A DNA stretch of 52,180 bases, from the NCBI GenBank assembly GCA_016208495.1, contig JACQXX010000041.1, positions 1 to 52,180 on the forward strand. Direction: 5' to 3'. A program made the translations under genes and the position numbers. This document shows, piece by piece, positions 1-52,180 of this stretch (positions are counted from its first letter, which is position 1; each line of letters starts with the position of its first letter). The stretch comes from Acidobacteriota bacterium (lineage in GTDB: Bacteria > Acidobacteriota > Blastocatellia > Chloracidobacteriales > Chloracidobacteriaceae). The notes beneath the pieces were generated by a model. It did not search any database. It was not told the origin of the DNA and saw only the letters and a list, made by a program, of their open reading frames with translations.

Positions 1-527
1 ACATCCGGCAGTTCATAGACCACTTCCAGCACATACGAATTGAGTTTCGGCACCAGTCGCACTTGCTGAATGTGGGTTCGGGGAATCCGGGTTGGAAAGG
101 ATAGGTTAGTTTGGGATGGGTGGATCACACCCCGTTTCAAGGCTTTGCGGCTGACAGCCTGAGTGGTGTATACCACCACGTTTCGGCCCGTTGCTTTGGG
201 TTTGTACTTCGGGATCTTTGGTTCAGCCAGGAATTTGTCAGCGTCGCGGGCATATTCGGCGGTGGCGGCAAAATAGCTGGTCCAGTCCTGACATACCTGT
301 TTCAAAACCTGCTGACTGACCTTGGCCGGCAATCCCCGGTACGCATCGCTGGTTTTCAATCGAACATCGAGTTGTTCATATGAAAACACCGTTCCCACCT
401 CAAAAAACCGTTGCCGTTGTTCATACAGCGCCAGGTTGTAGAGGTTCTTTGACCGAAAGCAGAGGTCATCCGCTTCAGCAAAGAATGGGCAATCAGGTTT
501 GATGTGATGTTTTTCAACTCGAATCAT
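1..527 (-). CDS. tnpB: TnpB, RNA-guided nuclease of an IS200/IS605-type element (5' part only)
   Basis: The minus strand is open from an ATG at 527 to the window edge (175 codons), so only the N-terminal part is present. It begins MIRVEKHHIKPDCPFFAEAD and contains the segment LPAKVSQQVLKQVCQDW, then KIPKYKPKATGRNVVVYTTQ and IQQVRLVPKLNSYVLEVVYE. These follow the N-terminal helical and wedge/beta-barrel layout of TnpB proteins. The RuvC catalytic residues and zinc finger would lie beyond base 1, so nuclease competence cannot be judged. The family cuts DNA under guidance of an omega-RNA from the 3' end of the element, which is also outside the window. No tnpA lies on the visible side, so this is either a tnpB-only element or one with tnpA elsewhere. 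The assignment to TnpB is firm; the IS subgroup is not. Confidence 0.88.
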   Translation of the reverse strand, partial: MIRVEKHHIKPDCPFFAEADDLCFRSKNLYNLALYEQRQRFFEVGTVFSYEQLDVRLKTSDAYRGLPAKVSQQVLKQVCQDWTSYFAATAEYARDADKFLAEPKIPKYKPKATGRNVVVYTTQAVSRKALKRGVIHPSQTNLSFPTRIPRTHIQQVRLVPKLNSYVLEVVYELPD

Positions 528-553
528 GATGGCAGTTTAAATTACAGAGTATT

Positions 554-569
554 AAAAGACAAGTCTTTT
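554..569. other. Small hairpin in the tnpB/hydrogenase-accessory gap
   Basis: AAAAGAC and GTCTTTT form a perfect 7-bp inverted repeat around a 2-nt loop in the 130-bp gap between the divergent tnpB and the gene at 658. Subterminal hairpins are recognition sites at IS200/IS605 ends, so this may mark the element's left end. It could also be a chance AT-rich palindrome. I could not place the exact element boundary or target site. Confidence 0.35.
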
Positions 570-657
570 TTTATCAACCGTAAAGAATTTGTTCCCGGTA
601 TAAATGATTGTGGTTGGTTAGAGATAGATATAAAAAATAAAACTGAATTCAATACCG

Positions 658-1908
658 ATGTCGAACAAGACTGATATGATGGAGGTTTATTATCCAAACA
701 GCGTCTGGCTCAACTTGAGACGCGACATTTTTGACGACCTGGATTGCTTTAAAATTCGGCCTGGAATTCCAACCTGGGAAGCGGGAATGGAACGTCTCCT
801 GGCTGAGAAGGGAGGAAAAATGGTGGTGGATCTTGAGCTGGTCGAGAAAATCGCGGCGGCGGTGCTCTATGAAGGCTATATGCTGTACCCATATCGGCCT
901 TCGGCGGTAAAAAACCGGAAACGATTCAATTTTGGGGTGTTGACTCCGCGGGCGTACAGCGAAGCCCAGCACGGAACCGAACGCTGGACCATGCATACCG
1001 AGTATCTGATTTGGTGCGAAGCCGATGCCGTGCTCAATGTAAAGGTTCGGTTCCTCAATTTGCGTGACCGACGAGTGTTTAAGACAGAGTCTCCGCCTGT
1101 GGCCGGCGATGGGCAAGAAAATCTTGAATTTCTGCAAGTTGACCACCTCGAAATTGCCGGCCAGCACTGGTATGCCTGGCAGGAAGCCGTGGAACGAGAG
1201 ATTGCGGAGTTCCACTTGAACCCCAAAGATCTTGTTTTTCACCCCAAAACAGTGGCGGTGACCTTTCTACCTGAAACGGATACCCAGATGCTGATGGGGG
1301 ATGATGGACAGGTCCACGGAAAACTTGAACACGAATTGCCTTCAACCAGCCTCCGACTCGAAATCAAAGCCAGGGTTGAGAGTATTCAGGAATTCCCTGA
1401 CGGCCAGGTCCGCACCTTGAAGAAAATATCGGTCCGAATTGAAAACCAGACCGGGTTGAACGAAGGCTGGCTCAAGCATCGGGAGGAGGTTTTGACCCGA
1501 TCAATGATTTCCACGCATACGATTTTGGGAGTTCACAACGCTGAGTTTGTGTCGCTGCTGGACCCTCCGGAAACCCTTCGGAGCCAGGTTGCTGGATGCC
1601 AAAATAATGGTGCCTGGCCGGTTCTGGTGGGGACTCCTGGAAAATGCGATGTGATGCTGGCTTCACCGATCATTCTGTATGATTATCCGCAGGTTGCGCC
1701 GGAAAGCCTCGGGGATTTTTACGATGGGACTGAAATTGATGAAATGCTGGCCTTGCGAGTGATGACGCTCACCGATGCCGAAAAACAGGAAATGCGAAAC
1801 GTTGATGACCGGGCGCGCCGCATTTTAGAACGCACCGAAACACTTCCGGAAGAACACTTTATGAAGCTCCACGGTGCCCTGCGTGGCCTTCGCCCACTGG
1901 AGCCCTGA
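658..1908 (+). CDS. Hydrogenase-cluster conserved protein of unknown function
   Basis: A soluble protein of 416 residues with no signal peptide or membrane segment. The stretch LYEGYMLYPYRPSAVKNRKR followed by FGVLTPRAYSEAQ is, from memory, typical of a conserved protein found in [NiFe]-hydrogenase accessory clusters; I know of no established biochemical role. The context agrees: it is followed by a small partner gene 5 nt downstream and then by a hydrogenase maturation protease. The ATG at 658 has no clear Shine-Dalgarno sequence; in-frame ATGs at 676 and 679 are alternatives. No hydrogenase structural gene is visible: the next gene upstream is the divergent tnpB and nothing of the cluster follows the protease. 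A role in hydrogenase assembly is inferred from context. Confidence 0.6.
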   Translation: MSNKTDMMEVYYPNSVWLNLRRDIFDDLDCFKIRPGIPTWEAGMERLLAEKGGKMVVDLELVEKIAAAVLYEGYMLYPYRPSAVKNRKRFNFGVLTPRAYSEAQHGTERWTMHTEYLIWCEADAVLNVKVRFLNLRDRRVFKTESPPVAGDGQENLEFLQVDHLEIAGQHWYAWQEAVEREIAEFHLNPKDLVFHPKTVAVTFLPETDTQMLMGDDGQVHGKLEHELPSTSLRLEIKARVESIQEFPDGQVRTLKKISVRIENQTGLNEGWLKHREEVLTRSMISTHTILGVHNAEFVSLLDPPETLRSQVAGCQNNGAWPVLVGTPGKCDVMLASPIILYDYPQVAPESLGDFYDGTEIDEMLALRVMTLTDAEKQEMRNVDDRARRILERTETLPEEHFMKLHGALRGLRPLEP

Positions 1909-1913
1909 CCCTT

Positions 1914-2222
1914 ATGCAAGAATGGGAATGGCATATCCTGGAGGATCGAACCGAATTGTCCCAAACGCTGGTCCAGGGAGTTGAAATCAAACCCGGAGAC
2001 CGCATCCGATTACGCCCTCAGCGTGGCGGTGACATCTTTGATCTGGTCCTGGCGGGAAAACTGGCGGTGATTGAGTCCATTGAGCAGGACTATGAAAACA
2101 AGGTCCATGTGGCAGTGGTTGTGGAAGATGACCCCGGCCAGGACCTTGGCCACCAACGACTTCCGGGCCACCGCTTCTTTTTTTCCCTGGAAGAGATCGA
2201 ACCCTGGAGAGATGAGACATGA
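1914..2222 (+). CDS. Small hydrogenase-cluster protein, function unknown
   Basis: A 102-residue acidic protein, probably cytoplasmic. Its middle (KPGDRIRLRPQRGGDIFDLV, then LAGKLAVIESIEQDYENKVH) looks like a small beta-rich domain. The end of the protein (PGHRFFFSLEEIEPW) is compact and hydrophobic, suggesting a folded unit that binds a partner. It starts 5 nt after the stop of the 416-residue protein, with GGAG about 11 nt upstream of the ATG. Its TGA overlaps the ATG of the maturation protease (ATGA), so translation of the two is probably coupled. I know similar short proteins only as unnamed members of hydrogenase accessory operons; the function is not known to me. Confidence 0.6.
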   Translation: MQEWEWHILEDRTELSQTLVQGVEIKPGDRIRLRPQRGGDIFDLVLAGKLAVIESIEQDYENKVHVAVVVEDDPGQDLGHQRLPGHRFFFSLEEIEPWRDET

Positions 2223-2761
2223 ACTCACCAAACAACGGTAACCAACCAAAGAAAATCCTGGTTGCGGGCATCGGCAATATTTTTTTCGGTGACGATGCAT
2301 TTGGAGTCGAAGTTGTTGGCGCTTTATCAATGCGGAAATTGCCTGATGGCGTCGTGGTCAGGGATTTCGGAATCCGTGGATTTGATCTTGCCTGTGCGCT
2401 GGTCGAGAACTTTGACACTGTCGTTCTGGTGGATGCCATTTCTCGCAATGAACCGCCGGGTACCCTGTTTGTCATTGAACCTGAGATCAATGTGTCGGTC
2501 CCGCCCAGGGCTGAAATTGAGGCTCACAGTCTGAATCCAATGAAAGTATTGGACCTCGCCCATACTTTCGGGGCCCAATTGAAGCACGTTTTACTGGTAG
2601 GTTGTGAGCCTGCTTTTCTTGGCTCGGAAGATGAAGGAGCACTGGGCCTTAGCGAACCTGTCGCCGCCGCCGTCACCGAAGCGGTGTGGCTGATTGAGTC
2701 ATTGATTGCAAAAATGTTGACTGAATCGCACGGCTCCAAAGCCGCTCAATCAACAAGATAA
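2219..2761 (+). CDS. [NiFe]-hydrogenase maturation endopeptidase (HyaD/HybD/HycI family)
   Basis: This protease trims the C-terminus of a hydrogenase large subunit after Ni insertion. The N-terminal signature ILVAGIGNIFFGDDAFGVEV is the family nucleus. Asp26 corresponds to nickel-sensing Glu16 of E. coli HybD, Asp72 (VLVDAIS) to Asp62 and His103 (EAHSLNP) to His93, so the metal-binding triad looks complete. The length of 180 residues is normal. It is the third gene of a tight operon (ATGA overlap with the preceding gene, GGAG ahead of the ATG). Its substrate, the large subunit, is not in the window. The TAA stop is the last base before or the first base of a dispersed repeat element at 2761, so the repeat abuts the gene exactly. 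Confidence 0.88.
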   Translation: MNSPNNGNQPKKILVAGIGNIFFGDDAFGVEVVGALSMRKLPDGVVVRDFGIRGFDLACALVENFDTVVLVDAISRNEPPGTLFVIEPEINVSVPPRAEIEAHSLNPMKVLDLAHTFGAQLKHVLLVGCEPAFLGSEDEGALGLSEPVAAAVTEAVWLIESLIAKMLTESHGSKAAQSTR

Positions 2762-2925
2762 TACCAGTTTGTAGTCAGTAGTCAGTAGTCAGTAGTTCAC
2801 TAAGCCTATTTGATTGAATTATACCATTTTGGAATGAAGTGATCGTATTAGAAAACAGTCAAGTAATTCAATCAATTGAAGTTAGTGAACTACTGACTAC
2901 GATCTACTGACTACAAACTGATATA
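2761..2925. repeat. Composite MITE-like element A with GTAGTCA heptamers
   Basis: A partial copy in reverse orientation (2761-2820) starts with ATACCAGTTTG, followed by about 3.7 units of GTAGTCA. It runs directly into a complete forward copy (2821-2925) that starts ATACCATTTTGG and ends CAAACTGATAT. The halves are mutually inverted (GTAGTTCACTAA near 2791 against TTAGTGAACTAC near 2882), so the whole can fold into a long hairpin. It lies between convergent genes and begins at the stop codon of the hydrogenase protease. Related copies are at 8138, 20028, 35925 and 40064. Confidence 0.75.
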
Positions 2926-2977
2926 AGTACTCTGTCGTAAGTTTCCTGAGATATTGAATTTGGTAAGTATTTGATTC

Positions 2978-3004
2978 TTTTCGTGTTTTTCGTGTTTTTC
3001 GTGG
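2978..3004. repeat. Short CGTGTTTTT tandem repeat
   Basis: About two and a half copies of a 9-bp unit (CGTGTTTTT) lie in the gap between the convergent hydrogenase-accessory and DUF1501 genes. No gene or promoter is apparent in this part of the 369-bp gap. Confidence 0.5.
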
Positions 3005-3046
3005 TTAAAATGTCTTGGAATTTTCGGTAAAGTACTTATTAAGAGC

Positions 3047-3091
3047 CAAAAGAAACGCTCAGAACCCGTTTGGTAACGGGACTTCTGAGCG
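3047..3091 (-). terminator. Rho-independent terminator of the DUF1800-DUF1501 operon
   Basis: On the minus strand, 40 nt after the DUF1501 stop, the arms CGCTCAGAA/TTCTGAGCG and CCCGTT/AACGGG form a 15-bp stem with a 2-nt bulge and a 4-nt loop (3056-3091). This is followed by TTTCTTTT. The strand and position fit termination of the two-gene minus-strand operon. Confidence 0.7.
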
Positions 3092-3130
3092 ATGAGGAAT
3101 GACCGAATTACCAAACTGTGTTCGGTGATT

Positions 3131-4489
3131 TCAGGCCATAAAGCCCATATCACGCACCGAAAAATTCGCCAGTTCGGGGAACAATCCATTTAATTGCCCA
3201 TCGGCGGCGCCGAACCACTTCGCCAGGGTTGCCCCATACTGGGCAATGGACGTTGATGGCAATAGCACCCCACGGGTATCGGCAAAGGCATTTGGGTTAT
3301 AAGCCGAATCCGCCTGATTGAGAATGGGAAATGTGCCGTAAATCTGTCCGCCACTGACACCGCCCCCCATCACCAGATAGTGACTTCCCCAGCCGTGATC
3401 CGTTCCCGTTCCGCTTGGTTGCAGCGAGCGCCCAAAATCAGAAAGCGTAAAGGTCGTAACCTGCTGCGGAATCCCCATCTCAACCGTTGCATCATAAAAT
3501 GCCTTCATCGCCTGACTGACTTGCCGCAGTAAATCCCACTGCTGGTAATCCTGTCCGCTGTGCGTGTCAAACCCGCCAAGACCACAGAAAAAGACCTGAC
3601 GACCAGTGCCGGTCTGGGAACGCAGATTGATGAACCGGGCCACTTCTTTGAGCTGATTTCCAAGGGTTGAGTTTGGGAACACCGTCCCCAGCGTTCCACC
3701 TCCAGCCCCCTGAAGAATCGTGTTGAGTTGCTGGGTGTCGCGCATCACTTTGTCAGCCGCCGCAATCAGTCGGTTGCTGTTCGCCAGGGATGCGATTTGT
3801 ACCTGGGCATTGGCTCGGGCATCCACGGCGGCTTGTGGATAGCCATTGCTGAGGGCGTACTGAGACAGGCTGTTTCCAGGCTGCAGGTTTGTTGCCGGAA
3901 CTGCCTGCCCCGCCACGTACAAAGCCGATCCATTGAACGAAATCGAGGTCGGAAAGGTGGTATTCGCGTTGTTTGGTTGCATCAGATCGGCAATGCGTCC
4001 GCCCCACCCGCTACTGGCCGAGGCATTCGGAATGCCGGCCTGCATCTGGACAATCTGATCGGAATGCGAGAAAAGCTGGGTCGGCAGTGGAACCGCGTTT
4101 TGCTGATATTGTTGCTGCGTTGTCGGCTGGTACAACATGCCGGTATTGGCCATCACCGCGAGCTTGCCTTGCTGGAAGAGCGATTGTAATTCGACCAGTC
4201 CATAATTCAGGGCGTACTGGCCGCCAGTTGTCGTCGCAATCGGCAGGAGCTTGTTGCCGGTCAGCGCCAGGCTCCCTCGTTTGGCCAAATAGGCATTATA
4301 TTCGTTGGTGGCCATTGGGATGACGGTGTTGTGGCCGTCGTTCCCTCCAAACAGGAAAATACAAACCAGCGCTTTGTAATCCGGGACCTGGGCGGCTTCG
4401 ACCAGATTAAACTGACCAAGAGCCGCAAGCAGTCCGGAACTGGCGGTAAGTTTCAGGAAATTGCGTCGGGAAAAAATATGTTTCTGCAT
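3131..4489 (-). CDS. DUF1501 protein, Tat-exported
   Basis: A 452-residue secreted protein of the DUF1501 family (sulfatase/alkaline-phosphatase-like fold; biochemical role unproven). The N-terminus carries a twin-arginine signal (SRRNFLK at about residues 7-13, followed by a hydrophobic run and a cleavage region near VEAAQ). The family core is visible in LVCIFLFGGNDGHNTVIPM, a middle FDTHSGQDYQQW and the later TLSDFGRSLQPSGTGTDHGW. It begins with ATG behind AGAGGTGATTCG, a good ribosome site. It lies downstream of the DUF1800 gene on the same strand with a 111-bp gap, and this gene pair is conserved in acidobacteria and planctomycetes. A terminator follows at 3047-3091. Confidence 0.9.
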   Translation of the reverse strand: MQKHIFSRRNFLKLTASSGLLAALGQFNLVEAAQVPDYKALVCIFLFGGNDGHNTVIPMATNEYNAYLAKRGSLALTGNKLLPIATTTGGQYALNYGLVELQSLFQQGKLAVMANTGMLYQPTTQQQYQQNAVPLPTQLFSHSDQIVQMQAGIPNASASSGWGGRIADLMQPNNANTTFPTSISFNGSALYVAGQAVPATNLQPGNSLSQYALSNGYPQAAVDARANAQVQIASLANSNRLIAAADKVMRDTQQLNTILQGAGGGTLGTVFPNSTLGNQLKEVARFINLRSQTGTGRQVFFCGLGGFDTHSGQDYQQWDLLRQVSQAMKAFYDATVEMGIPQQVTTFTLSDFGRSLQPSGTGTDHGWGSHYLVMGGGVSGGQIYGTFPILNQADSAYNPNAFADTRGVLLPSTSIAQYGATLAKWFGAADGQLNGLFPELANFSVRDMGFMA

Positions 4490-4519
4490 CGAATCACCTC
4501 TTTAGAATTAGGACGGAAA

Positions 4520-4600
4520 ACCTGGGGCTCAGGGCTTGGGGCTGAAACTCCTTTCTTTAAAACGAGTTCCAAACCCTGAACCCTGAACCCTGAACCCTGA
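4520..4600. repeat. CTCAGGG / CCCTGAA heptamer tract
   Basis: The DUF1800-DUF1501 gap holds a degenerate GGGGCTCAGGGCTTGGGGCT segment (4523-4544) and a clean CCCTGAA array of four units (4573-4600). On the minus strand the array starts directly after the TGA of the DUF1800 gene. Confidence 0.85.
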
Positions 4601-7600
4601 TCAGTGCGCCACCTGATATTCGCTCGACATGGCTGTCAGATAGAGCACCGTTAAGGCTCGCATCTTCGCATCGGCGCCGGCAGCCTGGGAGCTTTGTAAC
4701 GCTGTCAGCAACTGTTGGCGCAATCCGGGGGACATCCGTCCATAAAGCAGCAAATTATCAACCGCATTGACACAGGCCACGTGGTCGCTGCCCAGAGTAA
4801 ACAGCCACTGCAGGTTCCAGATGCCCGTCTGGTAATAGTTCATCCAGTTCCAAAGCAGATTGGCTCGATTGACTAACTCGCCTGGGCCATAAATCTGAAA
4901 CTCCGGACCAAAAAGTGGCGGCGTTTGTTTCGGAACGCGGAATCCTGGTGAGTAATGGCCGAACACGGATGGCGCATCGAGGATGCTCTCGCCCATATTG
5001 GTGTAGGCATAGGCGATCTGCGAGGGTTGCGACAGTGTCCCTCCCAGCACACGCAGTAAGGCAATGTGGTGCTGAAGTGGCGTTCGAAGTCGTCCGAAAT
5101 CATTGCCTGGATTATCGTTGCGGGCTTCTGGGTCAAGCAGGATTGCCCGGACGACCGCCTTCATATCACCGCGAACACCCTGGCCGTTGTCATCAAACAC
5201 CGCTGAAATCCGGGCAACGTAGCCGGGCGTTGGATTGCTGGTCACCAGATACCGAATCATTCGGGTGGCAAGAAACGGCCCGACATTGGGGTGATTGAAA
5301 ACAATCTCGATCACATCGTCGAGATCTTTCTGCATGGTCTGGTTGGCTGGCAGCGTCTGGCCAAGGAAGGTCTTTGAAGAAGTATCGTGATACGCCGGCA
5401 ACGGCACCATCGGCCCGGGGTAATAATTCGGATTTGGTGACTGTGGTGTGCCGCTTGCCGTGGCATAGGTCCAGCCGGTGAGCGCGAGCGCCAGTTGCCG
5501 GATGTCATTCTGATTGTAAGTTGGAATCGGCTTGCCTGCGCCATCGAGTTTCTGCGATCCGTCTGGGTTGAGCTGATACAAACCGATGCTGAAAAGCTGC
5601 AGCAACTCGCGTGGGTAGTTTTCATTGGCGCCGCCGGCGACACCGGGTTTGGTGCTGTTGACCATATCGAGGAAGTTCCCCATCGAGGCGTCGAGCGTCA
5701 TTTCCTTGAGCAGATTTTTGTAGTTGCCAAACGCATGCTTGCTCAAAATCTGCTGCCACGGCACCAGCATATTGGGGTAATAGTTTTTGTTGCGTGAAAT
5801 CACGATGATTTCGCTCAAGGCGTATTTCACGCGTTGGCGAAGCTGATCCTGGCCGGTCAACATATGCCAGATAAACTGATCGGTCATTTCTCCCTGTGAC
5901 GAAGCAATCCCATTGGGGTAGACCGATTCTGGGGCGTTAAACTGTTCGTCCAGATATTGCTGGATACCAACCTGTTTGACATAGGCCGTCAACTGGGGCG
6001 TTGGGCCAAAGGTAGCCTGTTCCAGAAAGCGACCGACCGTAATGGCCTGCAGGTCAACGAAGTTCAGACCCGCGCTGGCATTTTTCGTCGGGTCGGCCAC
6101 ACTGACCGCCCTGACGGTGACCGCACCGGCTGGGATGGCCGCCGGGGCGGTGTACAACCCGCTGGTGCTGATGGTGCCGGTTGTGGCATTGCCTCCGGTT
6201 ACGCCATTGACTTGCCAGGTGACCGCCGTATTGGCCGAACCCGTGACCGTGGCCGTGAATTGCTGAGTTGTCCCCACGGCGACTGAAGCTGAGGTTGGAT
6301 TGATTGTAACTGCGACCACTTGTGGAGGGGCAGTAATTGTAACACCCGCGCTGGCCTGTTTGGACGAATCAGCCTGACTCACCGCCGTGACGGTGACTGC
6401 ACCGGCTGGGACTGCCGCTGGCGCCGTATAGAGCCCGGTGGTGCTGATCGTCCCCATTGTCGCATTTCCACCTGTGACACCGTTGACCTGCCAGGTAACC
6501 GCCGTGTTGGCTGAACCATTCACGGTAGCTGTAAATTGCCTGGTTGCACCAGTTTGGACCGAAGCTGAAGTCGGAGAAATCGTGATGGTAACGGCCTGTG
6601 GTTGATTTGTGACCGTCACGGTTGCGCTGGCTTTTTTGGTTGAGTCGGCCTGACTCACCGCCGTGACGGTGACTGCACCGGCTGGGACTGCCGCCGGGGC
6701 CGTGTATAAACCGCTGGAACTGATGGTGCCGGTGGTCGCGTTGCCACCAGTGACCGTGTTGACCTGCCAGGTGACCGCCGTGTTGGCTGAACCAGTCACG
6801 GTAGCTGTAAATTGCCTGGTTGCACCAGTTTGGACCGAAGCTGACGTTGGTGAAATTGAAACCGAAATGGTTTGTGGCGCTCCGTTGCTGACCGTGACCG
6901 TTGCGGTCGCGGACCGCTCGCTGTTGACGGCACATACGGCCCGAATGGTCACCGGACGGCTCAACGCCGCATTCGGCGCCTTGTACAAGCCGCTTGATGT
7001 AATTGTCCCGTTTGCATTTCCGCCGTTGACATACCAGTAAACCGTTGTGTTGGTTGTACCTGAGACATTGGATGTAAATTGCTGCTGAGCCGCTGGCGCC
7101 ACAGTGGCGGTTGAGGGTGTAATGGCAACGGTGATTCCCTGTCCAAATTCGATCAGGCGCGGCGTTGAAACAGCACCGGGAGGACCCGGATTTACGACCG
7201 TGATGTTTCCGCTGCTTGATTGCATGACGTTGCTCGTTGCCTTCAATTGTGTCAGGGATACATACGTGGTCGGTAACGGCGCACCATCGAGCAGTACAAC
7301 GGCGCCGTTATAAAACTGGCTCCCATTCACCGTGAAAATGGATTGTCCGAGGGGAACTTTACTCGGTGAAAACCATTGCACAACTGGAGTTGGATACCGC
7401 ACTGTCACGGTCGAGGTGGCTGACGCTGTTTGGTCGGCCACACTGGTGGCCTTAATCATGACGGGATTTGCCGGCGGCAATGCGGCAGGTGCCGTGTAGA
7501 GGCCACCGGTACTGATCGTACCAACCGTCGAGTTGCCCCCTGGAACATCATTTACCGACCAGACGACCGTTGTCATGGGCGTTCCCATGACCGTCGCGCT

Positions 7601-7768
7601 AAATTGCCGGGTGCCCTTCAACGGCAGGGTTTCGCTGGTTGGACTGATACTGACAGTCGGCGCCGGTGGCGGCATCGTCGTGGCCAGCGCTGGGACCGCT
7701 GACCCAAAACAAAAGGTCAGGGCGAAGAAAACACCTGACAGGCATCTGTATAAAAGTTGTGAACTCAC
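4601..7768 (-). CDS. DUF1800 protein with tandem Ig-like domains
   Basis: A large exported protein (1055 residues from the chosen start). A signal peptide (LLYRCLSGVFFALTFCFGSA) is followed by an Ig-like (Big_2-type) repeat, a TIG/IPT-like segment (PVVQWFSPSKVPLGQSIFTV), four more Ig-like repeats of about 90 residues (each near SISPTSASVQTGATRQFTAT ... TVTWQVN ... GLYTAPAAVPAGAVTVTAVS), and then a C-terminal DUF1800 domain from about residue 565 (RFLEQATFGPT) to the end. I chose the GTG at 7768 over the upstream GTG at 7795 because AGAGGAGAA lies 5 nt before it. Repeats 3 to 5 are nearly identical and are visible as DNA repeats at about 6090-6870, so domain number may vary. It is transcribed ahead of the DUF1501 gene. 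The Ig stalk suggests surface exposure; DUF1800 has no proven activity. Confidence 0.88.
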   Translation of the reverse strand: MSSQLLYRCLSGVFFALTFCFGSAVPALATTMPPPAPTVSISPTSETLPLKGTRQFSATVMGTPMTTVVWSVNDVPGGNSTVGTISTGGLYTAPAALPPANPVMIKATSVADQTASATSTVTVRYPTPVVQWFSPSKVPLGQSIFTVNGSQFYNGAVVLLDGAPLPTTYVSLTQLKATSNVMQSSSGNITVVNPGPPGAVSTPRLIEFGQGITVAITPSTATVAPAAQQQFTSNVSGTTNTTVYWYVNGGNANGTITSSGLYKAPNAALSRPVTIRAVCAVNSERSATATVTVSNGAPQTISVSISPTSASVQTGATRQFTATVTGSANTAVTWQVNTVTGGNATTGTISSSGLYTAPAAVPAGAVTVTAVSQADSTKKASATVTVTNQPQAVTITISPTSASVQTGATRQFTATVNGSANTAVTWQVNGVTGGNATMGTISTTGLYTAPAAVPAGAVTVTAVSQADSSKQASAGVTITAPPQVVAVTINPTSASVAVGTTQQFTATVTGSANTAVTWQVNGVTGGNATTGTISTSGLYTAPAAIPAGAVTVRAVSVADPTKNASAGLNFVDLQAITVGRFLEQATFGPTPQLTAYVKQVGIQQYLDEQFNAPESVYPNGIASSQGEMTDQFIWHMLTGQDQLRQRVKYALSEIIVISRNKNYYPNMLVPWQQILSKHAFGNYKNLLKEMTLDASMGNFLDMVNSTKPGVAGGANENYPRELLQLFSIGLYQLNPDGSQKLDGAGKPIPTYNQNDIRQLALALTGWTYATASGTPQSPNPNYYPGPMVPLPAYHDTSSKTFLGQTLPANQTMQKDLDDVIEIVFNHPNVGPFLATRMIRYLVTSNPTPGYVARISAVFDDNGQGVRGDMKAVVRAILLDPEARNDNPGNDFGRLRTPLQHHIALLRVLGGTLSQPSQIAYAYTNMGESILDAPSVFGHYSPGFRVPKQTPPLFGPEFQIYGPGELVNRANLLWNWMNYYQTGIWNLQWLFTLGSDHVACVNAVDNLLLYGRMSPGLRQQLLTALQSSQAAGADAKMRALTVLYLTAMSSEYQVAH

Positions 7769-8092
7769 GTTATTTCTCCTCTGCCGTTCGGGCACAAACG
7801 CGACGGCGAATTTTGGAGTGCGACGGCTTGACGCCGCTTTGATATGAGGCTTTTGGTAAAATTGGCGTCAAACTGGCTCTTCTCTGCTCAATAGGGTGAT
7901 GCGGAAAAACAACGACCAGCCTCAATATGGAGCACGAAGTGGAATATGGGTGCGGGATGTGCGGCAGTATCCAGTGTGGAAGATAACTGGACAACTACCT
8001 GTTTATGTAGGATTTGGGAAAATCCAGTTTTTTGCTGCAACTTGAAAGGACTTTCCTGGGCAACCAGGTCTGTTTTCTTTGAGAAGCCATTC

Positions 8093-8132
8093 AAAACAGA
8101 AAAACCTCTGGCCCTTGATTGGACCAGAGGTT
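8093..8132 (-). terminator. Rho-independent terminator downstream of the phosphatase gene
   Basis: On the minus strand AACCTCTGG (8132-8124) pairs with CCAGAGGTT (8111-8103), followed by TTTTCTGTTTT. It would end minus-strand transcription from the histidine phosphatase, but MITE-like element B lies between that gene's stop and this hairpin. Confidence 0.65.
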
Positions 8133-8137
8133 CACAG

Positions 8138-8304
8138 ATACCAGTTTGTAGTCAGTAGTCAGTAGTTCACTAAGTACAAGTCTCCATAAATAGGGGATGG
8201 AATCACCGAAATTCCATCCCCTATTTATGGGGACTTGTACTAAGTTTGTTTAAATGAATAACTTGACTGTTTTCTCATACGACCGCTTCATTCCAAAATG
8301 ATAT
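8138..8304. mobile_element. MITE-like element B with an embedded 31-bp hairpin
   Basis: It starts with ATACCAGTTTG and two to three GTAGTCA units, and ends CCAAAATGATAT, matching element A in reverse orientation (internal CTTGACTGTTTTCT conserved). Inside it lies an unrelated near-perfect inverted repeat at 8173-8241. The arms are 31 bp with one mismatch and a 7-nt loop (8204-8210). The rest of the 543-bp gap 7769-8311 holds the terminator at 8093 and the presumed upstream region of the DUF1800 gene, where I saw no convincing promoter. Confidence 0.75.
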
Positions 8305-8311
8305 GAGTGGG

Positions 8312-8944
8312 TTAGGTTCGGCGGGCCAGTTCACTGGTCAGGCGGTATTTGTTGGTCATTTTTTCCATGGTCACAATCTGGCAGTTCTTTGGATTTTTGA
8401 GGGCTTCAAATTCTTCCACGCTCCAGTGAAACCACCGCATCAGAAAGAGTCGCAGGGTCATGCCGTGCGTGATGATCAGTGTGTTTTCTGGATAATCGTC
8501 CTTTTTGAAATCCCGATAGAGCGTTTCCAGAAACGTGCTGACCCGGTCATAGACATCAGCCCCTGATTCGCCGTCGGGAATGCGATAATAAAAGGTGCTA
8601 AACCCGTTGCGTTCGCGCATGATTTCTTCGTTCTCGTCGGGATGGCGCAGATGACCCCAGTCGAGTTCGCGAATCCGTGGGTCTTCCAGTGACCGTTTGA
8701 TGTTGCTTCCGATGGCTTTTTGAATTTCGGCAAACGTCTGGCGTGTACGATAATAGGGAGACACATAGACATACACGGATTCATTTCCAATGATTGACTT
8801 TATGGAATTTCCCGCTTCAAGAGCCTGAGTGCGGCCAAGGCTGGTGAGGTTTAATTTATAGTCCGGTGTGGTCTCGTACATTTCCCGGTCTGCGTTTCCT
8901 TCTGATTCGCCGTGGCGGACAAGAATAATTCTTTTGGGTTTCAT
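8312..8944 (-). CDS. Histidine phosphatase superfamily protein (phosphoglycerate-mutase-like)
   Basis: A 210-residue soluble protein. The nucleophile motif LVRHGESEGN lies near the N-terminus (ILVRHGESEG at residues 6-15), and the second catalytic histidine lies in IITHGMTLRLFLMRW. A mid-protein RIRELDWGHL and DGESGADVYDR supply the usual acid and phosphate-pocket region. The branch matches broad-specificity phosphatases rather than glycolytic mutases; the natural substrate is unknown. I chose the ATG at 8944 because GGAAGG precedes it and the signature begins directly after it; an upstream extension to 9013 has no domain content. An 85-bp gap separates it from the upstream membrane-anchored gene on the same strand. 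Confidence 0.85.
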   Translation of the reverse strand: MKPKRIILVRHGESEGNADREMYETTPDYKLNLTSLGRTQALEAGNSIKSIIGNESVYVYVSPYYRTRQTFAEIQKAIGSNIKRSLEDPRIRELDWGHLRHPDENEEIMRERNGFSTFYYRIPDGESGADVYDRVSTFLETLYRDFKKDDYPENTLIITHGMTLRLFLMRWFHWSVEEFEALKNPKNCQIVTMEKMTNKYRLTSELARRT

Positions 8945-9029
8945 GGTGGCCTTCCGAGTGCAAACTAACCTGTGATTTGTCAGCAGGTTAGCAAAAAGAC
9001 GCGGTGCTTGCACCGGGCGTTGCCAAAAA

Positions 9030-9677
9030 TCAAAACGAAAATGGTTGAGTCATCCTGAATTTTGGCGCGAACTCTTCTTTTGGCACCGAGTTTGTCTCAT
9101 CTTCAATTGGTTTGTGGTCAGATGAAAAGTACCTGCCGCCGCTCCAGTATGACCCATCGGTAAACGTAACGTGCTGCAGGACCAGATACACATCCGTCGC
9201 GTTTGACAGGAGTTCTTTTGAGGGCACGCTTCCTTTGAGATCATCATAGGTCTCAGCATCCAAAATCAGTGAAATCATCCCAAAAGGAAGGACCCGCTTC
9301 TGGGGTGCTCCGGCAAGTTGGATATCGGGAATCTCGCCCTCAAAGAGAATCACCCCAAGCGGGCGTTGCTGACCTTTCATCGGCACCAACAAAACATAGC
9401 TGACTCCTTTGATGGGTTTCGGAGACACATTCAGAACGTGCAGGGTCAGCCCCTTGAGCCAGTCGTTTTCGGCGTTGAAGGAGGAAAAAAGTTTGACCGG
9501 TTTGCCAGCCACAGAAACGGTTGAGATGACAACCGGCTCCTTTTTAAAAGTCTTTTGGGTAATCAACCGTTCCAATTGTTGCGCTTTGATTGGAATACTC
9601 AGAAGCCCATACCAAATCAGGCTGATTCCTCCGGTCAGGACGATACCGCTGAATATTTTTTGAAGTCTGTACCACAT
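9030..9677 (-). CDS. Membrane-anchored protein of unknown function
   Basis: A 215-residue protein with one N-terminal hydrophobic helix (about residues 9-29, IFSGIVLTGGISLIWYGLLS), so it is probably anchored to the membrane with the remainder outside. The exported part is rich in beta-prone segments (HVLNVSPKPIKGVSYVLLV; GVILFEGEIPDIQLAG), like the immunoglobulin-fold accessory proteins often seen in acidobacteria. I do not recognise a named family and see no cysteine pairs or catalytic motif. It lies 85 bp upstream of the histidine phosphatase on the same strand and may share its transcript. Confidence 0.6.
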   Translation of the reverse strand: MWYRLQKIFSGIVLTGGISLIWYGLLSIPIKAQQLERLITQKTFKKEPVVISTVSVAGKPVKLFSSFNAENDWLKGLTLHVLNVSPKPIKGVSYVLLVPMKGQQRPLGVILFEGEIPDIQLAGAPQKRVLPFGMISLILDAETYDDLKGSVPSKELLSNATDVYLVLQHVTFTDGSYWSGGRYFSSDHKPIEDETNSVPKEEFAPKFRMTQPFSF

Positions 9678-9868
9678 AGGTTCCCTGTCCTTTCCGCTCC
9701 TGTTTCTTCCTGAAAGTGTGAGATTTTCAGATGATCAGGCATGAATTTGCTTTTCTTTTTTCTCAAAATAGTACATAACCCAAAATTCTGAATTTCAGGG
9801 AGCGGTTTTCCTGAAACCAGGAACTTGATACTCTCCCAACTACTCCATTCCAGTCAAAATCCACTCCA

Positions 9869-11341
9869 ATGAATTATCAAAAACCACCTTTTACGAAAGA
9901 GAATGAACCAAACCGAAAATTGTCCTGGTATGAACTCAAGGAAATGCTGTTTCAGGCGGTAAAGAAACAGTTTCGGTATGTTTCGCAGCCAGTCAAAAGC
10001 CAGATCAAACGGTTGTCCCCGGCGCAGTTGGAATCCGTGCTGGATATTTTGCCTCAATTTTCAGATCTCCAGTACCTGGAAACGCACCTGACCGAGGTTT
10101 TAAGCAAACCAACTCCGGCCCGGTCCAGGGATCGGTACACCCAGTTGGGGCCTCCTCCGGAAAGACAATTTAACCGTGAATTTACCCCGCCCCCTCCGAT
10201 TCCACAAACCGAAGAAGTTTTTGAGGATTCAGAGCCCCAGGAACTGGACGTAGAGCCGCCGCCGCCGGCCCGTATCGTGGATGAACCAGCCGAAGTGCCC
10301 GTGGCGAATGAGCCCGAAGAATCGAGAAGTATGGGTTCTGAGCCGGTTTATTCTTCCCGGCAGCCTGAAGTACCTGAGTTCCATCAACCACCGGTTCAAC
10401 GGCAATACTTCAAACCCAGTCCCCCGGCATCCCGGCCCAGCGCTCCCGCACCGCCACCATCAGGGGTCGTTCGGGCGACAGTCCCTCTCTCAATTGAAGG
10501 AACGCAGCTTGAACTGGTGCTCGAATACGACCGATTTTCGGACGATAAACGAAACCGGGGGGTGCGGTTTTCATTCACGATGGATGAAAGCCAGTTTCTG
10601 ATCGCTCAATTGCTGACCCATCGCCAGCACATTCAACCGCTTGAGCCCCGTGTGGCGGAAGCCATTCGATCCTATTTCAATGAAGCGGAACAGGTTCTGC
10701 AAGGCGCCATCCTGGGGGGGCAGGCCGCGCCAGCGGCACCCCAACGGGTTGAAGCTAAAATCGAACATCCACCCGTTGTGGCGGCACCAACCCCTGAGTC
10801 AGCCCCAGCCCCCCCAGTGGTGGAACCCGTGACCGATGGTCAAGCGTCTTCTTCAATTTCAGATTCTGACCTGATGGAAGGCCAGGCCGGAAAACGGCAT
10901 CGCCGAACCAATGAAGAACTCGCCGCCGCGGGAATTGCCGTTGGAAAACGCACCCGGTTGACTTCCGAAAAAATTGACCTTGACTCGCTTCAGTTCGACC
11001 CACGTCTGGCGTCAATCCTGAGCATTGATCAGGCTCGACACTTGAATATTGCCCCGGTCAGTTTCCTTGATAATTCAACCGACTTGCTGGTTTTGTTTGT
11101 CGAACCTGAAGGCAAAGTCCGGATTTACACCTTCTTTAACCGGGCGGCTAATCGGGCGGCAGTGGCGGCACTGGTTGGCATTCGACCGGAAAAACGCGAC
11201 CAGGTGAAAATCCGTACATTTCGGGTTTCACAAGACTTTATGAATCAATTTCTTGACATGGCCGCAACGACCGAAGGCAGCGATGAACCTTCAAAACCCA
11301 AACGTGGGCGGCCAGCAGGGTCCAAGAACAAACCTGCTTAG
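9869..11341 (+). CDS. Pro-rich protein with DUF4351-like start and C-terminal AT-hook
   Basis: A 490-residue protein without a signal peptide. An N-terminal segment at about residues 49-72 (LSPAQLESVLDILPQFSDLQ) resembles the DUF4351 motif found at the ends of Rpn/PD-(D/E)XK-like proteins. It is followed by about 130 residues of Pro/Glu-rich linker, a folded region at about 205-280, a second linker, and a C-terminal domain (about 375-465). The tail PKRGRPAGSKNKPA is a classic AT-hook with a GRP core, and a further basic stretch (KRHRRTNEEL...GKRTRL) lies before the C-terminal domain. Minor-groove DNA binding is therefore likely, and a nucleoid or regulatory role is inference. The ATG has no clear ribosome site. 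Its TAG stop is directly followed by a dispersed repeat. Confidence 0.65.
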   Translation: MNYQKPPFTKENEPNRKLSWYELKEMLFQAVKKQFRYVSQPVKSQIKRLSPAQLESVLDILPQFSDLQYLETHLTEVLSKPTPARSRDRYTQLGPPPERQFNREFTPPPPIPQTEEVFEDSEPQELDVEPPPPARIVDEPAEVPVANEPEESRSMGSEPVYSSRQPEVPEFHQPPVQRQYFKPSPPASRPSAPAPPPSGVVRATVPLSIEGTQLELVLEYDRFSDDKRNRGVRFSFTMDESQFLIAQLLTHRQHIQPLEPRVAEAIRSYFNEAEQVLQGAILGGQAAPAAPQRVEAKIEHPPVVAAPTPESAPAPPVVEPVTDGQASSSISDSDLMEGQAGKRHRRTNEELAAAGIAVGKRTRLTSEKIDLDSLQFDPRLASILSIDQARHLNIAPVSFLDNSTDLLVLFVEPEGKVRIYTFFNRAANRAAVAALVGIRPEKRDQVKIRTFRVSQDFMNQFLDMAATTEGSDEPSKPKRGRPAGSKNKPA

Positions 11342-11408
11342 GGAGTCGGATGGAAATATCATACCACCAGGGTTCAGGGTTCAGGGTTCAGGGTTCAGGG
11401 TTCAGGGC
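11341..11408. repeat. Dispersed 33-bp end sequence plus GGGTTCA array
   Basis: From 11341 a 32-33 bp sequence (GGGAGTCGGATGG... ending CATACCACCAGGG) leads into about five CAGGGTT units (to 11407). The exact reverse complement of the 33-bp part, also attached to a heptamer array, lies at 40911-40943, so this is an element end. The remaining gap to 11712 holds no gene I can support. Confidence 0.8.
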
Positions 11409-11712
11409 CAGATACTCCACGTTGAGTGGTACCCGCCAGTTCCCCAGTCTTCATCTTGAGTGGGATCAGTCAACTCATGTGGGATTTTATTTTCTTCTGG
11501 GTCCCTTAGATGAAATGACTCAACTGGTTTAGACCTGTTGGACCAAGGGCTTGTGGCTTCGAGAAATGTAATTTTTCCAGCCAGTGAGCCCTTTTTTATT
11601 GCCTCTGCCGGGCTAAATTCCTGCCCTTCGAACGACTCCCGTTTCATTGCTCGCACTGCTCACAAATGGCTGTGATTCACTCATTTCGCATCGAGTCAAG
11701 AAAGGTACCCCG

Positions 11713-13428
11713 ATGAAAAAGTTGATAAATTCTCCCCAGACCGTGGTCCCTGAAATGCTTGAAGGACTGGTACTGCTCTATCCCGGACTTGACGGTGTGC
11801 CAGGCCAGCCAGTGCTGATTCGCTCGGATATCGAAATGGTCCGCCAGCAGCAAGTTTCAATCATCTCAGGAGGCGGAAGCGGCCATGAACCAGCCCATGC
11901 TGGATATGTTGGGTCAGGCATGTTGAGCGCCGCAGTCGCGGGTGAGGTGTTTACCTCCCCAACCCCGGACGCCATTCTGGGAGCACTGCGGGTGACGACT
12001 GGATCTCCGGGAGCGCTTCTGATTGTGAAGAACTACACCGGGGACCGATTAAATTTTGGACTTGCGGCTGAAATGTTTCGGGCCCAAGGCCATTTCGTCG
12101 AAATGGTGGTTGTGGCTGATGATGTGGCCCTGGCTGATTCGACCAACCACGCTGGGCGCCGTGGGCTGGCGGGGACGATTTTGGTTCACAAGATTGCGGG
12201 AGCAGCGGCTGAAGCCGGGGCTTCGGTGTCTGAAGTTGCGGCTGAAGCACGCGCGGCGGCCTCAGCCGTCAGAACAATGGGAGTCGCACTGACGCCGTGC
12301 ATTGTACCAGCGGCGGGCCAGCCTGGATTTACACTTGGCCGGGATGAAATCGAATTGGGGTTGGGCATCCACGGGGAACCAGGTGTCCGACGCGAGGCGC
12401 TCCAATCGGCTGACCGCCTGGTTGATGAATTACTGGAACCTATATTGAAAGACCTTCAACTGACTGCGGGCGAACGGGTTGTACTGCTGGTCAATAATCT
12501 TGGCGCCACCCCGACGATAGAACTTGCCATTGTGGCACGCCGGGCCCTGACGGTGATTGAACAGCGGGGAATTCTTGTCGAGCGGGCATATGCCGGAACT
12601 TTTCTTTCAGCACTTGAAATGGCGGGAGTCTCCCTTTCCGTCATGCGAGTGGATGACGAGCGCCTGCGCCGCCTTGATGCTCCAACCGGGGCGCCAGCCT
12701 GGCCAAATGCTGCCGCCCAGCCTCGTGCGCGTCAGCGGTCCAAACCACATCTTGATCAATCCATACCTGAACCCGGCAAGTCCGTGGGGAAACCTGTGAC
12801 CCACGCCGGTCAGGTTCTGGAACAGGTGCTTTCAGATGTGTGCGAGGCGTTGATTCATCAGGCCCCGCAATTCACCGAAATGGATCGTGAAGTCGGCGAT
12901 GGAGACCTGGGAATCAGTCTTGCCCGAGGCGCCCAGGCCATGCGCGACCAGTTGCCAATGATTGACCTTGATGACCCAACCCGGACCTTATATGACCTGG
13001 GAATGACCGTTCAGCGAGTAATGGGCGGCACCTCAGGCGCGCTCTATTCGGTTTTCCTGCTGCGAGCGTCGCGGCTTTTCCACGAGGAAGCACAGCCCGG
13101 ACTGGCTGCCTGGGCACGAGTCTTTCGCGGCGCCAGCGAAGCCATTCGCGAGTTTGGTGGCGCCGAACCCGGAGACAGAACCATGCTGGATGCACTGCTC
13201 CCGGCGGTTGCGGCAGTTGAAGCCGGAGCCGCACGGGGACTCACCGCGGCTGAGACGCTTGATCGAGCAGCTACTGAAGCCAGTGCCGGGGCTGAAGCAA
13301 CAAAAACCATGTTACCCAGGCGTGGACGGTCGAGTTATGTCGGAGAGCGAGTGTTGGGATTCCCAGACCCAGGTGCAGCGGCGGTTGCCGCATGGCTGAG
13401 GGTCGTGGCAAGGGCATTTCAAGAATAA
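11713..13428 (+). CDS. dhaK: ATP-dependent dihydroxyacetone kinase, fused DhaK-DhaL
   Basis: A single-chain glycerone kinase of 571 residues that phosphorylates dihydroxyacetone (and often glyceraldehyde) with ATP. The N-terminal DhaK domain (about 1-325) has the substrate pocket ISGGGSGHEPAHAGYVG at residues 51-67 and the segment LGLGIHGEPGV, which carries the histidine that binds substrate covalently. The C-terminal DhaL domain (about 370-571) has the Mg-ATP site in MDREVGDGDLGISLARG and GGTSGALYSVF, ending with GRSSYVGERVLGFPDPGA. Start: the ATG at 11713, preceded by AAGAAAGG. Its length matches the Citrobacter/eukaryotic single-chain type, not the phosphotransferase-dependent split type. 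It is followed within about 12 bp by a heptamer stub and a 340-bp palindrome. Confidence 0.93.
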   Translation: MKKLINSPQTVVPEMLEGLVLLYPGLDGVPGQPVLIRSDIEMVRQQQVSIISGGGSGHEPAHAGYVGSGMLSAAVAGEVFTSPTPDAILGALRVTTGSPGALLIVKNYTGDRLNFGLAAEMFRAQGHFVEMVVVADDVALADSTNHAGRRGLAGTILVHKIAGAAAEAGASVSEVAAEARAAASAVRTMGVALTPCIVPAAGQPGFTLGRDEIELGLGIHGEPGVRREALQSADRLVDELLEPILKDLQLTAGERVVLLVNNLGATPTIELAIVARRALTVIEQRGILVERAYAGTFLSALEMAGVSLSVMRVDDERLRRLDAPTGAPAWPNAAAQPRARQRSKPHLDQSIPEPGKSVGKPVTHAGQVLEQVLSDVCEALIHQAPQFTEMDREVGDGDLGISLARGAQAMRDQLPMIDLDDPTRTLYDLGMTVQRVMGGTSGALYSVFLLRASRLFHEEAQPGLAAWARVFRGASEAIREFGGAEPGDRTMLDALLPAVAAVEAGAARGLTAAETLDRAATEASAGAEATKTMLPRRGRSSYVGERVLGFPDPGAAAVAAWLRVVARAFQE

Positions 13429-13440
13429 CACCCTGAACCC

Positions 13441-13779
13441 TAAGGGAGCGTTAAAAAACAACTTCCCGTTTTCATTTGGAACACCAGCCTTTGGATTGAG
13501 CATCCCGGAGGGCTGCCGTTCACATAGCCGGTCGGTTGCTCGGCTTTGCGAGCTACCACCGGGAAACGATTGTCTTCTCGGTCCGTCTCCCCCCGCGTCG
13601 CCTGCGCCCCGCAGGGCGCAGGCGACGCGGGGAGAAACAAGGAAACGGCCCGTGGATCCGGTGGTAGGCCCAAAGCAGCCAACCGACCGGCTATCCGAAC
13701 GGCAGCGCTTCGCGGTGCAAAACCAAAACCTGGACGTGGCGGAACGCACCCCAGGAACTTATTTTTTAACGCGCCCTAA
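13441..13779. mobile_element. 340-bp giant palindromic MITE-like element
   Basis: The two ends are inverted repeats (TAAGGGAGCGTTAAAAAAC at 13441 against TTTTTTAACGCGCCCTAA ending 13779). Nested inverted pairs follow inward: GCTGCCGTTC/GAACGGCAGC, ATAGCCGGTCGGTTG/CAACCGACCGGCTAT, and a perfect 19-bp central stem at 13591-13609 / 13614-13632 with a 4-nt loop. The whole element can extrude as a long cruciform. No transposase is present; ORFs within it are by-products of the palindrome. It fills the gap between the convergent dhaK and ccoI genes. Confidence 0.75.
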
Positions 13780-13785
13780 ATGGCA

Positions 13786-16290
13786 TTACTGATTTGCTTT
13801 TCTCAATCGAAGTGAATTGGTAATCACGGACAGGCTCGACAGCACCATCGCTCCGGCGGCCAGAATCGGATTTAAAACGCCCGTCACGGCCAGCCCAATA
13901 CCAAGCGAGTTATACAAAAATGCCCAAAAGAGATTTTGGCGGATCACCCGGCGCGTTTTGTGCGACAGATCAAACACATCAAGGATTTTGTTGAGCGAAT
14001 GGCTGATCAAAACAACGCTGGCGGCCTGCATGGCAATATCTGTCCCGGAACTTAATGCCACGCCCAGATTGGCCTGTGCCAGCGCGGGTGCATCATTGAT
14101 TCCATCCCCAACCATACACACAACCCGCCCCTGGTCCTGAAGCGTCTGGATGTATCTGGCTTTTTCCGCTGGCGAAACTTCGGCCAGAACCTGATCGGCT
14201 CCAATCTGGTTGCCAACGGCACTCACCGTTGCCTGGGAATCACCGGAAACAAGATGAACTGTCATCCCACGTTGCTGGAAAGTCCGAACTGCTTCGATTG
14301 AATCTGTCTTCAGGCAGTCACCAAACGCCAGTACTCCACAAAGCTGTCCATCAAGTCCAAAGAACACCAGGGTTTGCCCGTTCGCTTCCCATTCCGCCGC
14401 CTGCACTGATGTATAACCAGAGGTATCTGGCCCGGTCAGGTGTTCGAGCAGTCCACGATTTCCCAAAAATACCTGCCGACGGTCCACCGTTCCTGAAATT
14501 CCTTGCCCTTGATGAATCACAATCTCAGTGGCTTCACGCAACGCAACCCCTTGTTCAACCGCATATTTGCGCAAGGCAATGCCCAATGGATGCTCAGAAT
14601 AGGCTTCAAGCGAGGCCAGGAGTGGGAGATACACCTGCCGGAATAATTCGGGGTTGGAATCGGCACCCAGTTCAAATCCAACCAGCGAGAACCTGCCTTC
14701 GGTCACGGTGCCGGTTTTATCCAACACAATCGTGTCAATTGTCTTGACTGACTCCAGCACACTGCCGTCACTGACCAGTATTCCGGTTTGGGAGGCGGTT
14801 CCAATCGCCGTGGTCATCGCAAGCGGTGTGGCCATTCCCAATGCACAGGGACAGGCAATCACGAGTACCGTTATCGCCCGCATCAAGGAATCTCCCGTTG
14901 GATGCCCCAACCAGACACACATCAGAAATGTGAAGGCGGCCACCACAATCACACCCGGAATGAATATTCGTGACACACGGTCTACCTGCCGCTCAATCGG
15001 CGAACGCCCGCTCAGTGCCTGCTCGACATAGTGCACAATCTGGGCCAGGGTGGTGTCGTTTCCGACTTTGGTGGCCCGAACCCGGAGCACGCCGCTGCCA
15101 TTCAAACTGCCAGCAATGACCGGACTTTCGACGTGTTTGGTCACCGGCGTGGATTCACCCGTCAGCAGTGATTCATCAGCAAAGGAATGCCCGTCAATCA
15201 CAACGCCATCGGCTGGAATTCGCTCACCGGCTTTAACCAGGAAGCAATCTTCGACTCGCAAGGCATCAACTGAAACAAATCGTTCCTGTCCATTGGAATA
15301 AAGTCGGACTTTTTTCGGCATCAACCGATAGAGCAACGTCACGGCCTGCGACGTCCGATCTTTGGCGGTCCGTTCAATATACTTTCCAATCAAAACCAGC
15401 GTTACAATCGCACAAACAGTGTCGAAATAAATGTGAATTCCACTCTGGAAAGCTTGCACCGCACTATAAAAATACGCTGCCAGAATCCCCAATCCGAGGA
15501 GCGATTCCATCCGCAGGGTGCGGTTACGCAGTGCCTGATAGCCCAATTTTAAAATTGGGCTGGCCGAATAAAAGACCACCGGCGTGGCCAACACCATCAA
15601 AACAAAGGGTAAATACAATCGAATACTTTCAGCGATGACTTCAAAGTAGCCGACATAGAGCGCCGTGCTCAGTGTCATGATGTTGAGCCACAAAAAACCA
15701 GACAGCCCAAGCCGGAGCAGCAAGTCACGTTTTTCTTCGTCGTGAGCATCCTGTTCGCCGGTAAATTCGCTGGCGTGATATCCAAGCTGTTCAATCCGTT
15801 CAATGAGGCGTGTCGGTGGTAAACATTGGGGAGCGAATCTGACTTTGACCAGATCGGAAGCAAAAAACGCTTCGGCTTTGATGACACCTGGTTCTTTGGA
15901 AACCACATGTTCAATCAACCAGGCACAGGAGGCGCACCACATGCCTCCGACGTGAATTAAAATTTCCTGCCCTGGCGTTTCAGGTGAATCCGTGGTTTTG
16001 GCGGCTGATTTTGGCGACTGATCTTGTCTGTTTGAAATCAACCCCATCCGAAGGCTTTGTTGATACAGTTCTGTCTCCCGAAAATCATCCCCTGGCTGAC
16101 ACAGGCCGCTTTCAATCAAAATGCTGTACACATTCATACACCCAGCACAGCAAAAGCACGTGTCCTGACGAACAAACCGCGATGATTCGCAGGGAAGGCC
16201 ACAAAGACCACATTCAGGGCTTGGGGCTGCAAAATCAGGGTTCCGGGTTCCGGGTTCCGGGTTCCGGGTCGCCAAATCAAGGTTGGTCAT
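13786..16290 (-). CDS. ccoI: CcoI, copper-exporting P1B-type ATPase for cbb3 oxidase assembly
   Basis: An 834-residue heavy-metal P-type ATPase that supplies copper to the cbb3 oxidase CcoN. In order: a Cys-rich N-terminal domain (CGLCGLPC ... CFCCAGC, residues 27-51) typical of CcoI/FixI; an HMA domain with GMWCASC (Cys119, Cys122); membrane helices; the actuator motif TGES; the transmembrane metal site CPC (VIACPCALG); the phosphorylation motif DKTGT; and the hinge MVGDGINDAPALA. All catalytic motifs are intact. It is the last gene of the cbb3 cluster. Residues 7-19 (ATRNPEPGTRNPD) are the translation of a GGGTTCC heptamer array, and the following APSPE comes from another dispersed motif. 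No ribosome site precedes the ATG at 16290, and no later start would keep the Cys-rich domain. Confidence 0.93.
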   Translation of the reverse strand: MTNLDLATRNPEPGTRNPDFAAPSPECGLCGLPCESSRFVRQDTCFCCAGCMNVYSILIESGLCQPGDDFRETELYQQSLRMGLISNRQDQSPKSAAKTTDSPETPGQEILIHVGGMWCASCAWLIEHVVSKEPGVIKAEAFFASDLVKVRFAPQCLPPTRLIERIEQLGYHASEFTGEQDAHDEEKRDLLLRLGLSGFLWLNIMTLSTALYVGYFEVIAESIRLYLPFVLMVLATPVVFYSASPILKLGYQALRNRTLRMESLLGLGILAAYFYSAVQAFQSGIHIYFDTVCAIVTLVLIGKYIERTAKDRTSQAVTLLYRLMPKKVRLYSNGQERFVSVDALRVEDCFLVKAGERIPADGVVIDGHSFADESLLTGESTPVTKHVESPVIAGSLNGSGVLRVRATKVGNDTTLAQIVHYVEQALSGRSPIERQVDRVSRIFIPGVIVVAAFTFLMCVWLGHPTGDSLMRAITVLVIACPCALGMATPLAMTTAIGTASQTGILVSDGSVLESVKTIDTIVLDKTGTVTEGRFSLVGFELGADSNPELFRQVYLPLLASLEAYSEHPLGIALRKYAVEQGVALREATEIVIHQGQGISGTVDRRQVFLGNRGLLEHLTGPDTSGYTSVQAAEWEANGQTLVFFGLDGQLCGVLAFGDCLKTDSIEAVRTFQQRGMTVHLVSGDSQATVSAVGNQIGADQVLAEVSPAEKARYIQTLQDQGRVVCMVGDGINDAPALAQANLGVALSSGTDIAMQAASVVLISHSLNKILDVFDLSHKTRRVIRQNLFWAFLYNSLGIGLAVTGVLNPILAAGAMVLSSLSVITNSLRLRKANQ
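16238..16269. repeat. GGGTTCC heptamer array inside the 5' end of ccoI
   Basis: About four and a half GGGTTCC units read in frame on the minus strand as the 7-residue period TRNPEPG. A gain or loss of one unit (7 bp) would shift the frame between the annotated ATG and the conserved Cys-rich domain. Confidence 0.9.
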
Positions 16291-16323
16291 AGACGGTTAT
16301 CCACAGTGTTTATAAGGATATTG

Positions 16324-16554
16324 TTATAGGAACAAACAATCTGCCTGAAAACCCGGAACCCGGAACCCGGAACCCGGAACCCGAATTAAGGCATTGATCG
16401 GCTTGCCTTTTTCATCCAGTAGAATCGGGTTGGCCCGTTTGGCAATAACATAAGCCGCCACCAGGATGGCAAGAAACAAAACAATGATAAAGGCAAAATA
16501 GGCTTTGAGAACCACGTCCTGACGGGTCGCAACAAAGGTGAACAGTTTTTTCAT
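16324..16554 (-). CDS. Small single-span membrane protein between ccoG and ccoI
   Basis: A 76-residue protein with one strong transmembrane helix (about residues 15-39, LKAYFAFIIVLFLAILVAAY). Its ATG overlaps the TGA of ccoG (ATGA), so its translation is probably coupled to ccoG. The position between ccoG and ccoI is where ccoH/fixH usually lies, but FixH is about twice as long and no FixH motif is visible, so I do not use that name. The last 20 residues or so (LIRVPGSGFRVPGFQADCLF) come from a CCCGGAA heptamer array and its flank, so the native C-terminus and stop have been replaced by repeat sequence. A role in oxidase assembly is inferred from position only. Confidence 0.6.
   Translation of the reverse strand: MKKLFTFVATRQDVVLKAYFAFIIVLFLAILVAAYVIAKRANPILLDEKGKPINALIRVPGSGFRVPGFQADCLFL
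16350..16384. repeat. CCCGGAA heptamer array in the 3' end of the small membrane gene
   Basis: Nearly five CCCGGAA units, the inverted partner of the array at 16238-16269. The two arrays flank the ccoI start region and could pair in a stem of about 30 bp. Confidence 0.9.
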
Positions 16555-17912
16555 TGCGGCTTTTTCCTTTCCATCGGGGTGATAAAGGTCATCGGAATTG
16601 AGTCTTCGGTTGGGTCAGGTGCCGTTCGGGAGACAAATTGAAAGTGGTTGACACCCGCCGGGATATCCGCCGGATCAACCATAAGTTCAATTTCTTCATT
16701 TCTGACTTCGCCGGCTTTGATCTGGAGCGGATTGGATTTCATCAGCAGTTGAGCTGTGTCGAGTCCTTTTACTTCCAGGGTAAAGGTTTCATCTCTGGTT
16801 CCACGATTGGCGACAGTCAACCGAAACGTATTGAAAACCTTCCCATTTTCAATTCGATACAGTGTGGCTCTGACCGGCAGAATGTGTACCAGCACTGCTC
16901 GCCGCATTGCCAGCGCCACCCATAACCCGGAGGCATAAAACACCAGCACCAGCATCACCACGGCCCGTTTGGCATCGAGCAACCCCAGGCGGCGATACCA
17001 GGGGGCATTCTTTTCAGTAAACAACTCGCCTTTTTCGCCCCAGGCATAATGAATCAACCCTGGTTTGCCTTTGCGGCCCAAAATATCGGCACAGGCATCA
17101 ATACATTCACCACAATGGACACATTCAATCTGATCTGGCGACTTGCGGATATCAATTTCCATCGGGCAGATTTTGACGCATTTCTTACAGTCAATGCACT
17201 GTTTCTGTTCGTCGCGATAATGAACCAGCAGCGTGTTTTTATCGCTCAAGATGCCTTGCAGGTATCCGTACGGGCAGATCGTCGTGCAAAACCGCTGCCG
17301 GACATACATAAAATCAATAAAGGTAATCAACGTGGTTGCCGCCCCACTGATGCCAGCCGCCGTTTTCAGGTCAAATGCCAGCAAGCGCTGGATCAAATCG
17401 CGTGGTTCGACAAAGTAGGAAATAAAAACAAATGATAAAAAAACCGATCCCACCCCAACCACTGAGTAAAAAACGCCAGTGTTGAGCCAGGATCGTTTCT
17501 TCAGATCCATTTTGGGGAATTTTTTATTGGTCCAGCGCTTGATGGCCAGTTCAAACTCGGTCGCCGCTTCGCTGAAAATCATCTGCGGGCACATATAGCC
17601 ACAATAGACCCGGCCATAAATCATCGAAATCGCGGCAATCAAAAACATCAAAAACATCAGGCTGAAAAAGATAATCCCAAACTCATTGATCCAGAGTTCC
17701 TGCCCGATGATATAAAACCGCTGGCGTGGAATATCAAACCGCATCACGTTAAAAAACGGAAGGGCGACAAAAATCACCACGCACATGGCGTGAATCGCTT
17801 TGCGGACCGGGTGATACACCGGTTTCGGAGGCGGAAATTTTTTGGATTCGGGTTTGGGTTTTGGAGCTGGAACTGGAGGTGATACGACTGGTTCGGTTTC
17901 GGTAACAGGCAT
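16551..17912 (-). CDS. ccoG: CcoG, cbb3 oxidase accessory Fe-S protein
   Basis: A 453-residue membrane Fe-S protein of the CcoG/RdxA/FixG family, implicated in Cu(II) reduction during cbb3 oxidase assembly. After a Pro-rich N-terminus there are several membrane helices, the paired cysteine motifs YCGYMCPQ and FCTTICPYGY, two ferredoxin-type 4Fe-4S motifs (CIDCKKCVKICP and CVHCGECIDAC), and a periplasmic Ig-like C-terminal domain (ANRGTRDETFTLEV region). I chose the ATG at 17912, with GTGGGGA 8 nt before it, over a TTG at 17948. Its stop overlaps the start of the next small gene. Upstream is the GltD-like flavoprotein, separated by heptamer arrays. Confidence 0.94.
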   Translation of the reverse strand: MPVTETEPVVSPPVPAPKPKPESKKFPPPKPVYHPVRKAIHAMCVVIFVALPFFNVMRFDIPRQRFYIIGQELWINEFGIIFFSLMFLMFLIAAISMIYGRVYCGYMCPQMIFSEAATEFELAIKRWTNKKFPKMDLKKRSWLNTGVFYSVVGVGSVFLSFVFISYFVEPRDLIQRLLAFDLKTAAGISGAATTLITFIDFMYVRQRFCTTICPYGYLQGILSDKNTLLVHYRDEQKQCIDCKKCVKICPMEIDIRKSPDQIECVHCGECIDACADILGRKGKPGLIHYAWGEKGELFTEKNAPWYRRLGLLDAKRAVVMLVLVFYASGLWVALAMRRAVLVHILPVRATLYRIENGKVFNTFRLTVANRGTRDETFTLEVKGLDTAQLLMKSNPLQIKAGEVRNEEIELMVDPADIPAGVNHFQFVSRTAPDPTEDSIPMTFITPMERKKPQ

Positions 17913-17957
17913 GGTTTTTTCCCCACCACAGTGTGAATTTCTACCCAACCAGTTTTT

Positions 17958-18070
17958 AGGGTTCGGGGTTCAGGGTTCAGGGTTCAGGGAAAAATAAAAA
18001 GGACGAAAAGGACATCAGGGACGAGAAAGAACTAATTTTAAATACCCTGAACCCTGAACCCTGAACCCTT
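17958..18070. repeat. Inverted pair of GGGTTCA arrays between the flavoprotein gene and ccoG
   Basis: About four GGGTTCA units (17958-17990) and about four CCCTGAA units (18044-18069) face each other across an A-rich spacer containing GGACGAAAAGGACATCAGGG. The inner array begins 5 nt after the stop codon of the upstream flavoprotein gene. The pair can form a hairpin in the operon mRNA. Confidence 0.88.
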
Positions 18071-18074
18071 GCCT

Positions 18075-20006
18075 TTAATACCGGATCTTCGGGTTGGGTG
18101 CGGGGATGGTCACGCATTCACGGTAGAATTCAAATCGCTGCATGGTGATGGCGTGGGTGGGGCATCGAGAGGCACACATCGCGCACCGGATACAGGTTGT
18201 TTCATCCTTGAGCATAACCGACCCCATCTGGTCGAGTTCTTCGGTGGTGTATGAAAGCAAATCCTGTTCCGTAATTCCCAATCCCTCTTCAGCCAGGTTC
18301 ATCAATTTCGGATCTTTGGGAAGCTGAGAGAGTCCAACCAGTTTAATCAGGTTCTCAGGGCAGACATCAACGCAGCCCCGGCAGGCAATGCACATCGTGG
18401 TGTCAAAGACCGTGTTGACATTGCAGCGCAAACACCGGGCAGCCTGGGTCTGGGCTTCGGTCTCAGAGTAGTTTTCCTCGGTATTGACAAGCGAACTGGC
18501 ACGTTTTTCAGGTTCGACCGCTGGTGGGTTGTGGCGTTCCAGTTGATACCAGCCATCCACCATCGTGTAGGAAGCCGGGAACCATCGTTTGCGCACCACA
18601 ACATCCGTCCGGGTCTTTCTCAGATAATCGTGCATCGAGCGGGACGCCGTATGGGCCGAAGCCACGGCATGGATAAACAACCGTGGACCATGCGCGATGT
18701 CGCCACAGGCAAACACGTCAGGCGCCGTGGTTTGATAGGTGTCCGGATTGACTTTGATCAGGCCGCGCACAGATTCAATGCCATCTTCAGGTGACAGAAA
18801 TGACAAATCCGACGTCTGGCCAATCGCAAATAAAACGGTGTCGGCTTCAATGTCCTCAATTTCATTTTCGTCAAATGTTGGTGAAAATCGTCCCTGGGCA
18901 TCAAACACGGCGGTACATTTGACGGTTCGCAGGCCGGTGACTTTTCCTTTTTTGCTCAATATCTCTTTTGGACCACGTGAGTTGTGGAGTTTGATGCCTT
19001 CTTCTGAACCTTCGTGGATTTCGATTTCATCGGCGGGCATTTCAGCCCGACTTTCAAGGCAGACAATGTGGACTTCTTTATCGCCGCTCATTCTCAGTGC
19101 CGAGCGAGCCACGTCATAGGCAATGCGCTGCTCGCGCTCACCTTCAATTGAAAATTCATCGTCATCGTCACTGGCCATCACTGGACGAATGGCTGAGCGA
19201 GCCACGTCATAGGCCACGTTGCCGCCACCAATCACAACCACTTTCTTGCCCAGCGGCAACGGTTTGCCTTCGTTAAACGCCCGCAAGAAATCCATGCCGT
19301 CATACACCATGTCAACATCAGAACCAGGAAGCGGAATTTTTCGCCCTTTCGGAAGACCAATGCCGAGGAAAATGGCCTTATATCCTTCGGCTCGAAGGCT
19401 TTGAATGGTGAAATCACGCCCCAGCCGCATATTGCATTTCAGGTCAACACCCATTGACAAAATGGCATTGATTTCGTGTCGAACCAGCTCACGCGGCAGT
19501 CGAAAGACGGGCACACCAACCATCAGCATTCCGCCAGGTTCGGCGTTGGCCTCAAAAACGGTGACTTTATACCCAATCCGGGTCAAATCGTGGGCCACGG
19601 TCAGACCGGAAACACCGCCTCCGATGACAGCCACTTTTTCAAAATCACCGCGTTCCGGCGGCAGCATTCGTTCATCACACGACTCATGGTAAAAAGAGTA
19701 ATCACCAGTTTCAGGCCCAAATTGTTCATTCACAAAGCGTTTGAGGGCACGAATCGTAACCGGTGAATCCAGGTCGCCACGCCGGCAGTTGACTTCGCAC
19801 GGTGCGCCGCACACCCGCCCGCAAATCGAAGCAAATGGATTGGTGGCGCGGGCCATCCGGTAGGCATCTTTATATCGCCCTTCGGCAATGGCGTTGACAT
19901 ATCCGCAGGCATTGGTATGAACCGGGCAGGCGTCCTGGCATTTCACCATCCGAATCCAGTAATCCGCCCCATCTGGTGACTCGAACTGATAGCGTTCTTC
20001 CGTCAT
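18075..20006 (-). CDS. GltD-like NAD(P)H/FAD oxidoreductase with Fe-S clusters, in the cbb3 cluster
   Basis: A 643-residue cytoplasmic flavoprotein. The N-terminus is the Fe-S adaptor of glutamate-synthase small subunits (CQDACPVHTNACGYV; CGRVCGAPCEVNCRRGDLD). Next come an FAD-binding Rossmann motif (VIGGGVSGLTVAHDLTRIGY at about 126-145), an NAD(P)-binding motif (VVIGGGNVAYDVARSA) and the FAD-contact segment FACGDIAHGPRL. The C-terminus adds two ferredoxin-type clusters (CIACRGCVDVCPENLI and CIRCAMCASRCPTHA). No GltB large subunit is present, so this is a GltD-like electron carrier rather than glutamate synthase. It lies between the oxidase subunits and ccoG. A redox role in oxidase assembly or as an NAD(P)H input is inference. 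The ATG at 20006 has no clear ribosome site. Confidence 0.85.
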   Translation of the reverse strand: MTEERYQFESPDGADYWIRMVKCQDACPVHTNACGYVNAIAEGRYKDAYRMARATNPFASICGRVCGAPCEVNCRRGDLDSPVTIRALKRFVNEQFGPETGDYSFYHESCDERMLPPERGDFEKVAVIGGGVSGLTVAHDLTRIGYKVTVFEANAEPGGMLMVGVPVFRLPRELVRHEINAILSMGVDLKCNMRLGRDFTIQSLRAEGYKAIFLGIGLPKGRKIPLPGSDVDMVYDGMDFLRAFNEGKPLPLGKKVVVIGGGNVAYDVARSAIRPVMASDDDDEFSIEGEREQRIAYDVARSALRMSGDKEVHIVCLESRAEMPADEIEIHEGSEEGIKLHNSRGPKEILSKKGKVTGLRTVKCTAVFDAQGRFSPTFDENEIEDIEADTVLFAIGQTSDLSFLSPEDGIESVRGLIKVNPDTYQTTAPDVFACGDIAHGPRLFIHAVASAHTASRSMHDYLRKTRTDVVVRKRWFPASYTMVDGWYQLERHNPPAVEPEKRASSLVNTEENYSETEAQTQAARCLRCNVNTVFDTTMCIACRGCVDVCPENLIKLVGLSQLPKDPKLMNLAEEGLGITEQDLLSYTTEELDQMGSVMLKDETTCIRCAMCASRCPTHAITMQRFEFYRECVTIPAPNPKIRY

Positions 20007-20027
20007 AACGGTGTATCCATTGTATAA

Positions 20028-20064
20028 ATACCAGTTTTTAGTCAGTAGTCAGTCGTCAGTAGTC
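20028..20064. repeat. Partial MITE-like end with GTAGTCA heptamers
   Basis: ATACCAGTTTTTAGTCAG followed by TAGTCAG-type units with one variant (TCGTCAG), matching the end of elements A and B. No opposite end is present, so this is a remnant. It lies 22 nt upstream of the flavoprotein start. Confidence 0.75.
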
Positions 20065-20170
20065 ATTTTTCAAATCCTGCAAGCGCAGTACTGAACTGGA
20101 CGATGAGACCCAAAATGGTATTGGTTGAACTGGTTGAACCAAAAAACCGCCTGAAGGCGGAACTCTAAAC

Positions 20171-20488
20171 TTATTCGTCCACGTGGCCTTTTCGAAACAC
20201 AAAAGCCACCAGGATCAGCAGATAGACCACAATCATCGCACCAACGACATACATGAATGGGTCGGCGGTTTTGGTCACGGCATTGAGGGCCTGGACGAGT
20301 GACCCGCGTTCGGAGTGGGTGATTTCCCCGTTCATGTAAATGAAAAAGTAAATCGCAGCCCCACCAATGATGACAATGTTGGCAAATTTCAGGAATGCGG
20401 GAACTTCCGTTCCCTGGCGCTCGGTGATCCAACCATCGGCATATTCTTTGATTTCAACCGGTTCGACTTGCTCGGGTTTCGTTGCCAT
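20171..20488 (-). CDS. Two-helix membrane protein of the cbb3 cluster
   Basis: A 105-residue protein with two predicted transmembrane helices (about residues 31-51, FLKFANIVIIGGAAIYFFIY, and 78-98, FMYVVGAMIVVYLLILVAFV). GGGGAG precedes the ATG. The start of the mature part (EPVEIKEYADGWITERQGTE) loosely recalls the N-terminal anchor of CcoP/FixP, which also carries membrane helices ahead of its cytochrome domains, but there is no CXXCH here. It may be a CcoP-like anchor that has lost its hemes, or an unrelated small subunit. The position between ccoO and the assembly genes supports a role with the oxidase; the exact function is unknown. Confidence 0.6.
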   Translation of the reverse strand: MATKPEQVEPVEIKEYADGWITERQGTEVPAFLKFANIVIIGGAAIYFFIYMNGEITHSERGSLVQALNAVTKTADPFMYVVGAMIVVYLLILVAFVFRKGHVDE

Positions 20489-20507
20489 ACCATCTTGCTC
20501 CCCTCAG

Positions 20508-20741
20508 AAGAATAAAGAATGAAGAATGAAGAATGAAGAAAAATCAACGGGTTCAGGGTTCAGGGTTTAGGGTTCAGGGTTCAGGGTTCAGGGTTCAGGG
20601 TTCAGGGTTCAGGGTTTAGGGTTCAGGGTTTTCGAATAAATATGCCCCAGTCACCTTGTCACCCAGTCACCCAGTCATCCTGTCATTTGTCACCTTGTCA
20701 TTTGTCACCTTGTTACCCAGTCACCTTGTCATTTGTCACCT
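20508..20741. repeat. Three stacked tandem arrays (AATGAAG, GGGTTCA, GTCACCTT)
   Basis: About four AATGAAG-type heptamers (20508-20540) are followed by about eleven GGGTTCA units with two GGGTTTA variants (20549-20630). A third array of 7-8 bp units built on GTCACCTT, GTCACCCA and GTCATTT follows (20658-20741). The last array overlaps the end of the 61-residue gene and provides its final codons and stop. Confidence 0.88.
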
Positions 20742-20914
20742 TGGCGCGGTTTTTCTTCATCCGCCCAGACCTGGTATTTGATTGACTCACCTTCTTCGCC
20801 CCAGTAGCCATCGCGATAGGATTTCAGAAAGAAATAAATCGCTCCAACCAAAAAGATGAGAAACAGAAAATAAGCAAAGTAAATGCTTGGATAGACATAG
20901 TCGCCGCTGTACAT
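20729..20914 (-). CDS. CcoS-like small membrane protein of the cbb3 cluster
   Basis: A 61-residue protein with one N-terminal membrane helix (YFAYFLFLIFLVGAIYFFLK) followed by a polar tail with the motif SIKYQVWADEEK. The mini-protein at 27192 carries a similar tail ([13 protein letters not shown]). Both have the general form of CcoS: a single span, then a short acidic cytoplasmic tail. Position next to ccoO would also suit CcoQ; I cannot decide between them. GAGGTCC lies 5 nt before the ATG. The last codons (RQGDK and TGA) are part of a GTCACCTT-type repeat array, so the stop codon is supplied by repeat DNA. Confidence 0.65.
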   Translation of the reverse strand: MYSGDYVYPSIYFAYFLFLIFLVGAIYFFLKSYRDGYWGEEGESIKYQVWADEEKPRQGDK

Positions 20915-20987
20915 TGCAAGGACCTCTCAACTGATTTCATTTGCGAATTTAGAGTTCAGGGTTTGGAAAGGACATAAACTTCGAAAA

Positions 20988-21102
20988 CCCGGAACCCGGA
21001 ACCCGGAACCCGGAACCCGGAACCCGGAACCCGGAACCCGGAACCCGGAACCCGGAACCCGGAACCCGGAACCCGGAACCCGGAACCCGGAACCCGGAAC
21101 CC
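20988..21102. repeat. Sixteen-copy CCCGGAA heptamer array
   Basis: A 115-bp array of about 16 identical CCCGGAA units, the longest in the window. On the minus strand it begins 4 nt after the TAG of ccoO and ends about 75 bp upstream of the next gene. Its shadow ORF encodes a GSGFRVP peptide repeat and is not a gene. Confidence 0.95.
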
Positions 21103-21106
21103 AACC

Positions 21107-21676
21107 CTATTTCTCAAAGTCATTATCCGGACGCCAGTTTTTGGCACGTCCCAGCGTTTGCAGATAAGCCGTCATGGCTTTGAATTCCGCCGGATTGTTC
21201 GCAATCCACGGAAACGGCGGCATAATCGAGCCAGGCACCAAATCCCGCGGGTTGCGGAAGTGCGTTAAGTGCCACTGTTCGTCATATTTACCGCCAACCC
21301 GCGACAGGTCGGGCCCAGTGCGTTTGGTGCCAAAGAGATGAGGGCTGTCATTGACAAATTCGTCCGGGGTTGAAATCGGCGAATCTACGCCACGCCAGCC
21401 CGAACGCTTGGTGTCAGCCAGCAACGTTCGGGTTTGCTGGGTGTGGCAATACCAGCAGCCTTCACGGACATAAATGGCCCGCCCCTGTAACTCAAGCGGT
21501 GTATATGGCTTTAATTTTCCAGTGGGCCCTTTGCTTGGATCGTTATTTTCAAAAGGTTTTGCCCAGCTATGATCAAGCAACGGCGGTACAATCGTTGTCA
21601 GCAGCCCACCAATGAAGAAGAAAAATAACGCGAAGGCCACAAACCCCACGGCGCTTTTGTCGGTTTTCTGTAACAT
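21107..21676 (-). CDS. ccoO: CcoO, monoheme cytochrome c subunit of cbb3 oxidase
   Basis: A 189-residue membrane-anchored cytochrome c of the cbb3 oxidase that passes electrons to CcoN. It has one N-terminal membrane helix (about 9-30), the heme motif CWYCH at residues 74-78 within the family hallmark YVREGCWYCHTQQTRTL, and the distal methionine in PGSIMPPFPW. Length and layout are normal for CcoO. The upstream neighbour is ccoN (117-bp gap with an AATGAAG array). A sixteen-copy heptamer array begins 4 nt after its stop. A weak GGAG lies upstream of the ATG. Confidence 0.95.
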   Translation of the reverse strand: MLQKTDKSAVGFVAFALFFFFIGGLLTTIVPPLLDHSWAKPFENNDPSKGPTGKLKPYTPLELQGRAIYVREGCWYCHTQQTRTLLADTKRSGWRGVDSPISTPDEFVNDSPHLFGTKRTGPDLSRVGGKYDEQWHLTHFRNPRDLVPGSIMPPFPWIANNPAEFKAMTAYLQTLGRAKNWRPDNDFEK

Positions 21677-21700
21677 ACCAGTAATTCTCCGTTAGTTGTG

Positions 21701-21724
21701 AATGAAGAATGAAGAATGAAGAAT
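21701..21724. repeat. AATGAAG heptamer array between ccoN and ccoO
   Basis: Three AATGAAG units and a partial fourth lie about 25 nt upstream of the ccoO start on the minus strand. Confidence 0.85.
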
Positions 21725-21793
21725 TGAAATGCCTTCTTGGTTCTCTCGTTCTTCGCTGAGTTCTGGCTATTCTTCCAGTTGGTCAGCCTGTGC

Positions 21794-23224
21794 TTAAACT
21801 GTTGCCGCCACCGCTTTGGGTGGCGCCTCCGGTGTTGATTGGACTCTCAGCACCGTCGCCATCACGTTGTAGGCATAGAGGGCAATCCCAATAAACATGA
21901 AAATTCCCGAGAAGAATCGCACCAGCCACACCGGTTGGAGCGCCACCACAGTATCAATAAATGGAATCGCCGGGTTGTTCCACTGCCACCCTTGCCAGAA
22001 TCCGCCCAGCCACAGGGTCACGAAAAAGCCCAATCCGCCAATCATAAAGAACCAGAAACTCCAGTTGGCTAAGGTGTCGGAATACAGCGCGGTCTTAAAC
22101 ATTCGCGGCAGGATATAGAGTGACCCCGCAATGGCAAAGAATGAAAAAGCCCCCAGCACCGCCATATGCGCGTGGCCGGGAATCCAGTCCGTCTTGGACA
22201 CAATGGCATTGACGGCTCGCAGGCTGTGCATCGGCCCCTGGAAACAGGTCAGCAGGTAAAAAACGACGCCTGACATCAGGAATTTGAGCGGTACGTTGTC
22301 TTTCAACTGATGCCACTGGCCCTTCATCGTCGCAAAGAAGTTATACACAACCGCCCACACGGGCACCAGCAGCATCACCGAAAATACAATCGCAATGGTT
22401 TGCAGCCATTGGGAAATCGGACCATGAAGCATATGGTGCGCCCCGGTCCAGACATACACAAAGGCCAGCGACCAGAACCCCACCATTGACAGCTTGTGAC
22501 TATAAAGCGGCGTGTTTGAGGATTTCGGAATAAAGTAATAGGCAATTGCGAGTCCTGCCGGAGTAAAGATCAGGCCCACGGCATTATGAACATACATCCA
22601 GTTCAAGTTGGCCTGATTGACACCCGTGGCCATCAGTACGGCAAAATTTCCGGTCAGGTACACAAACGCCGTCCAGAGAATCGTCCCCATGACATACCAC
22701 AGCGAAACATACATTTGCTGATACTTTCGAGTGGCAATCGTCATAAAGATATTGGCGCCAAACATCACCCAGGCCACCACCACCAGCACATCGAGCGGAA
22801 CGACCAGTTCAGCATATTCCAGCCCCTGGTTTAAACCCAGCAGGAGCGTGACGACCGCACTGAGAATAATGAAATTCCAGAGCATCGCCGTGGCCACGCC
22901 CAGCTTTTCACTCCATAGCTTGACCCCGCACAAACGCGGGACAAAGTAATAAATCAAACCCATGTCGCAGGCCAGCAACCATCCGAACAGCATTCCATTG
23001 ACGTGGAGCGGGCGCAACCGACCATAAGTTAAATATGAAACCGTCCCCAGCATTTGTGGCCAGACAAATTTGGCTGCGATGATGAGCGCGATAATCCCAA
23101 CGATGAAAAAGTAGGCCACGGCGCTGATCAGAAAATACTTGGCGGTGGTATCGGTATGAATACCCTCTGACGCTTTTGCCGCCTGAGAAACAGGTATTTC
23201 AGCTACGGATGATTGAGTGGACAT
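21794..23224 (-). CDS. ccoN: CcoN, catalytic subunit of cbb3-type cytochrome c oxidase
   Basis: A 476-residue heme-copper oxidase core subunit (C-family) that reduces O2 and conserves energy as a proton gradient. About twelve membrane helices are present. The histidines are recognisable: LHVNGMLFGW (low-spin heme), HNAVGLIFTPAGLA (Cu_B region), GAHHMLHGP (Cu_B pair), and WIPGHAHMAVLG (hemes b3 and b). AAGGAG lies about 11 nt upstream of the ATG. It precedes ccoO and follows the heptaheme cytochrome c gene. High-affinity respiration at low oxygen is the known role of the family. Confidence 0.96.
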   Translation of the reverse strand: MSTQSSVAEIPVSQAAKASEGIHTDTTAKYFLISAVAYFFIVGIIALIIAAKFVWPQMLGTVSYLTYGRLRPLHVNGMLFGWLLACDMGLIYYFVPRLCGVKLWSEKLGVATAMLWNFIILSAVVTLLLGLNQGLEYAELVVPLDVLVVVAWVMFGANIFMTIATRKYQQMYVSLWYVMGTILWTAFVYLTGNFAVLMATGVNQANLNWMYVHNAVGLIFTPAGLAIAYYFIPKSSNTPLYSHKLSMVGFWSLAFVYVWTGAHHMLHGPISQWLQTIAIVFSVMLLVPVWAVVYNFFATMKGQWHQLKDNVPLKFLMSGVVFYLLTCFQGPMHSLRAVNAIVSKTDWIPGHAHMAVLGAFSFFAIAGSLYILPRMFKTALYSDTLANWSFWFFMIGGLGFFVTLWLGGFWQGWQWNNPAIPFIDTVVALQPVWLVRFFSGIFMFIGIALYAYNVMATVLRVQSTPEAPPKAVAATV

Positions 23225-23245
23225 AACCGTTTTGACTCCTTCGAT

Positions 23246-23425
23246 TCAGGGTTCAAGGTTTTAAAACCAGGGTTCAGGGTTCAGGGTTCAGGGTTTCAAA
23301 ACCAGGGCTCAGGGTTCAGGGTTTTCGCCGCGTAGCGGTGATTGAATTGAGGCAGATCGTTTACGACCTGCAAAATAAAAAAGACAAAAATTCAAAAACC
23401 CTGAACCCTGAACCCTGAACCCTAA
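23246..23425. repeat. Inverted GGGTTCA arrays between the heptaheme cytochrome and ccoN
   Basis: Degenerate CAGGGTT units at 23246-23333 (with GGGCTCA variants) and CCCTGAA units at 23398-23424 flank a 65-bp AT-rich core. The second array begins 7 nt after the TGA of the cytochrome c gene. The pair can form a hairpin in the mRNA. Confidence 0.87.
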
Positions 23426-23431
23426 AGGATC

Positions 23432-25252
23432 TCACTTCTTCGGCTGATTGAAACTCCGCAGGTAATTGACAACATCGCCGACATCATTTTTCGTCATTCC
23501 GTAGTCAATCCAGGGTGGCATCGCCGTGCCTTGAACACCATACAGAATCGAGTCAAACAGTCGGCGGTCAGTCATACTTTGGACAAAGAACTGGTTTCGC
23601 AAATTGCGTGGACGCGGAATGATGTCGAGTGAGTTTGGCCCCTTGCCGTCAGCTTTCCGACCGTGACATCCGGTGCAGCGCATAAGGTAGATTTGTTCGC
23701 CGCGTTTGACCGAATCCGGCGTCATGGTGATTGGGTTCTGGTCCGGCACCTGGTGGGCAGCCATCACGCGCGCGGGTTCTTTGGTAAATGTCTGGCGAAT
23801 ATAGGCCACCAGATCGCGGACCTGGGTTTCGTTGAGCACTTTGCCCCAGGCCGGCATTGACGCTCCGGCCACGCCTTCCTGAATTGACTTGATAAGCCGT
23901 TCATCGGGTTTGCTGCTCATAAAGGCGGCTTTGGTCAAATCACGCGGTGCCGGGTCGAGATAGAGCCAGGAAATCCCTTTGCCGTCTCCCTGTTCACCGT
24001 GGCACCGGGCGCACAGGTTTTTGTATGTATCGGCGGCGGTGGTCGTTGGTGGTGGTGTTTTCAGCGACAGGAGGTAATCGGTCATGGCCTGGTAATCTGG
24101 CTCACTGAAGTTGAAACTTGGCATAATCGAATCCGGCATTTCCGCCCGTGGATCCTTAAAGTGTTTCATCATCCAGGGGCCATCTTTGAGCAGACCTTCA
24201 AAAGATAAATCCGGAGCAATCCCGCCATCCTTATCGCCCAGCTTATGGCAGGCAACACACGATTTTTCCGCAATCAGTTTTTCACCCCGAGCCAAAGCGG
24301 ATGCAGCTTCAGGCGTGGGGACGGTTGACGGAACAACCGTGCCGGTTCCAGTGGTGGTTGCGACTGGGACGGCTTCTGGTTTCTTTTCTTCGATCCGAGC
24401 GCGATAGCGTTCCAATGAGGTTTCGTTGAAATTGATCCCCCGGCGGCTTTTGAGGAAAATTACCAGGGCCCGCACTTCGTCATCCGTCAGATTAAACTTG
24501 GGCATCACTGAAGTGGCGAGATTGGCTCGTGGATCCACCACCGATTCCCATAGATAATCAACTTTGAACTTCTTTCCGACTTCTGAAAGATCAGGTGCCA
24601 GCGTCCCGTTGGAAATGCCTTCGATTCGATGGCAGCCATAACAGTTCTTTTCAAAAAAGAGCTGTCGTCCTTTGGTAATCGTCGGGGTTGACGCAAAATT
24701 TTCTTCAGTGTGGCATTGGGCACAGTTGGCTTCCATATACCCTTTTCCAACCAGCTTGGGTTTATATTCCGCGCGCCAGGTGTCTTGCGCCACATAGCCC
24801 AGCATCGGGTCCGGCCAGTAGTGGTCTTTGCCGTGGCCATAATATTCCTTCAAGCCCCGCCCCTGACCATCGTGGCAGACCGTGCAGCCAAAATCAGAAA
24901 ATTTGTGCCGGCGCTCCCATTTCCCATTGATTTCCTTATCGCCCAGAGCCGCCGAAAACGGATGGGCTTTGAGCGGATGGGCATATTTTTCAAACCGGGG
25001 GTCATCGGCGGAAATGTGACAGGTGGTGCAGCGGTCCACGCGCATTTCCCCGAACTGGGTCACCAGAATCTGCTCGATCCGAGGGCTTCGCCCGTCGAGG
25101 GCGGCTCGTTCCGATTCGGATTTGGCCATTACTTTCGCCTGGTCAAAATAAGCGGTCTGGAATTTTTCCCACTTATGAAAAAATTGATCGTAAAACACCA
25201 GCCCGTGAATGACCAAAATCAGTAAGCTCGCTATTGCTAAAGCCAGTCGCAT
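23432..25252 (-). CDS. Heptaheme membrane-anchored cytochrome c
   Basis: A 606-residue exported cytochrome with an N-terminal membrane anchor (residues 2-20) and seven CXXCH motifs at about residues 75, 123, 177, 204, 332, 414 and 526. The first four form one N-terminal multiheme part, in which CTTCH, CTVCH and CAQCH are followed by a class I-like domain at CYGCH. A Pro/Thr linker (about 294-315) leads to three class I cytochrome c domains, each with a plausible distal Met ([21 protein letters not shown]). It is encoded between cytochrome b and ccoN. It may carry electrons from the bc complex to the oxidase and may replace a separate cytochrome c1 and CcoP, which are both absent; that is inference. 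Confidence 0.9.
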
Positions 25253-25277
25253 AAGTTACCTACCCTATGATGAATGG

Positions 25278-25398
25278 GGGTTCAGGGTTGCGGGGTTCAG
25301 GGTTTGGAAATCATAGAAAGGGACATAAAGGACATAAGGGACGAAAAGGACAAAAATTTCGAAAACCCTGAACCCTGAACCCCGAACCCTGACCCCTG
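25278..25398. repeat. Inverted GGGTTCA arrays between cytochrome b and the heptaheme cytochrome
   Basis: GGGTTCA units at 25278-25303 and CCCTGAA/CCCCGAA units at 25365-25398 flank an A-rich core with GGACATAAAGGACATAAGGG. The array begins 9 nt after the cytochrome b stop. Confidence 0.87.
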
Positions 25399-25406
25399 CT
25401 TTCGGT

Positions 25407-26735
25407 CTACCAGGGAGAAATAAATTCCCAGTTCGGACCTCGGAAGAAGGTTCCAATAATGATGAGAATGATGTTCACCACGACAAAGGTCAGAAACAGC
25501 GTGTTGGCCAATAACCGATCTTTGGAAAACCACTGGCCAATTCCTTTGGTGGAGCGATCAAGATATGGCGCGATCAGTAAGATCAGCACTTCGATGGTCG
25601 GAATTCCAACTCCGCCCCAGAAAGCTGAGTAACTCACCAGTTCCTGCAATCCCAGAAAATACCACGGGGCTTTGGCTGGGTTCGGCGGGTGCATAATATT
25701 GACTGGCTCTTCCAGCGGCGCATCAAACAGAAGCGACACGACCAGAACTCCCGCCACGGTCAATACAAAGACAAACAATTCAGCCATCAACAGATAGGGC
25801 CAGCTATAAACGGTATTTTCATCAACTTTTCCGACTTTAGAGAATGGCCCCCGCACCAGTCCTTGAATACCAAACCGTTTCTTTTCAACATTGGCCAGTG
25901 CGACTTCGGTGGTTGGGGTGCCAACCGTGGAGGTGGCGCCCGGAACATACTCTGAATCCTGCTGGAGTGGCTGCACGGCTGGGGTTTCGGCGACTTCTGG
26001 CCGCGAGAGCCCGCCGTCCTTGCGAATCCGCCAGAAGTGAATCGCCACCATCAAGGTCATCACCACCGGCAACACGGCGACGTGCAACACATAAAACCGC
26101 AGCAGGGCTTCCTGACCCACGGTGGAATCGCCAAGCAGCAAAAATCGGACGTCTTGTCCAACGATTGGGGCATATCCGGCAATCGCCGTTCCGACCGTAA
26201 TGGCCCAAAAAGCCAGTTGGTCCCACGGCAAGAGATACCCGGTAAAACTTGAAAAAAGTGTTAATAAGAAGAGGACAACTCCCAGTACCCAGTTAAACTC
26301 ACGCGGCGGTTTGTACGAACCGGTAAAAAAGACCCGGCACATATGTAAAAAAACAACGGCCACCATCGCGTGTGCTGACCAGCGGTGCATATTCCTCAGA
26401 AAGGTGCCAAAGGCAACCGTGCCCCGCAAATCCAGCATTCGGTCATACGCCTGGGAGGTTGACGGAACATAATAAAACATCAACAACACGCCCGTTACGA
26501 CCAGCAGGACAAATAGGAAAAAGGACATTAGCCCAAGGCCCATGGTGTAGGTCGGGCGTAAGGTGTGACGGTGGACTTTGACCGGATGAATATGCAGGAA
26601 AAAATTAGTAAAGCTGGTTTGGGCTCTTCCTAAATCAGATGAAGGTAATGGATTTCGGAAGACGGATTTCCAAACATTTTCCGGGAAGCTTAGCAAGTCA
26701 TTCCAGAGGCTGGTGGTCTTCATAACATCGCTCAC
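25407..26735 (-). CDS. Cytochrome b of a b6-type quinol-oxidising complex, full length
   Basis: A 442-residue diheme cytochrome b, the quinol-oxidising core of a bc complex. The heme histidines are His117/His131 (13 residues between) and His218/His233 (14 between). The 14-residue spacing in helix D is the cytochrome b6 pattern, not the mitochondrial bc1 one. The C-terminal part, resembling subunit IV ([20 protein letters not shown]), is fused rather than encoded separately. A loop at about 238-305 ([11 protein letters not shown] ... [12 protein letters not shown]) joins the halves. The usual PEWY tetrad at the Qo site is not visible; KAPWYF is present. The ATG overlaps the Rieske stop (ATGA). 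Confidence 0.93.
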
Positions 26736-27223
26736 AGGTTCAAGTAGGTTCCGGCGTTGATTTCCGCGTCTTTGTCAACTTCCAACTCGCCGTTTGGCGC
26801 CAGGTTGATTTTGTACCAGGCAAGGGGTTTCGGAGCTGGACCACCCGTGACATTTCCATCCTGATCAAACCGTGATCCGTGGCACGGACAGGCAAAACCT
26901 GTTTCAGAAAGGCCAACAATACAGCCAAGATGGGTGCAGGTGGTGGACACGGCGGCAATTTTGTTTTCTTCACGCACAATGCAGATTCGGTGATTATCCA
27001 GGGCAATCCGAGTGCCGGGTGGGTAATCATCTGGCTTCCCAACACTAAACCGGTTGGGCTGCCCATAGGTCGCTCTGGGTTTGATAAAGACCAGATTCGA
27101 GACCACACTGATAACCGCCGAACCAAATAACCCAAGGCTACTCAACCACAAAAGGAATTTTCGGCGGTTGGTATCTTCGGTGGTGGTTGGCTTAGTGGAG
27201 ATGATGTTTTTGCCCATCGGCAT
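26732..27223 (-). CDS. Rieske [2Fe-2S] protein of the bc complex
   Basis: A 163-residue high-potential Rieske protein, exported by a Tat signal-anchor ([11 protein letters not shown] at residues 19-29). The cluster ligands are Cys96 and His98 (CTHLGC) and Cys112 and His115 (CPCHGS), with the conserved disulfide pair Cys101/Cys114. I chose the ATG at 27223 because AAGGAGG lies 8 nt upstream; a TTG at 27250 is unlikely. It overlaps the upstream mini-gene by 32 nt and the downstream cytochrome b by 4 nt, so the three are probably co-translated. Confidence 0.94.
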
Positions 27224-27398
27224 TGGTTTGTTCCTCCTTCGATGATTCAACTAATTCTTCAAGGTCCGACCAAAACACCTGGTACTTGACCTCTTCCAGA
27301 TTCCGGAAGTAATCGCGTTTGACGGCAAACATAAAGATAAGGAAAGCCGCAAGCCCCATCAGAAGGCTGGCTACAATGGCAATCCAGGTGTATTCCAT
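27192..27398 (-). CDS. CcoS-like mini membrane protein at the head of the respiratory operon
   Basis: A 68-residue protein with one membrane helix (about residues 6-26, [20 protein letters not shown]), then [20 protein letters not shown] and an acidic tail. CcoS has the same form: a short N-terminal helix followed by W/AxxxxxFxDLE and an acidic end. The tail also resembles that of the 61-residue protein at 20729. GAGGTC lies 7 nt upstream of the ATG. It is the first gene of the operon and overlaps the Rieske gene. Assembly of the oxidase or a small structural subunit of the bc complex are both possible. Confidence 0.65.
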
Positions 27399-27958
27399 TT
27401 TTTGACCTCAGTGAGATGGGATCAGCGGCAAGAATTCGGGAATGAGAGCAAGAGGGGCATGAGTCTCTCAGGCAACACACTGGGCAATCGCCGTGCCACG
27501 CCAAAAATGGGGAAATTTGAGGCAAAAACCAGGAAGAATTGGCCTGACGACTGTGTGAATTTCCACATATCATATGAAAATTTCCACAAACAAGCGTTCG
27601 TTTTAATCTGGAAATCACTCAACCCCGGCTTGCCAGAGGTGTGTGAGTTGCGCGGATAGGTCAGATTGGAAATTTTCTGAGAGCAACGCTCAGGTACTTG
27701 AAAATACAGGCCACCACCAATGCAAAATCAGTCAATAAGTTACCGTACTCAGAATAATGCTTGAATAAACAACAGGATGCACCCCAGGTAACCATCCAGT
27801 TCTATCCAACTCGAAAATAATACCAATATTTCGCGTCGTTGACCCACTCAAACTTACTTTTGGTACGTTGGTTGCACAGATAGAAATAATTACCAAAACG
27901 AATAATTTCGACGAACCAGAGATTGCCGCACCCTATACTTTGCCAACAGGAGCAACCT
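27399..27958. other. Divergent intergenic region upstream of the respiratory operon
   Basis: This 560-bp gap must hold promoters for both the respiratory operon (minus) and the DUF3034 gene (plus). It is free of heptamer arrays, unlike most other gaps. I see a small inverted repeat (CTGAGAGCAACGCTCAG at about 27678-27694) but no convincing FNR-type palindrome or sigma70 pair. Short ORFs here lack coding character. Confidence 0.5.
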
Positions 27959-28879
27959 ATGAATCATTTACTTTCTTCCTTCAATCACCCCATGCTGTCA
28001 TTCCTGAAAGATCGAATGGTCCACATGATGTTGATCGGAGCTGTTGTTTTTCTCTTTGCACTTCCGCTCAATGCGCAGGCCCAGGGACTGAACTGGGAAG
28101 GACAAACCGGCGCTTTTGTAACACCATTTGCCTATACGGTCTCTTCCCCTTCCAATTCAATTGGCAAGCCGGAATTGAGCTTTCACTATATGAACACCGG
28201 TCCGATCATCGGACACAGTCTGCAAACATCGGTCACGGTTGGGGCATTTAAACGCATTGAATTTGGCTACACCCGAGCCTTCAATGCCGGAGGAAATGAC
28301 AAAGCATTCAGTGCCCTGTTTGATAGCGGGTTTAATGTCTTTCATGCCAAAGTCAATGTGGTCCCGGAAAATGTCAAGAAGGCAAACTGGGTCCCCGCCA
28401 TTTCAGTTGGTGGCGTTGTTCGGTCACAGGTTCAACACGTCGGCGGAGTCCTTGGGAATAAAGACACAACCAATGGCGATGTGTATGTCGCTGTCACCAA
28501 AACGGTGACCCAAATCAAAGGTCTGCCGTTCCTGATCAACGCCGGCTATAAAGCCACCAACGGCAGTCTGTTTGGAATTGCCGGAAATGCCCCCGCCTGG
28601 AAAGGCCGCGCGTTTGGCGCCGTGGCCTTTGTTGTTCCCGGACCAGCCAAGAGCACGTTGATCCTGGGTTCAGAATTTGCCCAGCAGCCCCGCGATATCG
28701 AAGGGCTCCCCGGTGCGGTGATGCCAACCTCGTTGACCTACTTTGTGCGCATTCTGCCGAATAAAGAAGTCCCAATGGCGATTGATTTCGGTGTGGCCCA
28801 GGCCGCCGGAAAGATTATGCCGGGTGTTGACCTCAAGGCCAGAGCCCAATTTGCGATGGGTCTGTCATATCGGTTTTAA
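27959..28879 (+). CDS. DUF3034 outer-membrane protein
   Basis: A 306-residue exported protein. The signal peptide (MLIGAVVFLFALPLNAQAQ) is followed by the family start LNWEGQTGAFVTPFAYTVSS, and alternating hydrophobic strands continue to the C-terminal LSYRF, whose terminal aromatic residue is typical of outer-membrane beta-barrels. I chose the ATG at 27959 because AGGAG lies 6 nt upstream. It is transcribed divergently from the respiratory operon. DUF3034 has no experimentally settled substrate known to me. The stop is directly followed by a GAGTAGC heptamer element. Confidence 0.82.
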   Translation: MNHLLSSFNHPMLSFLKDRMVHMMLIGAVVFLFALPLNAQAQGLNWEGQTGAFVTPFAYTVSSPSNSIGKPELSFHYMNTGPIIGHSLQTSVTVGAFKRIEFGYTRAFNAGGNDKAFSALFDSGFNVFHAKVNVVPENVKKANWVPAISVGGVVRSQVQHVGGVLGNKDTTNGDVYVAVTKTVTQIKGLPFLINAGYKATNGSLFGIAGNAPAWKGRAFGAVAFVVPGPAKSTLILGSEFAQQPRDIEGLPGAVMPTSLTYFVRILPNKEVPMAIDFGVAQAAGKIMPGVDLKARAQFAMGLSYRF

Positions 28880-29123
28880 ATAGATAGCGAGTAGCGAGTA
28901 GCGAGTAGCGAGTAGCGAGTAGCGAGAGCGAGTAGCGAGTAGCGAGTAGCGAGTAGTCAATCCATCGTAGCTTGCACTTACTATTCAACCACTATGAACA
29001 CCAGGGTTACCGAATAAATATTCCTAAACTTTTTCTGATGACTGGCTACTCGCCATGTGTTCACGACTCACACTTTTTGGATTGACTATCTCGCTACTCG
29101 CTACTCACCACTCGCTATCTATT
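28878..29123. mobile_element. MITE-like element with GAGTAGC heptamer ends
   Basis: The ends are inverted (AAATAGATAGCGAGTAGCGAG at 28878 against CTCGCTATCTATTT ending 29123). The left array has about ten GAGTAGC units (28886-28956) with one truncated unit, and the right one has four (29091-29118). A second inverted pair, TAGTCAATCCA/TGGATTGACTA, lies just inside. The core of about 110 bp codes for nothing. The element starts at the DUF3034 stop codon. Confidence 0.78.
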
Positions 29124-29250
29124 TGCTATTTCACTCACGGATTTCTTGTTACCTCCCTACGTTTCTCTCCGGGCCCAGTCAGTGGACAGCCACCAACTGG
29201 GCCTTTTTTTCTTAAACCCAAGGGAGGGAAAAGACATTGGGCCTGGGGCT

Positions 29251-29336
29251 CAGGGCTCAAGGTATACAAATCATTTGAATGCAATTGGTTTTACCCTCAG
29301 CCCCAAGTCCTCAGCCCTCAGCCCGTTTCCTTCAGC
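29251..29336. repeat. GGGCTCA / CCCTCAG heptamer tract
   Basis: GGGGCTCAGGGCTCAAGG and a facing CCTCAGCC array (29292-29336) lie just upstream of the start of the SafE-type gene. The gap part 29124-29250 shows a small hairpin (GGGCCCAGTCAG / CTGGGCC) followed by T6, a possible terminator for the DUF3034 gene at about 29177-29213. Confidence 0.65.
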
Positions 29337-29352
29337 CCAAGGTTTTCACAAT

Positions 29353-30117
29353 ATGGTTGAATTATATGCTGCGTTTCTTTTCGGTTTACTTGGGAGTCTT
29401 CACTGTATCGGGATGTGTGGACCGATTGTGCTGGCCTACAGTTTGCCACTCAGCGCCAAAGAGAAGGCACGTCGGGTATTCTGGCATCACCTGTTTTATC
29501 ATTTTGGTCGTGTTACCACCTATGGTTTTTTAGGTGCCGTTGCTGGTGGAATCGGCAGCCAGATGTATGTAGTTGGTGACTGGGTTGGCGCCGGAAGGCT
29601 CGTCATGCTGGTGTTTGGGGTCGTGTTGCTCGCGGTGGCGATTATTCTCGCCGGAGGAAGCCGGTTGTCCCCGTTTTTCTCTTTTGATTTGGTAACTCAA
29701 TCAGCTCTTTACAAGCAAACAGTGGGAAAACTGATGGTCTCATCAGCACCGACTTCGAAATATTATCTTGGCCTGTTGCTTGGGTTTCTCCCCTGTCATT
29801 TGATTTACGCCATGTTGATTCAGGCAGCCGCCTTCGGAAGCATCCGCACAGGCTTTCTGATGATGGTGTGTTTTGGTGCCGGCATGGTGCCGGCACTGAT
29901 GGGAATTGGCTTTGCTTCGCAAATCCTTACCCAACCGGTTCGACTCTGGGGAGAACGTCTGGTCACTGCCAGCCTGGTGATTCTGGCTATCACATTTTTG
30001 CTCAGGTCCGTTGGATATAATGCAATGCATTTCGGACATCCACCGATGGCTGCTCCAGGTCCAGTGGTTGCCGGTGCCCCGCCGGGGCAAGAGGGACACG
30101 GTGGTGGGTGCCATTAG
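29353..30117 (+). CDS. SafE/TauE-type membrane protein associated with cbb3 oxidase genes
   Basis: A 254-residue membrane protein with about six helices. The hallmark metal-binding-like motifs are HCIGMCGPIVLA in helix 1 and GFLPCHLIYAML in helix 4. Proteins of this group (COG2836) are often encoded near cbb3 oxidase or copper-handling genes and are proposed to act in metal transport or cytochrome biogenesis; sulfite export is a historical label. The C-terminus ends in a His/Gly/Cys tail (GHGGGCH), also suggestive of metal binding. I chose the ATG at 29353 rather than the far upstream ATG at 29146, whose added 69 residues include repeat-encoded sequence (LSPKSSALSP). Confidence 0.8.
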   Translation: MVELYAAFLFGLLGSLHCIGMCGPIVLAYSLPLSAKEKARRVFWHHLFYHFGRVTTYGFLGAVAGGIGSQMYVVGDWVGAGRLVMLVFGVVLLAVAIILAGGSRLSPFFSFDLVTQSALYKQTVGKLMVSSAPTSKYYLGLLLGFLPCHLIYAMLIQAAAFGSIRTGFLMMVCFGAGMVPALMGIGFASQILTQPVRLWGERLVTASLVILAITFLLRSVGYNAMHFGHPPMAAPGPVVAGAPPGQEGHGGGCH

Positions 30118-30123
30118 GAGATC

Positions 30124-30350
30124 GGGTTCCGGGTTCCGGGTTTTTTAAGGGATGAGGGATGAAGGATGAGGGATGAAAAAAATCACCTTGTCACCTTGTC
30201 ACCTTGTCTGGGTTCCGGGTTCCGGGTTTGAGGCAAAAGGACATAAAGGACGAAAAAAGTAGAGGCTGCTGCTTTGAGCCGCGCCAAATTCGAAAACCCG
30301 GAACCCGGACCCCGGAACCCGGAACCCGGAACCCGGAACCCGGAACCCCC
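30124..30350. repeat. Cluster of four different tandem arrays
   Basis: In order: GGGTTCC (30124-30141), GATGAGG/GATGAAG heptamers (30150-30176), the octamer TCACCTTG (30183-30208), GGGTTCC again (30209-30228), then CCCGGAA (30296-30350, about seven units). The first begins 6 nt after the SafE-type stop and the last ends 5 nt before the stop of the convergent VOC gene. The GGGTTCC and CCCGGAA arrays are mutually inverted. Confidence 0.9.
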
Positions 30351-30353
30351 AAC

Positions 30354-31028
30354 TCACCAGGCAACCGACATTGGCAGCAGTGGGCGAAAGTCTAATTCCT
30401 GCGCTTCAATCTCAAAATCCCAGCCAACTTTCAGGAAATACTCAGTTCCCTGTTGATAGCGAACAATTCCCCACTCGACCAGCTTTTTCAGCGCTGAAGA
30501 GCATTCTTCTATAGGCAATATCAAATCCAGACAGGTAATTTTGCGCCGTTTTCCCAGATGCTCAAGCGGTGGACGAAGTTCCGGCGGTTCACCAGCCGGA
30601 GGAACTGATCCTGGAATCAGAAAAATCAGCGGCTCATTGAGCGTGTCAGGTTGGGTTGCCACCGGAATACAGGTGCCAGGCGGCAGAAAGGGAGCGTCGT
30701 AATCCCAGGTGGAAAAATGATTTCTCCAATCAACATTTCCGGTTGGTCGAATCGCAATCCCAAACGGACAGGCGGTTGTCTTTTTCCAATGGAGCCGGTC
30801 CCAGAGCCGCGTCTTGCGGACCTTCTCGGAAAGGAGTTCTTGTTCGTTGTGCGGCCAGAGAATTTCAAAATAGGCATTATCAAAAAAGAAACAGGTATTG
30901 GTGGTGCCCTGTCCAGGGTGCATTCGGCTGGCGCCAAAGGTTAGCCCCAGATTTTCGAGGTAAGGAACAATGGCCTGATTGCGCTCAGAACACACAAAAA
31001 AATGATCAAGTTCAAATCCTTCAAACAT
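30354..31028 (-). CDS. VOC / glyoxalase-like protein
   Basis: A 224-residue soluble protein of the glyoxalase-like (VOC) fold. The start [20 protein letters not shown] and the later [20 protein letters not shown] show the paired beta-alpha-beta-beta module with potential metal ligands (His9 and Glu in YFEILW). A second module covers about 100-210. The substrate is unknown. GGGAGA lies 4 nt before the ATG. It diverges from the ABC transporter genes with a gap of 91 bp. A CCCGGAA array begins 5 nt after its TGA. Confidence 0.75.
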
Positions 31029-31119
31029 GAAATCTCCCGCTTGCCGGAAAACGGATGGAATGACGTTTGCACCTGAGAATGCAACGTCTTGTTATTTTAA
31101 AAGGTGGGGAATTTCACCT

Positions 31120-31908
31120 ATGACGCGCGGCATTGTACTCTCGACATCAATCCTTGACCAAGAAAATGTGCCTTCGGTGGCTTTGGTTGAGCCGCCCAAC
31201 CAGCGCGAAGCTGTTTTTCGCGCCCGTAACCTGTGCAAGGTCTATCACATGGGCGAAGTCGAAGTTCATGCCCTGCGCCATGTTGATCTTGATCTGTATG
31301 AAGGCGAACTGCTGGTACTGCTTGGGGCATCAGGGAGCGGCAAATCAACGCTGCTCAATATTCTGGGCGGGCTGGACCCCCCGACCAGTGGTGAAGTCGT
31401 CTACCGTGACCACGATTTGACCGTCCACAACGATGCGGAATTAACCCGGTTTCGACGCGACCACGTTGGCTTTGTCTTTCAGTTTTACAACCTGATTCCA
31501 AGCCTGACGGTGCTCGAAAACGTCGAACTGGTCACTGAAATCGCCGCGCACCCGATGCCCGCCAGTGATGCCCTGGCGCTGGTGGGTTTATCAGAGCGAC
31601 TTCACCATTTTCCATCTCAGTTATCCGGTGGTGAGCAACAACGCGTCGCGATTGCCCGGGCCATTGCGAAACGACCTGAAGTGTTGCTGTGTGACGAACC
31701 CACCGGGGCACTCGATTACCAGACCGGAAAGCTGGTGCTCGAAGTCATCGAACAGGTCAACCGTGACCTTGGCACCACCACTGCCGTCATCACTCACAAT
31801 GCCGCCATTGCCGAAATGGCTGACCGCGTGGTGCGGATGCGCAGCGGCGAAATCGTTGAAATTACGACTAATCAGGTCAAGAAACATCCGGCGGACCTGA
31901 TTTGGTAA
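31120..31908 (+). CDS. ABC transporter ATP-binding protein (MacB/LolD type)
   Basis: A 262-residue ATPase of the MacB/LolD/FtsE group, which powers extrusion of molecules from the membrane or periplasm by conformational coupling. Walker A is GASGSGKST, the Q-loop lies in [20 protein letters not shown], the signature is [14 protein letters not shown], and Walker B is [11 protein letters not shown]; the switch His is in VITHN. All are intact. I chose the ATG at 31120 rather than the upstream codon at 31027, which has no conserved sequence; GGGGA lies about 9 nt before it. It is followed by an FtsX-type permease and a HlyD-type adaptor, forming a three-part exporter. Confidence 0.9.
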
Positions 31909-31949
31909 GGCAATAAAGCGGCGTCAAGTAGGCCGCACTCCAAAATTAT

Positions 31950-34316
31950 ATGGCAACGCTTGACCGCAAACTTATTCGGGACCTGGCGCATATTCGAGGG
32001 CAATTGATTGCCATTGCGCTGGTGGTGGCGTGTGGCGTGTCGGCGTTTGTTTCGATGGGAAGCACCTATTTTTCCCTGCTCCATACCCAGCAAGCCTACT
32101 ATGATCAGTTTCGGTTTGCTGATGTGTTTGCCCAACTCAAACGGGCACCCGATACAGTGGCAGCTCAAATTGAAGCCATTCCCGGTGTGGCATCGGTTCG
32201 AACACGGATTGTGATGGAAGTGACACTGGACCTGCCGGGTTTGGCCGAACCGGCAACCGGACGGCTGGTGTCAATTCCAGACCGCCAGACCAGGATGCTC
32301 AATGACCTGTTTCTGCGCCAGGGGCGTTATATCGAGCCCGATCATCCGGATGAAGTCATTGCCAGTGAAGCCTTTGCCAATGCCAATCAGTTTCAGGTGG
32401 GGGATTCATTCAAAGCCGTCATCAATGGTCGGTTGCGACCACTTCGAGTTGTCGGAATTGCGCTGTCACCTGAATACATTTATGAAGTCAGAGGCGGAGG
32501 CTCGATTTTCCCGGACAACAAACGCTTTGGAATCTTGTGGATGAGCCACGAAGTTCTGGCGATGGCGTTTAATCTGGATGGGGCGTTCAATGATGTGGCG
32601 ATCAGATTATCGCCGCAGGCTTCGGAGCCGGAAGTGATTGCCCAACTGGATCTTTTGCTGACCACCTACGGCGGCCTTGGGGCGTATGGCCGGGACGAAC
32701 AGACATCAAACCGGTTTATCTCGGATGAAATTGCACAGAACAAGTTTAGCAGCACGATCATTCCATTGATTTTTTTGAGCGTGGCGTCGTTTCTGCTCCA
32801 CATCATTTTGTCGCGACTGGTCAATATCGAACGCAACCAGATTGCCATTTTAAAAGCCTTCGGATACCGCAATTTCACGATTGGGGTGCATTACCTCAAG
32901 CTGGCGCTCGTGCCGGTGTGGGGTGGGGTGATCTTTGGAACGCTGAGCGGAATGTACCTTGGGAACAAGCTGACTGAACTCTACGCCATGTTTTATCACT
33001 TCCCCTTTCTGCGCTACGAAGCCAGCCCCGAACTCTTTGCGTTTGCCATTTTGATCACGATTGTCACGGCCAGCCTGAGTGTGGTGAGTGCGTTGCGTAG
33101 CGCGGTGGCTATTCCCCCAGCAGAAGCCATGCGCCCCGAACCACCAGCCGTCTTCAAACAGGGCTGGCTGGATAAAACCGGCATTAACAACCTGTTTTCA
33201 CCAGCCGTTCGGATGATTCTTCGAAATATTGAGCGCCGCCCGGTCAAAGCATTTCTTTCGGTGCTCGGCGTGGCGGTTTCAGTCGCGATCCTGGTGATTG
33301 GCATGTATTTTTTTGATGCCTTCAATCATTTGATGAAAGTTCAATATGAATTTGTCCAGCGTCAAAATGTGACGGTTTCCTTCAATGAAGTTCGTCCACC
33401 ACGGGTGATCCACGAACTGGAGCGATTGCCGGGCGTGCTACGTTCCGAGCCGTTTCGGGCAGTTCCGGTCAGATTACGATTTCAGCATTACTCGCGCCGG
33501 GTCGCGATTTTGGGCTTGCAGCCGGACAGCGAACTCCGGTGTCTGGTTGATAAAGATCTCAATATCCAGCCGATTCCGCCGGAAGGCGTGGTTTTGACCA
33601 AAAAGCTGGCTGAAATTCTCAATGTTCTTCCAGGTGATGTGCTCACGGTTGAAATCCTCGAAGGTCGCCGCGCGATGACCAGCATTCCAGTTTCCGGGCT
33701 GGTGGATGAACTCCTTGGACTTTCAGCCTATATGAATGTCCGGTCACTCATGCAATTGCTGGGAGAAGACACCACGGTTTCAGGAGCTTATCTGAAAGTT
33801 GACCAGCTCCGGATCAATCAACTTTATGCCGAACTCAAACGCATGCCGGCGGTGAGTGGTGTCGGGTTGCGGGATGTCGAAATTGAAAGTATTCACAACA
33901 CAATCCAACAAAATATGGCAGTTTCAACCACCATGTTGATTGTGTTTGCGAGTGTGATTGCCTTTGGCATTGTCTATAACAGCGCCCGGATTGCGCTTTC
34001 TGAACGCGGTCGTGAACTGGCCAGTCTGCGGGTGCTTGGCTTTCTTCAATCCGAAGTGAGCTTTATGTTGCTTGGAGAACAGGCAGTCTTGACGTTGACG
34101 GGAATTCCCCTTGGGTGTGCCATCGGATTTGGGGTCTGCGCCTGGATTCCACACCGACTCAACACCGAACTCTACCGGATGCCGCTCGTGATCAATAGCG
34201 AGACCTATGTGGCTGCCTTTTTGATCGTGGCGCTGGCCGCTTTTTTGTCTGGACTGTTTGTCAGGTGGCGGATTCGCAAACTGGATTTGATTGCGGTGTT
34301 GAAAACACGAGAGTAA
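31950..34316 (+). CDS. ABC transporter permease with two FtsX domains
   Basis: A 788-residue permease of the MacB/FtsX superfamily. An N-terminal helix (LIAIALVVACGVSAFVSMGS) leads into a periplasmic MacB_PCD-like domain. The first FtsX block (about 270-390, three helices) follows, then another helix near VLGVAVSVAILVIGMYFFDA, a second periplasmic domain, and a C-terminal FtsX block (about 660-788, ending WRIRKLDLIAVLKTRE). This duplicated layout is that of large permeases fused from two halves. It starts 41 nt after the ATPase gene. Substrate unknown; no outer-membrane channel gene is adjacent. The stop is followed after 2 nt by a GGGTTCA array. Confidence 0.88.
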   Translation: MATLDRKLIRDLAHIRGQLIAIALVVACGVSAFVSMGSTYFSLLHTQQAYYDQFRFADVFAQLKRAPDTVAAQIEAIPGVASVRTRIVMEVTLDLPGLAEPATGRLVSIPDRQTRMLNDLFLRQGRYIEPDHPDEVIASEAFANANQFQVGDSFKAVINGRLRPLRVVGIALSPEYIYEVRGGGSIFPDNKRFGILWMSHEVLAMAFNLDGAFNDVAIRLSPQASEPEVIAQLDLLLTTYGGLGAYGRDEQTSNRFISDEIAQNKFSSTIIPLIFLSVASFLLHIILSRLVNIERNQIAILKAFGYRNFTIGVHYLKLALVPVWGGVIFGTLSGMYLGNKLTELYAMFYHFPFLRYEASPELFAFAILITIVTASLSVVSALRSAVAIPPAEAMRPEPPAVFKQGWLDKTGINNLFSPAVRMILRNIERRPVKAFLSVLGVAVSVAILVIGMYFFDAFNHLMKVQYEFVQRQNVTVSFNEVRPPRVIHELERLPGVLRSEPFRAVPVRLRFQHYSRRVAILGLQPDSELRCLVDKDLNIQPIPPEGVVLTKKLAEILNVLPGDVLTVEILEGRRAMTSIPVSGLVDELLGLSAYMNVRSLMQLLGEDTTVSGAYLKVDQLRINQLYAELKRMPAVSGVGLRDVEIESIHNTIQQNMAVSTTMLIVFASVIAFGIVYNSARIALSERGRELASLRVLGFLQSEVSFMLLGEQAVLTLTGIPLGCAIGFGVCAWIPHRLNTELYRMPLVINSETYVAAFLIVALAAFLSGLFVRWRIRKLDLIAVLKTRE

Positions 34317-34317
34317 G

Positions 34318-34351
34318 CGGGTTCGGGGTTCAGGGTTCAGGGTTCAGGAGC
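34318..34351. repeat. GGGTTCA array between permease and adaptor genes
   Basis: About four GGGTTCA-type units begin directly after the permease stop, followed by a T-rich tract built on GTCCTTTT/GTCTTTTC units (34364-34405). Confidence 0.85.
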
Positions 34352-34429
34352 TTCGAATTTTAGTCCTTTTGGTCTTTTCAGTCTTTTTTGTCCTTTTTGT
34401 CTTTCCCAGTCACCCAAACAGGTACTCAT

Positions 34430-35626
34430 ATGAAAAACCTCGGAAGCAAACTGGTATTCGGAATGGTGGTTTTGGCTCTTGGGTGGGCGATCTGGTGGGG
34501 CACACGTCCCACGCCGATCAAGGTCGAAGTGAGTCAGGTGACGCGGGGATCCCTTACGGTCACCGTTGATGCCGAAGGGAAAACGCGCGTTCGGGATCGC
34601 TTTGTGATTGGCTCGCCAGTCGGAGGCCGATTGCTGCGGATTGGGCTTCGCCGGGGCGATCAAGTGACTCAACAACAAGTCGTTGCCAACATTGACCCAC
34701 TCCCGCTTTCGCCGCTTGATCCACGTGAAACGGCTCAAGCCACCAGTCGGGTGGTGGCTGCCGAAGCCCTGGTTCGCGAAGCAGCAGCCAATCAGGCCCA
34801 CGTAACGGCTGAGGTCGAACAGGCCCGGCGTGAACTGGCCCGCGCTGAAAAACTGGCAACCACCGGTGATGTTGCTCCACAGGAAGTCGAGCGATTACGA
34901 CTTGGGGTTGAGACTGCTTCCAAAGCAGTTGAGGCAGCAGCCTTTAGAGTGAAGGCCGCCGAAGCTGAAGTGAATGTCGCCAAAGCCGCGTTGCTGGCAT
35001 TGAAGCCCACTCGTGAAATAAAAGCCGGCCTGCCAATTGAAGTCCGGTCACCCGTGGCTGGAAAAGTGTTGCGGGTGATTGAAGAAAGCGAACGCATTGT
35101 GACCGCTGGAACACCACTGGTTGAAATCAGCAACCCTTCAAATCTTGAAATTGTCATTGATGTACTTTCAACCGATGCCGTGAGAATTCTTCCGGGAACA
35201 CCCGTGACCATCAGTGGTTGGGGAAATGAAACACGCCTCAAAGCCCAGGTTCGACTGATTGAACCATCGGCTTTTACCAAAATTTCGGCGCTCGGGGTCG
35301 AAGAGCAACGCGTCAATGTGATTGCTGATTTTCAGGAGCCTCAATCCCAACTCGGTGACGGCTATCGGGTCGAAGCTTCAATCGTGATCTGGGAAAATTC
35401 AAATGTGGCCAAAGTCCCGGCCAGTGCCCTGTTTCGAGTTGGAACCAATTGGGCGGTGTTTGTGGTCGAAGACGGAAAAGTCATTCGTCGCCAGATTGAA
35501 ATTGGTCATCGCAATACCTTTGAAGCTGAGGCTCTGAACGGGCTTTTGCCTGGAACGTTCGTGGTGCTTCATCCATCAAATCAATTGCAAGATGGAACAC
35601 TGGTTGAAGTGGCGAACAAACAGTGA
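34430..35626 (+). CDS. HlyD/MacA-type periplasmic adaptor protein
   Basis: A 398-residue membrane fusion protein that links the inner-membrane ABC exporter to the outside. One N-terminal anchor helix ([17 protein letters not shown]), a barrel-sandwich half ([20 protein letters not shown]), a long coiled coil (about 95-190, Ala/Glu-rich with [20 protein letters not shown]), the second lipoyl half ([20 protein letters not shown]) and a beta-barrel domain follow in order. I chose the ATG at 34430; the upstream 14 codons lie in a T-rich repeat tract. It is the third gene of the transporter set. The stop is followed directly by a large dispersed element. Confidence 0.88.
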
Positions 35627-35634
35627 TGTCAGTC

Positions 35635-35969
35635 AAGTGATATCAGTCAGTAGTCAGTAATGCGAATTAAGGGTTGAAGTGGTTGTTGGTCCTCATCCCC
35701 GTTGGGATGGAGTAAGGTTAGCCGGTGGTCAGCGTTGCTTTGGACGCGCCACCACCGGATGCGGGTCAGTTCCAGATTGGCGCCGCCCGGCCAGCCGCCG
35801 CCGTAGGCGGTTGCCGGTGGGGCGGGAGAAATTGGGAATGACCGTCAACCCAGGGTTTCGAAGACTCCACCTGGGCTACGAGCCATCACCCGCTTCGCAG
35901 GTTAAAACCGAAACCTCGCTGTAGTATTAGTGAACTACTGACTACTGACTACTGACTACAAACTGATAT
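35635..35969. mobile_element. Large dispersed element L1 bounded by TAGTCAG heptamers
   Basis: The ends are inverted TAGTCAG arrays (35641-35658, and TGACTAC units at 35934-35960 ending ACAAACTGATAT). The interior contains CATCCCCGTTGGGATGGAG, a GCCGGTGGT ... ACCACCGG inverted pair, GC-rich CGCCCGGCCAGCCGCC and ACCCGCTTCGCAGGT. A second copy (L2) is at 44655-44967. The right end reaches the stop codon of the anti-sigma gene, and the left end starts about 8 nt after the adaptor stop. No protein is encoded. Confidence 0.8.
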
Positions 35970-36949
35970 TAGTTAACCGCAAACGAATAGTCAGCGCTTT
36001 CGCCCTCCGGGTCTGAACTGTCGGTCAGGGTTAAAATATAATCATCCGGTTTGAGCAATTTGGCTGAAATCTGACAATTGACATATTTTTTGGAGCCTGA
36101 ACTTTGGGGTTTCAGGCTGGCGGCTGACCAGATGAACTGATCCAAATTCATATCATTCACGGTGGTGAGAGTTGCTTTATACGAAGGTGCTGTCATGTTG
36201 GCGAGGAGCTGGAGCTTTAAAACCACTGTTGCGTTCGTTTTGGTGATGGTGATTTTTTGACTCTCTCCCTCATCGCGAAGGGTTCCCGCTTTCAGTACAA
36301 ACGAAATAACTGCTTCCGCCACTTTTTGGACAACGGCTGGCTTTAGTTCATTCAGTTTTTGCTCCAGTTGTGAATTCAAGGCTCGTGTTTGGGCTAATTC
36401 TTCATTCAAATGCTCAGCCTGTGTGACACGTTCCTCAATTTGGCGGGTTAAAGCTGCGGTTTGCTGCTGGATGGCAGCGTTCTCAGACCGGAAATGTTCC
36501 AATTCAGTTCGCATTCGTCGGTTGTCCATCACCACCAAAGTCGAACCCACCAGCAACCCCAGCATCACTGCCGCAAACGCGAATTGGGGAAATCCCACTT
36601 CAGAAAGATTCAATCGCTCACGCAATCGCCGCCACCAGGAAGGACTCTGGGCTGCTGACGGCTGTTGGGTTCGATGCTTCCCCGCTTTTTCATGAAGCGC
36701 CCTGGCAAACTCAACCCGTTCCCGTCGGTGTGGATTGGTCAGAAAACGTTGTTCAAAGAGCGGGCGCTGAACCTGGGGAAGATGACCGGTCACATACTGA
36801 TCAATCAACTCATCCTCCGTCACACACAGAACCTGGTACAGTTCGTCGTCATCAAAGAATCGCTCTTCGAAAGCAGTTTGCTCAGATTCGGAAAGTTCCC
36901 CAAGCAGGTATTTGACCAAATCCCTGGAATGGGGGTCAACGGTGCTCAT
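35969..36949 (-). CDS. Membrane anti-sigma factor
   Basis: A 326-residue single-span membrane protein. The N-terminal cytoplasmic segment (LVKYLLGELSESEQTAFEER, then VTEDELIDQYVTGHL, and RRERVEFARAL) follows the anti-sigma pattern common in acidobacteria and lacks a zinc-binding HxxxCxxC motif. A transmembrane helix lies at about 119-140 (FAFAAVMLGLLVGSTLVVMD). A coiled coil (about 141-205) and a beta-rich sensor domain follow outside. GAGGAA precedes the ATG. The ECF sigma gene lies directly upstream (94-bp gap) on the same strand, giving the pair. The signal it senses is unknown. Confidence 0.8.
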   Translation of the reverse strand: MSTVDPHSRDLVKYLLGELSESEQTAFEERFFDDDELYQVLCVTEDELIDQYVTGHLPQVQRPLFEQRFLTNPHRRERVEFARALHEKAGKHRTQQPSAAQSPSWWRRLRERLNLSEVGFPQFAFAAVMLGLLVGSTLVVMDNRRMRTELEHFRSENAAIQQQTAALTRQIEERVTQAEHLNEELAQTRALNSQLEQKLNELKPAVVQKVAEAVISFVLKAGTLRDEGESQKITITKTNATVVLKLQLLANMTAPSYKATLTTVNDMNLDQFIWSAASLKPQSSGSKKYVNCQISAKLLKPDDYILTLTDSSDPEGESADYSFAVN

Positions 36950-37043
36950 GATTTTTATTCCTCAGTGATTGAATAATGAGATCTGATGAATGTGGCTTAG
37001 GGAAAGGGCAGGTGCAAAAGGAAGTGCCGGAAAATCAAATTCG

Positions 37044-37667
37044 TTACACCTTTTCCCGGCATTTTCGGACACAGGCTTCCAGTTTTTCGCGCAACCGCAG
37101 AACCCGAATGCGTAAATTGTTGACCTGTATGCCAAACCTTTTAGCAAGCTGTTTGCGCCGCTCAATCCCAGCCCCACCAGCTTCCATATAATATTCAAGA
37201 ATCAATTCCCTGGTTTCAGGTGGAAATGTTTCAAGGCAGTGCTCTAAACACTCCAAATAGGCTTCATGGTCAGATCGTTGCTCCTGTTCTTTTTCAAGGT
37301 GGTATGGATTAACGGCAGGATGGTTGCCTGGCACCTGATCTTCAAGTGATTCCGGGGCTTTTTCAACTCGCCGCCAGTGTTCTTTGAGAAGGTTATAGGC
37401 AACACTGAAAAAGTATTTGGACGGAGTGTCAGTCCGAATGATTTCGCCTTCCAATAACCGTTTCAGCACGCGACTAAAGGTTTCATCGGCGTATTCTTCC
37501 GGCTCCGAGCAATTCCGGTTCACGAAAAACGAAACCAGTTTTTGTCGCAGGAGGTCATAGTTCCGTTCGGCCTGGACCTGATCGGGCCCAAGCAGGCTTA
37601 AGAGTCGGGCAAATGCCTCCTGGCTCGTGATGGGGGATGGAGATCGCGGCAAACTCTCTTTTTCCAT
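37044..37667 (-). CDS. ECF-type RNA polymerase sigma factor
   Basis: A 207-residue sigma-70 family regulator. Region 2 is recognisable in EEYADETFSRVLKRLLEGEI and YFFSVAYNLLKEHWRR, and region 4 in the C-terminal part (FPPETRELILEYYMEAGG ... RKQLAKRFGIQVNNLRIRVL). The C-terminal helix-turn-helix diverges somewhat from typical ECFs (QVNNLRIRVLRLREKLEAC). It is followed by the membrane anti-sigma gene and preceded, 221 bp upstream, by a membrane Ser/Thr kinase on the same strand; phosphorylation control is possible but not shown. Confidence 0.82.
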   Translation of the reverse strand: MEKESLPRSPSPITSQEAFARLLSLLGPDQVQAERNYDLLRQKLVSFFVNRNCSEPEEYADETFSRVLKRLLEGEIIRTDTPSKYFFSVAYNLLKEHWRRVEKAPESLEDQVPGNHPAVNPYHLEKEQEQRSDHEAYLECLEHCLETFPPETRELILEYYMEAGGAGIERRKQLAKRFGIQVNNLRIRVLRLREKLEACVRKCREKV

Positions 37668-37888
37668 TTGACCTTTTGATGGTTGGGGAAGACGCTCGGG
37701 TTATCACCAATCACCGTGCAATTGGACAACCGCCCACTCACGAGGAGGTTTCCATTGCCTTTGTTTCAATACATTGAGTTGTGCTTTCCGCAGTGCCTGC
37801 GCGGGAAGGAATACCATTCTTCAAATGTGACGGAGTCACTGGGTTTCGACTTGCTTTGAAAAGAGGTGGTCACCCTTGAATCCCACCG

Positions 37889-39748
37889 TCACAGGGTCAA
37901 CGTGTCTTGTTCACCAATGCTGATTTCCGGTTTTTTCGGCGCCGAGAGTTCAAAGGTTGATTCCGGCAACTGAGAGGCCAGCTCGGTGAGTGCCTCGGCC
38001 AGTTCACCTGCCGTGGGCCGCTGGTCCGGGTTTTTATCGAGTGTCCGCAAAATCAGGGCTTCGAGTTCCACGGGGATAGTGGGTGTGATTTCACGTGGCG
38101 GACGCGGCATTTCATTGAGATGTTTCATAATCACGCCGTAAACCCCTCCGGCAGTCAACGGGAACGGGACTTTCCCGCAGACGAGTTCATACATCATCAC
38201 TCCGACGCTATACACATCAACCTTCCCATCGTATGGCTGCGGACTCATTCGCTCTGGAGCCATGTAAGTCAATGTTCCAATGAAGCTTCCAGTTGCCGTG
38301 AGCTGATTGATTTTGTCACCGGTATCTTCAGCGGAAAGCTTGGCGATGCCGAAATCAACGACTTTGACGATCTCGCCGTCTTTGGTTCGGTGAAGGAAGA
38401 CATTGGGCGGTTTGATGTCGCGATGGATGATGCCCAGGCGGTGGGCTTCGGCCAGCACCTGACACACCGGTATCATCCATTGAATGCAGGTCTGAAGTGA
38501 CCGCGATGGGGTTTGTTTTAATTCATCCGCCAGCGAATGCCCGTGCAATAACTCCATCACCAGATAGGCGATGCCGTCGGTGGAAATTCCGGAGTCAAGC
38601 ACCGCAACCGCGTTGGGATGGTTAATCCGGGAAGTGGAAACCCCTTCCAGACGAAATCGTTCGACGGCCTCGGCAGAGTCATTTCCCGGAGGCGGACGAA
38701 AAACCTTGACCGCAATCGGACGATTGAGCCTCAAATGCGTTGCCCGAAACACCACGCCAAATCCACCTGCGCCGATTTTTTCATCCAGCCGGTATTTTTC
38801 GTCCAACACGGTCCCGGGGAGTGCTTCAGCCAGGGCTGAAAAAATCCGGTTGGCTTGTTGCTGCGAGGCCACCAGTTCTTGATTGACCCGTTTTACTTCC
38901 TGGATTTGGTGGTCCAGTTTCTCATTTTTCTCAGCCACATCACGATGGGCGGCACTGAGTTCCTCAACCTTTTGGTTGAGTTCCTGGGTCTGGCGCTGAA
39001 TGGTTTTATGGTCGAGGAAATTCTGAACCCGAAGCTCTGTCACTGTCCGGGCAAAGATATAGGCTAAACTGGTGGCAACCAGCCCCATGGTGTTTATTTC
39101 AACGACCGATTGGGCTTTGAGATAAAAGAAATTTGATACAAAAAAATAAAGATAGGTCAGCAGGAACGGAAGAAGGGGAAATTTATCAATCCAGGGAAAG
39201 CCGACAATGAGAAACATTAACCCCATAAAATAGATCAGTGGATTTCCACGCTGCATTAAAAAAATGAGAAATGAAATATGAGCCGCCACAACCGCGAAGG
39301 TAAACACCGCCAGAAGCCCGTTTCTGTGGTGTGGTTGAAAATCATGTGGCGAGTCTGGTTTTTTGAACCAGTCCAGCAGTAAAAACCCTGAAAAGACAAC
39401 AATGGAAAGGATATGGAGGCCGGTAAATGTGGTATGGAGCGGGCCGAGAGGCAATTTGAAGACGTTGAGAAAATCAAAAAAGATCAGGAGCAGAATAAAA
39501 ACAACCAGACAGAATACTGAAAAGATTCGAAACCGATTGAAATAAATAAAAAGCACTTCCTGAAAATATTCATTGCGAAGGTTTTCAGGAATGGTATTGA
39601 GGCTGTTTTTGAATAAATTGATTGGTTCCATGGGATCGAGTGGATCGATAAAGTAACCAACGGAATTCAGGAAACAGGTTACTGGATTGAGAGACTGTTG
39701 AACTGATTGTCGGCAATCTGTGGAGGAAGCCCCAACAAGATAGCGCAT
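37889..39748 (-). CDS. Membrane Ser/Thr protein kinase with N-terminal multi-helix domain
   Basis: A 619-residue kinase of Hanks type. Six membrane helices lie at about 70-235, with a coiled coil at 240-310 (TQELNQKVEELSAAHRDVAE). The kinase domain runs from about 319 (glycine loop IGAGGFGVVF, catalytic Lys in IAVKVF) through HRDIKPPNVFL and DFGIAK to APERM and the C-lobe near 590. All catalytic residues are present. The domain order is the reverse of the usual PknB (kinase first); here the membrane part comes first and could act as a sensor. The start is uncertain: the ATG at 39748 has only a weak site, and M40 (39631) is an alternative. A 221-bp gap without visible features follows. Confidence 0.88.
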   Translation of the reverse strand: MRYLVGASSTDCRQSVQQSLNPVTCFLNSVGYFIDPLDPMEPINLFKNSLNTIPENLRNEYFQEVLFIYFNRFRIFSVFCLVVFILLLIFFDFLNVFKLPLGPLHTTFTGLHILSIVVFSGFLLLDWFKKPDSPHDFQPHHRNGLLAVFTFAVVAAHISFLIFLMQRGNPLIYFMGLMFLIVGFPWIDKFPLLPFLLTYLYFFVSNFFYLKAQSVVEINTMGLVATSLAYIFARTVTELRVQNFLDHKTIQRQTQELNQKVEELSAAHRDVAEKNEKLDHQIQEVKRVNQELVASQQQANRIFSALAEALPGTVLDEKYRLDEKIGAGGFGVVFRATHLRLNRPIAVKVFRPPPGNDSAEAVERFRLEGVSTSRINHPNAVAVLDSGISTDGIAYLVMELLHGHSLADELKQTPSRSLQTCIQWMIPVCQVLAEAHRLGIIHRDIKPPNVFLHRTKDGEIVKVVDFGIAKLSAEDTGDKINQLTATGSFIGTLTYMAPERMSPQPYDGKVDVYSVGVMMYELVCGKVPFPLTAGGVYGVIMKHLNEMPRPPREITPTIPVELEALILRTLDKNPDQRPTAGELAEALTELASQLPESTFELSAPKKPEISIGEQDTLTL

Positions 39749-40000
39749 TTCCCAATTTGGGTAAATATTGGGTGCATTGGCTCACTTGAGCCAGATTCCA
39801 AATGAGAAACACCTTCACGCGTCAAGCGTGCCGGGTGCGAGGCAAGAAAAACGCTCTCGTCGAAAGACGATACGCTGAACCTTTTTGTGAAAATCTATAG
39901 CATTTGGATGATAGTGGTGGAAATTGAGCGACAGAACCGATTGCACCCAGAAAGGCCAGAGGGTATCTTTGGGTGAACGTTCCAATTTGAAGGGTACACT
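39749..40000. other. Intergenic stretch with no recognised feature
   Basis: Between the divergent kinase and the fluoride riboswitch. I see no gene, array or clear promoter. This stretch must contain the crcB promoter. Confidence 0.4.
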
Positions 40001-40063
40001 TTTTTGATGGCGATGGGGTTCGCCGATAACCACTCTGTTTTTCCAGAGTTGATGACTCCTGCT
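40001..40063 (+). promoter_or_regulatory. Fluoride riboswitch (crcB motif)
   Basis: The stem GGCG/CGCC encloses the conserved loop ATGGGGTT. It is followed by the strand AACCACTCTG, a CTCTG/CAGAG hairpin, and TTGATGACTCCTGC, matching the layout of the fluoride aptamer. The loop GGGGT can pair with ACTCC, forming the expected pseudoknot. It lies upstream of crcB on the same strand, as in other bacteria. The normally adjacent expression platform is displaced by a MITE-like element immediately 3'. Confidence 0.88.
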
Positions 40064-40154
40064 ATACCAATTTGCAATGGAATCCTCAGTATTAGAAAAC
40101 AGTCAAGTAATTCAATCAAATAAACTTAGTGAACTACTGACTACAAACTGGTAT
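40064..40154. mobile_element. MITE-like element D between riboswitch and crcB
   Basis: A 91-bp element with inverted ends ATACCAATTTG (40064) and CAAACTGGTAT (ending 40154). The core is AGTATTAGAAAACAGTCAAG and TAATTCAATCAAATAAACTT, then TAGTGAACTACTGACTACAA. It closely matches elements A and B. It starts right after the aptamer's last conserved base and ends 27 nt before the crcB start. Confidence 0.8.
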
Positions 40155-40181
40155 TACTTTCAGCAGTTGAGGAGACGTGTT

Positions 40182-40664
40182 ATGGAAACACTCTGGAAAT
40201 ATCTGGCGATTGCCGTGGGCGGAGCGATTGGGTCAATGGTTCGCTATTACCTTGGTACGACGGCGCTTTCACGCTGGGGGGCACCGTTTCCGACGGCCAC
40301 CTTTGTGATTAACATCACCGGGTCGTTTATTCTGGGCTTTTTTTTGACCTTGATTGCCGACCGATTTCCGGTGCATCCCAACTTCAGGCTGGCGGTGGCG
40401 GTTGGGTTTGTCGGCGCCTACACCACGTTTTCAACCTTTGAATTTGAAACAGCTACACTGGTGGCCGTCCGCGATATCATGCGGGCGGCGGTGTATGTCG
40501 CCCTGAGTGTGGCCGTCGGCTTTGCCGCCGTGTGGTTTGGAATGTACCTGGCAAAACGAGTGGTTGGAGCTTTCCCGGCCCGAATTGCCGCGACGGTTAG
40601 CGAGTTTTCTCACCCCGTGGTGCTGCCGGTCCTGCCTGAGCTTCAAAGTGAGGAAGAATCGTAA
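40182..40664 (+). CDS. crcB: CrcB, fluoride ion channel/exporter
   Basis: A 160-residue Fluc-type fluoride channel of the inner membrane; it works as a dual-topology dimer that removes fluoride from the cell. Four membrane helices are visible. The family motifs are GGAIGSMVRYYLG near the start, FVINITGSFILGFFLT (pore Asn) and GFVGAYTTFSTFEFET (the aromatic/polar pore segment). I chose the ATG at 40182 because GAGGAG lies 7 nt upstream; the 35 codons before it are encoded by the inserted element. Length is a little above the usual 120-130 because of a C-terminal tail. Fluoride-dependent control is expected from the upstream riboswitch. Confidence 0.93.
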   Translation: METLWKYLAIAVGGAIGSMVRYYLGTTALSRWGAPFPTATFVINITGSFILGFFLTLIADRFPVHPNFRLAVAVGFVGAYTTFSTFEFETATLVAVRDIMRAAVYVALSVAVGFAAVWFGMYLAKRVVGAFPARIAATVSEFSHPVVLPVLPELQSEEES

Positions 40665-40698
40665 GGGATCCGGAAGAAAATAAAATCCCACTGAAATC

Positions 40699-40731
40699 GG
40701 GTTCAGGGTTCAGGGTTCAGGGTTCAGGGTT
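40699..40731. repeat. GGGTTCA array downstream of crcB
   Basis: Four to five GGGTTCA units, mutually inverted to the CCCTGAA array at 40888-40914. Together they bracket element E. Confidence 0.88.
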
Positions 40732-40756
40732 TGAGGACTGGGGAACCAGTAGGTAC

Positions 40757-40858
40757 TACCATTTTGGAATGAAGGTATTGTATTACAGGAAGGCTAAATG
40801 ATTGAAAAAATTGTATTTCCCTCAGCCCTTAGCCCGGTACCCTCAGCCCCAAATGGTA
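40757..40858. mobile_element. MITE-like element E (CCCTCAG version)
   Basis: A 102-bp element with ends TACCATTTTGGAATGAA and CCCCAAATGGTA. The core AATGATTGAAAAAATTGTAT is shared with element F (45166). Three heptamer-like units CCCTCAG, CCCTTAG and CCCTCAG sit near the right end. Confidence 0.8.
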
Positions 40859-40887
40859 TACCGCTCAAACTGGATTATCTTGCTCTA

Positions 40888-40943
40888 AACCCTGAACCCT
40901 GAACCCTGAACCCTGGTGGTATGATATTTCCATCCGACTCCCT
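40888..40943. repeat. CCCTGAA array plus dispersed 33-bp end
   Basis: About four CCCTGAA units (40888-40914), then the exact reverse complement of the sequence at 11341-11373 (40911-40943). The rest of the gap to 41023 shows no further feature. Confidence 0.85.
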
Positions 40944-41023
40944 AAGTGTCTGACCGAAAATTCCAGGACAGTTTGAACCACGAACCCCACGAAAAAATCA
41001 AACACCTCTAAAATTCCAAACAC

Positions 41024-44020
41024 TCAGGATTTGCTCAGAAGCACCACATTATTCATTTGGGTCCCACGCAGAAGAATCAGGTTTTTTCCATCTGATGACC
41101 AATCAAAAAAGAAGATTTTCTCGGTCTGAAAATGAGTCAACGGCCTGGCTTTGCTCATACCATCCAGTGGGAGAACCCAGACATTGCCCCCGTCATCCCG
41201 ATTGTCCAGAAATGCCAGGGAGCGTCCGTCCGGTGTGAAATGCAGATTCAGGAGGGACAAGGCCGTCGCAGGCAGTTCAACCGTTTTGGCTAAACTCCCG
41301 TCAGGCGGCATAATGACGACCTTGCGGGTCTGACTGGGTTGATACGCAAACTTTTGAAACGCAATCGTGCCATCCCGTCGGGAGGTTTTGACATTGACGG
41401 AAGGTTCAAACGTCACCTGTATCGGAGGGCCGCCGTCAAGCGCTACTTTCCAAATTGTCGGGATTTTTCCATCAAACTGATTGAAATAAACCCATTTGCT
41501 GTCAAACGAGACTACATGTTCCCAGATGTACTTTGACCCATGAGTTAATTGTTTGACATTTCCGCCGTCAATATCCATTCGCCAGAGATTCGAGCTTCCG
41601 GAACGATTGGACCCAAATACGATGGTCCGACCATCGGGCGTGATCACCGGGGTGTAGTTCAAGCCCTGATTTTCGGTGAGTTGTTTTTGGTTCTTTCCCT
41701 CGGCATCCATAATCCAGATATCATAGTTGCCGCTATCGAGTAAGGTGTACACAATGGCTTCGGGCATCAAATCAACCGACTCGATCCCTGAAGCTGGCAG
41801 TACCTGCCTGGCTTGAGACAAATCGGCCATGGGTACTGTCCAGAGGTTGGACAGGCGTTTTTGCTCCACCGCCACCAGCATGTTTCCACTGGCGGTTGCT
41901 CCCAGGCTCGAATAGGTATTTAAATCGTTGGTGATGCGCTCGACGGTTCCATCAGCAGCGACCAGCCAGAGCTGGGTTGGTGAAGCCTGGGTCTGGCTTT
42001 GTTCGTTGGCGCTCACAATGAGTGTCCCATCCGATAGCCATACAACTCCAAATAGTTCTCCCCAGGGGTAGTTGACCAGTTTCCGGCGGAGACCGGTGGT
42101 TATATGAATCGCGACCAGGGTCTGATACTGGGTGTCACCTTGAATTTCACTGGTAATACAGGCGACTTCGGTCCCGTCAGGCGACCAGGCAAGGTTGATT
42201 TTTTCATAAAAAAAAGAGGTTGGGCTGCTGGTTGCAATGTGATGTTCGTGCGATCCATTGATGTCAGTCACCACCAGCGATTCATACGGTGACGATTGAT
42301 CTGAACCGGTGTCTATGTTAGAGCGAATAAACGCGATGCGGGTTCCATCAGGTGAAAAACCAACCCCACTGAAAATTTCAGAAGCGATAGTCTGGACGGT
42401 ACCACCAGGCAAATTGATCCGGTTGAGTGTTCCGAAATGATTCTTGTACCCAACATAATACAGAGCCGTTCCATCACGTGAAAAATTCAAATTGCGTAAA
42501 TCGGCATCGCTGGCCTGGATCAATTCCGTGTCGGTATTGGTGGACATGTGCCGAAGGTGAATGGTCTGGCCCACTTTTTGGCGGGTGACATAGGCGACGA
42601 ATTGCCCATCGGGTGAAATGGCGGTATCGGCAATATTGCCCGACGTGGTGAGTCCTCTGACCGTCATCTGGTTGAAGAGCGGCAACTGATTGGGTTGAAC
42701 CCTGGGGGGAGACTCGAAAAACCAGGACCCACGGTTGCCAATCAGGATCCCACAGGTCGCCAGCCCAGCCACCAGCAGGAGAAGAGTCGTTTGTGGCAAA
42801 ACATCTCTGGCAAAGAATCTGCGGGTGGTAAGCCACAGATTCTGGGGTTTTTCATTTTTGAATGGCGGCTGATCGTGGAGCGTTTTTTGAGGTGACGGCA
42901 GGTGCCCTTCACCTTCCAGTTTTGGTTCGTGACTCAGGGGCGCGGATTGAAGGTCTTCCAGGACAGCTTCAATCGTTTGATAGCGTTTGTCAGCTTCCTT
43001 CGCCAGTGTTTTGCGGAGAATGGGCCAGATCCAGGCCGGGATGTCAGTTGACTGATCAACTGGGATTTCCGGCTCACTTTTCAATATTGCGGCAATGATG
43101 TCGCTTGGGGTCTCACCGGCAAACGGTAATCGGCCAGTCAACATTTCATACAGCACGACCCCGAAGCTCCAGATATCTGACCGGGCATCCACCTGAAGGC
43201 CGCGAACCTGCTCTGGCGACATATAATGGATGGTTCCGATCAACATGCCCGGCGTGGTAACGATGGTGCTGATCGTTGAAGGCGTGGTTCCGGTTTCGTC
43301 GGTTGGGGAATGTCCCATAAACCCACTGGTGCTTTTGGCCAGCCCAAAATCCAGAACTTTGACCAGCCCATCGGTCCGAAGCATTATATTTTCAGGTTTG
43401 ATGTCACGATGAACAATATTTCCTTTGTGAGCAGCGGCCAGCGCGGCCCCGGCCTGTATGATCACATCCAGCATCTGATCCAGGGCGCGCGGTGAACTTG
43501 TCATCCGTTTTCTGAGGGTCTCGCCTTCGATGTATTCCGTTGCGATGAAGTGCAGCGTATCGCTTTCGCCAAACTCATATACCGTCACAATATTTGGATG
43601 GTTAAAGGTTGAAATAATCTGTGCTTCCCGGCGAAAGCGTCGAACAAATTCTTTGTCTCGGGTCAGTTTTGAGGAAAGGATTTTTAAAGCGACTTTGCGC
43701 CTGAGACGTGTATCCTCAGCCAGATAGACTTCACCCATGCCGCCTGAACCAACCAGTTGCCGAATCCGGAATGAGCCCACGACCTGACCTGGAAACAACT
43801 CGATGGTATCGCTGGCCGTCAGGTGGCCGGTTATTTGAAGTGCTGGACTATCCAGCACGTGGCTGGGCTGGTAAAAGGCATCCAGTAAATTTTGAACTTG
43901 CAGTTTCAGATCACTATCCTGACCACATTCCTGATCGAGATACCCTTTCCAATTTCCATCGGGCAGGGTCAGGGCGATTTGAAAAATATGACTGATTTGT
44001 TTCCAGCGTTCAGGTGTCAT
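41024..44020 (-). CDS. Ser/Thr protein kinase fused to a TolB-like beta-propeller
   Basis: A 998-residue membrane kinase, widespread in acidobacteria. The kinase domain occupies about residues 84-345: glycine loop VGSGGMGEVYLAED, catalytic Lys113 in VALKIL, HRDIKPENIMLR, DFGLAK and SPEQVRG. A transmembrane helix (about 415-440, LLLLVAGLATCGILIG) follows, and the outer part carries six or more WD40-like PD40 repeats (FSPDGTRIAFIRS, WSPDGTEVACI, ITPDGRTIVFGSN, FTPDGRSLAFLDN). It is translationally coupled to the upstream ECF sigma gene by an ATGA overlap, so both probably form one signalling unit. The external ligand of the propeller is unknown. Confidence 0.92.
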   Translation of the reverse strand: MTPERWKQISHIFQIALTLPDGNWKGYLDQECGQDSDLKLQVQNLLDAFYQPSHVLDSPALQITGHLTASDTIELFPGQVVGSFRIRQLVGSGGMGEVYLAEDTRLRRKVALKILSSKLTRDKEFVRRFRREAQIISTFNHPNIVTVYEFGESDTLHFIATEYIEGETLRKRMTSSPRALDQMLDVIIQAGAALAAAHKGNIVHRDIKPENIMLRTDGLVKVLDFGLAKSTSGFMGHSPTDETGTTPSTISTIVTTPGMLIGTIHYMSPEQVRGLQVDARSDIWSFGVVLYEMLTGRLPFAGETPSDIIAAILKSEPEIPVDQSTDIPAWIWPILRKTLAKEADKRYQTIEAVLEDLQSAPLSHEPKLEGEGHLPSPQKTLHDQPPFKNEKPQNLWLTTRRFFARDVLPQTTLLLLVAGLATCGILIGNRGSWFFESPPRVQPNQLPLFNQMTVRGLTTSGNIADTAISPDGQFVAYVTRQKVGQTIHLRHMSTNTDTELIQASDADLRNLNFSRDGTALYYVGYKNHFGTLNRINLPGGTVQTIASEIFSGVGFSPDGTRIAFIRSNIDTGSDQSSPYESLVVTDINGSHEHHIATSSPTSFFYEKINLAWSPDGTEVACITSEIQGDTQYQTLVAIHITTGLRRKLVNYPWGELFGVVWLSDGTLIVSANEQSQTQASPTQLWLVAADGTVERITNDLNTYSSLGATASGNMLVAVEQKRLSNLWTVPMADLSQARQVLPASGIESVDLMPEAIVYTLLDSGNYDIWIMDAEGKNQKQLTENQGLNYTPVITPDGRTIVFGSNRSGSSNLWRMDIDGGNVKQLTHGSKYIWEHVVSFDSKWVYFNQFDGKIPTIWKVALDGGPPIQVTFEPSVNVKTSRRDGTIAFQKFAYQPSQTRKVVIMPPDGSLAKTVELPATALSLLNLHFTPDGRSLAFLDNRDDGGNVWVLPLDGMSKARPLTHFQTEKIFFFDWSSDGKNLILLRGTQMNNVVLLSKS

Positions 44021-44601
44021 TGTTTCAGCAAAGAAGCCATCGAGTTGTCAGAGAGGGTCATTACCAGCCAGGCTCGCGCCAGGTTCCAATCACGCAACAC
44101 CGTGATCGAGGAAATATTGAGGACCTGCGCAATTTCTTCGGTGTTGAGTCCTCCAAAGAACCGCAGTTCGACAACCTGAGCCCGACGGGGATCGAGTTGG
44201 GAGAGCTGGTGTAACGCCTCATCAACCGCGATGATATCGGCGATACACAGTTGAACCTGGGTATTGACTTCATCAAGCTGGACCTGAACCAAATTGCCTC
44301 CTCGTTTGTCGCAAATCCGTTTCCGGGCATAGTCCACCAGAATCCGCCGCATCATCTGTGAGGCAATCGCAAAAAAGTGCGCCCGGTTTTGCCAGCGGAC
44401 TTTCTGGTCAATCAACCGAAGATAGGCTTCGTTGATAAGTGCTGTTGTTTGAAGAAGATGGCCCGGTCCCTCATTTTTCATATAGCGCCTGGCCTGCCGA
44501 TGAAGCTCGGCATAGACGAGTGGAATCAAGCGATCCAGGGCCTCCTGATCGCCATTATTCCAGTTGATAAGCAATTGAGTCACATCAGGGATCTGGTTCA
44601 T
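44017..44601 (-). CDS. ECF-type sigma factor coupled to the kinase-propeller
   Basis: A 194-residue sigma factor of the Gemmata/acidobacterial ECF type. Region 2 lies in ALDRLIPLVYAELHRQARRY and LINEAYLRLIDQK, with RAHFFAIASQMMRRILVDYA; region 4 is DPRRAQVVELRFFGGLNTEE ... VLNISSITVLRDWNLARAWL. I chose the ATG at 44601 because AAAGGGG lies 5-6 nt upstream; the codon at 44616 is TTG. Its TGA overlaps the kinase ATG. Pairing of this sigma type with Ser/Thr kinases is known; here the coupling suggests that the kinase regulates it directly. Confidence 0.9.
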   Translation of the reverse strand: MNQIPDVTQLLINWNNGDQEALDRLIPLVYAELHRQARRYMKNEGPGHLLQTTALINEAYLRLIDQKVRWQNRAHFFAIASQMMRRILVDYARKRICDKRGGNLVQVQLDEVNTQVQLCIADIIAVDEALHQLSQLDPRRAQVVELRFFGGLNTEEIAQVLNISSITVLRDWNLARAWLVMTLSDNSMASLLKQ

Positions 44602-44654
44602 GCGAGCCCCTTTCAATTCAGGATTGAGATTGGTGAAGGTTGAAGTTGGTGGAA

Positions 44655-44967
44655 TCGTCAGTAGCCAGTAATGCCAGTGAAGGATTGAAGTGTTTTTTGG
44701 TTTTCATCCCCGTTGGGATGGAGTCAGGTGAGCCGGTGGTCAACGTCGCTTTGGACGCGCCACCACCAGATGCGGGTCATCTCCAATCCAAATTTCCCCG
44801 CCCGGCCAGCCGCCTACGGCGGCGGCTGGCCGGGCGGGGGTGAGAAGGCGACGTTTTCCCAGGGTTAAAACCCTGGGCTACCTGCCTGCCACCCGCTTCG
44901 CGGGTTCAAATCCGCTCATTTTTCAACTCTTCACTGGCGTTCCTGACTCCTGACTACGAACTGGTAT
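44655..44967. mobile_element. Large dispersed element L2 (second copy of L1)
   Basis: Shares with L1 the heptamer-type ends (GTCAGTAGCCAGTAATG at the left, CCTGACTCCTGACTACGAAC at the right) and the interior CATCCCCGTTGGGATGGAG and GACGCGCCACCACCAGATGC. A perfect 19-bp stem lies at 44796-44814 / 44821-44839. The palindromes CCCAGGGTTAAAACCCTGGG (44858) and ACCCGCTTCGCGGGT (44891) follow. It starts about 50 nt upstream of the sigma gene. Confidence 0.8.
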
Positions 44968-44969
44968 TC

Positions 44970-45080
44970 TACCATTTTGGAAGAATCCTTTTGTATGAGC
45001 AAGAGGTTAAATTATTGATAGAGCTGTATTTCCTTTGGTTTTTAGTTTTTTACCTGATATTCTTTGGCCCAAAAAGGTAT
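44970..45080. mobile_element. MITE-like element G (diverged)
   Basis: A 111-bp element with ends TACCATTTTGGAAGAATCC and CCCAAAAAGGTAT. The core GAGGTTAAATTATTGATAGAG resembles those of E and F, but the heptamer units are lost. It abuts L2. Confidence 0.7.
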
Positions 45081-45165
45081 GCTAATTAACGCGTAAAAAA
45101 GTAAGAAAAGACATCATGCCGGACGATTTTTTCCTGTGGTAAATTTGTCTGTGCTATGAAAAATG

Positions 45166-45269
45166 ATACCATTTTGGAATGAACCCACCGTATTCCGGCA
45201 AGGTTAAATTATTGAAAAAATTGTATTTCCCTGACCCCTGACCCCGATACCCTGACCCCAAATTGGTAT
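45166..45269. mobile_element. MITE-like element F (CCCTGAC version)
   Basis: A 104-bp element with ends ATACCATTTTGGAATGAA and CCCCAAATTGGTAT. The core TTATTGAAAAAATTGTATTT matches E. Three units CCCTGAC occupy the positions where E has CCCTCAG or CCCTTAG. The gap 45081-45165 and 45270-45378 shows nothing else. Confidence 0.82.
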
Positions 45270-45378
45270 GACACCATGAAAAGTCAGTATTTTGGATGCT
45301 GGCCAGGATCAGAATTTGACTGATTCCGCACTTCTTACCAAAAATCACGAGTGCGCTCGGAAACGACAGAGGGAATTT

Positions 45379-46170
45379 ATGGATCGAATTTCTTTTCGAG
45401 GTTTGTGCGGGGCCGGTTTGGCTCTGGTGTTTGTCGTTTTGGTAAACGCACCCATTCCAGCCAGGGAAATGGTGGTTCAAAAAGGCCCGGTTGAAATAGA
45501 CCCGTTGCCGTTTTACACCGCCGTCAAAGTGTTGGGGGCGCACAAGAAAAACTCGGACAGCGAGCAACTCGCCTCGTTTGCCACGACCCTGCATATTGAA
45601 CGCGGGTTTAATTACACCTTTTATCTCTGTCCGGATGGGACACAATCAACTGCTTCGTTTGACTCGCGGACGCTGCACCTTGAACGCACCAACGGGAAGC
45701 CAGTTACCTTTGAAGTGTTAGCTGATATTGAACCAGATGGAAATTGCCGCCAGGGCTGTGCCATTCATCTGCCGTGTTACCAGGTGAATGCAAAGGAAAT
45801 TGAGCTGGTGACTGGTCAGCAAACCTACCGCCTCAAGCGTCCAGCCAATTTTCGGCTCAATGAAATTCATCAGGTGGATGAGGCCGGAAAGACGGTTTTG
45901 CGGACCTGGGAAAGTCCAATTGACGCCGATGTGGTTGGACTATCGGAAGACGGAAAAAACCTGTATGTGCTGACACCGATTGAAGGTCTGGTTTTGGAAC
46001 TGACTGGTGGGCAAATTCGGTTCAAGGTCCGATCAAAAGTGAAATATCTCAAAGGCCGGGATGTTTCGGTTTCCGCGACTGATAACAAAACCCATACCAC
46101 CCTTCAATTCACAACCAAAAATACCTCCATCTGGATTAAATACCCAACCCCCTGTTCACCCTCCGCTTGA
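45379..46170 (+). CDS. Exported protein of unknown function
   Basis: A 263-residue secreted protein with a signal peptide (LCGAGLALVFVVLVNAPIPA) and a mostly beta-strand body. Cys residues (FYLCPDG; GNCRQGCAIHLPCYQV) could form disulfides outside the cell. The late part (LSEDGKNLYVLTPIEGLVLE) has a propeller-blade-like look but is too short for a full propeller. I do not recognise the family. AGAGGGA lies 5 nt before the chosen ATG at 45379. Between two MITE-rich stretches and the hybrid kinase; no operon partner is evident. Confidence 0.6.
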   Translation: MDRISFRGLCGAGLALVFVVLVNAPIPAREMVVQKGPVEIDPLPFYTAVKVLGAHKKNSDSEQLASFATTLHIERGFNYTFYLCPDGTQSTASFDSRTLHLERTNGKPVTFEVLADIEPDGNCRQGCAIHLPCYQVNAKEIELVTGQQTYRLKRPANFRLNEIHQVDEAGKTVLRTWESPIDADVVGLSEDGKNLYVLTPIEGLVLELTGGQIRFKVRSKVKYLKGRDVSVSATDNKTHTTLQFTTKNTSIWIKYPTPCSPSA

Positions 46171-46356
46171 ATCAAACAACCGCTTACACTCGACTCAGGT
46201 TAGGGTTTACTGAATCGTGGAAACTGGCGTAATCTTTCCTTCTCCACCCGCTCCATCATCCCTTTTCGAACTTCAAATATAATCTTGCCGAATTCAGGTT
46301 GCCTGCCTGGGGATGTCAATCCATTTCTTCATTTCGGTCAGACAAAGGCTTGCCTT

Positions 46357-49300
46357 ATGAAAGCAGAGTTCCCCTCGCTTGTGCTGTCAAATACTGCTCT
46401 CCGGCTGATGGCCATTGCGCTTGTTTATCATGGGTTTCATAAACTGGCTTTTCTGTTTTTAGATCCAGTTCAGCATATTTCGCTGATCTGGCCCCCAAGC
46501 GGATTTGCCCTCGCAATCCTTTTGCTCACGCCGAAGCCTCAGGTGAGATCAACCCTCGTTGTCCTGAGTTGTGTCAATTTGTTCTCCAATTATGTTTCCA
46601 GCGGCTCACTGGCGTTGAGCTTAGGATTTCTGGCGGCCAACCTGCTTCAGGCAATCCTGGGGTGGTGGGTCTTAACCTATTTTTGTGGAGCTGGAATCGT
46701 TTTTATTCACCTGAGCGAAGTATTTGTGTTGATTGGGGTTGCGACACTGGGAACAGCGGTTACCTCTTTCATTGGCGCCGGAACAACCGTGCTGGCAAAC
46801 CAGGTGCCGTTTGGGCCTTCATACTGGACCTGGTGGACATCCGACAGCCTGGGAGTGCTTTTAATCACGCCGCTGGTGGTAACCTGGGTCAGATTTCACG
46901 ATCCGTGGACCTGGAAACAAAAATATCCTCTGATCGAAGCAATCCTTTTTCTCGGCTTGTGGTGTGCGACATCGTGGCTGGTTTTTCATGGAATTGGCAA
47001 TTTGTTTATTCCCTACCCTTATTTCATGATGACATTGCTGGTTTGGGCGGCCCTGAGATTTGGCTCTCGGGGAGTTGCCTCGGCGATGGTACTCCTGGCC
47101 GCCATTTCGATAAGTGGCATCACGGTTTCTGAGTCCGTGCCGGTACTGGGCGGCAAAAATTTGACGGATCAGCTTTTGCTGGTGCAGTTATTTTTGGGGG
47201 TAGCCTCCATTACCGGGTTGCTGCTTTCAGCGAGCCTGGCCGAAACCAAACTGGCTGAGCAGGCATTGCGCGAAGACCAGCTCCGGCTCAGGGCCCTGGG
47301 CGATAACCTGCCCAATGGAATGATTTATCAGGTTCTGCTTGAACCTGACGGCTCAAAGAGATTTCTCCACGTCAGCGCCGGGGTTGAACGCCTCAATGGT
47401 ATTTCGGCTGAATCGGTTTTACAGGACTCCTCATCCCTGTACCAGTTGATTGTCGAGGAAGACCGTCCGGCACTGGTCGCGGCACAGGTCAAGTCGGAGC
47501 AAACCCTGAGTCCGGTCAGCACCATTTTGCGGATCCGGCGAAACCCAAATGAACTTCGATGGATGCAAATTTCGTCATCACCACGGCGGCTGGCTGATGG
47601 CCGAATCCTGTGGGATGGAATCCAGGTTGACATTACAGACCTTATCCGGGCTGAGGAAAACCTGCGACGGGTCAACCGGGCTTTGCGCACCCTTAGCAAT
47701 TGCAATCAGGCGGTGGTTCGGGCAAAAACAGAAGCTGAACTACTCGAAAGCGTATGCCAGGTGATTGTAGAAAATGGAGATTACCGATTGGCCTGGGTTG
47801 GGTATATCCAGCATGATGCCAGCCGTTCGGTCATTCCCCAGGCCCAGGCTGGAGTTGGCCTGGACTACGTTCACACGGCAAATATCACCTGGGCTGATGT
47901 CCCACGTGGCCGGGGACCAACCGGGACTGCAATTCGGACTGGGCAGCCAGCCGTGTGTCATCATTTTCTGACCGATCCAGCCGTTGAACCCTGGCGCGAA
48001 ACCGCCATCAAGCATGGGTATCAATCTTCACTGGCCGTGCCCTTAAAAAATGGAACCGAGGTGTTTGGCGCGCTCAATGTATATTCGGCGGATCCAAACA
48101 CCTTTGACGATGACGAAATCAGCCTGCTCGCCGAACTGGCGGCTGACCTGACCTATGGCATTCTGGCCTTGCGAACCTACCAGGATCACCTGAAAGCCGA
48201 AGCTTCGTTACACCTGAGCGAGCAACACTTTCGGTCCGCGATGTTTCATTCGCCCATTGGAAAAGCCATCGTGGCCCCAGATGGCCGATTTTTAGAGGTT
48301 AACCCAGCTCTGTGTCGTCTGGTTGGCTATAGCCGGGAAGAACTCCTCACCTTAGATTTTCAAACCATTACCCACCCTGACGACCTTCAAACCGACCTTG
48401 GGTATGCCCGGCAATTATTAGAGCGACAAATCGAAGCCTATCAAATGGAAAAACGGTATTTTCATAAAGCTGGACATATCATCTGGATTCAGTTAAACGG
48501 CACGATTGTGTGGAATCTGGATGGGACGCCAGGTTATTTTATTGCCCAAATCCAGGATATTACCGACCGCCGGGCGGCACTACGGGCATTGCAAGAAAGC
48601 GAAGAGCGGTTTCGGCAAGTGGTCGAAAACATCCATGAAGTCTTCTGGATGGTCAATTTTTCAACCCGGCACTTGCTCTATATCAGTCCCGGATATGAAA
48701 GAATTTGGGGCCGGTCGTGTGAAAGCCTCTACCAGTCTCCCAGCACCTGGATGGAGGCCATTCATCCAGATGACCGCGACCGTGTGGCGCAGGCCCTCAA
48801 ACAACAGGCCGTTGGCGGCTATGTGGTTGAATACCGGATCATTCGCCCGGATGAAACCATCCGATGGATTCGCGACCAGGGGTTTCCGATTCAGGATTCA
48901 ACCGGCCAGGTGTACCGCATTGCTGGAATTGCCGAAGACATTACCGAACACCGACAGATTGAAGCGCAACTCCGTCAGTCACAGAAAATGGAAGCCATCG
49001 GACAACTTGCCGGTGGGGTGGCCCACGATTTTAATAACATTCTCGGGGCAATCATGCTGCAGGCAGGCTTTGCCCAAAAAACCCCGGACCTTTCCCAAAA
49101 TATGCACAATATCCTGCAGGATATTGTGGCTTCCGCTAAACGGGGAGCCAATTTAACCCGGCAATTACTGGCCTTTAGTCGGCGGCAGGTCTTGGAACCG
49201 CGAGAACTTGATTTAAATGAAGTGGTTACCAACCTGTCCCGGATGTTGCAACGCATCGTGGGTGAAGATGTCCCAATTGAACTTGATCTCTACCCCGCCC

Positions 49301-50112
49301 CATTAATCACCAATGCTGATGCTGGGATGCTTGATCAGGTGCTGATGAATCTGGTCATCAATGCCCGTGATGCAACGCCCGCTGGAGGCAAGTTAAAGAT
49401 TGAGACCTCCACCACCTGGATCAGCGAAAAGGAAGCTGCCTTACATTCTGATTCAATGCCGGGACGCTATGTGTGTCTTTTGGTGAGCGATACTGGGTGT
49501 GGGATTTCATCGGAGAACCTGCCCCACATTTTTGAACCATTTTTTACCACGAAAGAGCCTGGAAAAGGCACCGGCCTTGGGCTGGCAACCGTTTTCGGCA
49601 TCGTAAAACAGCATCAAGGGTTTATCCTGGTTTCCTCGCAACCTGGGCAAGGGACAACCGTTCAGGTGTTCTTGCCGGCCAGCAACCACCTGGGTGAGTC
49701 AATGTTGATTGAAGCCATTGAGCCGTCACAGGTTCAGGGAACAGAAACCATTATGCTGGTTGAAGATGATCAGGCGGTGCGCGACATGATGAGCCTGGTG
49801 TTACAGGAATATGGGTACCGGGTCCTCAAGGCTGTCAATGGAGTGGATGCATTGAGCATGTGGGAAAATTACCCCGAGCCAATCCAGCTTGTGGTGACAG
49901 ATATCGTGATGCCCCAGGGGATCAATGGAATTGAACTGGCCAAAATGCTCCGAGAGCGAAACCCGTCACTCAAAGTAATTTTCACCAGCGGTTATAATCC
50001 AAACTGGACACAACAGAATTTGCAATTGCCCGCAGGGAGTGTTTACCTTCAAAAACCCTCTTCTTTTGACCAGATTCTAAAAGAAATTCGCACCTGCCTC
50101 GACAATCAATAA
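46357..50112 (+). CDS. Hybrid histidine kinase (MASE1, PAS, GAF, receiver)
   Basis: A 1251-residue sensor. The N-terminal part is a MASE1 membrane domain with about eight helices ([16 protein letters not shown] and the [18 protein letters not shown] motif). A PAS-like segment follows, then a GAF domain ([20 protein letters not shown] ... [20 protein letters not shown]), two PAS/PAC units and the HisKA box with the phospho-accepting His ([14 protein letters not shown]). HATPase motifs follow ([43 protein letters not shown]). A receiver domain ends the protein ([12 protein letters not shown], acceptor Asp in [10 protein letters not shown]). All catalytic motifs are intact. The ATG at 46357 is preferred over 46285, whose extra 24 residues have no family content. 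No partner regulator is adjacent. Confidence 0.9.
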
Positions 50113-50247
50113 GGTCATCTGTTGATTTGAGAATTGACGGGAATTTTAGCCGACTCTGGCATTGCCTCTTTTCCTTTTGCTCCGAGCGAATACAATGTGC
50201 CAACCCAAACAACTCCAGCTCAACCGCTTGAAATTCCGAGGAATGCG

Positions 50248-51234
50248 ATGGACCAATTGGAGAATCAGTCACTGCCCCCGACAACACAACTTGAACTCTT
50301 TCCACAACCTGACACTGGCCGCCAACCGATTATTGATCTCATCAACTCCGCCACCCGAACGATTGATGCCGAAATGGATGAACTCACCGACCTGGAAGCC
50401 CTCAGCGCGCTCAAAACCGCCGCTCAGCGTGGGGTTCAGGTCCGTGTTCTGTTAGCTCCGAAACTGAGAACTGGGGAATCGAATTTTGACCTGTATGCTC
50501 CGGTCCTCCAGGCAGCAGGCATTGAGGCCAAACCAACACCCGCCAAATTTGACACTGAGGACAGTTTGGCAAATGCCAGGTTTTTGGTTCTTGACCAATC
50601 ACGGCTGCTGGTTGGAACCACCAGTTTTTCAGTCAGCGGATTGGGGGATTTCACCACTGCCGCCGCCAGCCGAAGTTTCTGGCTTTTGGACCCGCGTCCA
50701 GAAGTGGTGGCTGAAGCCCAGGCACTTTTTAACGCTGATTGGGCACAGGAAGACCTGGTTGACGGTGCTTTTCAAGCCCTGACGGTTACCCCCGAAAATA
50801 GCCATGCCCGGATCCTGGGCTTCATTCATGGAGTTCAGCGAGTTCTCTATATTTACACTCAAGAAATGAGCCTTGAAAATGTGACCGATGCCCTGATCTC
50901 AGCCAGGAACACGCGTTGCGTAGACGTGCGGGTACTTGTTTCTGATCATTCAACGGCAAATCAGACGACAATCCAACAACTCCAATCCGCCGGAATCCCG
51001 GCCTATCCCTACACCAGATATGCCTTAGCGGCAAATGCTTTCCTGGCGGATGGGCAGCTTTTCATCGGTTCTCAAACCTTCACGTATGAAGGATTTTTCA
51101 CGAATCGGGAACTGGGTGAACTTGTGACCGATGAAGCACTGGTTGATCAATTCACTGACCTCTTTCTGGTGGATTTTGAGTTTTCAAGTGCGATGGCAGT
51201 CACAGCGGATGGAAGCGAACCGAGTCAGGGCTGA
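50248..51234 (+). CDS. Phospholipase D-fold protein with degenerate active sites
   Basis: A 328-residue protein with two PLD-type halves. The first HKD position is Asn109-Ala-Arg111 ... Asp116 (NARFLVLDQSRLLVGTTSFS): the spacing H-x-K-x4-D and the Asp are kept, but His and Lys are replaced by Asn and Arg. In the second half ANAFLADGQLFIGSQTF the His and Lys positions are Ala and Asn, again with the Asp kept. It is therefore unlikely to hydrolyse phosphodiesters in the classical way. The remaining fold (AAQRGVQVRVLLAPK; VDVRVLVSDHS) is typical. No signal peptide. GAGGA lies 5-7 nt before the ATG at 50248; an upstream TTG at 50134 is less likely. Confidence 0.78.
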   Translation: MDQLENQSLPPTTQLELFPQPDTGRQPIIDLINSATRTIDAEMDELTDLEALSALKTAAQRGVQVRVLLAPKLRTGESNFDLYAPVLQAAGIEAKPTPAKFDTEDSLANARFLVLDQSRLLVGTTSFSVSGLGDFTTAAASRSFWLLDPRPEVVAEAQALFNADWAQEDLVDGAFQALTVTPENSHARILGFIHGVQRVLYIYTQEMSLENVTDALISARNTRCVDVRVLVSDHSTANQTTIQQLQSAGIPAYPYTRYALAANAFLADGQLFIGSQTFTYEGFFTNRELGELVTDEALVDQFTDLFLVDFEFSSAMAVTADGSEPSQG

Positions 51235-51495
51235 AGACACTGGGCTGAGGGGCCATAAGCGCCAGGATAAGGAAATTTGAGCCTGTTTGAGACAAGGAGT
51301 TGGGGGAACAAGGAGACAAGGAGATTCTCCTCCCGACGTTGGGAGCGGGAGAATATTTTTCTCCTTGTCCGCTTGTCCCCTTGTCCAGATCGGGCTTTGT
51401 TTTCTTCTCCTGGCGCTTATGACCCCGGTTCTTCAGCCCTGAGCTTGCGAATCTTCAGCCCCAAGCCTTCAGCCCCATAAGCCCAAGCCCAGGTT
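51235..51495. repeat. Palindromic element with ACAAGGAG-type repeats
   Basis: CATAAGCGCCAGGA (51250) is exactly inverted at TCCTGGCGCTTATG (ending 51421). Inside, GGGGAACAAGGAGACAAGG faces CCTTGTCCGCTTGTCC. Beyond the right arm lie CTTCAGCCCCAAGCCTTCAG-type units. It fills the gap between the convergent PLD-fold and SDR genes. Confidence 0.7.
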
Positions 51496-51497
51496 CT

Positions 51498-52180
51498 TCA
51501 TTCTGGTTCAGGAATCAGAAACGGGGGCACGTACCGACCATCAATATCCGTCACCTGAAATTCCGCGGCCAGTTCACCAGCCATAAAAACTTTTCCAGAT
51601 CTGGACTGGAGTTGCGGGTCAACGGCCAGGGCGGCGATCACCCGGCCAACATATTCAGGTGATTCAGTTTGGCTCCAATCAAAGCCTTCGTGGTTTCCAA
51701 CCGCAGCCTGGACCCGTTCAGTGCGCATAAATCCAGGTGCGACGGAAAGAACCGCAATTGAATAGGGTTTCAGGTCGCGGCTGGTGCCAAATGTAATGCG
51801 ATTAATCGCGTGTTTGGCGGTGTCATAAAACACATTTCCCAAATATTTGTCGTGATCCCAGGCGACCACATTGACGATCAAACCTTTCTGGTGCGGGAGC
51901 ATCAGCCGGATGGCCTCGCGGGTCGTTAAAAGTGTTGGTCGGACCCCCGCCGTAAACATCCCTTCCCAATGACGAACGGGTTGTTTCCAAAGCGGCGCCG
52001 CAAACTGGTCGTGTTCATACTGTTCATACCCACCCCAGGCATTAAAGGTTATTACGATTAAATCATAGGAACCCAGGGTGTGATCCGAACTCGAAAATTG
52101 TGAAGGGCGGCACAAACTTCCATCACCAGATCCCGAACCCCCTCGCCCTGTAACCGAATCTGTTCCTTGACAATCCGACA
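51498..52180 (-). CDS. Short-chain dehydrogenase/reductase, 5' end missing, possible frameshift
   Basis: The C-terminal two thirds of an SDR: NAWGGYEQ, the strand LIVNVVAWDHDKYLGN, the active-site segment FYDTAKHAI (Tyr and Lys of YxxxK, spaced as YDTAK) and SVAPGFMRTERV. The family's N-terminal Rossmann glycine motif lies beyond the window. The frame is open to the edge, but its 5' part reads a Gly/Ser-rich stretch (GRGGSGSGDGSLC) that does not look like an SDR. The +1 frame reads CRIVKEQIRLQGEGVRDLVM and EVCAALHNF, which would fit the missing helix better. A frameshift near 52085-52110 would reconcile them. The substrate is unknown. Confidence 0.65.
   Translation of the reverse strand, partial: SDCQGTDSVTGRGGSGSGDGSLCRPSQFSSSDHTLGSYDLIVITFNAWGGYEQYEHDQFAAPLWKQPVRHWEGMFTAGVRPTLLTTREAIRLMLPHQKGLIVNVVAWDHDKYLGNVFYDTAKHAINRITFGTSRDLKPYSIAVLSVAPGFMRTERVQAAVGNHEGFDWSQTESPEYVGRVIAALAVDPQLQSRSGKVFMAGELAAEFQVTDIDGRYVPPFLIPEPE

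Follow-up and report, generated by a model that had tools for sequence, protein, structure and literature searches.

A fluoride riboswitch aptamer precedes crcB

The stretch of DNA analysed here, referred to as the window, comprises 52,180 nucleotides and carries a fluoride riboswitch aptamer directly 5′ of the fluoride transporter gene crcB. All features of this locus are located on the + strand. A cmscan search assigned positions 40000–40068 (Rfam extent) to the fluoride riboswitch family RF01734 with a score of 56.8 bits compared to a gathering cut-off of 34. The match covers the model from 1 to 64, which is its full length, and RF01734 was the sole Rfam family above the gathering score in the whole window. 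Inspection of the sequence by eye placed stem P1 at 40009–40012/40021–40024 and stem P3 at 40032–40037/40044–40049. The loop of P1 contains the 5′ strand of the pseudoknot (GGGG, 40015–40018; GGaG in the Rfam consensus). The 3′ strand of the pseudoknot, CUCC (40056–40059), is complementary to the Shine-Dalgarno (SD) sequence GAGGAG of crcB (40169–40174) and can thus also serve as the natural anti-SD strand. The conserved aptamer core stops at this CUCC, at 40059, and the Rfam match extends four bases into the repeat element described below. The locus shares with known fluoride riboswitches the full aptamer with its conserved core and pseudoknot strands and the position directly 5′ of crcB; it differs from them by an 89-bp MITE lying within the expression platform.

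The crcB gene (40182–40664; PF02537, E 5e-29) encodes a protein of 160 aa. A single crcB match was obtained in the genome to which the window belongs (rated 99% complete), so that this is the only crcB found there. The closest crcB found elsewhere (L080, 62%) originates from a Blastocatellia MAG, so that the window probably stems from an acidobacterium, and the tblastn alignment starts at residue 1 of the window's CrcB (Met 40182). Scanning of 20 of 42 crcB loci for aptamers gave no aptamer at the L080 locus. Downstream of crcB, at 40700–40915, GGGTTCA minisatellite arrays form an inverted pair (GGGTTCAGGGTTCA... and ...CCCTGAACCCTGAA) that looks like a further repeat element whose arms consist of minisatellites.

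A MITE copy separates the aptamer from the ribosome binding site

The sequence between the aptamer CUCC and the GAGGAG of crcB is occupied by a copy of a MITE family at 40065–40153, which ends 28 nt before the ATG at 40182. Its 10-bp TIRs (TACCAATTTG / CAAACTGGTA) contain one mismatch, and a short CTGACTA array is present. The copy is 89 bp long, while most other copies have lengths of 88–109 bp. Within the family the number of CTGACTA units varies, the array being situated just before the right end, and the resident array is two units short of the family consensus. BLAST searches with the element yielded at least 48 matches in its own genome (self and partial pieces counted; 40 of 408 candidates scored). 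When a 36-nt core was searched with up to 3 mismatches, 110 genome matches were found (61 forward and 49 reverse, self counted) compared to none with a reversed-pattern control. The copy ends were read by script in 39 extra stretches of the genome carrying further copies. The family TSD is a 3-bp TNA. Both ends could be read in 38 copies, of which 23 had matching left and right TSDs and 15 unequal ones, one of the latter having been shortened by the script; five further copies lacked the right end. In the resident copy the TSD slots read CTA (40062–40064) and TTA (40154–40156) and differ in one position. We had considered this mismatch as a compensatory change, an idea that was dropped; L050 has the same pair, and 15 of the 38 copies read as unequal. 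A TNA target is reminiscent of the IS1031 group of IS5.

In an alignment with 31 other copies, the resident copy had the fifth-highest consensus identity among the 32 and showed, outside the variable CTGACTA array, one inserted base. Since it is so near to the consensus, the insertion looks young. These data agree with a preliminary description of the sequence, according to which a MITE-like element is wedged between a fluoride aptamer and crcB. Its placement of the element next to the aptamer and shortly before the ATG also stands; the ends at 40064 and 40154 and the distance of 27 nt do not.

Among the ten genomes of the family, the full MITE was detected in the window's own genome only, and eight others (G001–G007 and G009) were without any match. 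In the remaining genome, G008, the MITE consensus matched 68 times; the listed matches lie within the CTGACTA array or beside it, and the rest of the element is missing. The array may spread on its own in G008 or mark a related element. Furthermore, a screen of 155 further aptamer loci did not detect the MITE in any of them (best E 2.1). A short MITE with an internal minisatellite reportedly occurs in Porphyromonas gingivalis (PMC4596501). The likeness lies in the short length and the minisatellite; the organism is another one, and the unit here is CTGACTA. At 8138–8304 the window contains a copy of the same MITE family, apparently with a nested second palindrome (CCATAAATAGGGGATGG...).

The native platform was probably translational

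The distance from CUCC to the ATG is 122 nt with the element and would be 30 nt without the element and one TSD. We compared this spacing with related loci. A same-locus empty site in close relatives was not found, the genus being represented by one genome, and none of the other nine family genomes contained an aptamer over the cut-off (sub-threshold hits: L010, 28.9 bits; L011, 25.1 bits). Platforms at the class level and in genus g41 were therefore used for comparison. In the host class, an aptamer match with E ≤ 0.001 was present in 46 of 162 genomes, 41 of them above the cut-off. The fetched loci displayed two kinds of platform, either a terminator-like hairpin followed by a U-tract or a very short leader. 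In 14 class loci with short platforms (L053, L062, L065–L068, L070, L072, L073, L076–L078, L140 and L150) a clear crcB start follows 16–29 nt after CUCC. This range leaves out L061 (33 nt), L079 (32 nt) and L141, which have a U-tract downstream and no clear CrcB start at the called position. In several short platforms, e.g. those of L053, L067 and L078, the aptamer strand has a possible pairing partner in the SD or the start region.

A consensus scan of 39740–40260 detected no terminator on the + strand. In the empty site, AGCAG (40162–40166) can pair with CUGCU (40059–40063), and together with a CUC/GAG pairing this forms a hairpin. It is not more stable than expected from shuffled sequences: 38% of shuffled flanks were as stable, and 34% when the SD was kept fixed. 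As CUCC pairs with almost any purine-rich SD, the argument for the native platform is based on spacing and relatives and not on the hairpin. Taken together, the native platform was probably translational, and on the simplest reading the insertion placed the element between its two pairing strands, anti-SD and SD. The preliminary description had proposed that the whole expression platform was replaced or built from the inverted ends of the element. This does not fit with the SD-side strand surviving 3′ of the element, with a CUCC that can act as anti-SD, or with a spacing of 30 nt without the element, which is close to the 16–29 nt of the short class platforms.

Predicted folding of the crcB leader with and without the element

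Folds were computed for the leader with and without the element, either free or with the aptamer forced, i.e. with P1 and P3 closed and the pseudoknot strands barred from other pairs. P(SD open) denotes the probability of finding the six SD bases all unpaired. Four energy sets combined with four transcript ends gave 16 settings. The nearest-neighbour folding applied leaves out pseudoknot energy, kinetics and ribosomes.

At the empty site, P(SD open) was predicted to rise by a factor of 5 or more upon forced binding in 15 of the 16 settings; the exception was Turner 2004 with the longest transcript (ratio 0.72). In contrast, an at least 5-fold SD release was obtained in none of the 16 settings at the occupied site, where the ratios were 0.02–2.2. 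Constrained folding with Turner 2004 suggested that the SD is trapped by CCUCA inside the element (40084–40088), which pairs with UGAGG (40168–40172). In this predicted fold the 3′ TIR is paired internally, and the SD is captured by the internal CCUC and not by pairing of TIR against TIR. Switching by the inverted ends, as had been envisaged earlier, is thus not what the model predicts. A decoupling of crcB from fluoride, the other outcome considered in the preliminary description, is the predicted and better supported one, with a platform that was probably split rather than replaced.

To place the resident copy among its relatives, 32 real family copies, the resident included, were put into the site in silico (Turner 2004, one transcript end). 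A ratio above 3 was predicted for 21 of the 32, and the resident copy gave the lowest ratio of all. With 200 shuffled elements, 26% gave a ratio above 3. The bound-state SD was closed as much as by the resident copy in 21.5% of the shuffled elements; hence SD trapping is no special property of the resident sequence. Many copies of this MITE family are accordingly predicted to be harmless at this site, and the resident copy is predicted to sever crcB from fluoride.

Proposed mechanism and alternative explanations

On balance we lean towards a reading in which a young MITE split a probably translational fluoride platform in front of the only crcB detected in the genome, and in which crcB is predicted to be decoupled from fluoride. 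In the native state, CUCC at 40056–40059, lying 30 nt upstream of the start codon, would have doubled as anti-SD strand. Without fluoride it would have paired with GAGGAG; with fluoride it would have been held in the pseudoknot, leaving the SD free. Insertion of the MITE would then have separated these two pairing strands without removing either of them. According to the predictions, the internal CCUC(A) of the resident copy captures the SD whether fluoride is bound or not. Such a capture would keep crcB translation low and insensitive to fluoride, and the gene would not be switched by the inverted ends.

A rather unlikely but live rival is a switch that still works, in which the MITE folds TIR on TIR and merely closes a loop, while the base formed by CUGCU/AGCAG and CUC/GAG zips and opens with fluoride as it did natively. 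It is kept alive by the small energy cost of such a fold, since forcing the TIR stem together with the native base gave -20.8 kcal/mol compared to -22.4 kcal/mol for the free fold, i.e. just 1.6 kcal/mol worse. The 21 of 32 family copies that keep a ratio above 3 in silico point in the same direction, as do the inserts at the same place in genus g41, which are predicted to keep a strong response and one of which is conserved (see below). The resident copy itself, however, did not give SD release in any folding setting. A quite improbable explanation is that expression of crcB bypasses the riboswitch by means of a start codon or a promoter inside the element. An ATG at 40077 is indeed in frame with crcB, with 35 codons free of stops through the element (40077–40181) and an open reading frame extending over 40077–40664. 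Yet no SD sequence was seen by eye before 40077, and the tblastn match to L080 begins only at Met 40182. As to a promoter, the number of sigma-70-like sites in 39740–40260 was 0 compared to 0.8 expected from shuffles, in a scan that covers the sigma-70 type only.

Finally, the sequence might be a native platform or leader RNA and not a mobile element, as its position exactly between aptamer and SD could suggest. We regard this as practically negligible because of the TNA TSDs and the 110 core matches throughout the genome; the copy number refutes it. The sequence is also missing from the 155 other aptamer loci and, within the family, was found in full only in its own genome, so that it is not conserved as native platform in distant relatives, the finding that would have spoken against the preliminary description.

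Palindromic repeats in platforms of other fluoride riboswitches

The platforms of further fluoride riboswitches were screened in a set of 155 other aptamer loci and the window's own, which are part of the loci matched in the class and in a phylum sample (at least 133 of 396 genomes matched). Parsing by script covered the window's locus together with 125 of the 155; of the 30 left, 25 were inspected visually, three are sub-threshold hits and two (L176 and L178) stayed unread. Three inserts were tested for repetition. Three other cases in the phylum sample, including a weak one, have palindromic repeats unrelated to the window's MITE in the same part of the platform.

In genus g41, a palindrome is located between CUCC and the SD in genomes G138 (L051) and G140 (L052). 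It has at least 58 and at least 63 matches in the respective genomes (self and both strands counted; 40 candidates scored each). The sister genomes G139, G137 and G136 have short platforms of 26–29 nt, and a few matches to the palindrome occur elsewhere in G137 and G139. G141 (L055) of the same genus harbors a third kind of palindrome at the same platform position. This is the weak case, with 5 genome matches including self and one place counted on both strands. The remaining case was found in G198 (L237), where a palindromic repeat starts right after the aptamer and the crcB start follows 156 nt on. At least 58 genome matches were obtained for this repeat (self included; 40 of 96 candidates scored). 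Nine loci taken as the same genus as G198 (L194, L198, L203, L205, L210, L213, L214, L217 and L222) have 23 nt. The aptamers most similar to that of L237 by eye, L225 and L244, are followed by leaders of 63 and 57 nt without any trace of the repeat, so that the native leader of G198 was maybe of middle length. No obvious switch arms were seen flanking the G198 repeat.

In an alignment with a single gap, the riboswitch repeats of G138 and G140 matched at 73 of 74 bases, and the flanking 10-bp arms (GATGACTCCT/AGGAGTCATC) were unchanged, while third positions of the crcB genes agreed in 89 of 137. Three other shared sites of the g41 repeat served as controls. Here, 63/73, 57/64 and 62/73 bases of the repeat were identical, with 4–10 gaps, and the adjacent flanks matched in 61/73, 65/71 and 48/73 bases, the last aligning well on one side only. 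Pooling the three controls, which are few, gave P = 0.0016 for the difference in substitutions. The pairs L127/L304, L281/L321 and L283/L298, whose adjacent flanks align poorly, were left out of this test; their repeats showed identities of 60/65, 64/71 and 65/68 with 7–9 gaps. By its sequence conservation, the G138/G140 insert looks as if it was kept by selection and is a candidate exaptation. Alternatively, the identity may result from gene conversion among copies or from recombination of the leader.

With the insert, the predicted SD release was at least 10^5 for L051, L052 and L055 in each of the four energy sets. For the insert-free sisters it was 10^3 to 10^7 (L053 and L078) and 74–270 (L077). 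Relative to leaders lacking it, the insert was predicted to lower bound-state SD opening of L051 and L052 with all four sets (L051, Turner 2004: 0.006 with insert and 0.19 insert-free), and to raise that of L055 with three of four. Judged from these models, insertion of such repeats can leave the switch in place, and the repeats may be retained.

We tentatively suggest, as a broader reading that is still somewhat doubtful, that palindromic mobile repeats land recurrently in the stretch separating the anti-SD strand from the SD in fluoride riboswitch platforms. Many of these insertions would leave the switch working because palindromic repeats fold on themselves; at least one (G138/G140) would have been selected as a platform component, and others, such as that in the window, would break the switch. 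If true, mobile DNA enters riboswitch platforms and at times remodels them. Aptamers vary far less than expression platforms do, and mobile repeats that part the sensing strand from the ribosome binding site within one riboswitch class provide candidate natural experiments. The present set holds short-platform sisters for one genus and a predicted broken case, that of the window, beside predicted working ones. Evolution of platforms by mobile DNA is thus directly testable with simple reporters.

The fluoride riboswitch examples studied in PMC11077080 act through an intrinsic terminator, and a strand-exchange mechanism of the fluoride switch is described there. Literature listings, drawn mostly from non-subscription papers, showed no earlier description of a fluoride riboswitch with a mobile repeat in its platform. 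One close precedent is the pneumococcal trp operon, in which a BOX element lies between two upstream T-box riboswitches that appear to the authors to be still functional (PMC3049150). Both systems have a dispersed repeat inside a riboswitch-controlled leader. They differ in that BOX separates two whole T-boxes, thought to be largely independent in folding, whereas the MITE of the window splits a single switch into sensing and output strand. Riboswitches made from MITEs are called conceivable in a review (PMC10969869). In addition to the three inserts taken into the repetition tests, further long spacers were observed among the screened loci, e.g. at L190 and L177.
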